In this document: positions 1 through 64,000 of the stretch, piece by piece | Numbering within the stretch: position 1 is the first letter of the stretch | How the letters are laid out: every line of letters starts with the position of its first letter | Source: Caldithrix abyssi DSM 13497 | GTDB lineage: Bacteria; Calditrichota; Calditrichia; Calditrichales; Calditrichaceae | Assembly: GCF_001886815.1 (NCBI RefSeq) | Contig: NZ_CP018099.1 | Span: 1,796,501-1,860,500 of the forward strand | Reading direction: 5' to 3' | DNA: 64,000 nt | The notes under the pieces: model-generated | The model's database searches: none | What the model was told of the DNA's origin: nothing | Seen by the model: the letters and a program-made list of their open reading frames with translations, nothing else | Translations under genes and position numbers: made by a program

Positions 1-3000
1 TTTTTACCGTTATGGGATAAAGCTTCTGGTTCACTACGCCTTTTCAATTATTTAAAGATTCTTAAGAAACAGGGAAATCACATTACGTTTATTGCTCGGG
101 TGGGTTCTACAGACCCTAAATACAAACACACTTTGCAGCAGTTAGGTATTGAGGTTTACGAAAATGATGAGCGCGCTTTAAATTTTGCCGGTTTTGTGGT
201 TAATAGGAAATTGCCCGAAATTCCATATAAAACTATTTTTAAAGAACGCCGCTTTGACGTGGCCATTTTGTCTTTTTGGCATGCTGCCTTTTATTACATG
301 GAGCTGATCCGCGAAATGTCTCCGACTACCAAAGTTATTGTGGATACGGTGGATATCCATTTTGTGCGCGAATTTCGAGAAGCGAAACTGAAAAAAGATA
401 AACGGTTAGAAAGCGAAGCGAAACGAAAAAAACAACAGGAATTAGCTGTTTACCGGAAAGCGGATCGTTTATGGGTTGTAACAGAAGAAGACCGTAAGCA
501 CATTGAAAAATATGTAGGCAATATGCCCATTGACATTGTGCCCAACATTCATGAACCGGTTGTGGTTGAAAAAGCGTTTGATCAAACCAGAGATCTCTTG
601 TTTGTGGGGAATTTTAGTCACCCGCCCAACATCGATGCCGTAACATACTTCGCATCGAAAATCTTTCCTGAAATCAAAAAAACATTAAACGATGTAAAGT
701 TTTACGTGGTGGGCAATAATCCGCCGCCTGAAATTAAAGCGTTACAAAGCGAAGATGTTATTGTTACCGGTTATGTAGCCGATCTGGATCCGTACCTGAT
801 TAAAGCGCGGATTTCTGTCAGTCCGTTGCGTTATGGCGCCGGTATGAAAGGAAAAATTGGACAGGCGTTGAGTTATGGTCTTCCGGTGATTACTACCTCC
901 ATTGGCGCAGAGGGCATGAACCTGGTTCATGGCGAACACGTCCTGATTGCCGATGATCCGGAAAAGTTTGCCGAAGAAACCATCAGATTGTACCGGGATC
1001 GAGGATTGTGGAAAAAACTATCCCGTTCGGGTAAGCAGTATGTAGAGCAGAAGTGGGGTCCTGCCAGCGTAGAAAATAAGTTGCGAAAAATCATCACAGC
1101 GACAAGTGCCGGGCGTCGGAATAATCCTAAAGTCTCCATCATCATGCTCACTTACAACGCGCTGGAATTTACTAAAAAATGCGTCAATTCCATCCTGCAA
1201 AATACGCATATTCCTTATGAAATCATTTTTGTGGACAACGGCTCAAAAGACGGCACGGTGGACTATCTGAGGTCCTTGCAAGCAGAGTATGATCACATTC
1301 GGGTTGTTTTCAACAAAAAGAACAAAGGTTTTGCCGCGGGCAACAATCAGGGCGCGAGAAAAGCCAGAGGAAAATACCTGCTCTTTTTAAATAACGACGT
1401 GCTGGTGGCCGATGGCTGGCTGGAAGAACTGGTGAGCGCTCTGGAAAAAGATCCGCAAATCGGCATGGTGGGCCCGATTACCAATTCCATCAGCGGTTTG
1501 CAGCGCGTGGAACAAATTCCCTACCAGAATGACGACGGTTTTTACCCCTTTGCGGCAAAGGTAAAAGACGTGAATCGCGATAAAATAACCCCTCGTCGCA
1601 GAATCGCCGGCTTTTGTCTGCTGATGCCTAAAACGCTGTTTGAACGGATTAAGGGATTTGACGAGAGCTTTGGCACGGGAAATTTTGAAGACGACGACCT
1701 GTGTATTCGCGTCCGTCAGCAGGGCTACGCCATTATGGTGCACGAGGGCGTGTTCATCCATCATTATGGCAGCCAGACCTTTAAAGCCAATAAGATCGAT
1801 TACGATCAAAGCATCAAAAACAAGGCGCGCGTCTTTTTTCGCAAACATCCGCATGTGGATTACGAAGAGCTGCTGGAGATGAAAAAGCCGTTGGCGCAGG
1901 TGCACGCTCGCTTAAAGGAAGAGATGAACGCGGCCTTTGGCGAAAGCGATTTTAAAAAGGCGGCGCAGCTGGCCCGACAGATTGCAGCCGAAAATCCGCT
2001 GGACGACGAAGCCTGGTACTTTTTAGCCCTGTCTCAGTTTGCAGAAAAGCAGTACGACGAGGCGCTGCAGGCGGTCGAGCACATTCTTTTGCACGATTCC
2101 CGCAATGCGGCGGCTTTGAACTTAAAAGGGCAGATACTGCTGGCCCAGGGGAATGCGATGGAGGCCAGAGGTTACTTTCAGGCCGCGGTCGAGGCCAGGC
2201 CGGATTATCTGGAAGCCCGGCGCAACCTGGCTCATTGCCTGATCGAAAACAATGAATTTGAGGACGGCGTAAAAATTCTTAAACAGATTCTGGAAGAACA
2301 ACCAGATGATATTCCGACTTTGCTCTATTTTGCTAATTTATATCTGGAAGCGGAAAGATATGAAGAGGCGCTGGAGCACGTTCAGCGTGTGCTGCAAATA
2401 GATGCCAATAATGAGCTGGCCTTGCAAATGCAGCGTTTGCTGGCGCCGCAGCAGGAAAAGGCCGGCGATTTGCAAACAAAGGTGCAGCAGGCCTTGCAGG
2501 CGCTGGATCAGGGAAAAGCTGAAACGGCGCGCGATCGTTTACAGGCCGTTTTGAAAGAGGAGCCGACCAATATCGAAGCGCAGTATGGCTACGCCCTTGC
2601 CCTGCAAATGCTAAACGATCTGCCGGCTGCCGAAAAGGAATTGCAAAAGGCGTTAGAAATCGATCCGCATTTTACGCTGGCTTTAAACGACCTGGGACGC
2701 ATCGCTTTTATGAACAGCCGTTTTGAAGAAGCAAAAGACTATTTTCAGCAGTCGCTGGCCGTTGATGGGCAGCAGGCTTCTGTTAAAAATCTTTTGAGCG
2801 AAGTTTTGTTCGCCCTGGGCGCCTATGACGAGGGCGTGCAGTTGCTGGTGGAAACGGCCAGGGAGCATCCGACCGACGTGGAGACGTTAAAGCATCTGGC
2901 CGCCATTTCAACAGAAGCCGGCAATCATGACATGGCGCGAAAATTGTGGTCTAAGGTGATGCGCTTAAAACCCGATGATCGGGAAGCCGACGCGGCTTTA

Positions 3001-3021
3001 AAAGAGATGTTGAGTCAATAA
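1..3021 (+). CDS. Glycosyltransferase, GT4-GT2-TPR, 5'-partial
   Basis: Two glycosyltransferase modules followed by a TPR tail, probably acting on surface polysaccharide or glycoprotein. The frame is open from base 1, and the first 33 codons (including DKASGSLRLFNYLKILKKQG) match the usual start of this family, so the real start lies left of the window and the GTG at 100 is internal. The visible part is 1006 residues. A GT4-like domain fills about residues 1-365 (LLFVGNFSHPPN; PLRYGAGMKGKIGQALSYG). A GT2 domain lies at about 375-600 (VSIIMLTYNALEF; FVDNGSKDGT; LFLNNDV; FEDDDLCIR). TPR repeats run from about 650 to the end. The next glycosyltransferase follows after 18 bases, suggesting an operon. 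Acceptor and sugar cannot be told from sequence. Confidence 0.9.
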   Translation, partial: FLPLWDKASGSLRLFNYLKILKKQGNHITFIARVGSTDPKYKHTLQQLGIEVYENDERALNFAGFVVNRKLPEIPYKTIFKERRFDVAILSFWHAAFYYMELIREMSPTTKVIVDTVDIHFVREFREAKLKKDKRLESEAKRKKQQELAVYRKADRLWVVTEEDRKHIEKYVGNMPIDIVPNIHEPVVVEKAFDQTRDLLFVGNFSHPPNIDAVTYFASKIFPEIKKTLNDVKFYVVGNNPPPEIKALQSEDVIVTGYVADLDPYLIKARISVSPLRYGAGMKGKIGQALSYGLPVITTSIGAEGMNLVHGEHVLIADDPEKFAEETIRLYRDRGLWKKLSRSGKQYVEQKWGPASVENKLRKIITATSAGRRNNPKVSIIMLTYNALEFTKKCVNSILQNTHIPYEIIFVDNGSKDGTVDYLRSLQAEYDHIRVVFNKKNKGFAAGNNQGARKARGKYLLFLNNDVLVADGWLEELVSALEKDPQIGMVGPITNSISGLQRVEQIPYQNDDGFYPFAAKVKDVNRDKITPRRRIAGFCLLMPKTLFERIKGFDESFGTGNFEDDDLCIRVRQQGYAIMVHEGVFIHHYGSQTFKANKIDYDQSIKNKARVFFRKHPHVDYEELLEMKKPLAQVHARLKEEMNAAFGESDFKKAAQLARQIAAENPLDDEAWYFLALSQFAEKQYDEALQAVEHILLHDSRNAAALNLKGQILLAQGNAMEARGYFQAAVEARPDYLEARRNLAHCLIENNEFEDGVKILKQILEEQPDDIPTLLYFANLYLEAERYEEALEHVQRVLQIDANNELALQMQRLLAPQQEKAGDLQTKVQQALQALDQGKAETARDRLQAVLKEEPTNIEAQYGYALALQMLNDLPAAEKELQKALEIDPHFTLALNDLGRIAFMNSRFEEAKDYFQQSLAVDGQQASVKNLLSEVLFALGAYDEGVQLLVETAREHPTDVETLKHLAAISTEAGNHDMARKLWSKVMRLKPDDREADAALKEMLSQ

Positions 3022-3039
3022 TTTTAAGGAGATACCGGG

Positions 3040-4422
3040 GTGAAAAAACAAACCTTATCTGTTTGTATGATTGTTAAAAATGAAGAGCGATTTATTGCCG
3101 ATTGTCTGAAAAGCGTGCAAGCCGTTGCCGATCAAATTGTAGTGCTGGATACCGGATCCACCGATCAAACCGTGGAGATCGCGCGTGGATTTGGAGCGGA
3201 GATCCATCATTTTAACTGGCGCGATGATTTTGGCGCCGCGCGAAACGCATCCATCAAATATGCCACAGGCGACTGGATTTTGTGGCTGGATGCAGACGAG
3301 CGACTTCTGCCGGAATCCGTTCCCGCCTTGAAAAAGGTCTTAAAACCAGAAAAAAAAGCGGTGGCCTATGTGGTGAACATCAGGAACGTAATGGCCGATG
3401 GAAAAACCTTTAAGCTTTCCACAGGGCATCGCCTTTTTAACAACCGCAAAAAAATCTATTTTGAAGGACGAGTGCACGAACAAATTGTCTATAGCCTGGC
3501 GCGTAACGGTGGAGAAGAGCGGCCTTCCGAAATTCAATTGCTGCATCTGGGTTACGCCCTTTCCAGCGAAGAGCAGAGTAAAAAAGATCGGCGCAATCGC
3601 CAGCTGCTATTAAAAATGGTTGAAGAGCAGCCGCACAATGCCTACGCCCACTATACTCTGGGGCAAAATTACAATCTGAGCGGGGAATTCGAAAAGGCGT
3701 TAAAACATTATCTGATTGCGCTGGAAAAAAATCGTTTTCAGCCTTCGTTGCAGCGCCAGCTTTTAAACAACATCAGCGAAGCCTATCTAAAACTCAACGA
3801 CCTGGCCAACGCCCGCAGCTTTGCCCTGAAGTCAGCCCAATTACAGGAAGACCAGATCGGCGCATATTATCTGCTGTACAAAATTGCGCAGCAGCAAAAC
3901 CAACCGGACGAGGCGATCAAATGGCTGCAAACCTTACGGGAAAAGAATCTGGCGGCGCAACACGGACGCCTGAAACTGGAAAACGACGTTTTGCTGAGCG
4001 ACGCGGATGTGTTGCTCTCTCTGGGCGAACTGTTTATTAAAAACGAGCAGTTGAAGCGTGCGCAGATGTGTTTTGACGAAATTTTTCAGTATGGAGATAA
4101 TAATCGAGCGTATGTCAATCGAATTGTGGATATCTGGGCTCAAAATCGCCATTTCGCCAGGGCCGAGCAGTTTCTTGAAGCGCATCTGTCTTCTAACGAT
4201 GGGCAATTCCTTGAACTGAAAGGACTGCTACAGATTAAGCAAGAAAATTATATTGGCGCCATCCAGACCTACACTCTGCTCTTTCAGCTACAGCCCAATA
4301 ATCTGGACATCATTAAACGACTGGCCGGTTTGTTTTATAAAATTGGCGAAAAAGAAAAAGCCGAGAGTTTGATAAAAATGGCGGCCGATTTAAACGCATT
4401 GACGCAGAAGGCACGTGTTTAA
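3040..4422 (+). CDS. Family 2 glycosyltransferase with TPR tail
   Basis: A 460-residue cytoplasmic GT2 enzyme. The N-terminal ~220 residues carry the family signature: MIVKNEERFIADCL, VVLDTGSTDQTVEIA, and the metal-binding stretch ILWLDADERL. The remainder is helical TPR-like repeat (about 200-450), a common pairing for enzymes that glycosylate proteins or build surface glycans. It starts at GTG 3040, supported by a Shine-Dalgarno AAGGAGA at 3026-3032, and is probably cotranscribed with the glycosyltransferase 18 bases upstream. The substrate is unknown. Confidence 0.88.
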   Translation: MKKQTLSVCMIVKNEERFIADCLKSVQAVADQIVVLDTGSTDQTVEIARGFGAEIHHFNWRDDFGAARNASIKYATGDWILWLDADERLLPESVPALKKVLKPEKKAVAYVVNIRNVMADGKTFKLSTGHRLFNNRKKIYFEGRVHEQIVYSLARNGGEERPSEIQLLHLGYALSSEEQSKKDRRNRQLLLKMVEEQPHNAYAHYTLGQNYNLSGEFEKALKHYLIALEKNRFQPSLQRQLLNNISEAYLKLNDLANARSFALKSAQLQEDQIGAYYLLYKIAQQQNQPDEAIKWLQTLREKNLAAQHGRLKLENDVLLSDADVLLSLGELFIKNEQLKRAQMCFDEIFQYGDNNRAYVNRIVDIWAQNRHFARAEQFLEAHLSSNDGQFLELKGLLQIKQENYIGAIQTYTLLFQLQPNNLDIIKRLAGLFYKIGEKEKAESLIKMAADLNALTQKARV

Positions 4423-4525
4423 TGGGCGAACGCCATTAGTAAACATAAAGCGAGAATCTTTGTACGAATTTTAATTTTACGTCATAACGATATTTGTGCC
4501 AGGCGCCGTGATAATCATATTGTTG

Positions 4526-4740
4526 TTTGCTGCTATGCTGTATTTGAATTAAAAATTATCACGCAGAGCGGGAGGCTGTGCCCGAATTAAAAATTACGAA
4601 TTACGAATTACGAATAGTAGAGTGCCGATTTGCTTTGCTTTCGTCTTAAATGCCACATAATTTTCTGCGATGATTGGCATAAACTGCGAGAAAATTACTT
4701 TGCGCACGTTGCGGTTGATTTTGATTGCGGCTGCGCTGCC
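4526..4740. repeat. Dispersed intergenic repeat, copy A
   Basis: About 215 bases, filling most of the gap 4423-4773. It matches 37570-37758 (copy B) closely: both have the run GCTGCTATGCTGTA, then GAATTAAAAATTATCACGC, GCGGGAGGCTGTGCCCGAA, TAATTTTCTGCGATGATTGG and a GC-rich end GTTGCGGTTGATTT. Copy A has an extra short run of three ATTACGA-type units near 4590-4614. A shorter related piece is at 8567-8631. It does not encode a convincing protein. Its mobility and function are unknown. Confidence 0.75.
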
Positions 4741-4773
4741 CTGGTAGTTCAAGGCCGGCATTAAAAATAACTG

Positions 4774-5217
4774 CTAAGGGGCGGTCTTGCGCAGTTTAAG
4801 ATTGTTCTTTCCCACATAAATTGCGTTGTTCAGTCCGAATAGTTTGCGAATAATAATCGGCGACAGATAATCCGTAACCGGCAGATGAATGTGATTAAAG
4901 GGAAAATCGGAGTTCATTAACATGATGGATTCACTATCGTTATATTCAATATGGTAGTTTTTTTTACGAAACAATTCAATTAATTTATCGCTGGATAACC
5001 TATTAAACTTAATACGCACATCAAAAATGGGTTTGTCCGCTCCTGTTGGAAAGGGTTGATTACGTTCCTGGCAAAAATGTTTTAACAAAGACAGGGCCTT
5101 TTTTAAGCGTTGATCTAAAACTTCCTTTGAAGGGGCCTGCACATACACACCCGGTACATTTTCACAATAGGCCACGTATGAACGACCGTCAAATTCTTTT
5201 TTGACGATGATCTTCAT
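4774..5217 (-). CDS. HicB-HicA-like fusion protein
   Basis: A 147-residue protein that looks like a HicB antitoxin-type fold (about 1-55: YVAYCENVPGVYVQAPSKE) joined to a HicA-type double-stranded-RNA-binding fold (about 70-135: LSSDKLIELFRKKNYHIEY, then HIHLPVTDYLSPIIIRKLFG). In classical HicA the toxin needs a His in a G-S-H-like turn; here that turn reads NDSESIMLM, so the catalytic His appears absent. HicA and HicB are normally separate genes, with the toxin first. Here they share one chain in the reverse order, so it may be an inactive regulator or RNA-binding protein. The assignment rests on motif recognition only. Confidence 0.55.
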   Translation of the reverse strand: MKIIVKKEFDGRSYVAYCENVPGVYVQAPSKEVLDQRLKKALSLLKHFCQERNQPFPTGADKPIFDVRIKFNRLSSDKLIELFRKKNYHIEYNDSESIMLMNSDFPFNHIHLPVTDYLSPIIIRKLFGLNNAIYVGKNNLKLRKTAP

Positions 5218-5287
5218 GCTATGATTCCAATCTTAAATAAACAAAATTTTATTTATAAATATAGGCAAGAAAGTTTAAAGAATCAAT

Positions 5288-6508
5288 TCATTCGGGCAAT
5301 TCCCTTGCCCCCAACAGTTCATCAATCCTTTTGTAATTGTCTGGCATCTTCTCACCGGAATGTAAATCTCTGATTAATGAATCCAGTTTAAGGGCGAGTT
5401 TGGTTTCCTGTTCACCAATAACGCCATTTTTTTGTAGGAGCGCCATATAATGGTTTACATTTTTTAATTGCGTGATATTCCCTGGCCAGTCTTGCCGCTG
5501 TAAAAGTTGTATGGCCTGTTCGCTCACCTTCTCGATTTTTATTCCCAGGCTCCGGCTTTCGAGATCGATAAAATGGTTGACTAACAGAGGAATATCTTCC
5601 ACTCTTTCACGAAGCGCAGGAATTTTAATGGTAAAATTAGCCAGTAAATGGAACAGTTCCGATAAAAAGGCATCCTGTTCGACCAGCGCTTTAAGGTCTA
5701 TAGAAGAAGAAGCGATGAATCGTACGTCATTTTTAACCATGGGCAACGCTGGATTGGAATTGAAAAAGTTTTGATGTAAAAAATTGACCAGATATTTTTG
5801 AGCGGCCAGGTTCAGATTGTGGATTTCCCGTAAAAACAGGGTGCCGCCTCTGGCCTGCTCAAACAAATTTTTGTACAACGCATTAAGCGCGGCCTCGTCC
5901 GATTCAGTCTGCAATTCGCAATCATGCGCTACAAAGGGCAAATATTTTCGCTGGCCATTGTAATGCAATAATTTAGCGATCAATTCCTTGCCCGTCCCTT
6001 TTTCGCCCAGAATTAACAAACGTTCCGGAGTGTCGGAAGCTTCAGACAGGATTCTCAGAGCTTCAGATAAGGTATTCCCCAGCCCAACGGTAGAGATGTT
6101 TCGCTTTAACTCGTCAACAAGGCTCTGGTTTAATCTGGAAATTTTCCGCAATTCAAGGGCATGATTGAGCGTAATTATCAACCGTTCAAGGTCTATGGGT
6201 TTTTCCAGATAGTCGTAAGCGCCAGCCTCAATCCATTCGTGGGCCGCTTCAATAACCGAACTTCCGGAAATCAGGATCACGGGGATCTCCGCCCTTTTCT
6301 TTTTGATTTCTTTTAAAATGGCCAGGCCGTCTATTTGCTGCCCCAATACCATATCAACCAGAACCACGTCCCACTCGCTCTGCAGGGCGTATTCCAACCC
6401 CCGGTAAGCGTTTGTCTCATACTCAATATAATAATTTTTCAGTTCCAGCGATTTTTTAATTTGTTCACAATAAGCCTCATTATCATCGATTAAAAGAATC
6501 TTAAACAT
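5288..6508 (-). CDS. NtrC-like response regulator, degenerate AAA+ domain
   Basis: 406 residues. A receiver domain at 1-120 (LLIDDNEAY, phospho-acceptor in VVLVDMVLG, ISGSS, EKPID) is followed by a sigma-54-activator-type AAA+ module (about 140-380). Walker A is present (GEKGTGKEL). The GAFTGA loop that contacts sigma-54 is missing: the expected region reads QTESDEAALNALYKNLFEQA. Walker B reads GGTLFLREI instead of LDEI. No Fis-type DNA-binding helix-turn-helix follows; the protein ends shortly after the AAA+ lid. Hence it probably does not activate sigma-54 promoters in the normal way. Its start overlaps the end of the kinase-like gene by 8 bases, suggesting translational coupling. Confidence 0.8.
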   Translation of the reverse strand: MFKILLIDDNEAYCEQIKKSLELKNYYIEYETNAYRGLEYALQSEWDVVLVDMVLGQQIDGLAILKEIKKKRAEIPVILISGSSVIEAAHEWIEAGAYDYLEKPIDLERLIITLNHALELRKISRLNQSLVDELKRNISTVGLGNTLSEALRILSEASDTPERLLILGEKGTGKELIAKLLHYNGQRKYLPFVAHDCELQTESDEAALNALYKNLFEQARGGTLFLREIHNLNLAAQKYLVNFLHQNFFNSNPALPMVKNDVRFIASSSIDLKALVEQDAFLSELFHLLANFTIKIPALRERVEDIPLLVNHFIDLESRSLGIKIEKVSEQAIQLLQRQDWPGNITQLKNVNHYMALLQKNGVIGEQETKLALKLDSLIRDLHSGEKMPDNYKRIDELLGARELPE

Positions 6509-7136
6509 CCAGAGTTTCCTCCAGCTTGGGATTAAACGATACGATTAAAGATTGATCAGAATCCGAGGCTCTGGATTCGATCAATTCAATATTCAAATAT
6601 TCGGCCAAAATTTTAAGAATTAAATTATTAACAGAAAGAACGATATCGTCTGAGTTCAATAGCGCTTTCTTTTGCTCCGCCTCATTCTTTTTAAATTCAA
6701 AGATAAGGCGCGACAAAACTTCATCGCTTTCGACTTCTATTCGGGAACAGTTTTTAAATTTATCAAGAAGAGTCTCCAAAAACCATTGAAAGGCCAGCGG
6801 ATCGGTTTTAACAATCAGGCTGATTTTATTATTTTTTAACGAAATTTTCTCTTTACCCAAAGGTATCTCTAACAGAACCTGCGCCACATTGATTTGCTTA
6901 AAACGCTTTTGGTTATTGCGCGTTAAAATGAGAATACGCGACAGGGAGTGCACGGTGTTCTTTAAATTTTGCTGAATCACGCCAATAAATTCTTTAGACT
7001 GCTTTTTTTGCTGAGGGGAAAGGTTAAAATCGTTTAATAAATAGTTTAAATTTGCTACCGCAAGCTGTAATGTGGCTAATTCGTTTTTTACTTTGTGGAT
7101 TAAACGATTGATTAAAAAATCACGATCTGTATTCAT
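6501..7136 (-). CDS. Histidine-kinase-like protein, degenerate
   Basis: About 211 residues, apparently cytoplasmic, with no membrane segment. A DHp-like helix carries LIHKVKNELATLQLAVANLN, resembling the phospho-acceptor H-box of sensor kinases. The C-terminal half resembles an HATPase fold in outline (DPLAFQWFLETLLDKF where an N-box is expected; LILKILAEYLNIELIES where the GLGLAI helix is expected), but the Asn of the N-box and the glycine-rich lids are not visible. It may be a phosphotransfer or docking partner for the next gene, which it overlaps by 8 bases. I prefer ATG 7136 because AGGA sits about 7 bases upstream; ATG 7142 is the alternative. Confidence 0.6.
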   Translation of the reverse strand: MNTDRDFLINRLIHKVKNELATLQLAVANLNYLLNDFNLSPQQKKQSKEFIGVIQQNLKNTVHSLSRILILTRNNQKRFKQINVAQVLLEIPLGKEKISLKNNKISLIVKTDPLAFQWFLETLLDKFKNCSRIEVESDEVLSRLIFEFKKNEAEQKKALLNSDDIVLSVNNLILKILAEYLNIELIESRASDSDQSLIVSFNPKLEETLDV

Positions 7137-7327
7137 GTGCATCCTGCCCTGTTATCCTTGCGCTCACTCTAACTTACGTGTAGCTCTGTTCATTTTTATG
7201 ATTAAGCGCAAAATTTCTTTATCAATTTTAAGAAATGCTCGTTCCGATTGCAAAACAAAAATAATCTGGCAAAGTATGAAAAAAATCGATAAAATTAAAG
7301 TTTTATGGTTGAAGGGCAGGAGTTCGG

Positions 7328-8059
7328 ATGCTTCAGATTTTCTCTTTATTTATGGTGGGAACAATTGCCGGCTTTATGAATGTTCTGGCGGGCGGCGGTT
7401 CTTCGCTGACCTTGCCGGCTTTGATTTTACTGGGACTGGACGGGGCAACAGCCAACGGAACCAACCGCATTGCCATTGTTATTCAGAATATTTTTGCCAT
7501 TGGCGGTTTTCAGCAAAATAATAAAAATGAATTCGGCGATAGTCTTAAATTTTCTTTGTTCACCCTGCCTGGCGCCATCATCGGCGCTCTGGTGGCCGTA
7601 AATTTACAGGACGCATGGTTTAAACGCATACTGTCGTTAGTCATCGTCTTTGTGATTATAAGTATGTTTTTGCCACGCCCTCGACATGCCGGCGCAAAAA
7701 CTTCGAAAAAGCTGTGGCTTTACCTGGCTTTGTTTGGCGTGGGGTTTTATGGCGGTTTTATCCAGGTGGGCGTGGGCTTTATTTTAATGGCCACGCTCTT
7801 TCACCTGGCCCAATTCGATCTGGTGCGCGTTAATGTTTACAAGGTGTTTATTGTCTTAATTTACACCTTGCCGGCGCTGGCGGTGTTTATCGCTTCGGGC
7901 AATGTTAATTTCATCTGGGGCTTGATTTTGGCCGCAGGAAACGGCCTGGGCGGCTGGCTGGGCGCGCATGTTACCATTCGCAAAGGCGAAAAGGTGATTC
8001 GCATGGTTTTGATCGCCGCCCTGCTTTTCATGTCTGCTAAAATGCTCAATTGGTTTTAA
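7328..8059 (+). CDS. TSUP/TauE-SafE family membrane permease
   Basis: A 243-residue polytopic membrane protein of about seven to eight helices. The N-terminal signature GTIAGFMNVLAGGGSSLTLPAL and the repeated half GVGFYGGFIQVGVGFIL are typical of the TSUP (sulfite/organosulfonate exporter) superfamily. Family members move sulfur compounds or other small organic anions; the substrate cannot be deduced here. The ATG at 7328 follows CAGGAG at 7317-7322. It stands alone, divergent from the kinase-like gene on its left and followed by a repeat-rich gap. Confidence 0.85.
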   Translation: MLQIFSLFMVGTIAGFMNVLAGGGSSLTLPALILLGLDGATANGTNRIAIVIQNIFAIGGFQQNNKNEFGDSLKFSLFTLPGAIIGALVAVNLQDAWFKRILSLVIVFVIISMFLPRPRHAGAKTSKKLWLYLALFGVGFYGGFIQVGVGFILMATLFHLAQFDLVRVNVYKVFIVLIYTLPALAVFIASGNVNFIWGLILAAGNGLGGWLGAHVTIRKGEKVIRMVLIAALLFMSAKMLNWF

Positions 8060-8172
8060 GACCGACAGGCGGGTTACAGCCCGGGAAATTTTTATCTTTG
8101 CATCTACACGGGAAAATAGTAAAAGAGTTAAAAAGTTAAGGAGATTAGGACGCTTCCTGCGTAGCATCTAGT

Positions 8173-8190
8173 CCCGCCCTGGCGGGTTTT
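8173..8190 (+). terminator. Possible intrinsic terminator after TSUP gene
   Basis: CCCGC and GCGGG pair around a four-base loop and are followed by TTTTG, 114 bases after the stop codon. The stem is short and the T-run weak, so this is tentative. Confidence 0.3.
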
Positions 8191-8225
8191 GAAAATTTTT
8201 GTGCTGTTTTAAAAACTCATCCCCC
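8191..8225 (+). repeat. Dispersed repeat, 35 bases
   Basis: The sequence beginning GAAAATTTTTGTGCTGTTTT and ending in CTCATCCCCC recurs in inverted orientation at 46077-46112, with about one mismatch or length change. Both copies lie in gaps next to other repeats. Function unknown. Confidence 0.6.
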
Positions 8226-8236
8226 GTCAAAGGATT

Positions 8237-8322
8237 GGTTGAATAGTTGATTAGTTGAATGGTTGAATAGTTAGCCTGTCATTTCAAATCTGTTTCTGCG
8301 AATGTGGTGAATTCCTGCCACC
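8237..8322 (+). repeat. Dispersed repeat with TTGAATGGTT decamers
   Basis: About 86 bases, nearly identical to 36167-36251. The first half is a degenerate array of decamers (GTTGAATAGT/GTTGATTAGT/TTGAATGGTT), the second half a unique part starting CTGTCATTTCA and ending near GTGGTGAATTCCT. The second copy lies just left of IS copy 2. Confidence 0.7.
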
Positions 8323-8328
8323 GTTAAT

Positions 8329-8437
8329 GTAGGGGCGAAGGATTTCCAGGAACAATTCAGCGATGGTAAGTATTAATCTTTAGTCATATCAAAAATGTGC
8401 TCTGGATAAAGTAGGGTTGGAAATCCTTCGCCCTTAC
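8329..8437. repeat. Inverted repeat, 19-bp arms
   Basis: GTAGGGGCGAAGGATTTCC at 8329-8347 is mirrored by its complement at 8419-8437 with one mismatch, enclosing about 71 bases. It resembles the terminal repeats of a tiny non-autonomous element but encodes nothing visible. Confidence 0.55.
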
Positions 8438-8566
8438 AAGTACGTTCATTCCTGATCTTTTGTCTGGGAGTGAGGATAGAGCAATTTAATTTAAAATATT
8501 CATTGCGCCCTTTGTGACTTTTCTGGTTGCTTGAAATAATTTGTTTAATCTTTTTCTGCTATTATT

Positions 8567-8631
8567 TTCGTAATCTGCGAGAAAATTACTTTGTGCGCGT
8601 TGCGGTTGATTTTGGTTGCGGCTTTGCTGCC
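8567..8631. repeat. Dispersed intergenic repeat, copy C (partial)
   Basis: About 65 bases matching the right end of copies A (4526-4740) and B (37570-37758): CTGCGAGAAAATTACTTTG, then GTTGCGGTTGATTT and a GCGGCT..GCTGCC end. Only this end of the element is present. The rest of the gap 8060-8834 is AT-rich with no gene visible. Confidence 0.65.
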
Positions 8632-8775
8632 TTGAGTAATGAGTTAAAGAAAATATCGCCAACAAATTGTATCCTAAATATTTTAAATGTTGACCATAAT
8701 GTGAAATATATAACAAAAAAAATTTGACATCTGAGAAAAAATTAATGAAATTCACAACTACAAGTTAAATATTTC

Positions 8776-8807
8776 ACATGAAAGAAAAGTGAACTGTTCT
8801 TTCATGT
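8776..8807. promoter_or_regulatory. Perfect 11-bp inverted repeat before hydrogenase operon
   Basis: ACATGAAAGAA (8776-8786) and TTCTTTCATGT (8797-8807) are exact complements separated by 10 bases, giving a 21-bp centre-to-centre spacing, two helical turns. It ends 27 bases before the first ATG of the operon. It could be an operator for a dimeric regulator or a leader hairpin. No T-run follows, so a terminator is unlikely. It does not match a full Rex site. Confidence 0.5.
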
Positions 8808-8834
8808 ATATTGGAACAAATGCTGGGGCTTTAA

Positions 8835-9089
8835 ATGAAAACGACGATCACCATTTGTCTGGGAAGCTCGTGTTTTACGCGGGGCAATAATAATGTCTTA
8901 AAGATTATTCAGGAGTATATTAAAGAAAATGAATTAGAAGATACAGTGGTACTACACGGGTCTTTATGCGAAGACAAATGTAAACGCGGTCCCAACATAA
9001 AAATTGGCGAAAGTGAATATAGCGAGGTTGACCCTGGCAGTGTCATTGATATTTTAAACCACCATTTTGGAAGTAAAAGAAAATGCTAA
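8835..9089 (+). CDS. Small thioredoxin-like [2Fe-2S] ferredoxin (NuoE/HndA-like)
   Basis: 84 residues with the fold and four cysteines of the 24-kDa/NuoE C-terminal domain: C8 and C13 (ICLGSSC), C45 and C49 (GSLCEDKCKRGPN). It should bind one [2Fe-2S] cluster and pass electrons to or from the hydrogenase encoded next. Its end overlaps the start of that gene by 7 bases, so they are translationally coupled. Hfs-type hydrogenase operons start with a gene of this kind (from memory). The ribosome site is weak (GGGG about 11 bases upstream). Confidence 0.8.
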   Translation: MKTTITICLGSSCFTRGNNNVLKIIQEYIKENELEDTVVLHGSLCEDKCKRGPNIKIGESEYSEVDPGSVIDILNHHFGSKRKC

Positions 9090-9982
9090 AGAGTTATTAT
9101 CCTATTTATACGGAAGAATCTGCGTGCCAGGACTGCTATAAATGCGTACGCGAATGCCCTGTTAAAGCCATTAAAATTGAGGGAGGGCATGCAGAAATCA
9201 TTCAGGAATTGTGCATTTTATGCGGTCGTTGCGTTCAGGTATGCCCGATTTCTGCCAAAAAAATACGGAACGATATTAACCGAGTAAAGCAGCTGTTAAA
9301 GCTCAAAGAAAAAGTGATGGTATCGCTGGCGCCTTCTTTTATTAGCGAGTTTCAAGACATTGCGCCTGAACAACTCATTGCCGGTCTGAAAAAACTGGGA
9401 TTCTATGGCGTATCAGAAACGGCATTGGGAGCCGAGCAGGTTTCGGCTGCTTCCGCCCATCTCTTTGAATCGTCATCGCAGCCGATCATGATTTCATCAG
9501 CCTGTCCTACCGTTGTGGAATTTATTACCAAATACCAAACAGACCTGGCAAAATACATTACCGGTCTTTATTCTCCTTTGCTGGCGCATTGTAAACTGTT
9601 AAGAAATATCTATGGCCATGATATTGGAATTGTTTTTGTCGGCCCCTGTATTTCAAAAAAATACGAGGCCGATACACATTCTGATTTATTAAATATTTCC
9701 ATCACTTTTAAATATTTAAAACAGTGGTTTGAACAGGAAAATATTGTGCTTGCAGAACTGAAACCGGACAAATCCGATGTTTTTATTCCTCATAAAGCTC
9801 AGGAAGGAGCGCTTTATCCTGTTGACGGCGGCATGATTGCAGGGATTAAAGCCAATTGCAATGTAATTACTCCGAATTTTATAAGTATTTCTGGCATAGG
9901 GAATATAAAAAAAGCGCTGGAAAATTTAGAAGACTCTGAAACAGGGCACAAAATATTTTTGGCTCTACTGGGATTTTTGTGA
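9083..9982 (+). CDS. Sensory [FeFe]-hydrogenase, 5' fragment
   Basis: 299 codons as they now stand; the last 7 codons come from the IS end. Two [4Fe-4S] motifs fill about residues 10-60 (CQDCYKCVRECP and CILCGRCVQVCP). The H-domain follows with motif 1 as SSACP (often TSCCP in catalytic enzymes) and motif 2 as GPCISKKYEAD. Motif 3 is missing because of the insertion, so a normal H-cluster cannot be completed. The altered motif 1 fits the sensory class. The fragment may be expressed but is unlikely to be a working hydrogenase. Confidence 0.85.
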   Translation: MLKSYYPIYTEESACQDCYKCVRECPVKAIKIEGGHAEIIQELCILCGRCVQVCPISAKKIRNDINRVKQLLKLKEKVMVSLAPSFISEFQDIAPEQLIAGLKKLGFYGVSETALGAEQVSAASAHLFESSSQPIMISSACPTVVEFITKYQTDLAKYITGLYSPLLAHCKLLRNIYGHDIGIVFVGPCISKKYEADTHSDLLNISITFKYLKQWFEQENIVLAELKPDKSDVFIPHKAQEGALYPVDGGMIAGIKANCNVITPNFISISGIGNIKKALENLEDSETGHKIFLALLGFL

Positions 9983-11248
9983 AAAACAAAAATAATCCTT
10001 AGATTGAGTTTATGAAAGATAAAGAATTATTTAAACAGATTTTGGGACTTTCGCATCCCTGGGAAGTTTCTAAAGTTGACTTAGATATTGCGAATGAGGA
10101 AGTAGAAATAGAGATTATCTATAAGTCAAAAAAAGGTTTTTGTCCCGAATGCGAAGTGGAATATGATATTTATGATCACCGCGAAAAACGTCGTTGGCGG
10201 CATTTGGATACATGCCAAATGAAGACCTATATTGTCTGCAAAGTACCCCGCATTAAATGCAAGGAACATGGAGTAAAAACGATCAAAGTACCTTGGGCAG
10301 AAAAGTCGAGTCGAACGACTTTATTATTTGAACGTTTTGCTATTGAGTTATTACTGGCCTCCAAGAACCAGAGCAAAACGGCACAATTTTTACGGATCAG
10401 CTTTGATATGCTTCATCATATAATGAGCAAAGCAGTGGAACGCGGGCTATCACGCCGAACGGAAGAGGACATTAAATATATCGGGATAGATGAGAAGAGT
10501 ATGAAAAGAGGTCATACTTATGTAAGCGTATTATCCGATAGTGAAAGAAGACGTGTAATAGATGTAAGTGAAGGTCGCACAACAAGCTCTGCCAGTTCGT
10601 TAATAAACAAGGGATTAACAGAGAAACAAAAGGAGGGCCTCAAAGCGGTCAGTATGGATATGTGGAAAGCTTTTATTAAAGCTGTTCAAAAGGAGCTTCC
10701 CAATGCTTCCATAGTGCATGACAAATTTCATATAATGAAGTATTTAAATGATGGAGTGGATAAAACCAGACGAGAGGAAGCCCGTAAATTACAAAAATCT
10801 AATGATAAAACCTTAGTGAAAAGTAAATATTTATTTTTAAAGAATCTGGAAAATATGACGGACAAGCAATTATCGCGTTTCAGAAAAATTCAAGAACTTA
10901 ACCTTATCACTTCCCAGGCTTGGGCGGCCAAAGAGAACTTCAAAGAATTCTTTAGGAGTGAAACAATAAATGATGCGAAATTTTTTTTTGCGGAATGGTA
11001 TCAGGATATTAAGGAACGTTCTTTAAATAAAATGATTAAAGTAGCAAAAATGCTCATTGCTCATTCAGATGGCTTATTAAACTATATAAGATATCAGATA
11101 GATAATTCAGTAGCCGAATGGTTGAACGGCAAGATACAGGAGATAAAAACAGTTGGTAGAGGCTTTAGAAAATTTGAAAATTTTAGGATAGCAATACTTT
11201 TCTTTCTTGGTAAATTAGACCTTTTTCCACAGGAATCCCAGTAGAGCC
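9961..11248 (+). mobile_element. ISL3-like insertion sequence, copy 1
   Basis: 1288 bp with terminal inverted repeats GGCTCTACTGGGATT on the left and the exact complement on the right; imperfect similarity continues inward. It is flanked by a perfect 8-bp duplication ATATTTTT (9953-9960 and 11249-11256), the length typical of ISL3 elements. It carries a single transposase gene on the plus strand and sits in the same orientation as the host operon. Confidence 0.95.
10012..11244 (+). CDS. ISL3-family transposase, copy 1
   Basis: 410 residues. The N-terminal part has a zinc-finger-like region (CPECEVEY with further cysteines at about 65-83) and the DDE domain follows: Asp in YIGIDEKS, Asp in VSMDMWKAF, and a C-terminal NSVAEWLNGKIQEIK that corresponds to the family's Glu region, followed by GRGFRKFENF. 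It looks intact. It differs from the copy at 36321 by only two residues (L/P in KNLEN versus KNPEN, E/G in IKERS versus IKGRS). Confidence 0.93.
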   Translation: MKDKELFKQILGLSHPWEVSKVDLDIANEEVEIEIIYKSKKGFCPECEVEYDIYDHREKRRWRHLDTCQMKTYIVCKVPRIKCKEHGVKTIKVPWAEKSSRTTLLFERFAIELLLASKNQSKTAQFLRISFDMLHHIMSKAVERGLSRRTEEDIKYIGIDEKSMKRGHTYVSVLSDSERRRVIDVSEGRTTSSASSLINKGLTEKQKEGLKAVSMDMWKAFIKAVQKELPNASIVHDKFHIMKYLNDGVDKTRREEARKLQKSNDKTLVKSKYLFLKNLENMTDKQLSRFRKIQELNLITSQAWAAKENFKEFFRSETINDAKFFFAEWYQDIKERSLNKMIKVAKMLIAHSDGLLNYIRYQIDNSVAEWLNGKIQEIKTVGRGFRKFENFRIAILFFLGKLDLFPQESQ

Positions 11249-11256
11249 ATATTTTT

Positions 11257-12094
11257 AGAGCTCTTAGCGTGTGAAGGCGGATGTATAAACGGCCCGATGA
11301 GCAAAAACAATTCACAAACGGTACTGAAAAGAATAAAGGTGATCAATTATGCCGAATATCCTGCTGGCCAGATTCCACGGAAAGCGGAAATAGATATTCG
11401 CGAAGAGATTAGCGTTCAAGAAGTAACGCAGAATATTTATGGCGAAAGTGAAATACGGCAGGCCTTACAGATTGTTGGCAAACACACTTCCGAAGATGAG
11501 TTAAATTGCGGCGCCTGCGGCTACAACTCCTGTCGGGAATTTGCCGCGGCTCTTCTGGAAGGTAAAGCCGAACAACCAATGTGCGTTTCTTATATGCGAA
11601 AATTGGCGCAACGCAAGGCCAACGCCTTAATAAAAACCATGCCGTCGGGTGTGGTCATTATTGATCAAGACCTGAGAATTATTGAATGTAATTACCTTTT
11701 TGCACAAATGATGGGCGAAGAGACAAAACAAATTTATGAAGTACAACCCGGGTTGGTCGGCGCTAATTTTAGAAAAATTTTCCCACACAGTGAATTATTC
11801 AGCGAAGTTCTGGAAACAGGTAAAGACATCAGTAATAAAAAAATAACATTAAAAAATTCGGTTCTTTCCGTTTCGATTTTTACCATCGAAGAGAACAAAA
11901 TTGTCGGCGGAATCTTTGAGGACATTACCACGACCACTGTTAAAAAAGATATGATCGTGCAAAAATCAAAAGATGTAATCAAAAAGAACCTGGAAACCGT
12001 TCAAAAGATCGCCTATCTTTTAGGGGAAAACGCGTCTGAAACGGAGATAATTTTAAACTCGATCATTGATGGATTTGAAAATGACGAAGAATGA
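11257..12094 (+). CDS. Sensory [FeFe]-hydrogenase, 3' fragment (Fes + PAS)
   Basis: The 3' part of the split gene. The first codons give ELLACEGGCINGP, the lost H-cluster motif 3. Then come a Fes-type [4Fe-4S] domain (CGACGYNSCREFA with a later Cys in QPMCVSYM) and a PAS domain (about 340 bases onward; VVIIDQDLRIIECN). A protein could start at ATG 11297, though no ribosome site precedes it; it would hold only the Fes and PAS parts. The end overlaps the phosphatase start. Confidence 0.8.
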
Positions 12095-13274
12095 TGAATA
12101 TTTTTTTGATGTGGATTTTTTTCAGAGGTGCAAACATCATCAAATGGCGCCTGGCGATGTTTTCTTTCTTAAAAAGCGAAAAACCGACGATCGTTTAATA
12201 GCGGTTTTATCGGACGGCCTGGGGAGCGGCATTAAGGCTAACGTTCTGGCTACGTTAACCGCAACCATGGCCTCCAATTTCATTTATAACAATTACGACA
12301 TAAAAAAGACGGCTCAACTTATTATGAGCACTTTGCCTGTTTGTAAGGTCAGAAAAATCAGTTATTCTACCATGAGCATTGTGGATATTCAGAGTAACGG
12401 GAAAGTAAAAATTGCTGAATATGATAATCCAGAATTCCTTTTATTTAAAAACGATCGCCCGGTAAACGTTAAAAAAGAAAAGGAAGAAATTAATGTAAAT
12501 AACGAAAAAAAGCTCTTTTACTTTTGTGAATTTAACTTTGAACCGGGCGACAGAATTATCATCTACTCCGATGGGGTTGTTCAATCTGGCATTGGGAAAC
12601 CGGCTTCTCCCCTGGGCTGGGGAGAAGATTCGGCTCAGGAATACATTCGCTCTATTTTACAGGCAGCCCCAAATATCTCTTCCAGAGAACTGGCCAGACA
12701 AGTCGTTTTTAAGGCCGTGCAAAATGATGACAACATTCCCAGAGATGACATTACCTGCGCAGTGGTCTATTTCAGAAAGCCGCGCAGACTTTTGTTAATT
12801 TCCGGACCTCCATTTGACAAAACAAAAGATTCTTACATCGCAGAACAGATTAAAAACTATCCGGGGAAAAAGATAATTTGCGGCGGCACCACGGCTAATA
12901 TTATAGCCAGGGAATTAAAGCGGGAAATAACAGTAAACTTAAATAACATGGATTATAGTCTGCCGCCTCCGTCCACTATGGAAGGCGTGGATTTAGTTAC
13001 CGAAGGCATTATGACGCTGGCCAAAGTAGCGGAACTGCTGGAAAAGCACGTCAATTTTGAAGTGCGCGGGGCCACAACGAATCCGGCGTTAGAAATCATC
13101 GACCTGTTATTGCAATCGGATATTATTCAATTTATTGTTGGCACGCGGATTAATGAATTCCACCAGAACCCTAACATGCCTGTGGAGTTAGGGATTAGAC
13201 GGAATGTCATCAAAAAAATTGCAAAGTTATTGGAAGAAAAATATTTCAAAAAAACAAAAATTGATTTTGTTTAA
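12069..13274 (+). CDS. SpoIIE-type serine phosphatase (HfsC-like)
   Basis: About 401 residues. Residues 1-245 form a PP2C/SpoIIE phosphatase with metal-binding motifs SDGLGSGIKANV, IIYSDGVVQSGIG and RDDITCAVVYF. A second domain follows (about 245-400: ISGPPFDKTKDSYIAE, ICGGTTANIIA), not recognised by name but seen with such phosphatases in hydrogenase operons. Such proteins would dephosphorylate a partner, so it is a plausible output for the PAS hydrogenase. The ATG at 12069 overlaps the upstream gene by 26 bases; ATG 12081 or TTG 12066 are alternatives. No DNA-binding domain is seen. Confidence 0.8.
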   Translation: MDLKMTKNDEYFFDVDFFQRCKHHQMAPGDVFFLKKRKTDDRLIAVLSDGLGSGIKANVLATLTATMASNFIYNNYDIKKTAQLIMSTLPVCKVRKISYSTMSIVDIQSNGKVKIAEYDNPEFLLFKNDRPVNVKKEKEEINVNNEKKLFYFCEFNFEPGDRIIIYSDGVVQSGIGKPASPLGWGEDSAQEYIRSILQAAPNISSRELARQVVFKAVQNDDNIPRDDITCAVVYFRKPRRLLLISGPPFDKTKDSYIAEQIKNYPGKKIICGGTTANIIARELKREITVNLNNMDYSLPPPSTMEGVDLVTEGIMTLAKVAELLEKHVNFEVRGATTNPALEIIDLLLQSDIIQFIVGTRINEFHQNPNMPVELGIRRNVIKKIAKLLEEKYFKKTKIDFV

Positions 13275-13309
13275 AATGAAAGTAAACCATTAATAAGAGA
13301 GAGTCGTTT

Positions 13310-13543
13310 ATGAAAATCACAGTTTGTGTGGGAACATATTGTCATTTAATGGGCAGCATGACATTATATAATTTTCTTGAGGATTATTTGAAAAGGCATC
13401 CCGATGCTTTTGAACTGGAAATGAGTAATTGCCTCGATGTGTGCAACCGCGAATCCTGCGAGGCTCCAATTTTAAAAATGGATGAGAAAATTTATTCTAA
13501 GATGTCTGTTGAAAAATTAAAAACCATTTTAAAGGAATTGTAG
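13310..13543 (+). CDS. Second small thioredoxin-like [2Fe-2S] protein
   Basis: 77 residues related to the first small protein: cysteines at VCVGTYC (C6 and C12 by eye), then a pair in NCLDVCNRESC. It likely holds one [2Fe-2S] cluster and serves the hydrogenase encoded 4 bases downstream. The extra Cys in NRESCEAP is unusual. A GA-rich stretch (AAGAGAGAG) about 8 bases before the ATG may serve as ribosome site. Confidence 0.72.
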   Translation: MKITVCVGTYCHLMGSMTLYNFLEDYLKRHPDAFELEMSNCLDVCNRESCEAPILKMDEKIYSKMSVEKLKTILKEL

Positions 13544-13547
13544 AGCC

Positions 13548-14933
13548 ATGCCTTACATAACAGAAGTTACGCTTTTAAAACGCAAAATTCTCTCTTTGAT
13601 CAGTGAGAAAATGTTTAACGGTACTCTGAAAGAGGATCTCCGTAATATTGCTTATATACTCATACCTGACGATACAAAACCGCTGAAGTGCTGTATCTAT
13701 TTTGACAGGGCGCTTACCAAACAAAAAATAAAACTGATATTGGGATTAGACCATATCAAATACAAAAACGTAGCCTGGTCTGACATTTATAATGACTTTG
13801 AAAAAAATAACGGTAAAGAGATACCGCTTATTACGGTGTTGCGCGACGCCTGCAACGGATGCCCGCAAAAACGCTATTATATAACGGAAGCCTGTCAACA
13901 CTGTCTGGCGCATCCATGCGTTTTGAACTGCCCCAAAAACGCCATTACCATTGAAAGCGACAGAGCCGTTATTGACGAAGAGAAATGTGTGAAATGCGGA
14001 ATCTGCGTCAAAATATGTCCGTTTAACGCCATCATTGAGGTGCATAAGCCCTGTGAATACGCCTGTCCAACCGGAGCCATTACAACAGACGAGAACAATA
14101 TTGCGGTAATCGATGAGGAAAAATGCATCTACTGCGGCCAGTGTATTATCGGCTGCCCTTTTGGCGCCATTGTTGAGAGAACGGATATTCTGCAAGTTAT
14201 TAAAAAAATCAAGGAAAATAAAAATTTAGTGGCTCTGGTGGCGCCTTCAGCGGTTGGCCAGTTTTCGCCCAAAGCAACCATGAAACAGTTGTGCACCGCC
14301 CTGAAATTGATTGGCTTCAAAAAAGTTTACGAGCTGGCTTATTTTGCCGATTTGATCGCCCGGGAAGAAGCCGCTGAGTTAAAAGAAAAAAAAGCAGAAA
14401 ACCAGACCTTAACCTCTTCGTGCTGTCCGGCGTGGGTGTATTTTGCCCGGAAGGGAAGAAAAAATTTTGCGAAAACACTGTCTAACGCATTAAGCCCGAT
14501 GGCCAGGGCCGCCGAAGCAAAAAAGGGCGATGAAATCTTTGTATTTATTGGCCCCTGTTTAAGTAAAAAGAGAGAAGCGGAAAGTACGGCCATCGATTAT
14601 GTTTTGACTTTTGAAGAACTGGCCTGCTTATTTACGGCTAAAAAAATTGACGTGCTCTCCTGCGAGGAATCTGAGTTTGATGTGGAAGGGCCCCGACCGG
14701 GAAGAATATTTGCTGTTTCGGGAGGCGTTACAGAAGCCATAAAACACTACGCTGGTACAGAATTTAACACAGAAAAAATAAATGGACTGGATAAAGATTC
14801 CATTAAATATTTGCAAAGATTAAAAGGTGTTGATTTTATAGAGGTTATGGCCTGCGAAAATGGTTGTATTGGCGGACCGTTTGTTGTAACCAATCCCAAA
14901 AGAACCGCTAAATTAATCGAAAATACGGAATAA
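13548..14933 (+). CDS. [FeFe]-hydrogenase with ferredoxin domains (HfsD/HydA-like)
   Basis: 461 residues. Cysteine-rich ferredoxin part at about 100-205 (CNGCPQKRYY, CQHCLAHPCVLNCP, CVKCGICVKICP, CEYACP, CIYCGQCIIGCP). The H-domain has all three motifs: SSCCPAWVYF, GPCLSKKREAE and FIEVMACENGCIGGP. Unlike the split gene it keeps all four H-cluster cysteines and looks catalytic. It likely belongs to the monomeric ferredoxin-linked class (group B by resemblance, not proved). The maturation genes hydE, hydF and hydG are not in the window. It is the last gene of the operon. Confidence 0.85.
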   Translation: MPYITEVTLLKRKILSLISEKMFNGTLKEDLRNIAYILIPDDTKPLKCCIYFDRALTKQKIKLILGLDHIKYKNVAWSDIYNDFEKNNGKEIPLITVLRDACNGCPQKRYYITEACQHCLAHPCVLNCPKNAITIESDRAVIDEEKCVKCGICVKICPFNAIIEVHKPCEYACPTGAITTDENNIAVIDEEKCIYCGQCIIGCPFGAIVERTDILQVIKKIKENKNLVALVAPSAVGQFSPKATMKQLCTALKLIGFKKVYELAYFADLIAREEAAELKEKKAENQTLTSSCCPAWVYFARKGRKNFAKTLSNALSPMARAAEAKKGDEIFVFIGPCLSKKREAESTAIDYVLTFEELACLFTAKKIDVLSCEESEFDVEGPRPGRIFAVSGGVTEAIKHYAGTEFNTEKINGLDKDSIKYLQRLKGVDFIEVMACENGCIGGPFVVTNPKRTAKLIENTE

Positions 14934-14957
14934 CAAAGTGAAAAAACGCATAACACA

Positions 14958-14982
14958 GATTAACGGTATGAAGCGGTTAATC
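14958..14982 (+). terminator. Possible stem-loop after hydrogenase operon
   Basis: GATTAAC and GTTAATC pair across an 11-base loop, 25 bases after the last stop. No clear T-run follows (GTTTGTTC), so the call is weak. The remainder of the gap to 15165 shows no gene. Confidence 0.25.
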
Positions 14983-15165
14983 GTTTGTTCATTAAATGCA
15001 ACGCTCCAGTTTAAAGCAGGAACCTTCTTCACCAATCCTTAAGGAGGCACAATTGGTTGGCGGGGAAGTTAAGGGGGTGGTTTAAAAAGTAAATGTCGCA
15101 CTTTGCCATATTTTTTTCTGAGGAATTAGCATGACTTTTTTAATGCACTATGTTCGATTTCGCCG

Positions 15166-16302
15166 TTACGCTTCAGCCAGCGCCTCTCTTATTTTTCGAG
15201 CCAGTTGTTCCACAGAAAATGGCTTTTGGAGATAATGAAACTCTTTTTTGCTCAGCTGCCCATCCTCTACAATATTATCCGTGTAACCGGAAATCAGGAT
15301 CACTTTTACATCCGGCTGTCGTCTTTTTACAATTTTTACCATTTCAAGCCCGTTCATATCGGGCATCACAACATCGCTTATGATCAGATCAAAAGCGATG
15401 TTGTGCTTTTCGATTAAGTCGATGGCCTTTCTTCCATTTTCGGCCTCAATGACTTTATAATGTAAGGATTTTAAAGCGTTTGATGTAAATTCGCGCACCT
15501 GCGCGTCGTCTTCAACCAGTAAAATGGTTTCTGTTCCAACATATTCTTTTTCCCTTGCTATTCTTTTTTCCACCGCAGGTTTTTCACTGGTGGTTGGGAA
15601 ATAGATTTTAAAGGTGGTTCCCTCTCCCGGCATGGAATGAACGCTGATATAGCCATTGTGCTGCTTAACAATCCCATAAACAAGGGCTAACCCCAAACCC
15701 GTTCCCTGGCCTTTTTCTTTGGTGGTAAAAAAAGGTTCAAATATTCTCGTTTTGGTTTTCTCATCCATTCCGAGGCCGGTATCTGCTATGGAAAGATAAA
15801 CGTATGAACCTTTTTTGCTGCCAGGATGGGCGCCCACAAATTCATCATCTAAGATGACATTACCTGTTTCAATTAAAATTTCCTTTTTAGCTTCCGGTTG
15901 TTTGTTTAAACGAATGGCATCGCGCGCATTAACCAATAAATTCATAATAATTTGTTCGAGATGCGATTTGTCGGCTTTGATCCGATGAATATGGCTATCC
16001 AATTTTTTTTCAAGATAGATATCTTCGCCGATCAATCGTTTAAGCATTTTCTCCATGGAAGCTATAATTTCATTAATATTAATCACTTCCGATTTTGAAA
16101 CCTGTTTGCGGCTAAAAGCTAATAGCTGGTTGGTTAATTCAGCCGCCCTCTTTCCCGCCTCGGAAATCGCAGAAACCGCTTTATGGAGTGGGTGATCTTC
16201 ATTCATGGATAAACGCATCAATTCGGCGTAACCATTAATCACCGTTAAAAGATTGTTAAAGTCATGCGCCACGCCGCCGGCCAGCGTTCCAATGGATTCC
16301 AT
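15166..16302 (-). CDS. Hybrid kinase core + receiver (3' part of broken gene)
   Basis: 378 residues from the internal ATG. HisKA-type helix with H-box in TLAGGVAHDFNNLLTVINGY. HATPase: N-box in LLVNARDAI, DTGLGMD and GQGTGLGLALVYGI. Receiver at about 255-375 (ILLVEDDAQ, Asp in LIISDVVMPDMNG, ISGYT, QKPF). All motifs look intact. It lacks a convincing ribosome site at this start and by sequence continues from the upstream frame. Alone it would be a sensorless kinase. Confidence 0.85.
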   Translation of the reverse strand: MESIGTLAGGVAHDFNNLLTVINGYAELMRLSMNEDHPLHKAVSAISEAGKRAAELTNQLLAFSRKQVSKSEVININEIIASMEKMLKRLIGEDIYLEKKLDSHIHRIKADKSHLEQIIMNLLVNARDAIRLNKQPEAKKEILIETGNVILDDEFVGAHPGSKKGSYVYLSIADTGLGMDEKTKTRIFEPFFTTKEKGQGTGLGLALVYGIVKQHNGYISVHSMPGEGTTFKIYFPTTSEKPAVEKRIAREKEYVGTETILLVEDDAQVREFTSNALKSLHYKVIEAENGRKAIDLIEKHNIAFDLIISDVVMPDMNGLEMVKIVKRRQPDVKVILISGYTDNIVEDGQLSKKEFHYLQKPFSVEQLARKIREALAEA

Positions 16303-16420
16303 CTTTTGCGCCTGGTGCAGCTGGTTTTCTAACTCTTTTTCGCGCGTAACATCCCTGGCAATTTTACAATAATTAGTGATTTTACCGTCCTTATCTATAA
16401 GCGGAAAGATAACCGCATCC

Positions 16421-19400
16421 TCAAAATAACGTTCTCCGTTTTTTACGTTTATTTACAAATTGTCCCCTCCACGTTTTGCCAGCGGAGATCGTATCCAATA
16501 ATTCCCGGTAGTTTTCATCTTCCTGTTGACCGTTTTTTAAAAGATTCGTCTTTTCTTGCATAACATCGTTTATCGTGTAGCCCGTAATTTTCTCAAAGGC
16601 CGGATTCACATATTCAACATGGCCCTGCGTATCGGTGATTACAATAGATTCGGCCGCCTGCTCTACCAGTGAAGCAAGACGTTCAATCTGTAAATGCGCC
16701 TTTTCCTGTTCTTCCATTAGTTTTAGCTTCATCAAAGCGATATTGCAGCGGTGAGTCAAAGCTTCTATAAAGGATATTTCGCTTTCTTCCCATTCATGCG
16801 TTTGCACAAAATAAGTGCAGCTCAGCGCGTAGAACCCATCTTTAGAAAAGCCAAAGGGATATATCAAAAAGCTTTTTAATTTTCTTTGTCCGTGAAAAAA
16901 ATCGGCCAGCCCATCTGCGGAAACGGCGGGATGCACAACATCCGCATGGCTGACGAGATATTTTTTCTGTTTGCCAAGATGATTATAAAAATTTGTCCAT
17001 GAGCTTAAATCGTAGTTGAGTGGTTCCGGCGTAACAACGCCTTTGCGTCTCCAAACGCCAAGGTATCTGGCAAATTTATTTTTAACATCTACCTGATAAA
17101 TGATTGTAGCGTCTAACTTTAAGGTTTTTCCGATTAATTCAACGATAAAGTCAAAGATCTTTTGCCGATCCTGCTCAACAAGGATGAACTGCGAAAGGCT
17201 ATTCAAAGCTTGCACAAAAGTGATTTGCCGTTGTAATTCTCTTTTGGCCAGATGATGCTCAATAATTGAGGCCAGCGTTTGAGAAATAATTTGTAAAAAC
17301 TCACGTTCTTCCGGCCGTTCTTTAACATGAGTCGGCAAATAAAGCACCAAAACGCCTAATACTTTTTCTCCTGCTAAAATGGGCACAATGTAATGCCCGT
17401 GGTCGGACATTCCCGCATATCGGATGGAGTGGCCTTCATCCACGTGAGAGCGAAACATTAGTTTTTTGCTGGAGGCAGCCTGGCCACAAAGACATTTCCC
17501 AAAAGGCACCAGTGCGCAGGCTTTTGTTAATTGTTCCGATAAATTTTTGGCGGCCATTAGTTTTAGCTGTTTTTTGTGTTCGTCAGCCACAAAGAAAATA
17601 CCGCCTTTTTGCTGTATTTCTAATAAGGGAGCGTCGAGAATGATTTCCAGAGCGCGAGCAAGTTTTTGCTCTAATGGTTTATCGAGCAAAATGAGTTTGA
17701 GCAAATCATTCAAAATCTTTTCTTTGCGTTCTTTGGTAATTAATTCCTTTTCAATTTTAACTCGCTCGCTAATGTCTACGTTAATGCCAAGGATTCCTAT
17801 CACTTTGCCATTTTCGTTAGTAATGGCGTTAGCTGCCCGCAAAACATCCAATAACTGGCCATCTTTTTTAACAAATTGTACCTGGGCGGTGGCCGCTTTT
17901 CCCTTAAGCAGTTCTGGGAATTTCTGCTGAAATGTGGATAAAGATGGTTCGGCTAAAAATTTTGAAATCGGCTGGCCAATCAATTCGTCCCTGTCGTAGC
18001 CCAGCATTTTACAGGTACTGGGACTCACTTCTACTATTATCCCATTTGTGTTCAACACCTCGCCGCCATAAGGCAACAAATTAAAAAGCATGCGATAGCG
18101 CTCTTCGCTTTCTTTTAAACGCTTTTGCATCTCTTTTTCTGCGGTTACGTCTCGAGCGCTGCCCACCACGCCAATCATCTTTCCATGTTCATCGAACAGT
18201 GGCGATTTTCTGACGTCCAGAAAAAGGAATTTTCCTTTTACGTTTCCGAATTCATCGAATCGCATGGGCTTTTTAGCATCCATTACAATCTGGTCAGAAT
18301 CCGCGCATATTTCTCCAAACGTATGGTATTCCGGGTTTTCAGGGTGGCTCTGACGTTCGCGTTGGGCAAAGTAAATATCATTCTTACCGATGGGCTCTTC
18401 GGTGTCTTCGGCGTTCAATAGTTTTTCACAGATGGCTTTATTGGCAAAAATATAGCGTTTATTTAAATCCTTGGCCCATAGCAAATCGGTCATATTATCG
18501 CTAATAGCCCGGAATAAGCGCGCCTGTTCGCGGTGTTTTTGTTCGGCTTTTTTACGATCAGTAATATCAAGCACCGTGCCTTCATAATACAATATTTTGC
18601 CTTCTTGGTCTGTGATAACCCGGTCATTTAACAATACCCATATTTCCGTTCCGTCTTTACGTTTCATCCTCACTTCAACGTTTTTCAGAGTGCCGTCCGC
18701 TTCCACCAATCGGGCCAGACGTTCTCTTTCTGCGGCATCCCAATAAAGGATTTTACTGTTAGGAATGTTCAGCATCTCTTCCTTACTTCGGTAGCCAAAC
18801 ATCTTTACCATGGCCTGGTTAACCGTAATTAATTTCCCCTCTTTTGTACTTTGATAAATTCCTTCCGAGACATTTTCAAAAATCTCGCGATATTTCTTCT
18901 GGGCTTCTTGTTCTTTTTTCAACAACTGAAAACTAGAAATTATGGCAGCTAAATTTTGAGATAAAATTTGCGTTAGCCACAGTTGTTTTTCCGTCAGTTG
19001 GGTGGGGGTGTTAAAATAAACCATAAACTTACCGAGCAATTTTTCAGGCCCGACCAGCGGCACAAAAAGCAACGCGCCAATGCCCTCATCCACAATTCTT
19101 CTTTTTACTGTTTGGTCTAAATCGGACCGTGATATGTCGGAATAAAAAATAGGTTCGGCATCCAGATCCTCTGGCTTCCAGGGAGAATGGCCGTCAACCG
19201 CTTTGCGGTAACTATCCGATAAATTTCGCCAGGCCTTAAAATGCACTTTGCCGTCAGCCTCAAAAAGCAGCAGCGATGAACGATCGCACTTTAAAATTTC
19301 CAGGATACCATCAACCGCCGTCTCGTAAACCTCTTTTAAAGAGCGGGCGCGATTTAAACGCGCAATCCACGCTTGCAATAACTGCAGTTCATTGATATAA

Positions 19401-20215
19401 TTTTGCAGGCTATCTTTACTCTCTTCCATCTCCGTAATGTCCACCACATAACCGGTGTAGTTTGTAATCTTATTCTGTTGCCTGTGAACCGTTGTAAAAT
19501 CTAATAGCCATACAATTTTACCGTCTTTACGTTTAATGCGATAAGGTTGATGCTGAAAGGCTTCCGCTCCGCTTTTACTGTATTCTTCAACTTCTTTTTT
19601 CACACGCGGGAGGTCTTCTTCAAAAATCAAATGGGCATAATCCATTTTACCAGACACAATTTCATTAACGGTGTAACCGAAAACTTCCCGCACATTATGC
19701 GAAACGTATTCAACCGGCCAGCCGGGCGCGTTTTTCCATTTAAAAACCACCACCGGGCCATGCCTGAAGGTCTGGGCATCGGTTAACAATTCCGCGGCCT
19801 TTTCTATTTTTGCTTCCTTATCCGTTTCTCCTTGAGTAAGCGCTTTATTGCTGGAAATGCTGCCGTGATAGTTTTTGTTCTCATCATAAAACGGATAACA
19901 GCGGTGTTCAATCTGCTTTGTGTCGCCATTTTTGCAGCGAATGGCCAGCTTTATTCTGGATGGTTTTTGCCGATTGCGCAAATGTTCCTGCCAGAGCGCT
20001 AAATATTCCGGAGCAATGAGTTTATGCATGAAATCGCGTTGCGTACTGAATTCTGCGGGAGAATAACCGGTGATTTTTTCAAATGAAAAAGACAAATAAT
20101 GAATGTTATCGTGCTCGTCGCAATAATAAACCCATTCGTTCTCGCTTTCAATCAGGGTTTGGAAGATTTTAATATACTCGTTTATTGATTTTTCAGAAAT
20201 TTTTGAGGGCTCCAT
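16421..20215 (-). CDS. PAS/GAF sensory region (5' part of broken gene)
   Basis: 1264 residues with no membrane segment: PAS domains at about 15-125, 150-265, 445-560, 570-690, 700-820 and 1200-end, and GAF-like domains at about 285-430, 835-1000 and 1010-1190. The second GAF has CALVPFGKCLCGQAA and a following H-rich stretch, suggesting a ligand or redox site, but this is not proved. It ends prematurely at KRKKRRTLF because of the frameshift, inside the last PAS. Start ATG 20215 follows AAGGGCG. Confidence 0.85.
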   Translation of the reverse strand: MEPSKISEKSINEYIKIFQTLIESENEWVYYCDEHDNIHYLSFSFEKITGYSPAEFSTQRDFMHKLIAPEYLALWQEHLRNRQKPSRIKLAIRCKNGDTKQIEHRCYPFYDENKNYHGSISSNKALTQGETDKEAKIEKAAELLTDAQTFRHGPVVVFKWKNAPGWPVEYVSHNVREVFGYTVNEIVSGKMDYAHLIFEEDLPRVKKEVEEYSKSGAEAFQHQPYRIKRKDGKIVWLLDFTTVHRQQNKITNYTGYVVDITEMEESKDSLQNYINELQLLQAWIARLNRARSLKEVYETAVDGILEILKCDRSSLLLFEADGKVHFKAWRNLSDSYRKAVDGHSPWKPEDLDAEPIFYSDISRSDLDQTVKRRIVDEGIGALLFVPLVGPEKLLGKFMVYFNTPTQLTEKQLWLTQILSQNLAAIISSFQLLKKEQEAQKKYREIFENVSEGIYQSTKEGKLITVNQAMVKMFGYRSKEEMLNIPNSKILYWDAAERERLARLVEADGTLKNVEVRMKRKDGTEIWVLLNDRVITDQEGKILYYEGTVLDITDRKKAEQKHREQARLFRAISDNMTDLLWAKDLNKRYIFANKAICEKLLNAEDTEEPIGKNDIYFAQRERQSHPENPEYHTFGEICADSDQIVMDAKKPMRFDEFGNVKGKFLFLDVRKSPLFDEHGKMIGVVGSARDVTAEKEMQKRLKESEERYRMLFNLLPYGGEVLNTNGIIVEVSPSTCKMLGYDRDELIGQPISKFLAEPSLSTFQQKFPELLKGKAATAQVQFVKKDGQLLDVLRAANAITNENGKVIGILGINVDISERVKIEKELITKERKEKILNDLLKLILLDKPLEQKLARALEIILDAPLLEIQQKGGIFFVADEHKKQLKLMAAKNLSEQLTKACALVPFGKCLCGQAASSKKLMFRSHVDEGHSIRYAGMSDHGHYIVPILAGEKVLGVLVLYLPTHVKERPEEREFLQIISQTLASIIEHHLAKRELQRQITFVQALNSLSQFILVEQDRQKIFDFIVELIGKTLKLDATIIYQVDVKNKFARYLGVWRRKGVVTPEPLNYDLSSWTNFYNHLGKQKKYLVSHADVVHPAVSADGLADFFHGQRKLKSFLIYPFGFSKDGFYALSCTYFVQTHEWEESEISFIEALTHRCNIALMKLKLMEEQEKAHLQIERLASLVEQAAESIVITDTQGHVEYVNPAFEKITGYTINDVMQEKTNLLKNGQQEDENYRELLDTISAGKTWRGQFVNKRKKRRTLF

Positions 20216-20462
20216 TGACGCCCTTATCTCCCTGTTTAAAAGATTATTCTAATTTCTATTTTCGGAGAAAATTAAACAATCTTTAAAACTGTCATTGAAA
20301 ATATGGCGTTTTTATATTGTTCTGGCAAAGAATTTAATAGCAAGAGTCCAAAGAGCATACCATGCAAAATTCATCATTCTACTAAGAGAATCCATATCTT
20401 TTAAAATATGGCCTTTCATTCTAAACGGAGCGCCAGCGTGGTGAAAAATCCTTTCCCTGCCT

Positions 20463-20593
20463 TAATGTCATTCAGAGTAAAACGCAGTAAAGCAAAGAAT
20501 CCCTTCGTTGCATGAATGTCATTCTGAGCGAAGCGAAGAATCCTTTTTTTCATGAAAAGAATTCTTCTCCGACAGGGTAGGATCAGAATGACT
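20463..20593. repeat. REP-like units (ATTCTGAGCGAAGC family)
   Basis: The gap 20216-20902 has no gene. Around 20463-20504 and 20514-20546 are two direct units starting AATGTCATTC and ending in AAGAATCC. At 20556-20593 a third is inverted (AATTCTTCTCCGACAGGG, then ATCAGAATGAC). Such units are common small intergenic palindromes in this part of the bacterial tree. A reading frame of about 90 codons here is only a by-product. Confidence 0.55.
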
Positions 20594-20851
20594 GCTACCT
20601 GTAAAGTGTGGATTATGGTAGAATGTGAAGGGGAAGCCTGCGATGCCTCGGCTGTTTCAACGAGGAAGTATTTGTTCCTCACAAATCGCACAAATTTACA
20701 CAGATTTTTTTATTTCTTTCCGGGAGTATCTGCGCAATCCGCGTGAAAAAATAGTCGCGGCTTTGCTGCCCTGGAATTAAAAGGTGTATTTCACCGGAGG
20801 GATAGGATAATTTCTTCCATCCCGAAGGATTGTGTTGGTTCTGCTTATGGC

Positions 20852-20879
20852 AAAAAAAACCCCGCTCAGGGCGGGGTTG
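20852..20879 (-). terminator. Intrinsic terminator of the nuo operon
   Basis: On the minus strand AACCCCGC pairs with GCGGGGTT around CCTGA, followed by a run of eight T. It lies about 25 bases after the nuoN stop codon and is a textbook intrinsic terminator for this operon. Confidence 0.9.
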
Positions 20880-20902
20880 AATCCTTTTAAAAATGCGATT
20901 AA

Positions 20903-22363
20903 TCAATACAGCAAATTAAACGAAATTTCTGTTATTCGCAGCAAAGGGCTCCAGTACACGCCAAAAATAAGCGTGGGAATAAACAACACGGTTAACACAA
21001 CCGTCTCGTATAAATTAATAGGTACGGGCGGCTGTTCCTCTACCGTGCGTAAGAACATCTGTTTTACAACGTAGGCATAATAATACAAAGAGATAACGCT
21101 GTTTAAAACGCCAAGTATTGCCAGAACATACCAGCCGTCATTGACCACGGCGGCAAAAAGATAAAACTTACCGATAAAGCCGGCCAGCGGCGGCAACCCT
21201 GTAAGGCTGAACATGAAAACGGCCATGGCCACCGCGGCATAAGGCGAACGATATCCCAGGCCTCGAAAGTCTTCAATCTTTTCGCTACCCAGTTTTTGCG
21301 AAATAGCGATGATGACCCAAAAAGCGCCAAAGTTCATAAACAGATAAACAAGCAGGTAAAAGAGCACCGCTTTAAATCCCTGTGTGTTAAATACCACCAT
21401 GGCCATCAACATATAACCGGCATGGGCAATGGATGAATAAGCCATTAAACGTTTGATGTTGGTTTGGCGCAGGGCCACTAAATTACCCAGCGTCATGGTT
21501 AGTACAGCCAGAATGGCCAGCAGTTGTGGAATGTGAACCTGCAGGTTTTGCAAAAATACACCGTTCTCGGATGATCCATGAGAAAGCACGGTCGTAAAAA
21601 AACGAATCAACACGGCAAAGCCTGCCGCTTTGGGGCCAATGGAAAAGAAAGCGGTAATTGTGGTGGGCGCGCCTTCATAAACGTCCGGCAGCCAGAAGTG
21701 AAAAGGAACCATGGCAATCTTGTAACCAATTCCCGCCAGAATAAATACAAAGGTAATGAAAAAAGCCACCTGGTGCGGAGGATGATTCATCAGCGCTTGC
21801 TGAATCTTTAACAAATTCGTCTCGCCGGTTAAACCGTACAGATAGGATAATCCAAAAGCCATCACGCCGGTACTGGTCGCCGCATAAAGAATGTATTTTA
21901 AAGACGCTTCATTAGAGCGGTAATTGCGCTTGGTAAATCCGGTCAGAACATAGGACATTAAGCCCACCAGCTCCATGGCGACAATAATCATCAAAATATC
22001 ATTAACTGCGCCCATTAAAAACATGCCCAGCGTGGTGATCAGTATAAGCACATAGTATTCCGATTTATCGGTAAAGTACGGTAAAGAAAACAATATGATA
22101 ATGATCGATGAAACAGCGGAGATCAGCTTAATATAAACAGCCATTGAATCGAGTATCAGCATTCCCATAAAAATTTCACTGGCCTGCAGGGTGTATTGCT
22201 GAAAGATCAGAAACACACTAATAACCAGTGCAGCAGCGGAAACGATGCCCGTCCAGATTTTATGTTCTTTTTTTAGGAGCAAATCTAAAATAATAACGCC
22301 TAAAATCGCTGCAGTCAAAAACAATTCCGGAACAAAATACGATAAACTGCTCAAGTTATCCAT
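20903..22363 (-). CDS. nuoN: NADH-quinone oxidoreductase subunit N
   Basis: 486 residues, 14 or so membrane helices, an antiporter-like proton-pumping subunit. Signatures of the family: KYILYAATSTGVMAFGLSYL, FHFWLPDVYEGAPTTITAF with the helix break and conserved lysine nearby (GYKIAMVPFHFW), and KRLMAYSSIAHAGYMLMA. Last gene of the eleven-gene cluster. It is separated from nuoM by 135 bases holding a hairpin. Confidence 0.95.
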   Translation of the reverse strand: MDNLSSLSYFVPELFLTAAILGVIILDLLLKKEHKIWTGIVSAAALVISVFLIFQQYTLQASEIFMGMLILDSMAVYIKLISAVSSIIIILFSLPYFTDKSEYYVLILITTLGMFLMGAVNDILMIIVAMELVGLMSYVLTGFTKRNYRSNEASLKYILYAATSTGVMAFGLSYLYGLTGETNLLKIQQALMNHPPHQVAFFITFVFILAGIGYKIAMVPFHFWLPDVYEGAPTTITAFFSIGPKAAGFAVLIRFFTTVLSHGSSENGVFLQNLQVHIPQLLAILAVLTMTLGNLVALRQTNIKRLMAYSSIAHAGYMLMAMVVFNTQGFKAVLFYLLVYLFMNFGAFWVIIAISQKLGSEKIEDFRGLGYRSPYAAVAMAVFMFSLTGLPPLAGFIGKFYLFAAVVNDGWYVLAILGVLNSVISLYYYAYVVKQMFLRTVEEQPPVPINLYETVVLTVLFIPTLIFGVYWSPLLRITEISFNLLY

Positions 22364-22455
22364 AGGTTCATTTTCCTTTTACCAAATTAACATAACTCAC
22401 TTCTCAGTGAAAGCGGCGCAATGATTATTACGCATTACGCCAGAATATTAGGATA

Positions 22456-22477
22456 GCGGATGCCAGAAGACATCCGC
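22456..22477 (-). other. Stem-loop between nuoM and nuoN
   Basis: GCGGATG and CATCCGC pair around eight bases. No T-run follows on the minus strand, so it is more likely an mRNA processing or stability element than a terminator. A palindrome CCCTGATCAGGG overlaps the nuoM stop codon nearby. Confidence 0.4.
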
Positions 22478-22498
22478 AAAAACTTCCTCAAACCCTGA

Positions 22499-24013
22499 TC
22501 AGGGTACCATTTTAATCAATTCGGTCAAATGCAGCATGGATGTCCGCATCAAATTCAAAAGTGGCATGGGATACACGCCAAACAGAACAACCAGAATCCC
22601 CAGCGGAACCAGCGTAAAAAGCTCGCGTCCGTTTATATCGGGGAGATCAGCATATTTGGGATTCAGTTTGCCCAAAAATACGCGTTGCACAGTCCACAAA
22701 ACGTAAGAAGCTGTTATGACGATTCCAAGAGCTGCAATGACGGTCAACGTTCTGTACACGCTAAAGGTGCCGATAAAGACCATGGCTTCGGCGATAAAAC
22801 CCGTCATGCCCGGTAAGCCCAGCGCTGCAAAAAAGGCCAGAGAGGCCACGCCGGTGTAAATGGGCATACTGACGCCCAGCCCGCCAAAACCTTCAATTTC
22901 ACGATGATGCGCACGATCGTAAATAACGCCCACAATCAAAAAGAGCATGGCCGTGATCATGCCGTGGCTGACCATCTGGAACAGGGCGCCGTTCATTCCA
23001 GCATCCGTAAAGGTGGACATGCCAAGAAGCACAAAGCCCATGTGCGAAACGGATGAGTAGGCAACCAGTTTTTTAAGGTCTTTTTGCGCCATGGCCACAA
23101 AGGCGCCGTAGAGAATGTTAATCACGCCCAGGATGGCCAACATGTAAGCCGTTTTGACGGCCACATCGGGGAAAATAGGATAACTGATGCGAAAGATACC
23201 GTACGTACCCATTTTTAACAGAATACCGGCAAGAATGACGCTGATAGCCGTGGGAGCTTCCACGTGCGCATCGGGCAACCATGTGTGGAATGGAAAAATC
23301 GGAACTTTGATGGCAAAGCCGATAAACAGCATGATGTACAACACCAGGCGCACATCAACCGCCTTTAGCCAGCCAGAGTGATTGCTCTGATCCATCATGT
23401 GCAACATGTTAAAGGTATGACCGCCGGTAACCGGATCGGTAACATTAAAATAAAGCGCCAGCATCACGATGAGCATCAAAACAGAGCCCAGCAAGGTGTA
23501 CAAAAAGAATTTGATGGCGGCGTATTCGCGTCTCGGACCGCCCCAGATACCAATCAAAAAGTACATGGGCAGCAACATGACTTCCCAGAAGATGTAAAAC
23601 AGAAAGAAATCAAGCGAAACAAAAACGCCAAGCATACCCGTTTCCAGCAGCAAAAACAGGGCAAAGTAACCCTTAACCGATTTGTTTATGTTCCAGGAAG
23701 CCACAATAGCCAGAAAGCTAATAAAGGTCGTCAACCAGAACATCGGAAAGCTCAAGCCGTCCAGCCCGACAAAGTATTCAATGTTGTAGGCCGGAATCCA
23801 TTTCATGCGCTCAACAAATTGAAACGTCGCTTCGTTATTAACCCCCGCCCACGAGTAATTGAACTGCCCCCACATATAAGAAGCAATCACCAGGGGAATA
23901 AAGGCAATTACGGCCGAAGCAATTTTAATCGCTTTTTCGTTTTGCTTAGGAATAAGTAAGACGATCAATATCCCAAAAAGAGGGATAAATGTAACAAGGC
24001 TAATCAATCCCAT
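22499..24013 (-). CDS. nuoM: NADH-quinone oxidoreductase subunit M
   Basis: 504 residues. Antiporter-like membrane subunit with the family stretches GMLGVFVSLDFFLFYIFWEVMLLPMYF (conserved Glu in the EVML helix), PIFPFHTWLPDAHVEAPTA and KKLVAYSSVSHMGFV. It forms one of the proton channels of the membrane arm. It lies 47 bases after nuoL, in the same direction. Confidence 0.95.
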   Translation of the reverse strand: MGLISLVTFIPLFGILIVLLIPKQNEKAIKIASAVIAFIPLVIASYMWGQFNYSWAGVNNEATFQFVERMKWIPAYNIEYFVGLDGLSFPMFWLTTFISFLAIVASWNINKSVKGYFALFLLLETGMLGVFVSLDFFLFYIFWEVMLLPMYFLIGIWGGPRREYAAIKFFLYTLLGSVLMLIVMLALYFNVTDPVTGGHTFNMLHMMDQSNHSGWLKAVDVRLVLYIMLFIGFAIKVPIFPFHTWLPDAHVEAPTAISVILAGILLKMGTYGIFRISYPIFPDVAVKTAYMLAILGVINILYGAFVAMAQKDLKKLVAYSSVSHMGFVLLGMSTFTDAGMNGALFQMVSHGMITAMLFLIVGVIYDRAHHREIEGFGGLGVSMPIYTGVASLAFFAALGLPGMTGFIAEAMVFIGTFSVYRTLTVIAALGIVITASYVLWTVQRVFLGKLNPKYADLPDINGRELFTLVPLGILVVLFGVYPMPLLNLMRTSMLHLTELIKMVP

Positions 24014-24060
24014 AAATCTGACTCCTATATAAATCTTTCCCTGTCGATTTTAATCTATTA

Positions 24061-26106
24061 TTACATTAGAGAACCAATTATGATCAATATAACGCCGGCA
24101 AGTGCGCCAACAATGTAGTACTGCACCTGACCGGTTTGAATCTTACGTAATCTCTGGCCCATGCCCTGCGTAATATCGGCCACGCCGTTTACAATTCCGT
24201 CAATAAAGCCCAGATCAAAGAATCCGGTAAAGGCAGAAAAATTGCGCGTTAAAAAGGCCGAACCATTTACTATGCCGTCGATAATCGTTGCATCGAACCA
24301 GGCCAAAAAGTTGTTCCACAGCAGCAAGCCGTTAACAACAGTGGCGTTGTAAATCTCGTCAATATAGTATTTATGGTACGACAGATCATACAACAGCTTG
24401 ATTTTTTCAGTTAATTTTTCCACGTCAACTTTTTTCCAGAAGTAAAGCGCAAAAGCTAATAAAATTCCGGAAATAGCCAGAATAATAGAAATGATCATGC
24501 CGTTAATATGCGCCGCATGCGCCGTATGCTCGCTAATCTCCAGAACGGGATGACCTAACTGCATACTGACGGCGGATTCCGGTTTTGCAATTAAATGTTC
24601 AAACCAGCCGTGTACCGCCGAAAGAGGATTTAAAGAGGGCAGCGTGTAAACGATAAAAATACTTAAGCTGGCCAGCACCATTAAGGGCACGGTCATCACC
24701 TTTGGACTTTCGTGTACGTGTTCGTACAAATCCGGACGCTGCGGCTCGCCCAGAAAGGTTTTGATCACCAGGCGGAACATGTAAAAAGCCGTAATGAGCG
24801 CGGCCGTAAAGCCGAAGAAAGGCAGGATGTAATGGACCGGATTCGATTGGCTCATGGCAAAGGCCAGGGTGCCGCCCAGAATGGCGTCTTTGCTTAAAAA
24901 GCCGGAAAAAAACGGAATACCGGAAAGGGCTAAGGTAAAGATCAAAAAGGTGTAGTAGGTGGCCGGCATCTTGTTTTTTAAACCGCCCATTAAACGAATA
25001 TCGTTGGGATCGTCATGCACGCCTGTTTTATCCATGGCATGGTGCATGGCGTGAATAACCGAACCGCTTCCTAAAAACAAGCCCGCTTTGAACATGGCGT
25101 GTGTGGTTAAATGAAAAAAGCCGGCGGTGTAAGAACCGACGCCCATGGCCATAATCATGTAACCTAACTGGCTGATAGTGGAGTAGGCCAGCACGCGTTT
25201 GATATCGTTTTGCGTGATGGCGATGGTGGCCGCAAACAGGGCGGTAAAACCACCGATATAAGCCACCACCAGCATGGCGTCGAACGACAGCATAAAGCTG
25301 ATACGGGCCATGAGGTAAACGCCGGCCGCAACCATTGTTGCCGCGTGGATTAAGGCGCTAACCGGTGTGGGGCCTTCCATGGCGTCTGGCAACCAGACGT
25401 GCAGAGGGAACTGGGCCGATTTTCCGATGGCGCCGCAAAAAAGCAATGCGCCAGCGGCCGTCAGCAGCCCGCCGCTTAATTGGCCCTCAGCCACTCCTTT
25501 AAGAACATCGTTCAGATTAAATGAACCGATGGAGGTAAAAACGATCAAAAGCCCCAGTAAAAAACCAAAGTCGCCAACGCGGTTGGTAATAAAAGCCTTT
25601 TTGCCGGCATTGGCGGCGGAGTCTTTTTCAAAATAATAACCGATTAGCAGGTAAGAGCAAATGCCCACCAGTTCCCACATGATGAAGATACCGAACAGAT
25701 TATCCAGCACCACCAGGCCCAGCATGGAAAAGCTGAACAGAGAGAGATAAGCAAAAAAGCGATTGTATCGCGGATCGCCATGCATGTACCCAATGGAATA
25801 AATGTGCACCAGAAAACTGACCGTGGTTACGACCATCAGCATTACAACGGCCAGATTGTCCAGATAAATGCCCATATCAATCCTGAAACTGCCAACATCA
25901 ATCCAGGGGATGGATTTCGTTACAAAAAAATGCGGATCGTAACTGGTCAATATCCGGATAAAGAGAATAATGGATAATATGAAAGAGATGCCAATTGCCG
26001 TAACCGAAATAAAGTCGCCTTTACGAGGCAAACGTTTTCCGAGAAAAATTTGAATGACAAAAGCCACAAGCGGCAAAAGCCAGATATAAAGCGCAAGCGT
26101 AATCAT
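24061..26106 (-). CDS. nuoL: NADH-quinone oxidoreductase subunit L
   Basis: 681 residues, the largest antiporter-like subunit. Key stretches: FFAYLSLFSFSMLGLVV, MWELVGICSYLLIGYYF, FPLHVWLPDAMEGPTPVSAL and KRVLAYSTISQLGYM. The C-terminal extension (about 540-681) includes the long lateral helix and last membrane segment found in NuoL. Length is near the upper family range. Confidence 0.95.
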   Translation of the reverse strand: MITLALYIWLLPLVAFVIQIFLGKRLPRKGDFISVTAIGISFILSIILFIRILTSYDPHFFVTKSIPWIDVGSFRIDMGIYLDNLAVVMLMVVTTVSFLVHIYSIGYMHGDPRYNRFFAYLSLFSFSMLGLVVLDNLFGIFIMWELVGICSYLLIGYYFEKDSAANAGKKAFITNRVGDFGFLLGLLIVFTSIGSFNLNDVLKGVAEGQLSGGLLTAAGALLFCGAIGKSAQFPLHVWLPDAMEGPTPVSALIHAATMVAAGVYLMARISFMLSFDAMLVVAYIGGFTALFAATIAITQNDIKRVLAYSTISQLGYMIMAMGVGSYTAGFFHLTTHAMFKAGLFLGSGSVIHAMHHAMDKTGVHDDPNDIRLMGGLKNKMPATYYTFLIFTLALSGIPFFSGFLSKDAILGGTLAFAMSQSNPVHYILPFFGFTAALITAFYMFRLVIKTFLGEPQRPDLYEHVHESPKVMTVPLMVLASLSIFIVYTLPSLNPLSAVHGWFEHLIAKPESAVSMQLGHPVLEISEHTAHAAHINGMIISIILAISGILLAFALYFWKKVDVEKLTEKIKLLYDLSYHKYYIDEIYNATVVNGLLLWNNFLAWFDATIIDGIVNGSAFLTRNFSAFTGFFDLGFIDGIVNGVADITQGMGQRLRKIQTGQVQYYIVGALAGVILIIIGSLM

Positions 26107-26126
26107 AGTTTCTCCTGCAATCGCTT

Positions 26127-26432
26127 TTAATTTTTCATTTCGTTCATTTGGGTAACATCAACCGTTGTTCTCAGACGATAGAGATTAAGAATGATGGCCA
26201 GGGCAATCGCAGCTTCGGCAGCCGCTAAAATGATGATGAAAATGGCTATCATCTGGCCATTCAACTGGTGGTCCACAAAGCGTGCAAAGGCAATAAAGTT
26301 CAGGTTAACCGAATTGAGTACCAGTTCCACGCCCATCAAAATACCAACGGCATTCTTTTTGTAAATAATGGTAAAAATGCCCAGAGAAAAGACGATTCCC
26401 GCCGTAATAAGATAAGGTAAAAGACTGTTCAT
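26127..26432 (-). CDS. nuoK: NADH-quinone oxidoreductase subunit K
   Basis: 101 residues, three membrane helices. Conserved glutamates of the family are visible in LMGVELVLNSVNLNF and AAAEAAIALAI. Its ATG overlaps the nuoJ stop by 4 bases (ATGA), a coupled pair. Confidence 0.95.
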   Translation of the reverse strand: MNSLLPYLITAGIVFSLGIFTIIYKKNAVGILMGVELVLNSVNLNFIAFARFVDHQLNGQMIAIFIIILAAAEAAIALAIILNLYRLRTTVDVTQMNEMKN

Positions 26433-26938
26433 TTTTTCTTTCCCTCCGCTCGTGCTAAATAAACAGCGCCAATCAAAGCCCCTAACAGAAGAACCGAAGC
26501 AATTTCAAACGGCAACAGATAATCCGTTAAAATAGCCGTACCAATAATAGCCGTGGTGGGTTCAAACGCTTTATCAATGATTCTTATCCAGGGCGTTTTG
26601 CTTAAAACAAAACCAATAATAATCAGAACAAAAAGGCCGCCAGCCAGACTAAAGATAAATGAATTGTGAGAGGTTAAAGCCTTTAGATCGTAAATATTTT
26701 GAGTGAGTAAAACGCCAAACAAAATTAAAATTAAAATACCGCCCACATAAATAATAATTTGTGTGACGGCCAGAAAATCGGCGCTTAAATAGATGTAAAG
26801 ACCTGCAAAGCCAATAAATGTAAAAAGCAGGGCAAAAGCCGAGTAAATAATTTTATTGGCAAAAGCCACGATAGCCGCAGAAAAAAGCGTAAAGGCCACG
26901 ATGGCATAAAAAAGTATTTCCTGCATTTCCATCAACAA
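26429..26938 (-). CDS. nuoJ: NADH-quinone oxidoreductase subunit J
   Basis: 169 residues, five membrane helices. The family stretch YIYLSADFLAVTQIIIYVGGILILILFGV is visible (shown in parts as ADFLAVTQIIIYVGG). Part of the membrane arm near the quinone site. Starts about 38 bases after nuoI. Confidence 0.93.
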   Translation of the reverse strand: MLMEMQEILFYAIVAFTLFSAAIVAFANKIIYSAFALLFTFIGFAGLYIYLSADFLAVTQIIIYVGGILILILFGVLLTQNIYDLKALTSHNSFIFSLAGGLFVLIIIGFVLSKTPWIRIIDKAFEPTTAIIGTAILTDYLLPFEIASVLLLGALIGAVYLARAEGKKK

Positions 26939-26976
26939 ATCTCCGTTTTTTCTTTATTTATCTTAAGAAAATGAAA

Positions 26977-27528
26977 TTAATTTGCAGGCGTACCGGAGCC
27001 ACCTGTTTTTGCTTTGGCAGCCGCCCGGGCAGCAGCCTTTTCGGCTTCACGTTTTTGTAATTCGGCCACCTGTTCAGCCGTGTAATTTGAAAACTGAAAA
27101 ATCAAATTACTCCTGTCTTCCTGCGCATATTCGTAATCCGGCGTCATGTGAATACACTCCGTTGGGCAGGGAAAGGTGCATAAATTACAGAAACAACACT
27201 TGGACATATCAATATCAAACCGGATAACATGAAACGGTTTCTTTTTGCCGTTGGAGGTCAATCCAAGGTCTTCGTCCTTGCCGGCTTTAATCAAATCGAT
27301 TTCGATACAATCCACCGGACAGGCGCGTTCGCATTGACGACAGCCAATACAATCTTCGATGCGAACAAACAACTGCATACGCGAACGGGGCGGCAGTTCA
27401 ACTTTTTCTTTTGGATATTGAACGGTCACGGAAGGCACAAAAAGATGTTTAAAAGTAACCCCCATTCCGATCAAAATAGTGACAACAGCTTCATATATAT
27501 TTTTAAAATATTCAACCATGGGTTCCAT
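26977..27528 (-). CDS. nuoI: NADH-quinone oxidoreductase subunit I
   Basis: 183 residues. Two [4Fe-4S] clusters: CIGCRQCERACPVDCIEID and CCFCNLCTFPCPTECIHM. It is the last electron-transfer subunit before NuoB. A C-terminal tail rich in Ala, Lys and Glu (EAEKAAARAAAKAKTGGSG) extends beyond the typical end and looks unstructured. It lies 4 bases after nuoH. Confidence 0.95.
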   Translation of the reverse strand: MEPMVEYFKNIYEAVVTILIGMGVTFKHLFVPSVTVQYPKEKVELPPRSRMQLFVRIEDCIGCRQCERACPVDCIEIDLIKAGKDEDLGLTSNGKKKPFHVIRFDIDMSKCCFCNLCTFPCPTECIHMTPDYEYAQEDRSNLIFQFSNYTAEQVAELQKREAEKAAARAAAKAKTGGSGTPAN

Positions 27529-27532
27529 CCTC

Positions 27533-28588
27533 TTATAGAGTTAAAACTCTCCAAAAACTGATAATAATAACCAGAGCAAAGGAAAACGGCAATAGCACCT
27601 TCCAGGAGGTGTACATCAGTTGATCTACCCTCACGCGGGGCAGAGTCCAGCGTAGCCACATTTGCACAAAAACGAGTAAGAGTATTTTGGCAACGAACCA
27701 GATCGGTCCGGGAATGAAATCAAGAAAGGCAAAAGGAGCCATCCATCCGCCCAGAAAGGCGGTAACCCCGATGGCCGAAACGATAAACATGTTGGCGTAT
27801 TCCGCCAGAAAGAAAAAGGCGAAGCGCATGCCGGAATACTCTGTATGAAAACCGGCCACCAATTCCGATTCAGCCTCCGGCAAGTCGAAAGGCGTTCGGT
27901 TGACCTCGGCCAGCGAGGCAATAAAATAGATGATAAAGGCAATAAACATTAAGGGAAAGTAGTCAAAGGCATGCCAGGAGAACATATTTCCGCTTTGACT
28001 TTCAACAATCTTTTGCATACTTAGCGAGCCGCTGATCATAACAACCGGAATCAGCGAGAGCCCGATGGGCAATTCATAAGAGATGATTTGCGCCACCGAA
28101 CGCATGGCCCCGTAAAGCGACCATTTATTATTGGAAGCCCAGCCGGCCATTAAGATGGCAATAACGGCAATGGAAGAAATAGATAAAATGTACAATAATC
28201 CCACATTGAGATCGGCCGGGATAAAATTTTTACTCCATGGTAAAACGGCAAAGCTGGCCAGCGCAACGGCAAAAACAATCATCGGCGCCATCTTAAAAAG
28301 CAATTTGTCCGCTTTATCCGGAATGATGTCTTCTTTAATTAACAGTTTTAGAGCGTCGGCAATGGTTTGCGCCCATCCGTGCCAGCCGCCGACTTCCATA
28401 GGCCCGAGGCGATCTTGCATGTGCGCCGAAATTTTCCGTTCGAGCCAGACGGCAAACAAAGCAAATACGGCCGCCACGCCAAAAAAGACCAGCGCGGCTA
28501 CCACGCCCACGACCGTAATCTGCAACCAGTAGGGCATTTGTGTTAAGGCAGGAACAAGCTCAATGGCAAATTTCAATAAAGGTTCCAT
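27533..28588 (-). CDS. nuoH: NADH-quinone oxidoreductase subunit H
   Basis: 351 residues, about eight helices, quinone-site subunit. Family stretches: [55 protein letters not shown] and RVRVDQLM. Intact in length and motifs. Confidence 0.95.
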
Positions 28589-28608
28589 ACTTTCCTCATC
28601 TTATTTCG

Positions 28609-29778
28609 TTAGCGATCTATCTCACCGAGAACAATGTCAAAACTTCCCAGAATGGCGACCAGGTCGGCAACCATGGTCCCTTTGGCTATTGCAGGCAAAA
28701 TGCTCAAATTGCTAAAAGCCGGCGCCCGCACTTTTACGCGCACCGGAGTCTTTCCGCCGTCAGAAATGATGTAGTAGCCCAGTTCTCCGCGAGGCGTTTC
28801 GGTGCGAAAATAGATCTCGCCCGCCGGTACGCGTACATTTCGCGGAACGGTCTCTTTGGCGTCTCCCTCCGGTATTTGATCAAGCGCCTGCCGAACAATC
28901 TTCAGGGATTCTATCATCTCTTGCATGCGCACCCAATAGCGGTTCCATGAATCGCCAATCACTCCGCGCGTGCCGTCGCCCACGCAAACGTTAAAGTCAA
29001 AGCGATCGTAAATGCCATAGGGATCATTCTTGCGGATGTCGAAATGAATACCGGAACCTCTTAAGGTGGGACCGCTTAACCCATAATTAATGGCCAGGTC
29101 TGGCGGAATTACGCCAACGCCGGCCGTGCGGTCGATGAAAATTTTATTAAAGCTTAGCAGGTCGTTGTATTCTTTGATTTTGGTTTCAAAATAATCGCAG
29201 AACTTGCTGACTTTTTCCAGCCAGCCGTCCGGCGTATCAAAAGCCACGCCGCCGATCCAGATGTAATTGTAAAGCAGGCGGCCGCCCGATATCTCTTCGA
29301 ACAGGTCCAGAATCATCTCCCGCTCGCGAAAGCCGTATAAAAAGGGCGTAAAGGCGCCAACATCCAGCCCAAACGTGCCATAGAACACCAGGTGGCTGGC
29401 AATACGATTCAACTCGGCCACAATGACGCGCAGGTACTGGGCGCGTTCGTTAACTTCGATGCCGGCCAGCTTTTCAATAGCCAGGGCATAGCCCAGCGCA
29501 TTGTTCATCGAGGCCAGGTAGTCCATGCGATCCACATAGGGCACAATCTGCGGCCAGGTCATCTCTTCGGCGTGTTTTTCAAAAGTCCGATGCAGGTAGC
29601 CGATGTAAGGCGTGGCTTTTTCCACGATTTCGCCATCGGTTTTTAAAACGACGCGCAACACGCCATGGGTGCTGGGATGCTGCGGGCCCATATTTAAAAT
29701 AAATTCGTCGGTTTTTAGAGGATCGGGCTCCTCTAATTCAAATCTTGAATCCGGAAAATTGTTATTCCACAGAGTCAT
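28609..29778 (-). CDS. nuoD: NADH-quinone oxidoreductase subunit D
   Basis: About 389 residues, the 49-kDa subunit that lines the quinone cavity with NuoB. Motifs: MGPQHPSTHGVLR with the quinone-binding His, then YIGYLHRTFEK and the C-terminal DIVLGEIDR. I chose ATG 29778 because GAGGAAG precedes it by several bases; GTG 29793 would add five residues (MRKKK). It overlaps nuoC by about 17 bases. Confidence 0.94.
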   Translation of the reverse strand: MTLWNNNFPDSRFELEEPDPLKTDEFILNMGPQHPSTHGVLRVVLKTDGEIVEKATPYIGYLHRTFEKHAEEMTWPQIVPYVDRMDYLASMNNALGYALAIEKLAGIEVNERAQYLRVIVAELNRIASHLVFYGTFGLDVGAFTPFLYGFREREMILDLFEEISGGRLLYNYIWIGGVAFDTPDGWLEKVSKFCDYFETKIKEYNDLLSFNKIFIDRTAGVGVIPPDLAINYGLSGPTLRGSGIHFDIRKNDPYGIYDRFDFNVCVGDGTRGVIGDSWNRYWVRMQEMIESLKIVRQALDQIPEGDAKETVPRNVRVPAGEIYFRTETPRGELGYYIISDGGKTPVRVKVRAPAFSNLSILPAIAKGTMVADLVAILGSFDIVLGEIDR

Positions 29779-30265
29779 TTTCTTCTTCCTCACTTATAGT
29801 CACAGGGATTCCATGCCATTCTTTGGGAGGCTTGTAGTCTTTGCGCAGTGGATGGCCTTCCCAGTCTTCCGGCAATAAAATACGTCTTAAATCGGGGTGA
29901 TCCACAAAGTGAATACCTAACAAATCATAGGCTTCTCGTTCATGCCAGTCAGCCGTCCGCCAGATATTAGCCACCGTGTGCACATCGGGCTTTTCTTTGC
30001 TGACTTCGGTTTTTAAAACGATTTTGTGGTTTAATTTCATGGAATATAGATGGTAAACCACTCCAAGGTTTTCGCCCAGGTCCACTCCGGAAAGACACAT
30101 CAAAAAATCAAATTTAAGGTCGTCCTCATCCCTTAAAAACTGGGCGATCTGGTTGGTTTTATCCGGCGCTATTTTAATAAAAGGCTGAAGAACTTCATCG
30201 TTCAGCTCCAGAATGGCTTCGCCGAATCGTTCTTTTAATTTTTGGAAAATATCTTTTGCTTCCAT
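29762..30265 (-). CDS. nuoC: NADH-quinone oxidoreductase subunit C
   Basis: 167 residues, the 30-kDa subunit, separate from nuoD (fused in some bacteria). Signature stretch WHEREAYDLLGIHFVDHPDL and RRILLPEDWEGHPLRKDY. Cytoplasmic peripheral arm. Confidence 0.94.
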   Translation of the reverse strand: MEAKDIFQKLKERFGEAILELNDEVLQPFIKIAPDKTNQIAQFLRDEDDLKFDFLMCLSGVDLGENLGVVYHLYSMKLNHKIVLKTEVSKEKPDVHTVANIWRTADWHEREAYDLLGIHFVDHPDLRRILLPEDWEGHPLRKDYKPPKEWHGIPVTISEEEENDSVE

Positions 30266-30270
30266 AGTTG

Positions 30271-30756
30271 CTATCCTATTTTAGATAGAAGGCGTTCTTT
30301 TTTAATTTTTTCTTTCAATTCCATAATACCCTGAATCAAGGCTTCGGGGCGCGGCGGGCAGCCCGGCACGTAAACGTCAACCGGCACAATACGATCAACG
30401 CCCTTAAGAACATGATAGCCATATTGCCAGTATGGACCGCCGCTATTGGCGCAGCTGCCCATAGAAATAACGTATTTAGGCTCCGGCATTTGTTCGTACA
30501 GACGGCGGAGCAGAGGAGCCATTTTAATGGTCACCGTGCCAGAAACAATCATCACGTCGGATTGCCGCGGGCTGGGACGGAAAAACATCCCATGCCGGTC
30601 AAGATCGAAACGCGAAGCGCCGGCAGCCATCATCTCAATGGCGCAGCAGGCCAGACCAAAGGTAATGGCCCATGGCGATCCCTGACGCGCCCACGATAAT
30701 AAATCATCAAGCGTAGAAAATAAAATATTGTCCCGAAGGGCATGTATGTCGCTCAT
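30271..30756 (-). CDS. nuoB: NADH-quinone oxidoreductase subunit B
   Basis: 161 residues. Holds cluster N2: ligands C37, C38 (LACCAIEMM), C102 (GSCANSGG) and C133 (PGCPPRPE) are all present. Typical length. It starts 1 base after the nuoA stop. Confidence 0.96.
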
Positions 30757-30757
30757 C

Positions 30758-31156
30758 CTATTTTCCTTTCTCTTTGGGGAGATATTCTAATTTGGGTCGA
30801 GGTTTTATCCATTGTAAATCGCCTTTTGCCCACACATAAGCCAGGCCAACTAATAAAATGGTAAGAAAGATGAACATTTCCACAAAGGCTACTATCTTTA
30901 AACTGTCAAAGACAACAGCCCATGGATAGAGAAAAATAATTTCGACTTCAAAAATAAGAAAAACTAAAGCAATAATATAAAAACGGTTGTTGAAACGAAC
31001 CCAGGCGTCGCCCTGAGGCAGTTCACCACATTCGTAGGTTAAATATTTTTGCGGATAATATCTGCGCGGCTGGATTATTCTGGAGATTAAAATAGTTATA
31101 CCAACCATGACCAGACCGGTCACAAAAAAAATCAATGCGATGTAAAATCCCGTCAT
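30758..31156 (-). CDS. nuoA: NADH-quinone oxidoreductase subunit A
   Basis: About 132 residues, three membrane helices; first gene of the operon. Family stretches [20 protein letters not shown] and [13 protein letters not shown] are present. I prefer ATG 31156 because AAAGGAAAAGGG precedes it; ATG 31180 would add eight residues and has no good ribosome site. The cluster lacks nuoE, nuoF and nuoG. Confidence 0.94.
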
Positions 31157-31180
31157 ACCCTTTTCCTTTACAATGTCCAT

Positions 31181-31675
31181 TGACCCGTTAAAAAATTTTT
31201 AAACGGCAATTTAAGACTTTAAAAAAATTAAAGCAAATTATTCACAATAGAATTAAAGTTTGCCGTTTTCGATGGTTTGCTGCTTATGGTGGAAAGGGCA
31301 AAATTGTATAATGAATCCAACAAAATAAATTTTTCACTTGCGTAGTTTCAGTAAATCAGCCGTTAAATGGGAATCTGAAAAAAAACGTTTAATAGTTGTT
31401 TAGTGTAATACACAGAAAGCTTAAAAATACGAATTGTAAAAGAAGAATACCGTTCAGGTAAAGTTTTTTGAAACAAAAATATTTATTCGCTATTTAATGG
31501 CGCAAATGATAATTTATTACAGACATTAATCATAGTAATAGTGGAAACAGTTTGTCGTTAACAGTTTGGCTGTCGATGGCATAAAATTATCGAAAAGACT
31601 AAACTTTTGTTCATTTAATCCTAAATTAAATTTTTAAAACGTCGAAAATGAAGCGCGGAATGGAAAGGAGTTCGA
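31181..31675. other. Divergent intergenic region, nuo / epimerase
   Basis: About 495 AT-rich bases between the nuo operon and the plus-strand epimerase gene. Both promoters should lie here. I see no tRNA, repeat or convincing operator. The epimerase side ends in AAAGGAG at 31664-31670, a good ribosome site. Confidence 0.6.
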
Positions 31676-32596
31676 ATGAACATTCTGGTTACCGGTGGGG
31701 CCGGTTTTATTGGTAGTCATCTGATAGATCGTTTGCTTAAAGAAGGCTTTAACGTTCGAACGCTGGATAATTTACATCGCGGAAAAGAAGCGAATATTAA
31801 AGCGCATATCGAAAGCGGACGCCTCACTTTTTTTCGCAAAGATATCCGCTACTATGAACAAATTGAACCGCTGTTTGCCGACATCGATATGGTGTATCAC
31901 CTGGCGGCGCAATCCAATGTTTTGGGAGCCGTACAGGATGTGGATTATTCGTTTAATACCAATGTTGTGGGCACATTTAATGTGTTAAAAGCCTGTAAAA
32001 AGCACGGCGTTAAGCGCTTGATTTTTACCTCTTCCCGCGAAGCTTACGGCGAAGCCCAATATCTGCCAGTCGATGAAGCGCATCCTCTCTCTTCGAAAAA
32101 CACATACGGCGCCAGCAAGGTGGCCGGCGAAACCTATTGTCGAGTGTTTCAAAACATGGGCGAATTGGAAGTGGTTATTCTCCGACTGGCAAATGTGTAC
32201 GGCGAGCGCGATTTTGATCGTGTCATCCCCATCTTTTTAAACAATGTGCTGAACAATCGGGATATTCATATTTACGGCGGCAAACAGGTCATTGATTTTG
32301 TTTCCATCGAAATCGTTGTGGAGGCCCTTGTGCAATCTATGGATAACCCCCTGGCAATTAAAGGGCCCACCAACGTGGGTTCGGGCAGGGGAACCACCTT
32401 ATTCGAATTGGCAGAGCGGATCATGAAATACACCAACAGTCAGAGCAAAATCGTAGTCGATCCTCCTCGCAGCGCGGAGGTGGTAAAATTTACCGCCCAA
32501 ATAGAGCGCTTTAAAAAAATTTTTAAAATCAAAATTCCGGAAGATCCGTTGTATTATTTGCCAGAGATGATCGCCAGAATAAAGCAGAGCGGCTAA
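31676..32596 (+). CDS. NAD-dependent sugar epimerase/dehydratase (extended SDR)
   Basis: 306 residues. Rossmann motif VTGGAGFIGSHLID for NAD(P), then HLAAQSNV, the catalytic-serine region TSSREAYGE and YGASKVAGE (YxxxK). Such enzymes act on nucleotide sugars, for instance epimerisation at C4. The exact substrate cannot be told. Start ATG 31676 follows AAAGGAG. Confidence 0.88.
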   Translation: MNILVTGGAGFIGSHLIDRLLKEGFNVRTLDNLHRGKEANIKAHIESGRLTFFRKDIRYYEQIEPLFADIDMVYHLAAQSNVLGAVQDVDYSFNTNVVGTFNVLKACKKHGVKRLIFTSSREAYGEAQYLPVDEAHPLSSKNTYGASKVAGETYCRVFQNMGELEVVILRLANVYGERDFDRVIPIFLNNVLNNRDIHIYGGKQVIDFVSIEIVVEALVQSMDNPLAIKGPTNVGSGRGTTLFELAERIMKYTNSQSKIVVDPPRSAEVVKFTAQIERFKKIFKIKIPEDPLYYLPEMIARIKQSG

Positions 32597-32786
32597 ATGA
32601 CGCAACAACGGGAAACCAGGTTTTGAAAAACAGCGCAACCCAAAAAATGCACGATCCGTCTTCCGGAAATTGGAAATGAGATGAAAAAAAATTATATTAA
32701 ATGTGAAATGTGAAGTATATGATTAGCCGGAGAAGAGTTTTAAAATGAGGGCGGTTGAAGTTGGTTGAAAAATTAGGAGATGCAAT

Positions 32787-33128
32787 ATGAGTTTTTCTTT
32801 TGAGATGAAAAATAATATCCTTGTAGCGCGCATTCATCAAAAACGGGCAACCGTAGAAATTGCCGGGGATTTTAAGGAACAGCTTCTTAAAAAAATGGAT
32901 GAACTGGGAGCCAATGTTCTGGTAGATTTGAGCGTTTGTGAATTTGTGGATAGTTCCTTTTTAGGCGCGCTGGTTGCAGGCCTGAAAAAGGCAACCATTC
33001 ATAACGGAGATTTAAAAATCTTTGGTCTGCAGCCGCCGGTAAGCGCCATGTTTGAGCTTACCCGTTTGTATCGTATTTTCGATATTTTTGAGAACGAAGA
33101 AGAAGCGTTAAATAGTTTTCAATTATGA
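32787..33128 (+). CDS. STAS-domain anti-sigma-factor antagonist
   Basis: 113 residues, one STAS domain. The phospho-acceptor region reads VDSSFLGALV, as in SpoIIAA/RsbV proteins, where a serine is phosphorylated by a partner kinase. It overlaps the next gene by 4 bases (ATGA). It probably forms a partner-switching module with the next gene and an unknown phosphatase. Confidence 0.88.
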   Translation: MSFSFEMKNNILVARIHQKRATVEIAGDFKEQLLKKMDELGANVLVDLSVCEFVDSSFLGALVAGLKKATIHNGDLKIFGLQPPVSAMFELTRLYRIFDIFENEEEALNSFQL

Positions 33129-33703
33129 GTGAAAAAATCATCTTATCTGTGCCTGCGCACCTGGACTATCTGGCGATTGTCGAGAGTTTTGTCGAAATGG
33201 TGGGGAAGCACATCCCTGTGCAAAACAAAGAGCTGTTGGCCCAACAATTAAGATTTACGGTCAATGAGGCTTTTGTAAACATTTTGCAGCACACCCCCCG
33301 GCCGCCGGATGGCATGGTGGTTATCCATTTTGAATTTGATCCGCCCACCCTCTACCTGCGCTTTCCGGATCGTGGGAAGGGATTAAAGATTAAGGATCAA
33401 TACCCGCCTTATTCTTCAGAAATGGTGGGGGACGATTACCTCATTTTAAAAACACTGGGTGGTGAATTATACGGCTATATTGAAAATCCGCGCACGGTTA
33501 AACTCTGGTTTAAAGAAGTGGACACGCAAATGGATAAAAAACAGATTATAGCCCAGTTAAAGCCCGGAGGTATGGGGCTTTCTATTATCGTTAAGTTTAT
33601 GGATGAAGTGCGTTTTGTAAAAGACGAAGAAGAAGGACACTATCTTGAAATAAAAAAGTATTTAACCGGTGATCAGGAAAGTGGGCGCAACTCTGATTCC
33701 TGA
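33125..33703 (+). CDS. Anti-sigma-type serine kinase (RsbW-like)
   Basis: 192 residues, an HATPase_c_2 kinase of the RsbW/SpoIIAB type, longer than the usual ~145-160. N-box FTVNEAFVNILQHT, FPDRGKGL, and GGMGLSIIVKFMDE as G-box. An insertion between about 100 and 150 explains the length. It likely phosphorylates the STAS protein encoded just before. No sigma factor lies next to it, so its target is unknown. Confidence 0.82.
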   Translation: MSEKIILSVPAHLDYLAIVESFVEMVGKHIPVQNKELLAQQLRFTVNEAFVNILQHTPRPPDGMVVIHFEFDPPTLYLRFPDRGKGLKIKDQYPPYSSEMVGDDYLILKTLGGELYGYIENPRTVKLWFKEVDTQMDKKQIIAQLKPGGMGLSIIVKFMDEVRFVKDEEEGHYLEIKKYLTGDQESGRNSDS

Positions 33704-34049
33704 GAAATTGGTCAATTCTGCGGAGGGGATAACAAAAAAAGAGTATCGGTATTTTAACCAGGTAGCGTTAAGAATTTGTTGTTTAGGCCGAAAAAATTAA
33801 AAAAGCTGATAACCTGTTGCCCGCATATTTCAGGGGAGTGAAATTTAGTTTAATATGATCGGGCAAATTAAAAAGAAACAATATCAAGTATTAATCATAA
33901 AACCAGAAAAAAGCGAAAGAACATAAGGAGTTTTACGGTAGCGCAAGAAAAGGATTGCTACAATTGACGCAAGTCACTACAGGTTGTGAAAATTTAATGA
34001 ATAATATTATTCAGGTTTAATCATCTAATTTGGGAGTCGAAGGCATAAA
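33704..34049. other. Intergenic region, nothing recognised
   Basis: About 346 AT-rich bases between the kinase and the debranching-enzyme-like gene. No clear terminator, tRNA or repeat is seen. Confidence 0.5.
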
Positions 34050-36038
34050 ATGGAATTTCATAAGGATGTGTTACAGGATATCAAGAAGGCGCAGCGCTAC
34101 GAATGGCTTGAGGCAAACTCGTTAGGCGCCTATTCGTCTTCTACCATTTGCGGGATGAACACCAAACGCGAGCATGGTTTACTGGTTACGCCGCATCCCA
34201 CGCTCAATCGCAAGGTGGTCACTCTGGCCAAATTCGAAGAAACGATTTTTGTTGAAAATAAACTGTACGAAATTTCAACTAACTCTTATAAAGACAGCAT
34301 CTATCCCCATGGTTATCAGTATCTGGAAAAATTTTGTCTGGATCCCTTTCCCTGTTTTTTCTATCAAATTGAAGACCGGCGCATTCGCAAAGTAACATTG
34401 CTTCTGGAAAATCAAAATATTCTGCTGGTTCGTTACGAACTGTTGAATCAGGGAAGGCCGGTTACTCTGGTTATCAAACCATTTATTGCGGTGCGTTTTA
34501 ATGATGTACTGAATACCGAAATTCAGGGCTTAAATACCGATACTTATTTAGGAGAATCTTTTGTCCGCTGGGCACCCAGAGGAAAGATGCCAGAATTGTA
34601 CATCTATTTTGACAAAGGAGAATTTATTCCCGCCACCCTGTGGTATCATGGATTTGTCTATCCTAAAGATTATAAAAACTATCAGCCAGGCCCCGAAGAT
34701 CTATTTAACCCCGGCTTTTTTCAGGTGGATATTAAACCTTATGAAACCTTCGATTTGTTTATCTCGGTTAACGCGCTTGATAAGTATAAGCTCGATTTTG
34801 AAGAGCAATATTTTCTGGAAAGCAGAAGACGCCGATACCATTATTTTGATTTTATACCGCAGCATAATCAATTAAAAAAGATGACCAAAAACTTTCAGCG
34901 CACCATTCAAATAAAAGAAGACAAATTAAATTTTCCCATTTCACTTTTTAATAACAAATCGCAGACCTTTTTCTTTATGCAGGAATTATCCGCCTTTATA
35001 CAGCTTTCGGAAAATTATCAACTGATAAAGAATACAATTAAGGATCTTTTAAAAACCCTGGACGCCGGAATTCTGCCATCCAATTATCCATATGTCGATG
35101 AGCGCCCCGTTTACAACCAGGTAGATTTAAGTTTATGGCTGATTCAGATAGTCTATGAATATTATCTCAAAACCAATGAACTCAAATTTGTGGAAGATGT
35201 ATTTGACCGCATACGCTCTATTGTCGATCTTTTTCAGAAAGGCACGCATTTTAACACCTATGCCGATAAAGACGGTTTGATTTTCAGCGGAGAAAGAAAA
35301 ATAAATGTTTCCTGGATTCCGCTGAAGAGCAAAGAGGGCAATGTGTATCGATACGGAAAGCTTCTGGAAGTCAATGCCTTATGGTACAACGCTTTGAACA
35401 TAATGATATTATTTGCCAATCAATTGGGTAAAAAACGATTGTCTTTTAAATATAAACAATGGATTAAAAAAGTAAACGCGTCTTTCTCGAAAAAATTTAT
35501 TCTACCAGAAGAAAACGGCTTTTATGACTTTATCAATTCCAATGAAGAAAACCAGGATTTTCGAATCAATCAAATCATTCCGCTCATTCTCCCTTTTAGC
35601 CCGATTGAGCCAACCATGGCGCATAAGGCGCTAAAACGCATAGAAGAAGAGTTGCTAACCCCTTACGGATTAAGGTCGCGATCCATTTATGACGCTAACG
35701 ATGGCGCGGCAAATGGAAAGAATGGCGGTTCGTATTTTAATGGCGCAATTTGGCCCTGGACTGTTTCCTGGTACATCAAGGCTTTATTAAAATGGCCTTC
35801 TGACAAAAAAATTGACAAAATCTGGAATAATTATTTTGAGCCGTTGCTTTCTCTGGCTACAAATGGTTTGATCGGATTTATACCGGAAGCGATTAAAATT
35901 GAAAATGGCCTGGAACGCCTGGGAAAGGAGGATTTTTTACCTTCTATTGCCAGTGTCATTCTGGCTGAATACCAGATACTGAACGGCTCAATTCCACCTG
36001 AAGAAGAAACTGAAATCACGGAAAAGGCCACTTCCTGA
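34050..36038 (+). CDS. Glycogen-debranching-enzyme-like protein
   Basis: 662 residues. The N-terminal domain starts with EWLEANSLGAYSSSTICGMNTKREHGLLV, the usual opening of bacterial/archaeal amylo-alpha-1,6-glucosidases (quoted in part as EWLEANSLGAYSS). The C-terminal (alpha/alpha)6 domain has VYNQVDLSLWLIQ and NGAIWPWTVSWY. However, the common WGRDT-type motif is replaced around residue 290-310 (NFPISLFNNKSQTF) and the RD-AYH stretch before GxxWPW reads GKNGGSYF. It may have changed substrate or be inactive. No glycogen synthesis gene is nearby. Confidence 0.78.
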   Translation: MEFHKDVLQDIKKAQRYEWLEANSLGAYSSSTICGMNTKREHGLLVTPHPTLNRKVVTLAKFEETIFVENKLYEISTNSYKDSIYPHGYQYLEKFCLDPFPCFFYQIEDRRIRKVTLLLENQNILLVRYELLNQGRPVTLVIKPFIAVRFNDVLNTEIQGLNTDTYLGESFVRWAPRGKMPELYIYFDKGEFIPATLWYHGFVYPKDYKNYQPGPEDLFNPGFFQVDIKPYETFDLFISVNALDKYKLDFEEQYFLESRRRRYHYFDFIPQHNQLKKMTKNFQRTIQIKEDKLNFPISLFNNKSQTFFFMQELSAFIQLSENYQLIKNTIKDLLKTLDAGILPSNYPYVDERPVYNQVDLSLWLIQIVYEYYLKTNELKFVEDVFDRIRSIVDLFQKGTHFNTYADKDGLIFSGERKINVSWIPLKSKEGNVYRYGKLLEVNALWYNALNIMILFANQLGKKRLSFKYKQWIKKVNASFSKKFILPEENGFYDFINSNEENQDFRINQIIPLILPFSPIEPTMAHKALKRIEEELLTPYGLRSRSIYDANDGAANGKNGGSYFNGAIWPWTVSWYIKALLKWPSDKKIDKIWNNYFEPLLSLATNGLIGFIPEAIKIENGLERLGKEDFLPSIASVILAEYQILNGSIPPEEETEITEKATS

Positions 36039-36166
36039 TTTTCAGGAACAAGCCTTTTTTTCTTTAATGAATTTGCTCTCAAAAGCGTGCATTGTCATTT
36101 CGAACAAAGAGAGAATTCTTATAATCTTTAAAAAAGAGACGGGGCGTAAATTGCGCCGATGGATGG

Positions 36167-36251
36167 GGTGAATAGTTGATTAGTTGAATGGTTGAATAGT
36201 TAGTCTGTCATTTCATACCTGTTTCTGCAAATGTGGTGAATTCCTACTACC
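36167..36251 (+). repeat. Dispersed repeat with TTGAATGGTT decamers, second copy
   Basis: Nearly identical to 8237-8322, lying 18 bases left of IS copy 2. In the same gap (about 36089-36125) is a short stretch TGTCATTTCGAACAAAGAG resembling another common small intergenic repeat. Confidence 0.65.
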
Positions 36252-36269
36252 AAATTCCTGCAGAAATGT

Positions 36270-37557
36270 GGCTCTACTGGGATTTTTGTGAAAAACAAAA
36301 ATAATCCTTAGATTGAGTTTATGAAAGATAAAGAATTATTTAAACAGATTTTGGGACTTTCGCATCCCTGGGAAGTGTCTAAAGTTGACTTAGATATTGC
36401 GAATGAGGAAGTAGAAATAGAGATTATCTATAAGTCAAAAAAAGGTTTTTGTCCCGAATGCGAAGTGGAATATGATATTTATGATCATCGCGAAAAACGT
36501 CGTTGGCGGCATTTGGATACATGCCAAATGAAGACCTATATTGTCTGCAAAGTTCCCCGCATTAAATGCAAGGAACACGGAGTAAAAACGATCAAAGTTC
36601 CTTGGGCAGAAAAGTCGAGTCGAACGACTTTATTATTTGAACGTTTTGCTATTGAGTTATTACTGGCCTCCAAAAACCAGAGCAAAACGGCACAATTTTT
36701 ACGGATCAGCTTTGATATGCTTCATCATATAATGAGCAAAGCAGTGGAACGCGGGCTATCACGCCGAACGGAAGAGGACATTAAATATATCGGGATAGAT
36801 GAGAAGAGTATGAAAAGAGGTCATACTTATGTAAGCGTATTATCCGATAGTGAAAGAAGACGTGTAATAGATGTAAGTGAAGGTCGCACAACAAGCTCTG
36901 CCAGTTCCTTAATAAACAAGGGATTAACAGAGAAACAAAAGGAGGGCCTCAAAGCGGTCAGTATGGATATGTGGAAAGCTTTTATTAAAGCTGTTCAAAA
37001 GGAGCTTCCCAATGCTTCCATAGTGCATGACAAATTTCATATAATGAAGTATTTAAATGATGGAGTGGATAAAACCAGACGAGAGGAAGCCCGTAAATTA
37101 CAAAAATCTAATGATAAAACCTTAGTGAAAAGTAAATATTTATTTTTAAAGAATCCGGAAAATATGACGGACAAGCAATTATCGCGTTTCAGAAAAATTC
37201 AAGAACTTAACCTTATCACTTCCCAGGCTTGGGCGGCCAAAGAGAACTTCAAAGAATTCTTTAGGAGTGAAACAATAAATGATGCGAAATTCTTTTTTGC
37301 GGAATGGTATCAGGATATTAAGGGACGTTCTTTAAATAAAATGATTAAAGTAGCAAAAATGCTCATTGCTCATTCAGATGGCTTATTAAACTATATAAGA
37401 TATCAGATAGATAATTCAGTAGCCGAATGGTTGAACGGCAAGATACAGGAGATAAAAACAGTTGGTAGAGGCTTTAGAAAATTTGAAAATTTTAGGATAG
37501 CAATACTTTTCTTTCTTGGTAAATTAGACCTTTTTCCACAGGAATCCCAGTAGAGCC
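36270..37557 (+). mobile_element. ISL3-like insertion sequence, copy 2
   Basis: 1288 bp, same ends as copy 1, with a perfect 8-bp duplication AGAAATGT (36262-36269 and 37558-37565). It is inserted in intergenic repeat DNA between the decamer repeat and copy B of the large repeat, so it disrupts no gene. About ten base differences from copy 1 were seen by eye. Confidence 0.95.
36321..37553 (+). CDS. ISL3-family transposase, copy 2
   Basis: 410 residues, intact, same domains as copy 1: cysteine-rich N-terminus, DDE-type residues in YIGIDEKS, VSMDMWKAF and the Glu region VAEWLNGK. Pro replaces Leu in KNPENMT and Gly replaces Glu in IKGRSL. The other differences I noticed are synonymous. Confidence 0.93.
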   Translation: MKDKELFKQILGLSHPWEVSKVDLDIANEEVEIEIIYKSKKGFCPECEVEYDIYDHREKRRWRHLDTCQMKTYIVCKVPRIKCKEHGVKTIKVPWAEKSSRTTLLFERFAIELLLASKNQSKTAQFLRISFDMLHHIMSKAVERGLSRRTEEDIKYIGIDEKSMKRGHTYVSVLSDSERRRVIDVSEGRTTSSASSLINKGLTEKQKEGLKAVSMDMWKAFIKAVQKELPNASIVHDKFHIMKYLNDGVDKTRREEARKLQKSNDKTLVKSKYLFLKNPENMTDKQLSRFRKIQELNLITSQAWAAKENFKEFFRSETINDAKFFFAEWYQDIKGRSLNKMIKVAKMLIAHSDGLLNYIRYQIDNSVAEWLNGKIQEIKTVGRGFRKFENFRIAILFFLGKLDLFPQESQ

Positions 37558-37569
37558 AGAAATGTTTTT

Positions 37570-37758
37570 GCTTGCTGCTATGCTGTACTTGAATTAAAAA
37601 TTATCACGCGGAGCGGGAGGCTGTGCCCGAAATAGTAGAGCGCCGGTTTGCTAAACTTGCGTCTTACATGTTAAATAATTTTCTGCGATGATTGGCGTAA
37701 TCTGATAAAAAATTACTTTGCGCGCGTTGCGGTTGATTTTGGTTGCGGCTGCGCTGCA
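37570..37758. repeat. Dispersed intergenic repeat, copy B
   Basis: About 190 bases closely matching copy A at 4526-4740 without its short ATTACGA array. It ends immediately at the stop codon of the minus-strand lipoprotein gene, much as copy A ends 33 bases from the HicB-HicA-like gene. Function unknown. Confidence 0.75.
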
Positions 37759-38097
37759 TTAGTGTGAGCTCATTAGTTCTAAAAATTCATCCATTTTTTT
37801 AATGTCCACATTCTCTAATATTTTGTTTATTTTTCCGTAAACCTCTTCCCAGTAATAGGGATCGGCTACATGGCGCTCTTTAACCGCCAGGAAATCATGG
37901 CTGGTTAATTCATATTTGTTTAACAGATGCCGAACGAAAATGGCCTTTTGTTGCTGTGGAATACTGGCGTATTGAATGATCAGTATTTTTGCAGTGATTT
38001 GCGCAAACTGATCTTTGTCGATCTCATTGTTTGCTTTTGGCGTACAGCTAACGGTCAATAAAAATGCAGCCAGCAAAAAGAGTAGAATTTTTTTCAT
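37759..38097 (-). CDS. Small lipoprotein, DUF4296-like
   Basis: About 112 residues from ATG 38097 (MKKILLFLLAAFLLTVSC). A hydrophobic signal is followed by a lipobox LTVSC, so the mature protein should be lipid-anchored in the envelope. The helical rest (VRHLLNKYELTSHDFLAVKE, DPYYWEEVYGKI) loosely recalls the DUF4296 family of Bacteroidota lipoproteins, but I am not sure. A TTG at 38112 would add five residues. Confidence 0.7.
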   Translation of the reverse strand: MKKILLFLLAAFLLTVSCTPKANNEIDKDQFAQITAKILIIQYASIPQQQKAIFVRHLLNKYELTSHDFLAVKERHVADPYYWEEVYGKINKILENVDIKKMDEFLELMSSH

Positions 38098-38242
38098 AAT
38101 ATTTGAACTCAATCCCTGTGTAAAGCGTAAATTTTTTTATTAATTTAAGCGTTAAAGAGAATGAGAGCAACAATTACATTGGGCTTGAAACTTGATATTA
38201 TAATCTTTACCTTAAAACTTATTTACTGCTGGAGGATTTAGC

Positions 38243-41200
38243 ATGCAACGTATGCATTTGATAATACTTATTCTTTTAACCGCTCTCTCCATGGCATTCG
38301 CTCAGTTCGGCCAGAACAAAGTGCAATATAAAAATTTCAAGTGGTATTATATCCAGTCCGAGCATTTTGATGTCTATTTTTATAAAGGTGGTTATCGGTT
38401 GGCAACCTATGTGGCCAATATTGCCGAGAGCTCGTATGTGGATTTGCGTCAGGACTTTGATTATGAGCTTTCCAAACGAGTTATGATCATAGTTTACAAC
38501 TCTCATAACGATTTTCAACAAACCAATGTGATCGATCAGTTTTTGCCGGAGGGCGTTGGCGGCGTAACGGAGCTTTATAAAAATCGTGTGGTATTGCCTT
38601 TCGAAGGTTCCTATGCGCAATTGCAGCACGTTGTACATCACGAATTGGTGCACGCCGTAATGAACGACATGCTGTACGGCGGTTCGCTGCAGTCGATCAT
38701 TTCCGGGCAGGTGGTGCCCGTTCCCACCTGGTTTGCCGAAGGCCTGGCCGAATATTTTTCAATAGAGTGGGATACGCGCGCCGATATGATCATCCGCGAT
38801 GCAACCATCTCCGGCTATCTACCGCCCATCGAATATTTAAGTTACTACCTGGCCTATCAGGGCGGACAGAGTTTGTTCCGCTACATTGCCGAAAAGTACG
38901 GGCAGCAGAAACTCAGTGAGATTTTACATAAAATTAAAGGCAGTTTTCGTTTTGACGGCGCCTTTAAATCGGCCCTGGGCATTGACTTAAAAGAATTATC
39001 CGAAGAGTGGCAAAAGGCCATGCGTAAAGAGTACTGGCCCGATATTGCCAATCGTAAAGAAGCCGGCGATTTTGCGCGACAGCTAACCGATCATAAAAAG
39101 AAAAAACATTATTTGAATAGCAGCCCAACTCTTTCTCCGCGTGGCGATAAAATGGTGTACCTGTCCGATCGCGACGGAAAGCAATCGATCTATTTAATGG
39201 ATGTACTGGAAAACAAAGTCGTCAAACGCTTAATCAAAGGCGAGTCTTCTACGAACTTTGAAGAGCTGAAATGGCTTACGCCGGGCATGGGCTGGTCGCC
39301 CGATAGTAAAAAGATTGTCTTTGCTGCCAAGGCCGGCGACAGAGATGCGCTTTACATTTATGATCTGGAAAAAGACAAATTCATCCAGCACAAATTTGAC
39401 TTTGACGGTATCTACTCTACATCCTGGTCGCCGAACAGCGACGAAATTGCTTTTGTGGGAAATATGAACGGTGAAAGCGATATTTACATCTTTGATCTGA
39501 AGGATGAGTCTATAAAAAAGGTGACCAATGATATTTTCTCGGATAGTTATCCCGAATGGTCGCCCGATGGTCGGCAGATCATTTTCGTTTCGGATCGGGG
39601 GAATTTTGTGAATCCGGACTCCATTCCGCCCGATTATGATATTACTCAACACAATTACCGGAACACAGATATTTACATCGTTGATAAAAACGGCGGGAAA
39701 ATACGCAGGGTGACCAATACGCCCTTTCGTGAAAGCGACCCCATTTTTGCGCCGGACGGCAAAACCGTTTTTTACGTGAGCGATCGAAACGGAATTTATA
39801 ATATTTACCGCCACGATCTGGAAACAGACAGCAGTTGGGCCGTTTCTAATTTATTAACCGGCGCCTTCCAGCTTTCTATGGACCGCGACGGGAAACAATT
39901 GGTCTTCGCTTCTTTTGAAGAAGGCGGATGGGATATCTATTTGATCAAAAATCCGCTGGATCTAAAACCCGTCCAATTGACCAAAACGGTCTATTTTCAA
40001 AAACTGGAACAAAAATCAAAAGAAAAGAAAGCGGTCGCAAAAAGAGAACGAATTACAACGGATATTGACTCGGTGCAAAAACAGGTACGCGTGCCCAAAT
40101 CCATCGATTATAGCAAGTATGTGTTTGCCGATCTGGAACGCCGGACGCGCGTAAAAAAAGTAAAAGTCAAATTGAAAGAAAAAGAATACAAGTTTGAAGA
40201 CGGCCATTATAAAATTCACAATTATCGTGTAAAATTTAGCCCGGATATCGTACAGGGACAGGCTTACTACACCACGTTGTGGGGCTTTCAGGGATATACG
40301 GCCATTGCCTTTAGCGATGTGCTGGGCGATCATAAAGTATTTTTAGGCACCAATCTTGTGTTTGATTTGCGAAACAGTTACATCAATTTACAATATTTGT
40401 ATTTGCCCAAAAGAACGGATTTTGGCGTTACGCTTTTTCATTATGCTAACACCTATTTTTCTGGATATTATGGGCTAATCCGCTATCGAAATTACGGCGC
40501 ATGGTTTCTGGCATCCTATCCTTTTAGTAAATTTGCGCGAGTAGATATGTTCATTAACTGGTGGAACGCCTCGCTGGAATATTTTTATCTGGATGGTTCC
40601 ACCACGCAGATCGTGCGCAGTATTTTACCGGGCATCCGCTATGTGTTCGACAATTCGGAATGGTATTACACCGACACCGGTCCCAGAGAAGGATTCAGGG
40701 GCGCTTTTAATTTTGTCGTCAGTCCTCATTACACCAAGAACAGTCCGGAGTTTGCCACGGTGCTGGTAGATATGCGGAAATATTTTAAATTAAGCGATAA
40801 CTACAACATTGGTCTTCGCTTGAATACCGGCATGAGTCGTGGAAAGAATCCGCAGCAGTTTTTCCTTGGCGGAACCGAAAACTGGCTGAACCGTAAATTT
40901 AACGGCGATATTCGCCTGACCTCTGTGTATGATGTCTATTTTTCAGAGTTCATTACCCCGCTGCGCGGCGCCCGCTACTATGAAAAAACGGGCAACAATG
41001 TGGTGCTTTTTAACGGGGAGTTTCGCTTTCCTTTTATTCCGTATATGCAGTTAGGTTTTCCGCCAATGCGCTTTGGGAATATTAAAGGCGTGCTGTTTGC
41101 CGATATCGGCACGGCCTGGAACTCGGATCGTCAGGAAGGCTTCAGAGGCATTAAAAATGGTCGGCTTAAAGATATTGTAATGGGCTACGGCTTTGGTACG

Positions 41201-41314
41201 CGCTTCTTTTTGTCTTTCCTGGGATTTATTTTAAAATATGATATTGCCTGGCAATACGATTTAAAGAGTTCCAGTAAGCCGAAACACTATTTTTCAATTG
41301 GGGTGGATTTTTAA
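38243..41314 (+). CDS. Metalloprotease-like / TolB propeller / outer-membrane barrel
   Basis: 1023 residues, exported: signal peptide at 1-20 (LIILILLTALSMAFAQ). Residues about 30-270 resemble peptidase-MA-type proteins, with zinc motif HHELVHAVM (HExxH) and a downstream Glu in FAEGLAEYFS. Residues about 290-620 hold TolB/PD40 propeller repeats (LSPRGDKMVYLSDRDG, WSPNSDEIAFVG, WSPDGRQIIFVSDRG, FAPDGKTVFYVSDRNG). The C-terminal ~370 residues look like a beta-barrel of the BamA/surface-antigen kind (FFLGGTENWLNRKF, ending in SIGVDF). A ribosome site GGAGG lies at about 38230. Probably an outer-membrane protein with a periplasmic propeller. Confidence 0.82.
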   Translation: MQRMHLIILILLTALSMAFAQFGQNKVQYKNFKWYYIQSEHFDVYFYKGGYRLATYVANIAESSYVDLRQDFDYELSKRVMIIVYNSHNDFQQTNVIDQFLPEGVGGVTELYKNRVVLPFEGSYAQLQHVVHHELVHAVMNDMLYGGSLQSIISGQVVPVPTWFAEGLAEYFSIEWDTRADMIIRDATISGYLPPIEYLSYYLAYQGGQSLFRYIAEKYGQQKLSEILHKIKGSFRFDGAFKSALGIDLKELSEEWQKAMRKEYWPDIANRKEAGDFARQLTDHKKKKHYLNSSPTLSPRGDKMVYLSDRDGKQSIYLMDVLENKVVKRLIKGESSTNFEELKWLTPGMGWSPDSKKIVFAAKAGDRDALYIYDLEKDKFIQHKFDFDGIYSTSWSPNSDEIAFVGNMNGESDIYIFDLKDESIKKVTNDIFSDSYPEWSPDGRQIIFVSDRGNFVNPDSIPPDYDITQHNYRNTDIYIVDKNGGKIRRVTNTPFRESDPIFAPDGKTVFYVSDRNGIYNIYRHDLETDSSWAVSNLLTGAFQLSMDRDGKQLVFASFEEGGWDIYLIKNPLDLKPVQLTKTVYFQKLEQKSKEKKAVAKRERITTDIDSVQKQVRVPKSIDYSKYVFADLERRTRVKKVKVKLKEKEYKFEDGHYKIHNYRVKFSPDIVQGQAYYTTLWGFQGYTAIAFSDVLGDHKVFLGTNLVFDLRNSYINLQYLYLPKRTDFGVTLFHYANTYFSGYYGLIRYRNYGAWFLASYPFSKFARVDMFINWWNASLEYFYLDGSTTQIVRSILPGIRYVFDNSEWYYTDTGPREGFRGAFNFVVSPHYTKNSPEFATVLVDMRKYFKLSDNYNIGLRLNTGMSRGKNPQQFFLGGTENWLNRKFNGDIRLTSVYDVYFSEFITPLRGARYYEKTGNNVVLFNGEFRFPFIPYMQLGFPPMRFGNIKGVLFADIGTAWNSDRQEGFRGIKNGRLKDIVMGYGFGTRFFLSFLGFILKYDIAWQYDLKSSSKPKHYFSIGVDF

Positions 41315-41317
41315 GCG

Positions 41318-42088
41318 ATGATCCTGTTGTTAGAACGCATTGGGCAAAAGACACTGCGCCTTTTTACCGAAACGGGCGCGGTGTTTATCATGCTCTGGAA
41401 AACGTTTAAATATCTTTCTGAGCTGTGGAGAACCCGCTTCTTAATTTTAGAACAGATGATGCAGATTGGCGTGCGCTCTTTGCCGTTGGTGATTTTTGTG
41501 GGCGTTTTTGCCGGCGCGGTGGCTTCCATTCAAACGGCCTACCAGCTGGAAGGATACATCTCTTTTAATTATCTTGGCGCAGCGACCAGTATCGCTATTT
41601 TTATTGAATTAGGCCCTGTGTTGACTGCGTTGGTTGCCGCCGGACGTGTTTCGGCTTCCATTGCCGCCGAATTGGGCACCATGAAGGTTACCGAGCAGAT
41701 AGACGCCCTGGAGGCACTGGCGATTGATCCCCTGCGCTATCTGGCTCTGCCCAGAATTTTAGCTGGTTTTGCAATGGTGCCCATTCTGACCATCTTCGCC
41801 GATTTTGTGGGCCTGATGGGCGCCTATCTGGTGGCTTATATGAATCTGGACCTGCCGCCGGAAATCTTTTTTGGCAGCGTCAAAGAATTTTTTACCATTA
41901 TGAATGTAATGTCCGGCCTGATTAAAGCCTTTGTCTTTGGCGGCGTAACCGCCATTATCGGCTGCCATGTGGGCTTTAATACCGAGGGCGGGGCCGAAGG
42001 CGTGGGAAAGGCCACCATCAGGGCATTTGTGCTCTCCGCCGCTTTAATTTTATTGAATGATTATTTGTTATCGGTTCTGTTGTTTTAA
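41318..42088 (+). CDS. mlaE: MlaE-type lipid-transport ABC permease
   Basis: 256 residues, about five to six helices. MlaE-family stretches: LPLVIFVGVFAGAVASIQ, GAATSIAIFIELGPVLTALV, AGRVSASIAAELGTMKVTEQIDALEALAIDP. Such permeases move phospholipids between inner and outer membrane. It starts 3 bases after the barrel gene and 17 bases before its ATPase. No MCE protein (MlaD) is adjacent. Confidence 0.9.
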   Translation: MILLLERIGQKTLRLFTETGAVFIMLWKTFKYLSELWRTRFLILEQMMQIGVRSLPLVIFVGVFAGAVASIQTAYQLEGYISFNYLGAATSIAIFIELGPVLTALVAAGRVSASIAAELGTMKVTEQIDALEALAIDPLRYLALPRILAGFAMVPILTIFADFVGLMGAYLVAYMNLDLPPEIFFGSVKEFFTIMNVMSGLIKAFVFGGVTAIIGCHVGFNTEGGAEGVGKATIRAFVLSAALILLNDYLLSVLLF

Positions 42089-42105
42089 CGGGTAAATGAG
42101 AAAAA

Positions 42106-42864
42106 ATGATAAATATTGTAAACTTAAAAAAATCCTTTGACGATAAAGTTGTTTTACGCGGCGTCAATCTGGATATTTATGACGGCGAAAAACTGGTAGT
42201 CATCGGACGTAGCGGATGCGGGAAAAGCGTATTGTTAAAGCACATCCTGAACCTGATGCAGCCAGACGACGGGTATATTTTAATCGACGATGTTCCCATT
42301 AAAAAGATCCGTCAAAAAGACCTCTTTTTTTTGAGAAAACAATTTGGTTTCCTTTTCCAGGGCGCCGCCTTGTTCGATTCCATGACCGTGGCCGAAAATA
42401 TTGCCCTGCCTTTGCATGAACACACCAATCTAACAGATAAAGAGATTCGTCTTAAAGTGGCAGAGAAGCTGGAAATGGTCGGCCTGCCGGGCACCGAAAA
42501 ATTGTATCCTTCCGAGCTCTCGGGAGGGATGAAAAAACGCGTTGGGCTGGCCCGGGCGATTATCATGGACCCGAAATATGTGCTTTATGATGAACCCACC
42601 ACCGGCCTTGACCCCATTATGGCCGCCAATATCGACCATTTGATTAATGAGCTGAACGAAAAAATTAAAGTTACCTCGGTTATCGTAACGCACGATATGC
42701 AAAGCGTCAGTCGCGTTGCAGACCGGGTGGTTATGTTGCACATGGGCAAAATAATTTTTAATGGCAGTTTAGATGAACTCTACAGCACCGATAATGCGGT
42801 GGTCGATCAATTTGTTCATGCCAAAATGGAAGGCCCCGTAAAACCCAAGCCCGTCAAATATTAA
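42106..42864 (+). CDS. mlaF: MlaF-type ABC ATPase
   Basis: 252 residues. Walker A GRSGCGKSVLLKHI, Q-loop LFQGAALFDSMT, signature LSGGMKKRVGLARAI, Walker B YVLYDEPTTGLDPI, switch His in VTHDMQS. Partner of the MlaE-like permease encoded upstream. Its end overlaps the end of the convergent gene by 4 bases. Confidence 0.92.
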   Translation: MINIVNLKKSFDDKVVLRGVNLDIYDGEKLVVIGRSGCGKSVLLKHILNLMQPDDGYILIDDVPIKKIRQKDLFFLRKQFGFLFQGAALFDSMTVAENIALPLHEHTNLTDKEIRLKVAEKLEMVGLPGTEKLYPSELSGGMKKRVGLARAIIMDPKYVLYDEPTTGLDPIMAANIDHLINELNEKIKVTSVIVTHDMQSVSRVADRVVMLHMGKIIFNGSLDELYSTDNAVVDQFVHAKMEGPVKPKPVKY

Positions 42865-44699
42865 TGGTTCGAATATTTTAGCCTGACCACAAAGCCATCC
42901 ATGCTACTTACAATAAGAGAAGAAGAGGAAAGGGGAAGCGCCGTCGGGATAAAACTGTTTCCAGTTTTGTGCTTCCAGATTACTTTTCCATCTTGAATAT
43001 TAAAAGCTACAACCAGGCCGTTTTTGGTGCCGAAAAACGCCGTTTGCCCTTTAACCTGAATCATCGAATTAGCAATGTCGTAGCCAAAATCCATGTTCTT
43101 TACCCAGTTGTAGCGCGGAGCCTTTTCGGAAGGACGCAACGAAAAAACTGTGTCGCGCATGCATTTGGCAAACACAAAATGTCCGTCGGCGCCGATGGTT
43201 TCGCGCACTTTGTAGCGATTGCTCCTCCACAGCGTGAGGCCGGTGGATAAATCGATGGCCGTTAAAAATCGATCCGGCGCAACCACAAACAACTGGTTTT
43301 TAACGGCAACCGGCCAGCAAGCCGCCGGCGAAAATAGCGCATTTTCTGCGGGGCCGCGCCATTTCCAGACCGGGCGTCCATCTCTTTTTTTAAGGGCGTA
43401 CAAATATCCGTCCCACGCGCCAAAAACCACTTTGTCTTTCGTTAATAAAGGTCTGGTCTCGATGTAGCCGTTAATCTCGTTAAACTGCCAGATGCATTTT
43501 CCGCTGTTTAAATCCAGCGCGTAAAACGCACCGTCGTTTCTGCCCACAAAAACGGTGTCGCCGGAGACTACAGGTACGGCATACAGCGGCGCTCCAGTTT
43601 TAAATTGCCAGATTCGCTCACCCTTTTGTGCATCCAGACAATAAACATTGCTGTCGGCGCAGGTAAAAACAATGCGTTTCTTTGCTAATGTCGGTTGAGA
43701 GTACAGGGCGCCGGAAAATCTTTGAGTCCAGATTTCTTCTCCGGAAGCCAGGTCGAGGCAATGCAAACGCCCCATGTGATCGCCGATAAATACCGCATGT
43801 TTATTGGCCGCCGGCGATGCGGTGATTAAAGCATTGAAAGAACGTTTCCAGGTTTCTTTGACGGCAGGATACTGCGCATTTACAGAGTAGTCCGGCCGCT
43901 CAATTAAAGAGTCTGCCACAACATAATCGGTTTCCAGATCGACTTTCGTCCAGAGAGACGGTCTCTTTTCACCGACGGTTTTTACAAAAAATCTGAATTC
44001 TTTGCGATCCAGTTCAATGATATTGTAGGCCGCTTTTTTCCCTCTGCTTAAAGTCGATCGGCCCATAATTTGCGGGATGCCGTAGGCGTTTACCTGGCGA
44101 TTGCGGTGACCGTGACCGTGAAGGATCATTTTAATATTGTAATTGCGGATGATTTTAAGAAGGCGGAAGTAATTGTCCACGGCGAACGGAGGATAAAGCG
44201 GGTAATGCGTAATCAGTACAACCGGTTGTCGGGGATGGCGCAAATGACTCAGAACATTTAGCAGCCAGTTTAAATCCTGTGGTGAAAAATGTCCATCCGC
44301 CATCCGTAAAACCGGCCCCTGATGCAGCCCGATGAACCGGATGCCTATCAAATCGAACTGAAATTTATCATCTCCAAAAAGTTTACGGAAACCCTGTAAT
44401 CCGGAGTCGCTCCATTTGCTGTCGTGATTGCCGGGAATGATGTAGTAGGGCATCTCTAAACGATCTAAAATGTGTTTGGCCGTTTGCAGATTGGAGCCGG
44501 TATTAATCTCTGTGATGTCGCCGCTGATGATGACCAGGTGAATATTTTTTTGCCGGTTGATGTCCTTAACTACGGCTATTAAATCTTGCGTACCGCCTGT
44601 TGCGGGGGACACATGCGTATCAGAGAGCCAGGCAATCCTTTTGGAAGAAGATTGACAGGCAAATAAAAATACGACGACTACTATCAGGAATTTTTTCAT
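42861..44699 (-). CDS. Metallophosphoesterase + PQQ-type propeller lipoprotein
   Basis: 612 residues. N-terminal lipobox (VVFLFAC) suggests a lipid anchor. Calcineurin-like phosphoesterase at about 20-245: WLSDTHVSP, ISGDITE, IPGNHDSK, ITHYPLYP, LHGHGHRN, all metal-ligand motifs present. From about 295 onward come PQQ-like propeller blades (GEEIWTQRFSGALYSQP, GERIWQFKTGAPLYA, GKVIWKHKTGNS). The propeller probably acts as a binding scaffold; no cofactor claim is made. Substrate unknown. Confidence 0.85.
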   Translation of the reverse strand: MKKFLIVVVVFLFACQSSSKRIAWLSDTHVSPATGGTQDLIAVVKDINRQKNIHLVIISGDITEINTGSNLQTAKHILDRLEMPYYIIPGNHDSKWSDSGLQGFRKLFGDDKFQFDLIGIRFIGLHQGPVLRMADGHFSPQDLNWLLNVLSHLRHPRQPVVLITHYPLYPPFAVDNYFRLLKIIRNYNIKMILHGHGHRNRQVNAYGIPQIMGRSTLSRGKKAAYNIIELDRKEFRFFVKTVGEKRPSLWTKVDLETDYVVADSLIERPDYSVNAQYPAVKETWKRSFNALITASPAANKHAVFIGDHMGRLHCLDLASGEEIWTQRFSGALYSQPTLAKKRIVFTCADSNVYCLDAQKGERIWQFKTGAPLYAVPVVSGDTVFVGRNDGAFYALDLNSGKCIWQFNEINGYIETRPLLTKDKVVFGAWDGYLYALKKRDGRPVWKWRGPAENALFSPAACWPVAVKNQLFVVAPDRFLTAIDLSTGLTLWRSNRYKVRETIGADGHFVFAKCMRDTVFSLRPSEKAPRYNWVKNMDFGYDIANSMIQVKGQTAFFGTKNGLVVAFNIQDGKVIWKHKTGNSFIPTALPLSSSSLIVSSMDGFVVRLKYSNH

Positions 44700-44820
44700 A
44701 TCGATTCCTCCGCTTACCCTGACAATTTAATGCAATTTGACTAAACTCTGAAAAAAATTAGAGTTCGCTTTAAAAGGGATGACCTTTCATTTTGATCACG
44801 CTCTGGCGAGGAGAAAATTT

Positions 44821-44880
44821 TAAGAGTATAAGAGTATAAGAGTTTAAGAGTGTAAGAGTGTAAGAGTTGATTAGTTGAAT
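44821..44880. repeat. TAAGAGTN octamer array
   Basis: Six 8-bp units TAAGAGT(A/A/T/G/G/T) at 44821-44868, followed by the GATTAGTTGAATGG motif of the decamer family. It lies in the gap 44700-45072, in which no gene is recognised. Confidence 0.7.
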
Positions 44881-45072
44881 GGCCGCCGGACTCTCATTTC
44901 TTTTTTTGCCTTTACACGAAACTGGCCAGCGCAGAGGAATTACTTACACCATTGGAAATAACTCCCAACTTATTCGATCACACAATGCGTCCAGAGGGCG
45001 CAAAAAATTTAGTTTGATGGTAATGCTTTTCATTTGTACATTCATTAATAAGGAACTAAAAGAGAATAGATC

Positions 45073-45879
45073 ATGGTACCTCTTACCTCAAATAAAAGTT
45101 CGGAACAACTCACAAAGCTGGATATCGCTAAATTGTGGCTTCCTCGTTATACGGGCACTGAAATTGACGCTTTTGGCGACTATATTTTAATCACCAATTT
45201 TGCGCATTACTTAACCATGTTCGCCGAACGGTTCAACTGTTCCATCAAAGGAGAAGGGCGCCCCATGCAAACGGCTACTAATTCCCGGGGCCTTACAATC
45301 ATCAATTTTGGCATGGGGTCGCCCAATGCGGCCACCATCATGGATTTGCTTACGGCGCGCAATCCCCAGGGCGTTTTGTTTTTGGGAAAATGCGGCGGAC
45401 TCAAAAAAAGCACCGAACTTGGTCATTTTATTCTGCCCATCGCCGCCATCAGAGGCGAAGGAACCGGTAATGATTATTTTCCTCCAGAGGTTCCGGCCCT
45501 GCCTTCTTTTAAGCTTCACAAATTCGTTTCGGAGAAGCTCTTAAAGTATGACCTGGAGTACCGCACGGGAGTTATCTACACCACTAACCGTCGCGTCTGG
45601 GAATGGGATGAGCCTTTTAAAGCGTATTTGCGAAAAATATCCGCTATTGCCATCGATATGGAGACGGCTACCGTTTTTATTGTGGGCCATGCCAATGCCA
45701 TCGCGCGAGGCGCCTTGCTGCTGGTTAGCGATTTGCCCATGACGCCCGACGGGGTAAAAACAGAGGAATCGGATGCTTATGTTACGCAAAAATACACCGA
45801 GCTCCATCTTAAAATCGGCATTGAAGCCATGAGCGATATCGGAGGGAAAGGCGAAAAAATTAAACATTTTAAATATTAA
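45073..45879 (+). CDS. amn: AMP nucleosidase
   Basis: 268 residues, short Bacteroidota-type AMP nucleosidase: hydrolyses AMP to adenine and ribose 5-phosphate. Nucleoside-phosphorylase fold: GVLFLGKCGGLKKSTELGHF, PIAAIRGEGTGNDYFPPEVPA, AIDMETATVF and LLVSDLPMTPDGVKTEESD (catalytic Asp). Short forms of ~260 residues lack the extra N-terminal domain found in Enterobacteria. Confidence 0.88.
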   Translation: MVPLTSNKSSEQLTKLDIAKLWLPRYTGTEIDAFGDYILITNFAHYLTMFAERFNCSIKGEGRPMQTATNSRGLTIINFGMGSPNAATIMDLLTARNPQGVLFLGKCGGLKKSTELGHFILPIAAIRGEGTGNDYFPPEVPALPSFKLHKFVSEKLLKYDLEYRTGVIYTTNRRVWEWDEPFKAYLRKISAIAIDMETATVFIVGHANAIARGALLLVSDLPMTPDGVKTEESDAYVTQKYTELHLKIGIEAMSDIGGKGEKIKHFKY

Positions 45880-45960
45880 GAAGTCTTGTTACGCCCGAGG
45901 GTGTCTCAAAAGCAACATCTAATGAAAAATTATACAAAGATAGGAAAAAGCTTACAGTAG

Positions 45961-46021
45961 CCCTCACCCCCTGCCCCCCTCTCCCGATTTTCGGGAGAGG
46001 GGGAATTAAAGGGGGTGAGGG
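45961..46021. repeat. Nested palindrome (REP-like)
   Basis: Outer arms CCCTCACCCCCT (45961-45972) and AGGGGGTGAGGG (46010-46021) enclose an inner 13-bp stem (CCCCCTCTCCCGA / TCGGGAGAGGGGG) with a three-base loop. The same CCCTCACCCCCTGC plus C/T-rich stem recurs in the 59.4-59.8 kb repeats. It looks like a mobile REP/MITE-type palindrome. Confidence 0.75.
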
Positions 46022-46076
46022 AAAGAAAAACTTTATAAAAATACATTGTCTTTGACTTTTGGGACAGCCCCAGGGT

Positions 46077-46112
46077 GGGGGGATGAGTTTTTTAAACAGC
46101 ACAAAAATTTTC
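46077..46112 (-). repeat. Dispersed repeat, inverted copy
   Basis: Inverted copy of 8191-8225 (GGGGGATGAGTTTTTTAAAC, then AGCACAAAAATTTTC). It follows the nested palindrome by about 55 bases. Confidence 0.6.
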
Positions 46113-46227
46113 GCATCCCTCCCGCGCGGACCGAATCTTTCAAGGGAAGTATCCTAATCAGAAAAGGTCCGCTTTATTTTAAGACTTCAACAAGTTTTTG
46201 TTTATAAATTATAACGCCGAGGTCAAA

Positions 46228-46590
46228 ATGATTGGTCGTTGGGAGTTTATCATCGGTCTGGTGATTATTGTTAACCTTTTTAACTTTATCTGGTTGACGC
46301 ATATCCGTTACAAAAGAACCATTGGCCGCCGGCGGCACCGCTGGAAAAGGTGGCTGAGTATCGCCTTTTTTGTATTAAGCCCCGCCGTGTTTGTTTTTAA
46401 TTTATTGTCTTTACCTTTTATGCACTATTCGAATTTATTATTAGGGGGCATGGGGGTCTGGTTCGGCCTGTCTCAATTGAAATTTGTAAACCGCCATTCC
46501 GGCGTACCGCCCATTGTAGAGCCTTTAAGTATTTTTTATCTGATAATTTGTACCTTATTGTCAATGTTGGGGGCGATGAAAATCGTATAA
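46228..46590 (+). CDS. Small membrane protein, unrecognised
   Basis: About 120 residues from ATG 46228, chosen because CGAGGTC precedes it; a TTG at 46198 would add ten residues. Around four hydrophobic helices: FIIGLVIIVNLFNFIWL, LSIAFFVLSPAVFVFNLL, a Leu/Gly-rich third, and IFYLIICTLLSMLGAM. A basic stretch RRRHRWKRW sits after the first helix, probably cytoplasmic. No family recognised. Confidence 0.6.
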   Translation: MIGRWEFIIGLVIIVNLFNFIWLTHIRYKRTIGRRRHRWKRWLSIAFFVLSPAVFVFNLLSLPFMHYSNLLLGGMGVWFGLSQLKFVNRHSGVPPIVEPLSIFYLIICTLLSMLGAMKIV

Positions 46591-46618
46591 AAAAAAAGCC
46601 GGCCCGTGAGCCGACTTA
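46590..46618 (-). terminator. Intrinsic terminator after rpmB
   Basis: On the minus strand AAGTCGGC pairs with GCCGGCTT (one G-T wobble) around a short loop and is followed by T9. The stem overlaps the rpmB stop codon, and it may also serve the convergent membrane-protein gene. Confidence 0.8.
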
Positions 46619-46813
46619 AACTAAGGCAGGCTTTTGTATTTTGTTCGCCTGAATACAGCTTGTACAAACACGCATTCTTTTTACGCCCTGCGGCGTTTGA
46701 ACACGGATTTTCTGCAAATTGGGCATAAAACGACGTTTGGTTTTATTGTGTGCATGACTGACATTATTTCCAACCATTGGACGTTTACCGCAAATTTCAC
46801 AAACATATGCCAT
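46616..46813 (-). CDS. rpmB: 50S ribosomal protein L28
   Basis: 65 residues. Typical start [20 protein letters not shown] and [12 protein letters not shown]. It has the zinc-binding form with two CxxC pairs (CEIC, CTSC). Single gene, not next to rpmG. Confidence 0.95.
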
Positions 46814-47005
46814 TGGATTAGTCTCCTCTTTTTCAAATTTAAAGCCTCTAATTTAAAAACCTTTTTTCATTTATGCAAATTTGAGTTTGACGAATTTTAC
46901 CGATGGTGATAATTAATCTTTCAATCTGTTTTTTTAAAATTAATATTGACTAAAAAATGGTCGATGTACAATAATGGAAAAGAATAATTGACAGGCACTG
47001 CGACG

Positions 47006-50000
47006 ATGGCTTTCCGTTTTATTGAGGGGGAAAATCGGTTATTAAAGATATTGATTGAAAGAGCGGGGGAAGACGATTCCATCCGAAGCGCCTTGCTCAT
47101 ATTAAATTCCATGCCAGGCGTGACCGGTAGTTATGCATACATTAAATGCTTAAAAACCAACTTTGAGTTTACAGAAGGCGAACCGCCTCCGGAACTGGAC
47201 AACGAAGCCATACATTTTCAGCTCCAAACTCTGAAAACCATTAAACCACCTTCCGAAGCGAAACATTCTAAAGAGATGCTTTCGCTCATTCCGCTGGCCA
47301 GGGACTATCTGGTTGGCGTTCTGGCTATTACACACAATGATTCGTTTACTGCGTATCTTAACAAAAACTGGCAATTACTGAAAATTGTTTTTGAAAGATT
47401 AGGCGTGGCCTTTTTCGTCCGAAAAATCGGTTTTTGCCTGGATCAAAAGATTTTTGAACGATTGAGTCGCGTCACTCAAGAATTATTAATCGTTCTTGAT
47501 CGAAACGGAATTGTTCAATACGTGAATGAGGCGGTTTTAAAATTATCCTCTTACTCCCGTGAACAGATCAATGGCAAACACATCTCTCTTTTCTTCCCGA
47601 AAGAACATGTAGCGCACATACTTAAACCATTTCACAAAGCGCTTAAAAATAAATCTTCATATTTTTATCACGAATCGACCTTTATTACAGACGATGGCCA
47701 AACAATCCCGGTTGAACTGGTTGCTTTATCCTTTGAAGAACATCCCGAATCTGAGCATATTATTCTGGTGGCGCGGAATATTTCAGAAAAAAAACAACTG
47801 CTCAAACAGCTCCAAACGCAAAATCAGAATTTACAAACGACTTTAAAGTCGATAGGGGATGTGGTAATAACAACCGACCGGGAGTTGATAGTTACTTTTC
47901 TTAATGAGCGCGCCTTGCAAATCTGGGGCAAAAACGCCGTCAGCAGAATCGGAAAGCCTATTACAGATTTGTTCGTATCAAAAAAAACGCCTGCTAAAGC
48001 CGAGAAAATAAAAAATCTGATTAAAGAGGTTCTGCAGAGCAATGAGATCAAACTTTTAGAAGAAATAATTGAAATAGGGACTGAAGAAAACGAATATCGC
48101 TTCATTGTGCAGAGCATTGCTCCCATTAAGGATTCAAACAGCGCCGAAGCGCTGGGCGCGGTGATCGTTATGCATGATGTTACAGAGCTCTACGCCTTAC
48201 AAAAAGAGCTGGATTACCGCCGGCAGCAATTAGATAATTTGATGAACAATTTGCCCCTGGTTATTTATCAAGGCCTGAACGATAAAAATTTGACCATGAA
48301 ATTTTTGAGTAAAGGGATTTATGACTTAACCGGTTATAGCCCGGAAGAACTATTAGATAACCACAAAGTAAAATATGCCGATCTTATTGTACCCGAAGAT
48401 TTAAAACGAAAACTCTCCGAGGTCCGCCGGGCGTTAAAGTCGAACCGCCCCTTTCAATCTGTTTACCGAATTATAACGCGCAGCGGCGAAATAAAATGGG
48501 TCTGGGAACGGGGACGAAAAGTGCGTTATGAAAAAGGCGGTTTTTTAATTGAGGGCTTTTTAGCCGATATTACAGAAAAACAGCAGGCGCAGGAGCAAAT
48601 TGCCCATCTTAATCGCATTCTTTTTGTGATACGCAACATCAATCAGTTAATTGTTCGAGAAAAAGATGAAGCCCCGCTACTATTAAAGAGTTGCCGATAC
48701 ATCGCCGAATCCGGCGATTTTAACTTTGCCTGGATTGTAAAATTGGATGAGAGTTCGAATATCGATTTAATTTATACCGATAAAAACCAGCCTCTGCCTT
48801 TAATAAAAAATTTGATTAAAGAATGGATTGATCGCACCATCCAGAACCAGCAGATCATACAATTCTTTAAAAGTGATTTGCCAATTAACGGCTGCCGCAA
48901 CTTTGTGGTCAGTTTGTTAAAATATGAAGAACAGGTTTTCGGCAGCCTGGTCGTGGGTTTGAAACCCGGATTAATGCTATCTGACGAGGAAACCGAATTA
49001 TTTATTGAAATGACAACAGATATTGCCTACGCGCTGCATGTAAATCAACTGGAAAAACAGGCGCAGATTGTGCGCAGCAGTATCGAAGTAATCAATAAAA
49101 AGTTGGAAGGCAAAACCTCCGCCGAAATTCTGGAATCGTTGGTTAAAAATATGGCCAGCGTTTTAAATACGGAATATGTGGTTATCGGTAAAATCGATGC
49201 GAATAATCATGATGTAATCAATACGCTGATGGTTTATGATCACGGTAAGATTGCTAAAAATTTTTCATACACTTTAAAAGGTTCGCCGAGCGAGCGGATT
49301 TTAAAAAAGGGAACGCATTCGTTTAAAAAAGATGTTTGCAAATATTTCCCGGATGATGTTTTGTTAAACCAGTGGGGTGCCAACGGTTACCTGGGTACGC
49401 CCATTATTTCCAGCGATGGTAAAAAGCTGGGCGTATTTCTTGCTTTTAGTAGAGATGAAATTGCCCTGGCATCAAAACTGCAACACATCCTGGAGTTCTT
49501 TGCAGGCCGCATCGGACTGGAGATGCAGCGCATGGAAGCGGAAGAGCGCCTTAAGCAAAGCGAAATTAAATATCGCAATATTTTTGAAAATACGCCGTTT
49601 GGAATTTACCAGACCAGCCCCGACGGACGCGTACTGGAAGCGAATCCGGCCCTTTTAAACATGCTGGGCTTCGATTCTCTGGAAGAGTTGCAAAAAAGAG
49701 ACATTAATAAAGAAGGCTATCCTGAATCCAACGGCAGAAAGAAATTTTTAGAAAAGATACTAAACGCCAGAGGTTATATTGTTCACGAAGATGTCTGGCT
49801 GAAAAAGGACGGCAGCCCGCTCTTTGTTCGCGAAAAAGCCCGGGCCGTACGAGATGAACAGGGAAACGTGCTGTATTTCGAAGGCACCGTGGAAGATATT
49901 TCTGACCGGAAGGCCAAAGAAGAGGAAATCCTCTACCAATCTCAGTTGATTGCGGCGGCGCAGGATCCGATTATCGCCATAGACCTTGAATATCGCATTA

Positions 50001-52183
50001 CCTATTGGAACAAAAGCGCTGAACACTTTTATGGGTACAAAGAAGAGGATGTAAAAGGCAAAAAGATAGCTGATATTCTCCATATAAACCTGCCAATTAA
50101 AAAGTTGCTAAGGATTAAAAATGAAGTTCTGAAAAACGGATTCTGGAGAGGAGAAGTCGGGATATTTAAAAAGACTAAAGAATTAGCTCATGTCGATATG
50201 TCCCTGAGCTTATTATACGATTCGGAAGGGGAGCCGCGGGCCATTGTTGGAATACACAGAGATATCAGCGAGACGGTAAAATATCGCGAGGCCATTAAAG
50301 CCAGCGAAGAGAGTTATCGGGGATTGTACAACGCGGTTCAAGAAGCCATTTATATTCAAAACCCGGATGGCACCTTTCTGGATGTTAACGATGGCGCCGT
50401 GAAGATGTACGGCTATCCGCGTAGTTATTTTGTGGGAAAAACGCCTGTCGATCTCTCTGCTCCTGAGAAAAACGACATGTCCATGGTTCTAAAAAAATTT
50501 AAAAAAGCACTGCAGGGCGAGCCGCAAATGTTTGAGTTCTGGGGCAAGCGCGCCAACGGAGAAATATTCCCCAAAATTGTTCGTCTTTACAAAAGCAAAT
50601 ATTTCGGAAAAGATGTGGTCATAGCGCTGGCCCTTGATGTGACCGAACAGAAGCGGGCGGAAGAAGAACTGCGGAAGCTGAGCGCGGCGGTGGAGCAAAG
50701 CCCGGATTCCATCGTTATTACCGATGTTAATGGCATAATCGAATATGTAAATCCTAAGCTGTGTGAGGTTACCGGCTACTCCAGAGAAGAACTGATGGGC
50801 AAAACCCCGGCCGTATTTAAATCGGGACAACATCCTCAGGTCATTTATGAAGAACTATGGAAGACGATTAAATCCGGCAAGATATGGAAGGGAGAGCTAC
50901 AGAACAAACGGAAAGATGGCTCCCTGTTCTGGGAGAGTGTAATCATCAGCCCTCTGTTTAATGAAAAAGGGGAAATAACGCAATTCCTGGGCCTGAAGCA
51001 GGATATCACCGCGCAAAAGGAACTGGAAGAAGAAAAGAAGCGGCTGGAAAAACACCTGCAACAAAAGCAACGGCTGGAAACCATCGGCACTCTGGCAGGA
51101 GGCATCGCTCACGACTTCAATAATATTTTAACCCCTATTTTAGGATATGCTGAGATGATTAAAATGGCCCATGCCCAGGATCAGAAGCTTAAAGGCCAGG
51201 TGGAGCAAATCATTAAAGCCTCGCTGCGCGCCCGCGACCTTATTCAGCAAATTTTGATGTTTTCACGACAGCTGGATGATGAGCCCAAGCCCATACTCCT
51301 GCAAAATATAGTCAACGAAGCCTATCATCTCTTACGCGCATCCATCCCCAGAACCATCGAGTTGATTCGTAAAATCGATAAAAATTGTAAGCCTGTTCTG
51401 GGCGACCCGGCCAAGCTGCACCAGGTTTTTATGAACCTGTGCACAAACGCCTATCAGGCCATGGAAACAACGGGCGGCACATTGACCATCGAATTGAAGT
51501 CGGTAATACCAGATGAAGAGATGATTAATCGCTATCCCTCCCTCAGCTCAAAGCCCTATGTTTGTTTAACGGTTTCTGATACGGGCATTGGAATGGACGC
51601 GCCAACCATGGAAAGAATTTTTGAACCGTTTTTTACCACTAAAGAAGTGGGACGCGGAACGGGGCTGGGGCTATCTGTTGTGCATGGCATCGTAAAAAAT
51701 TATGGCGGTGAAATAATCGTCGAGAGCAGTAAAGGCGTGGGAACTACTTTTCACGTATTTTTACCGGCGGCTGATTTGCCGGAAAAGGAAGAAGCCAATC
51801 AAAACGCGGAAATCCCAACAGGCCACGAAAAAATCCTGCTGGTGGATGATGAATCCATGGTGCTGGATTTGCAGAAAAATATATTGGAATATCTGGGCTA
51901 TGAGGTAGAATCTTTTTCCGATCCACTGCAAGCGCTTAAATGCTTCGAAGAGGACGGCAAGCGCTTTAATTTACTCATAACCGATTTAACCATGCCCCAT
52001 TTAACCGGCATTGAACTGGCGCAGAAGATCCGTCAACTGGATGACAGCCTGCCGATTATTTTGCTAACCGGCTACAGCGAGGAGTTAACGCCTACCTTAA
52101 AAGAAAAATACGGCATTAAAGAAGTGCTGATGAAGCCGGTGAGCGCCGCCCAACTGGCCCAGGCGGTGCGAAGCGTTTTGTAA
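47006..52183 (+). CDS. Multi-PAS/GAF hybrid histidine kinase
   Basis: About 1725 residues, no membrane segment. After an unrecognised ~150-residue N-terminus come PAS (about 165-270, 290-395, 420-530), two GAF-like domains (about 540-850), then four PAS (about 860-1340), the HisKA core ([18 protein letters not shown]), HATPase ([32 protein letters not shown]) and a receiver at the end ([31 protein letters not shown]). Intact, unlike the similar gene at 15.2-20.2 kb. ATG 47006 lacks a clear ribosome site; TTG 46988 (GGAAAAGA upstream) is an alternative. Confidence 0.9.
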
Positions 52184-52495
52184 GGATGATGGAGGAATGG
52201 TATTGCTCGCCTTTCTCCCTGCCACTGTTGAGCAGGTAAATAGTGTAAAAATTGATTGGTTGAATAGGTGTATGGTCATCGACCTTGCGGAAAAAGCGCC
52301 AGTCCACGTTTTTGCAGAGCCAAAGATTTTTATCTGGATTTTAAATCAATGATTCTTTCTCTTGTACAAAGCTAAATGCTCGCCAGAGTTGAATTGTTCA
52401 AGAAAATCCTTTGCCCTTATAGTTGGAGGATCACCGGCCTGTCATGCCACAGCGATGAGAATGCCTTACAGCGTTATCTAGATAAGACTGTAAGG

Positions 52496-52573
52496 CACTG
52501 GTTGCCTGCACTGGCTGCTTGCACTGGCTGCTTGCACTGGTTGCCTGCACTGGTTGCCTGCACTGGTTGCTTA
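52496..52573. repeat. 13-bp tandem repeat, six units
   Basis: Six units of CACTGG(T/C)TGC(C/T)TG in tandem in the gap 52184-52694. Just after it, 52598-52616 holds GGTTGCGGCTTTGCGGCAT, a fragment of the large intergenic repeat. No spacers, so it is not a CRISPR array; the frames across it are not genes. Confidence 0.8.
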
Positions 52574-52694
52574 AATCCCTGCGGAAATTTTTTGGGTTGC
52601 GGCTTTGCGGCATTGTTAAAGAAAAACATGCATTGAATGCATTTGAATCTTATCTTATCGGAAAAAGTTTTCTTAATTGTTTTAGGAGTATGTG

Positions 52695-54104
52695 ATGCAA
52701 GTAGAACTCTATTCCCATGGAGCGGCACAGGAAGTTACCGGCTCAAAACATTTTATCAAAGTTCAGGGCAGGCAAATAATGATCGATTGCGGCGCTTTTC
52801 AGGGCAAAAGAAAAGAAGCGGATGAAAAAAATCGAAACTGGTCGTTTAATGCCAGTGAGGTGCATGCCGCCATTTTAACTCATGCCCATTTTGACCACTC
52901 AGGATTATTGCCCCTCTTGATTAAAAACGGCTATGAGGGCAACGTGTACAGTACGCCCGCCTCGCGAGATCTCTCCAGCCTGATTATGATGGACTCTGCC
53001 CACATTCAGGCCAAAGATATTGAATTCCTGAAAAAAAAGGCAAAAAAACGGGGCGAGGTGTTCGAAAAACAGCCTCTTTATACCGAAGATGATGTCGCCC
53101 GGACGCTGGATCATTTTATAACGGTTTCCTATCACCGTCCCTTTTGGGTGGAAGAGGGCGTTAAAGCGACCTTTTACGATGCCGGTCATATTTTAGGCTC
53201 GGCCTCGATTCTGTTGGAGATTAATCGTAACGGACAGCAAATGCGTATCGGATTTAGCGGAGATCTGGGAAGAAAAAATTTACCCATCATTCGCGATCCG
53301 GAAGTTTTGCCCGATGTGGATTACCTGATCATGGAAAGCACCTACGGACATCGCCTGCACGATCCTATCGAATCGGCCATGGATAAACTGGCAGAAGTGA
53401 TCAATCGAACGGCGGAGCGAGGCGGTAAAATTATTATCCCTGCTTTTGCCGTGGAACGCACGCAGGAACTGATCTATTTTATTCACCTACTCCATGATCA
53501 GAAAAAAATTCCGGAAATACCGGTTTATGTGGACAGCCCCATGGCGGTTAATGCGACGGCCATCTTCCGCGTCCATCAGGAATGTTACGATCAGGAAACG
53601 CGCGAGGCGTTTTTACAGCATCACAAAAATCCCTTTGGATTCAATGAAGTTCGATACATTACCAATGTGGAAGAGAGTAAAAAACTGAACGGCCTGACCG
53701 AACCGGCCATCATTATTTCATCAAGCGGCATGTGCGAAGCGGGCCGCATATTGCACCACCTGGCCAATAATATCGAAAATCCCAGGAATACCATTATGAT
53801 TGTTGGCTTTATGGCTGAGCACACGCTGGGCAGACGCATTAAAGAAGAACAACCGGAGGTGAAGATTTTCGGCGAATATTACAAACTTAAGGCCGAAGTG
53901 GTGACCATGAACGCTTTTAGCGCGCACGCCGATTATTCTGAGATTATGGAATACGTGGAACAATTAAATTTCAAAAAATTAAAAAGGATCTTTTTAGTGC
54001 ACGGCGAACCAGACGCACAGGCCAACCTTAAAAAGCTGCTCGAGGCCAAAAATTACAGCGTCACCATTGTGCGCTATGGAGAAAATTATACCTTACAGGT
54101 TTAG
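52695..54104 (+). CDS. Metallo-beta-lactamase/beta-CASP RNase-like protein
   Basis: About 469 residues. MBL motif THAHFDHSG with other metal ligands in DAGHILGSA and SGDLG, then beta-CASP region (VERTQELIYFIHLL, YVDSPMA, SSSGMCEAGRI) and the C-terminal RNA-specificity motif MNAFSAHADYSE. These proteins are usually RNases resembling CPSF/YSH1. ATG 52695 follows AGGAG at 52684-52688; GTG 52692 is one codon earlier. Confidence 0.92.
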   Translation: MQVELYSHGAAQEVTGSKHFIKVQGRQIMIDCGAFQGKRKEADEKNRNWSFNASEVHAAILTHAHFDHSGLLPLLIKNGYEGNVYSTPASRDLSSLIMMDSAHIQAKDIEFLKKKAKKRGEVFEKQPLYTEDDVARTLDHFITVSYHRPFWVEEGVKATFYDAGHILGSASILLEINRNGQQMRIGFSGDLGRKNLPIIRDPEVLPDVDYLIMESTYGHRLHDPIESAMDKLAEVINRTAERGGKIIIPAFAVERTQELIYFIHLLHDQKKIPEIPVYVDSPMAVNATAIFRVHQECYDQETREAFLQHHKNPFGFNEVRYITNVEESKKLNGLTEPAIIISSSGMCEAGRILHHLANNIENPRNTIMIVGFMAEHTLGRRIKEEQPEVKIFGEYYKLKAEVVTMNAFSAHADYSEIMEYVEQLNFKKLKRIFLVHGEPDAQANLKKLLEAKNYSVTIVRYGENYTLQV

Positions 54105-54343
54105 GATGTGCGCGTTGTCACTTCATTTAAATGAATAAATGATTAATATGGATGTTAAATAATAATATAAATCGACTTATTAATAATGCTGACAAATTCT
54201 TTATTTTAATATAACAGAATGAGAATGTTTTTTAATAAGCAAAAAAATAATATTTGAAGTTAAAAGTAACTTATCATTACTTTTAAGAGAAACCGATAAG
54301 GCAACTTACTTATTAATAAAACTTAATTTAAGGAGGAACTATT

Positions 54344-54895
54344 ATGCGTAAAATAATTCTTTTAACTTTTGTATTGGCTTTTGCATTTGTCATGGAAGCC
54401 AGGGCTCAGGTTAACTTCAGTTTTAACGGTATCGGTGTTCATGCCGGTTATGTTAAACCAGAAGACCCAATTGAAAGCACCGTTGGCTTTGGCGTTCGTG
54501 CCGATTTGGGAACGTTAATGAAGGACAACATTACCATGGGAGCGTTTATCGATTACTGGGGTAAAAAATACGGCACAACGGGAAATGAGGTGACTTTTTC
54601 TGAAGTGACTATTGCGCCGTTTGTCCATTATAATTTTGCCACCGACGGTAAATTTATTCCCTATGCAGGCGGAGGACTGGGCTTTGCGATTAATTCAAGT
54701 GAGATTACGATTTCATATTTTGGTTATACCGAAAGCTCTTCTTCTTCGGATACAGACATTGTTTTGTTTGGCGTGGGCGGAGCAAAAATGGACTTAACCG
54801 ATAAGATGACGGGCTTTGCCGAAGCGCGCTATCAGATTGGCGATATCGACGTGTTAAGCATCTTATTTGGAGTTGTTTACACGTTAGGTCAGTAA
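54344..54895 (+). CDS. Outer-membrane beta-barrel protein
   Basis: 183 residues with a clear signal peptide (LLTFVLAFAFVMEARAQ). The mature part alternates short strands of amphipathic residues (GVHAGYVKPE, YAGGGLGFAINSSE, FAEARYQIGDID, ILFGVVYTLGQ) as in small eight-stranded barrels. Strong ribosome site AAGGAGG at about 54330. Function unknown. Confidence 0.8.
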   Translation: MRKIILLTFVLAFAFVMEARAQVNFSFNGIGVHAGYVKPEDPIESTVGFGVRADLGTLMKDNITMGAFIDYWGKKYGTTGNEVTFSEVTIAPFVHYNFATDGKFIPYAGGGLGFAINSSEITISYFGYTESSSSSDTDIVLFGVGGAKMDLTDKMTGFAEARYQIGDIDVLSILFGVVYTLGQ

Positions 54896-54916
54896 AAATA
54901 CACGCACATCATTTGT

Positions 54917-54948
54917 AAAAAAAGCTGCTCTTGTGAGCAGCTTTTTTT
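54917..54948. terminator. Bidirectional intrinsic terminator
   Basis: AAGCTGCTC and GAGCAGCTT form a stem with a TTGT loop, with A7 before and T7 after, between convergent genes. It can end transcription in both directions. Confidence 0.88.
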
Positions 54949-57900
54949 AATCAAACAGTTCGATAATATCTTCTTTGGTTAATGATTTGAAAAATCCCTC
55001 TTCCGTGGCGATCAGTGAATCCACTAAATGACGTTTTTTCTCTTGCAGTTTCACAATCTTTTCTTCTACGCTATCTTTAGAGATTAATTTGTAAGCAAAC
55101 ACTTTTTTGGTCTGTCCTATGCGATAGGCGCGGTCTGTGGCCTGCATTTCCACCGCCGGATTCCACCAGGGATCGTAGTGGATGACGTAGTCGGCTGCCG
55201 TAAGGTTTAGCCCCGTACCGCCGGCTTTTAAACTGATTAAAAAGATGCGCACATTTTCGTTGTTCTGAAAAAGTTCCACCTGCGCCTGGCGATCTTTGGT
55301 CTGGCCGTCCAGATAGGCGTAGCTGATGCCGTCTTCATCCAATTTGCTGCGAATAATGTGCAGCATTTTTACGAACTGGCTGAAGATGAGCACTTTATGT
55401 TTTTCGGAAACGATCTCTGCGATCATTTCCATCAATGCGTCAAATTTGCCGGCTCCGTTATTAAAACCGGGTTCAACCAGCCCTGGATGGCAGGCAATCT
55501 GCCGCAGGCGGGTAAGGCCCTCCAGTACCTTGAACTTGGACTTGTTAAGCCCCTGGCTTTCAATTTCGGCCAGGATGCTGTCTTTGTAGGCTGTGCGCCA
55601 TTTATTGTACAGCTTTTGCTGATCGTCGGTCATTGGCGAGAAGATGATGTTTTCTACTTTTGGCGGCAATTCTTTGGCCACATCTTCTTTGGTGCGCCGC
55701 AGAATAAAGGGAAAGATCAAACGACGTAACGCGCTGGCTACCTGTACGTTTTGCTCTTTTTCGATGGGCCTCATGAACGTTTCTTTAAAAAAGTTCAGAT
55801 CGCCGAGCAAACCTGGGTTGATGAAGGCAAACTGCGCCCACAGGTCCATGGTATTGTTTTCAACGGGCGTGCCGGTTAGCGCCAGACGGTTTCGTGCGTT
55901 AAGTAAGCGTACGGCCTTCGAGGTTTCGGACAAGGGGTTTTTGATGTTTTGCGATTCGTCGAGAATGGCGTAGTTGAATTCGATCTCTTTAAGCAAAATG
56001 ATATCGCGCCGCACATGGCCGTAAGTAGTTAAAATTAACGGGAATTTTTTCAAACGACGAATATCGCGCGTCCGCCGCGTTCCGTAATGCACCAGATATT
56101 TTATTTGCGGGGTAAAACGTTGAATCTCCTGCATCCAGTTGAAAATCAAAGAAGTCGGCACCACAACCAGATTGGGTTTTTTGGGATTCTCTTTTATCTC
56201 CTTCAATAATAACGCTAAAGTCTGGATGGTTTTACCCAACCCCATATCGTCGGCCAGAATTCCGCCGAAACCGTATTCCTTAAGAAAATTCATCCAATCG
56301 TAACCGGCCTTCTGGTAATCGCGCAATGTGCCTTTTAAACCTTCTGGCAGCGGATATTCTTTGATCTTTTCGAATTGATCCAATCGTTTGAGCTTTTCCT
56401 GACTGAGAACATCGATCTTTTTCTGATCGGCATCAGCCAGCAACTGGTCAATAAAGGTTACATGGTAATTGGCGAAGCGCAGGGAGTCGCCTTCTACTTT
56501 TCCAAAATTGAGCATGTAAGTAATTTTTTCAATCAGCTTTTGCGGAAGGCGAGCAATGCTTCCGTCGCGCAGTTTTACGAACTTTTTATTGGAGCGGATC
56601 GCTTTTTTCAATTCTGCCAGCGTTACCTGAATGCCGTCAAAAGTCAGGCTCAATTCAATATCAAACCAGTCTGTCTCAGAAGAAACGGATAGCCCGAAGT
56701 TGGCCGGCGCGCGGTTTACCCGGAAACGGACTAATTTCTCTTCACCTAAAATTTCAAACCCCTGTTCGTGCAATTTGGGCAAACCGTCAAACAACCAGTC
56801 CAGCGATTCTTCAAACGAGGCGTAAAACAGTCCCGGCGTGTCTTCTAAAATATTCGTTTCCAGAATTTGCTCGCGCAAGCGGGCCTCTGTTTCCCGATCT
56901 CTTCTGACGCGGATGACCCTGCGCGAAGAGGTGTCGTAATGCAGGTACTCGTCATTGGGGTAGCTGTAGGCAATTTCGATGTCATTGTAAAAAACCGAGA
57001 ACGATACCACCAGTTGGTCTTCCATCTCTTCCAGGTACAAGCGTTTGCCGGTAACCGTATTAATTTCCGAAACTTCGATGCCCGGCGGGAATTCAACATA
57101 AGGAAAGATGGGCAGTTTTGCCAGATAATCGGAAATAAAGCTCTGATATTCGCTTTTTTTGACTTTTACTTCCAGATTTTCATCAATAAACGATTTGATG
57201 TAGGCGTAGCTTAACGGAAAATCGCAAAGGTTAAGTTTATTCTTGTAAAAGAACCAGATCGGATTAACGGTCAGGATTTTCATGTCTTTAGTTATCGGGA
57301 CTTGCTCTTCATCTCTGACAAAATACGGCCTGAAAATGTAAAGATCGTTTTCTTCATCCAGATTCAATTTAAAGATCAGCTTCCACGGACGCTTGCCGAA
57401 CCGGATGCGCGGACCGATGGTGCCATCTTCATTTTTTAGATGCAGTTCGCTGTTGCGCAGCAAATAAAACAATTGACCGGCGTCCAGTCCGAAATCCAGG
57501 TAGCTGGTTTCCAGCCGCCCCCGATAATAAACCGACGGCTGCTGTGTTTGAATGCGCTCCAGATACGAGATGGCAATCAAGTCGCCGGAAGTGCGGAAAA
57601 CATTCTGGCCGGAGAGTTCGCCAAAAGAGGGCTCCTGCATTCTTCCGTAAGAGCCGTCTTTTTTCATATAAACTTTTACCGGTTTAATATTCCAGTAATT
57701 CTCTGCCAGATGCATGATGTAAATCAGCTTCCAGCGAACTTCCTGCGAAAATTCGTTGTCCACTTTCTGGATGGTAATTAACTTTTCGAAGTATTCTCGC
57801 CAGTTGTCCTGTTGAGTTACCTGCTCGCTTTCTGCAGAACGTTGTTCGTCAATTATTTTTAAAGCCACGGCTACAACATGTTTGCAGGTGTAATTGTATG

Positions 57901-58105
57901 GGCAGGTGCAGGTCGATTCAAAAGAATGCTCGTTTACCGTCAAACGAACGATGTACGGATAGGTGCCCTGCACGGTGGCCAGTACCGATATATTATCCCA
58001 TTGTTTAATCTTGACTCGACCCTGTTTGAAATACTCTAAACCCTGTTTAAAGATTATGTCCGGAACCCGATCTTTCAGGTCTCTAATATCTATTTTCAAC
58101 TCCAA
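54947..58105 (-). CDS. SNF2-family ATPase with SWIM zinc finger
   Basis: 1052 residues. SWIM finger at about 60-80 ([17 protein letters not shown]). Middle region about 100-560 is the usual partner domain of bacterial SNF2 proteins. SF2 ATPase from about 600: [27 protein letters not shown] (DESQ box), LTGTPVENN, then the second lobe with [40 protein letters not shown] and [11 protein letters not shown]. A nucleic-acid-dependent remodeller; role unknown. Confidence 0.92.
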   Translation of the reverse strand: [1052 protein letters not shown]

Positions 58106-58256
58106 ACCTCATTTGAATTTTATTAAACCCATTTTTTTAAAAAAATATACAAAACTGTTTATTAATATAACAATAATATTTTTTTATTTCAAAATGAATT
58201 TCAAAATTTCTTATATTATTTTTATATTTTTTTTTAATAATCGGGAAGCTGTCAAT

Positions 58257-59342
58257 ATGAACAACGAAATATTAAAAAACTTTGCCATCAGTTTTGTTCC
58301 AATTTTTGTGTTCATCGTGGTGGAAGCGATATACGGCACAACCGCCGGTTTAATCACGGCCATTATCTCCGGAAGCGCTTACTTTATCTACTACTTAATC
58401 CGCTTTAGAGAAGTGGAAAAGATGATTTTGCTGGATACGGCGCTGATTGTGATTACCGGTGGCCTGTCTATCCTTTTACACGACGCCATCTTCTTTAAAA
58501 TAAAGCCGGCATTAATAGAGACTATCATTCTGGTTTTGGTTGGTTTGCACGCTTTTTCGGATAGGCCGGTTCTGTTGCACATGAGTAAACGCTTTATGAA
58601 CGGGATGCAGATTAATCAGATACAAGTGCGTTTGCTAAAACAGATGAGCAAATGGTTGTTTTATGTAATCTTTTTACATGTGCTTCTTATTTTGTACTCT
58701 GCCTTTTACTGGTCAGAAGAGGCCTGGGCCTTTGTGTCCGGCGGTCTGTTCTATATTTTACTGGGCGGCATTGTGGTCGTTCAATTTGTGTATTTTAAGT
58801 TTTTTAAAAAACCTGCGCTTCCAAAAGTTATGCCTGAAGGCGATGAAGAATACTTCGATATTGTCGATCCGCAAGGGCGTATTTTAGGTAGCGCTCCCAG
58901 GAGCGCAGTCCATGGAAATCCTCAATTGCTGCATCCCACGGTTCATATTCACATTTTAAATCGGCAGGGACAGTTGTATTTACAAAAGCGATCGCAAAAC
59001 AAAGACCTTTATCCCGGATTCTGGGATACCGCGGTCGGAGGGCATGTGCGTCATGGCGAAGCAATAGACGATGCCATGAAACGCGAGGCAAAGGAAGAAC
59101 TGGGCATCGACGCCAGCAAAGCCAGGCCTTTAATTCGCTATGTTATGCGTAATCCCTATGAGAGCGAATTGGTTCATGTTTTTAAAATGCGCCATGACGG
59201 CCCGTTCAAAATTAATCGGGATGAGATCGAAATAGGCCGCTTCTGGTCGCTTTTTGAAATTAAAAAAATGTTGGGTAAGGGCGTGTTTACGCCGAATTTT
59301 GAACAGGAATTTCAAATCCTCGAAAAAAACAGATTGCTTTAA
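58257..59342 (+). CDS. YciB-like membrane domain fused to Nudix hydrolase
   Basis: 361 residues from ATG 58257, the first Met of the real protein; the frame upstream is low-complexity AT-rich DNA. Residues about 1-190 have about five helices resembling YciB/IspZ (intracellular septation protein A): FVPIFVFIVVEAIYGTTAG, ITGGLSILLHDAIFFKIKPAL, SDRPVLLHMSKRFM. Residues about 210-361 are a Nudix hydrolase with the box GGHVRHGEAIDDAMKREAKEELGI (G-x5-E-x7-REUxEExGU), seen here as GGHVRHGEAIDD and REAKEELGI. It would place a Nudix active site at the inner membrane. Substrate unknown. Confidence 0.8.
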   Translation: MNNEILKNFAISFVPIFVFIVVEAIYGTTAGLITAIISGSAYFIYYLIRFREVEKMILLDTALIVITGGLSILLHDAIFFKIKPALIETIILVLVGLHAFSDRPVLLHMSKRFMNGMQINQIQVRLLKQMSKWLFYVIFLHVLLILYSAFYWSEEAWAFVSGGLFYILLGGIVVVQFVYFKFFKKPALPKVMPEGDEEYFDIVDPQGRILGSAPRSAVHGNPQLLHPTVHIHILNRQGQLYLQKRSQNKDLYPGFWDTAVGGHVRHGEAIDDAMKREAKEELGIDASKARPLIRYVMRNPYESELVHVFKMRHDGPFKINRDEIEIGRFWSLFEIKKMLGKGVFTPNFEQEFQILEKNRLL

Positions 59343-59397
59343 TTGAAATTAGTTTGGGCAACGTCGATTTTAAAACAGGGGCAGCACAACCGCCCCC

Positions 59398-59843
59398 CTC
59401 TTCGTCCGCAGCTGGAATCGGAATTACCGGCCGGCGACCATTCAACGATGTGGTAACCCTCACCCCCTGCACCCCCTCTCCCAGAATAAAAGTCTGGGAG
59501 AGGGGGGAGCTGATCATATTCACAGTCAGCTGTTTTCATCAAACGATGTACAGCATTAAAGCTTTCATTGAACCATTTAACTCTTGCACTATCACCCCTT
59601 CGTCCGCAACTGGAATCGGAAAGACCGGCCGGTGACCATTCAACGATGTGGTAGCCCTCACCCCCTGCACCCCCTCTCCCAGAATAAAAGTCTGGGAGAG
59701 GGGGGAGCTGATCATATTCACAGTCGGCTGTTTTCATCAAACGATGTACAGCATTAAAGCTTTCATTGAACCATTTAACTCTTGCACTATCACCCCTTCG
59801 TCCGCAACTGGAATCGGAATTACCGGCCGGTGACCATTCAACC
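59398..59843. repeat. 199-bp direct tandem repeat, about 2.2 units
   Basis: Units begin near TTCGTCCGCA at 59401, 59600 and 59799 (the last partial). Each contains CCCTCACCCCCTGC and a 13-bp stem (59472-59484/59494-59506 and 59671-59683/59693-59705). Divergence between units is a few bases. A minus-strand frame of 168 codons here is an artefact of the repeats. Confidence 0.85.
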
Positions 59844-59910
59844 ATTCAACCATTCAACCATTCAACCATTCAACTATTAAACTATTAAACTATTAAACCA
59901 TTCATCCATT
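59833..59910. repeat. ACCATTCA decamer array
   Basis: About eight 10-bp units, ACCATTCA-type turning into ACTATTAA-type, abutting the glutamate dehydrogenase stop codon. It is the complement of the TTGAATGGTT family at 8237 and 36167. Confidence 0.7.
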
Positions 59911-61150
59911 ACACCCAGCCGCGAATTTTGCACGCTTCGGCCACGCGGGCAACGCCCACTACCATGGCTGCCAGCCGCGGATGGACGCCTTTTTCCCTTA
60001 ACGCGTCGCTAAAAGATTGGAAAGCGTTGCTAATTTTTTTATCCAGCCGCGCATGAACGGTAGCTTCTTCCCACATTTCGCCTCCGCTGTTTTGCAGCAT
60101 CTCAAAGTACGAAACCGTAACACCGCCTGCGCTGGCTAAAATATCGGGCAGCACAAAGATATTACGATGATAAAGAATTAAATCGGCTTCCGGTGTGGTT
60201 GGGCCGTTAGCCAGCTCGCAGATAATTTTAGCTTTAATCAGGCCGGCGTTTTTTTCGGAGATGGCGTTTTCCAGAGCGGCGGGATACAGCACGTCCACAT
60301 CCAGTTCCAGAACGGCGTCGCTGGGAATGTGCCGGGCGCCCGGGAAGTTGAGCACCGTTCCGGTTTTAAGTTTATGGGTTACCAGTTCTTTGGCGTTAAT
60401 GCCATCGGGATTCAAAATGCCGCCTCTTGAATCGCAGGCGGCGATTAATTTTCCGCCTAACAGTTCTTCGTGCAGCAGGGCGGCTCGCTGTCCGGCATTG
60501 CCGAATCCCTGTATGGCAAAAGTTTTGGGCTCAATATTCAGGAATTTACAGGCTTCTCTAACGGAGATAACGCCCCCGCGCGAAGTGGCGTCGCGTCTGC
60601 CTTCTGTGCCGCCGATGGGAAGCGGTTTATCCGTAAAAACGCCTGGTTGGTGTTTGCGCACAATCGTTTCAAATTCATCCAGCATCCAGGCCATGGTTTG
60701 AGGAGTGGTGTACACATCCGGCGCCGGCACGTCTTTGTCCACGCCCAATATATCTGCAGAAGCTCGGATGTAGGCGCGAGCGATATTTTCCAGCTCTTTT
60801 TGCGACAGGTGGCGCGGGTCGCACACCACGCCGCCCTTAGCGCCGCCCAGCGGCAAATCTACCACGGCGGTTTTCCAGGTCATCCAGGCCGCCAGGGCGC
60901 GCACCACATCCACGGTCTCGTCCGGATGGAAACGAATGCCGCCTTTAGCAGGGCCGCGCGCGTAATTGTATTGCACGCGATAGGCATGGAAAATTTCAAA
61001 CCTTCCGTCGTCCATGCGCACGGGAAAGGTAAATTTGAATTCTCGTTGCGGCCATTTCAAAAATTCCGTGGTTGCCTTATCCAGATTCAGAATGCGGGCC
61101 GCTTCCTCAACCTGTTGCTGAGCGACCAAAAATGAGTTGTAAGATTTCAT
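59909..61150 (-). CDS. gdhA: Glutamate dehydrogenase (Glu/Leu/Phe/Val family)
   Basis: 413 residues. Catalytic stretch GPAKGGIRFHPDE and DLPLGGAKGGVVCDP, then Rossmann IQGFGNAGQRAALL. It interconverts glutamate and 2-oxoglutarate with ammonium; length fits the hexameric small class. Its ATG overlaps the zinc-ribbon gene stop by 4 bases (ATGA), so they share an mRNA. Cofactor preference cannot be safely read. Confidence 0.92.
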   Translation of the reverse strand: MKSYNSFLVAQQQVEEAARILNLDKATTEFLKWPQREFKFTFPVRMDDGRFEIFHAYRVQYNYARGPAKGGIRFHPDETVDVVRALAAWMTWKTAVVDLPLGGAKGGVVCDPRHLSQKELENIARAYIRASADILGVDKDVPAPDVYTTPQTMAWMLDEFETIVRKHQPGVFTDKPLPIGGTEGRRDATSRGGVISVREACKFLNIEPKTFAIQGFGNAGQRAALLHEELLGGKLIAACDSRGGILNPDGINAKELVTHKLKTGTVLNFPGARHIPSDAVLELDVDVLYPAALENAISEKNAGLIKAKIICELANGPTTPEADLILYHRNIFVLPDILASAGGVTVSYFEMLQNSGGEMWEEATVHARLDKKISNAFQSFSDALREKGVHPRLAAMVVGVARVAEACKIRGWV

Positions 61151-61341
61151 CCTTCCTTATCCTCTTTATTGTTTTCCGATTGGTTCGCGCTTGCTTCTGG
61201 GGGATCCAAAATAATTCTGTACCAGCAGTTTCTGCAAACCAGCATACGATCCACGCTTAAAAGAACCTGTTCCCACAGGGTCAGCTCATTGCCGCAATGA
61301 GGGCAGAGATTGGGGGTGTTTTCTGATAGTTGGTCTTGCAT
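61147..61341 (-). CDS. Small zinc-ribbon protein
   Basis: 64 residues with two CxxC pairs (LCPHCGNE and VCRNCWYR) spaced as a zinc ribbon. The C-terminus is acidic and probably disordered. It lies between the PPDK-like gene and gdhA in the same operon, 5 bases from the former. Function unknown. Confidence 0.75.
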   Translation of the reverse strand: MQDQLSENTPNLCPHCGNELTLWEQVLLSVDRMLVCRNCWYRIILDPPEASANQSENNKEDKEG

Positions 61342-61346
61342 TGGTT

Positions 61347-64000
61347 TTATACCCCTGGTTTGGTGATGATTCCCTGATTTTTACGCCCGTTCATTAAAAT
61401 TTTGATGGGACGTTTTAGGCGAATATGATAGGTAAATTGGAAATGTTTATTCACGGGTTGTTTTTTTAACCAGTCCCAGTCAATGAAACCTCTGTTTTTA
61501 AATGGATTGACGGTAAAGTATCCGACCAGAAACGAAGTGAGATTCTGGAAAAAATGCGAACCTTGCGACGGCTCAACCATAAAATCTTTAAAACTGGTTT
61601 CAACAATAGCCTTAGCTCCGGAAATTTGTTCCCAATTAACCGGAATGCCCAGCCAGGGGTCTAAAGACCCCCAGCGCCCGACACCGATTAGCAGGTACGG
61701 GCGATTTTCATTAATCAGCAAAGCGTTTATTTTACTGATTTCTTCGGCTACCTGCTGAGATTTAGTGCGGTCAAATTTATGGTAATCAACATACACAATA
61801 TCATAAATATCTTTAATGATACCGTGCCCCAGAATACAGGGGCTGTGGCAAATGATTTGATCCTGAGTATAGTCTTCCACATTGATTTGCTCTAACTCGC
61901 GCTTTAATACCAGCGGACGCATTTGCAGAACGCCAAATTCTTTGAGTTTTTCCGGATTGTCGCCGTTCATGTTTACGGCAAATTCAATTTCTACAGGCGT
62001 TCCCATGCCCCAGGAACCCATTTCTAATAATAGGGTAAGAATTTGGCTTAATGGAAATAATTTGTGTTTTAAGATGGGGGCAAAACTGACCACGCGCGCT
62101 CCGTTTCTGGCCAGACCGTCCACAATACGATCTTCATCGGGAACATAGGTTGATCCCACGTAATACAAAGCGCCATCCTTTTCGGCCTGTTTTAAGGGGA
62201 ATAGGCGCACCGCTTCGTCAAAAGGTTGCAGCGAATCGCTGGCATGTTGATTAAAATCGAGCGCGTAGAATTTGTGCTGACTGGTTCTTAAAAATTCTTT
62301 TACCGAATAAAGCTGAGCCAGGTGATTGGGATAGCGAGGAGAAAATTTTAGCGTATTGCCGCCGTCAACCACCCATTCACCCAGGCCAAGGGCAACCGAA
62401 GCGATGCCGTCTTCTGGCTTTTGGGGGGGCGTGGGGTAAAAATTATAGCTTTTGGCCACGCCAGAAAAGGTGGGATAAAAACGGTTTTCATGACGCGAGC
62501 CCACCATTTTTTGAATAATGATCGCCATCTTCTCTTCTTCCAGACGATAGGAAGTGACGCGAATGTATTGTTTGGCAGCCTGATAAAAGGTGGAAGCGTA
62601 CACGCGTTTAATAGCGTTTAACAACTCATTTAAACGAATTAAAGGATTTTCATGGTTATTGGCAATCATGTACGTCTGGTAAACGCCGGCGAACGGATGG
62701 TATTGCGAATCTTCTAACAAGCTGGAAGAGCGAACGGCCAGGGGAACCTGCACCAGCTCCAGAAAGGATACCAGCGAGGCGATAATATCCGCCGGAAATT
62801 TTGTTGCGCTTAAAAAGCGACGCGTAATTTCCCGGTCGTCGTCGCAGTTGAGGGCAAAGTGCCGCAAGTTATTGTCGTCTAAAAAGGCGTCGAATACATC
62901 GGTTCCCAGTACAACGGCCGGAGGGATAAAAATGCGCACGCCGTTAAAACGGTTGGTTATCTGGTAATTGGTAATCAAAGTGTTTACAAAGCTTAGTCCG
63001 CGCGCCTTACCGCCCAGCGAACCGCCGCCCAGACGGGCAAAACCGCTTTGCACGTCGAACGATTCTTTTTTAAAATCGGTGATAATGCCCTGCTGCCGAA
63101 TTTTACGGTAAGTCCTCAGCGAGTTGATCAGATGCTGGCGCAAATCCTCAAGCGAAGGAAAATCGCTGACCTTCCTTGGGCGCAATTTATGGGCCAGCCA
63201 GAACTCGGTGCGCGCTTTTAGCCAGGTGGAAAAATGGTTGCGCTCGGCATGGTATTTTATGCTTTCCGGGGGCACTGTTTTTAACTGCTCTTCCAATGAA
63301 ATCAAATCAGTGGCCCGGCCAACTTCAACGCCTTCCGGAGTTCTGAAAATAAAATCGCCAAAACCGAACTGCGTAATGGTAAACTTGCGCAGCTCTTGCA
63401 AAAGAGTAGGCGAATCTTTTAAGACAAAATGCGCGCCAATTTCCAGAGCGCGATCCTGGAATTGCGCATTATTGGATTGCAGTAAAACCGGAATGTCGTC
63501 GTGCCGTTTACGCACTTCGGCGGCAAATTTAAGGCCGGCTTCCGGATCATGCTTTCCGCCCTTTTTAAAATCAATGTCCGAAATCACGCCTAAGATGGTG
63601 TGCTGGTACTTGATGAAATATTCCCAGGCCTCTTCGTAGGTGGTGCACAAAAGAATTTTAGGACGGGCGCGCATGCGCAGATATTTATGCGTAAGGTTAA
63701 CGCCTTCTAAAATTAAACGCTGCGATTGCTTTAAAATTTCGGTGTAGAGCAGGGGCAGGTAAGCGGAATAAAAACGTATGTTGTCTTCGATTAAAATAAT
63801 GGATTGAACGCCCACCAGGCGCGTATCCTGCTCCACATTCATGATGTCTTCCAGATGCTTTACGATGGCCACCACAATACGGAAGTTGCCCGTCCAGATG
63901 AAAATACGGTCAAAGACTCTGGAATCGGCGTGGTTGAGCAGCTCAGAAAGCTCCCGATTGTCATAAGCTAATAGAACGACCGGGATTTTTAAACCGGCCT
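61347..64000 (-). CDS. Receiver + PPDK/PEP-synthase ATP-grasp-like protein, 5'-partial
   Basis: 883 residues in the window; the frame stays open to base 64000, so the true start is beyond the right edge (GTG 63875 is internal). The first visible residues (IPVVLLAYDNRELSELL) and about 60-205 (SIILIEDNIRFYSAYLPL; ISDIDFK; LQSNNAQ) look like receiver-type modules. About 330-750 resemble the ATP-grasp domain of pyruvate phosphate dikinase/PEP synthase (GSLGGKARGLSFV, LAVRSSSLLEDS, FAGVYQTYM, GLGEWVVDGG). The swivelling phospho-His domain and PEP-binding barrel are not visible. Probably regulatory rather than PEP-forming, but unsure. Confidence 0.78.
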   Translation of the reverse strand, partial: AGLKIPVVLLAYDNRELSELLNHADSRVFDRIFIWTGNFRIVVAIVKHLEDIMNVEQDTRLVGVQSIILIEDNIRFYSAYLPLLYTEILKQSQRLILEGVNLTHKYLRMRARPKILLCTTYEEAWEYFIKYQHTILGVISDIDFKKGGKHDPEAGLKFAAEVRKRHDDIPVLLQSNNAQFQDRALEIGAHFVLKDSPTLLQELRKFTITQFGFGDFIFRTPEGVEVGRATDLISLEEQLKTVPPESIKYHAERNHFSTWLKARTEFWLAHKLRPRKVSDFPSLEDLRQHLINSLRTYRKIRQQGIITDFKKESFDVQSGFARLGGGSLGGKARGLSFVNTLITNYQITNRFNGVRIFIPPAVVLGTDVFDAFLDDNNLRHFALNCDDDREITRRFLSATKFPADIIASLVSFLELVQVPLAVRSSSLLEDSQYHPFAGVYQTYMIANNHENPLIRLNELLNAIKRVYASTFYQAAKQYIRVTSYRLEEEKMAIIIQKMVGSRHENRFYPTFSGVAKSYNFYPTPPQKPEDGIASVALGLGEWVVDGGNTLKFSPRYPNHLAQLYSVKEFLRTSQHKFYALDFNQHASDSLQPFDEAVRLFPLKQAEKDGALYYVGSTYVPDEDRIVDGLARNGARVVSFAPILKHKLFPLSQILTLLLEMGSWGMGTPVEIEFAVNMNGDNPEKLKEFGVLQMRPLVLKRELEQINVEDYTQDQIICHSPCILGHGIIKDIYDIVYVDYHKFDRTKSQQVAEEISKINALLINENRPYLLIGVGRWGSLDPWLGIPVNWEQISGAKAIVETSFKDFMVEPSQGSHFFQNLTSFLVGYFTVNPFKNRGFIDWDWLKKQPVNKHFQFTYHIRLKRPIKILMNGRKNQGIITKPGV

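Follow-up and report, generated by a model that had tools for sequence, protein, structure and literature searches.

The window, a 64,000-nucleotide stretch of the Caldithrix abyssi DSM 13497 genome, encodes a protein that carries a HicB-like and a HicA-like domain on one chain. Judged from sequence, it is probably a domesticated, catalytically dead HicBA, and it would most likely act in RNA binding or as an RNA/protein adaptor rather than as an addiction module or nuclease. Toxin and antidote are as a rule encoded by two genes, and whether toxin-antitoxin systems encoded on chromosomes are selfish or have been recruited for cell functions has long been argued. Of the 40 Calditrichota genomes in our search, most retain this protein, either fused or as two separate genes; our analysis thus suggests that in this phylum a selfish killer system became an everyday part of the cell. 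An apparently dead toxin and its antitoxin, held together under purifying selection through a bacterial lineage in split and fused sister clades, offer a concrete test case of what a toxin-antitoxin pair can do without the poison. Descendants of this kind are largely invisible to Pfam-level annotation.

HicB-like and HicA-like domains on one chain

The gene lies on the minus strand (Table 1), and its open reading frame is as the sequence-only reading had described it. Scans of the window protein as a single sequence against Pfam, NCBIfam and PADLOC revealed neither HicA nor HicB, so that standard annotation would overlook it. A PDB sequence search, either with the single sequence or with the family alignment (A1), returned no HicA and only a weak HicB-like match, TTHA1756. 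An all-species scan with one sequence as query retrieved close relatives only, and searches of phage, plasmid and viral sequences found no relatives. Matches to CagE_TrbE_VirB in Pfam (E 0.025) and to a DNA-binding family in PHROG (E 0.31) were not significant and received no backing from the AlphaFold model. A chance open reading frame or a pseudogene is ruled out by 20 single-copy family members and by purifying selection.

Table 1 Features of the fused gene and its upstream region, in window positions.
Feature	Position	Strand	Basis
Fused HicB-HicA-like CDS	4774..5217	minus	ORF, ATG start, 147 aa
HicB-like domain, residues 1-60, βββ-α of partial RNase H fold	5038..5217	minus	structure matches and profiles
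HicA-like domain, residues 70-131, α-βββ-α	4825..5010	minus	structure matches and profiles
Place of canonical HicA Gly-Ser-His, here Ser95-Glu96-Ser97	4927..4935	minus	alignment with canonical same-phylum HicAs
Family signature FPFxR/H, residues 105-109 (FPFNH), β2-β3 turn	4891..4905	minus	alignment
Predicted sigma-70 promoter TTGATT-17-TATATT	5258..5286	minus	promoter prediction

An AlphaFold2 model computed from a 20-sequence alignment reached a pLDDT of 90.6 and a pTM of 0.84. The best structure matches of the N-terminal domain were the HicB antitoxins 2dsy, 6u0i and 6hpb (Z 4.4-4.7), those of the C-terminal domain the HicA toxins 1whz (Z 4.5), 4p78_C (4.4) and 5yrz_B (4.1). As the Z values of the full-length model are modest, both domains were checked further. 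When the C-domain was modelled alone, only HicA-fold chains exceeded a Z of 6 (1whz 7.2, 5yrz_B 6.5 and 6g26_F 6.4), with the next unrelated structure at 3.9. Moreover, profile-profile comparison to canonical proteins of the same phylum matched the N-domain to HicB (98.3%, E 1.3e-14) and the C-domain to HicA (95.2%, E 2.6e-8), while the crossed controls, C-domain against HicB and N-domain against HicA, gave about 0%. The two halves of the family profile, run over the 40 genomes, also matched adjacent ordinary hicB and hicA genes, such as the pair at G004:C75 (6.1e-9 and 5.7e-6) and that at G000:C1:2775008-2775405, whose HicA lies over the Pfam cut-off. Among the 20 fused members, seven showed a weak match to HicB_lk_antitox; neither the 20 fused members nor the split loci described below passed the Pfam HicA cut-off (PF07927). 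The N-domain thus combines the partial RNase H fold of HicB antitoxins with their sequence profile, and the C-domain has a dsRBD-like fold and a sequence related to HicA. The model, the structure matches and the controlled profile comparisons bear out the order that had been proposed from the letters, HicB and then HicA, and both folds appear in the predicted structure.

The sequence-only reading had set the fusion against the usual two-gene arrangement. The fusion is real, but it is not unprecedented: fused HicBA proteins form Class 12 in the main text of Gerdes 2024 mBio (PMC10865869). By architecture, a single gene with a small HicB domain followed by HicA, our protein belongs to this class, and its size and domain boundaries are similar to those of MBI3260764.1 (HicA at aa 74-127). 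In contrast to the present family, Class 12 proteins are proposed there as possibly active, phage-triggered toxins; that main text mentions neither active-site loss nor vertical inheritance throughout a lineage, nor does it name Calditrichota, although members may overlap. CapRel-SJ46 and EzeT likewise unite the functions of toxin and antitoxin in a single chain (as treated in the same text, PMC10865869), but their toxin domains are active enzymes of other families, whereas the catalytic residues are gone in the Calditrichota protein. Canonical Class 2 hicBA, such as the G000 pair named above, shares the gene order and both folds and is detected by the same profile, but consists of two genes, keeps GSH and VPxH intact and lacks the FPF turn. 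As far as we found, supplements aside, no one has described a HicBA lineage that is disarmed, passed on vertically and represented by both split and fused stages.

Replacement of the catalytic motif

In characterised HicAs, a Gly and the His two residues on are required for toxicity (Gly22/His24 and Gly26/His28; PMC11594946). E. coli HicA proved too divergent to serve as reference for the His column: its match was not significant, and the alignment was shifted by one column; we therefore used canonical HicAs of the same phylum (12 pairs, Calditrichota only). Their aligned motif is GSH, with the His present in 11 of the 12. The window copy has Ser97 in this column, which agrees with the earlier claim that the toxin His is missing. 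Fused members carry Ser (12), His (3), Phe (3), Val (1) or Leu (1) there, split members Val (7) or Ile (4), and the Gly is kept in 1 of the 31 family members. A second His (column 115), found in 12/12 canonical proteins, is absent from all 20 fused members and kept in 1 of 11 split ones. No His is conserved in every family member; three members of one genus (G016-G018, g12) do have His in the His column, outside any GSH context. The catalytic His with its Gly is thus lost across nearly the whole family, in fused and split forms alike. All 31 members instead share [FY]PF-x-[RH], which is absent from canonical HicAs. In a separate lineage, L034 (G025:C51:83114-83281) encodes a HicA that is over the Pfam cut-off and has RGAIQVYF without GSH, possibly another disarmed HicA.

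Both halves of the protein are constrained, the C-domain as much as the N-domain, with dN/dS of 0.04-0.14 wherever synonymous sites are unsaturated. The pI is about 9.5 in most members; the C-domain of G009 has a pI of 6.5, so a basic face for RNA binding is not common to all of them.

Distribution, descent and genomic setting

The search covered 40 Calditrichota genomes, 24 from families f1-f3 and 16 from f4-f6, including the host genome (G000; a single contig of 4.98 Mb). The fused gene is present in 20 of the 24 f1-f3 genomes, one copy in each, and the family search called for earlier thus yielded 19 relatives beyond the window genome (24-76% identity with the window's copy along its length). 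A two-gene version occurs in 11 of the 16 f4-f6 genomes, where a hicB-like ORF overlaps a hicA-like ORF by 8-35 nt or lies 4-10 nt from it; these hicA-like ORFs lack GSH and have FPFxR. The hicB stop and the hicA-like start are -35 to +10 nt apart, and in each of the 11 pairs (L101-L111, in G024-G036) this distance is congruent to 1 modulo 3, which may reflect common ancestry without frame-changing indels. Neither form occurs in G004 (98% complete) and several other genomes, so the gene is not essential to all. The distribution of the fused gene follows taxonomic family, whereas canonical pairs in the same genomes are patchy. Rather than a mobile, patchy two-protein addiction pair of type II, we find a single-copy gene for one chain.

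In a tree of the concatenated domains, the fused set forms one clade (support 100/95), the split set another (99/95), and the two group together against the sampled canonical hicBA pairs (99/99). Since these sister clades both lack GSH, hicBA was probably disarmed before the fusion, and the disarmed lineage was probably inherited vertically. The simplest history by parsimony is disarming followed by a single fusion. A fused ancestor that later split could also have given this tree, since the order is read by parsimony against canonical outgroups that have two genes. The earlier suggestion of domestication is well borne out by the single copy, the vertical descent, the purifying selection and the loss of GSH in both forms.

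Synteny is conserved within clades. In most f1-f3 genomes the fused gene and lptB, part of an lptC-lptA-lptB operon, meet tail to tail, and a hybrid histidine kinase often stands beside the fused gene; the split pair of most f4-f5 genomes adjoins a SpoU methylase, often with a hybrid kinase too. Apart from these loosely linked kinases, no partner gene is common to both clades, and no defence genes were recognised among the annotated neighbours. In the window's genus the fused gene adjoins an NtrC-like regulator. This sigma-54 activator (5288-6508) and an upstream 213-aa partner without Pfam match (6501-7142) form a pair that adjoins the fused gene in this genus only. Farther along the window, ferredoxin-like, Fe-S/hydrogenase-like and PP2C-like ORFs cluster by eye at 8835-14933, interrupted by a transposase-like ORF (10012-11244).

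Upstream of the gene, most orthologues have a predicted near-consensus sigma-70 promoter: 17 of 19 regions combine TTGA[CT] with a TATATT-like hexamer at a spacing of 17-18 nt, placed about 28-51 nt ahead of the start, and the predicted -35 element of the orthologues is usually TTGACA/T. The set has a mean score of 10.2 against 8.4 in shuffles, and none of 200 shuffled sets scored as high; the window's own predicted promoter is among the weaker ones and, taken alone, does not exceed shuffles. No conserved palindromic operator was seen in these upstream regions.

A proposed non-toxic adaptor and its alternatives

A coherent account would begin with the capture of a chromosomal hicBA pair by the ancestor of the sampled Calditrichota families. 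The alignment shows that HicA in this lineage no longer has the Gly and His on which toxicity depends, nor the second conserved His, and that it has gained the FPFxR turn. By parsimony, f4-f6 would have kept two genes that overlap or abut, and in f1-f3 the two would have become one. The predicted promoter points to constitutive expression of a mostly basic, presumably non-toxic product, its HicB-like domain covalently tied to the HicA-like one, and this product would work by way of its HicA/dsRBD-like surface and the new turn. While the catalytic residues were lost, selection would have kept both folds, their packing and this turn. Because the protein is basic and one half is dsRBD-like, our leading guess is that it binds RNA or serves as an RNA/protein adaptor. 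We put forward more tentatively that it is a housekeeping RNA-binding protein across Calditrichota, derived from a toxin-antitoxin system disarmed first and fused second, with both stages living in different families.

The protein might instead be a chromosomal antidote or decoy against incoming HicA, with the dead HicA half as stabiliser or placeholder. The HicB domain is well conserved, canonical hicBA pairs occur in the host and several related genomes, and chromosomal anti-addiction has been discussed for toxin-antitoxin systems (PMC2701414). Yet a Pfam HicA over the cut-off is found in only 12 of 31 carriers, compared with 5 of 9 non-carriers. With 19 of the 31 carriers thus lacking one, a figure that is suggestive only as several of these genomes are incomplete drafts, the fused or split protein does not track resident HicA toxins, which weakens the antidote reading. 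Moreover, the C-domain, no less constrained than the N-domain, has a new motif of its own, and a dead HicA on the HicB face would compete with the incoming toxin. We consider this role unlikely.

Quite unlikely, in our judgement, is a structural adaptor whose two domains serve protein-protein contacts with no role for RNA, even though the invariant positions are mostly the hydrophobic FPF turn and Pro/Ser positions rather than basic residues, HicB proteins oligomerise (PMC11594946), and the domains are predicted to pack confidently against each other; the basic pI of most members and the dsRBD-like fold favour nucleic acid, and the neighbourhoods supply no shared partner beyond the loosely linked kinases.

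Least likely is an active RNase or toxin that uses other residues, is under cis regulation by the HicB domain fused to it, as in CapRel-like fused defence systems, and is released by phage infection: such a mechanism is put forward for the Class 11-13 fusions in the main text of Gerdes 2024 (PMC10865869), the g12 members have their His and the HicA fold is predicted to be intact, but no defence gene was recognised among the neighbours that were annotated, the family has no invariant His, the required Gly and His (PMC11594946) are gone in nearly all members, and the gene is single-copy and vertically inherited.
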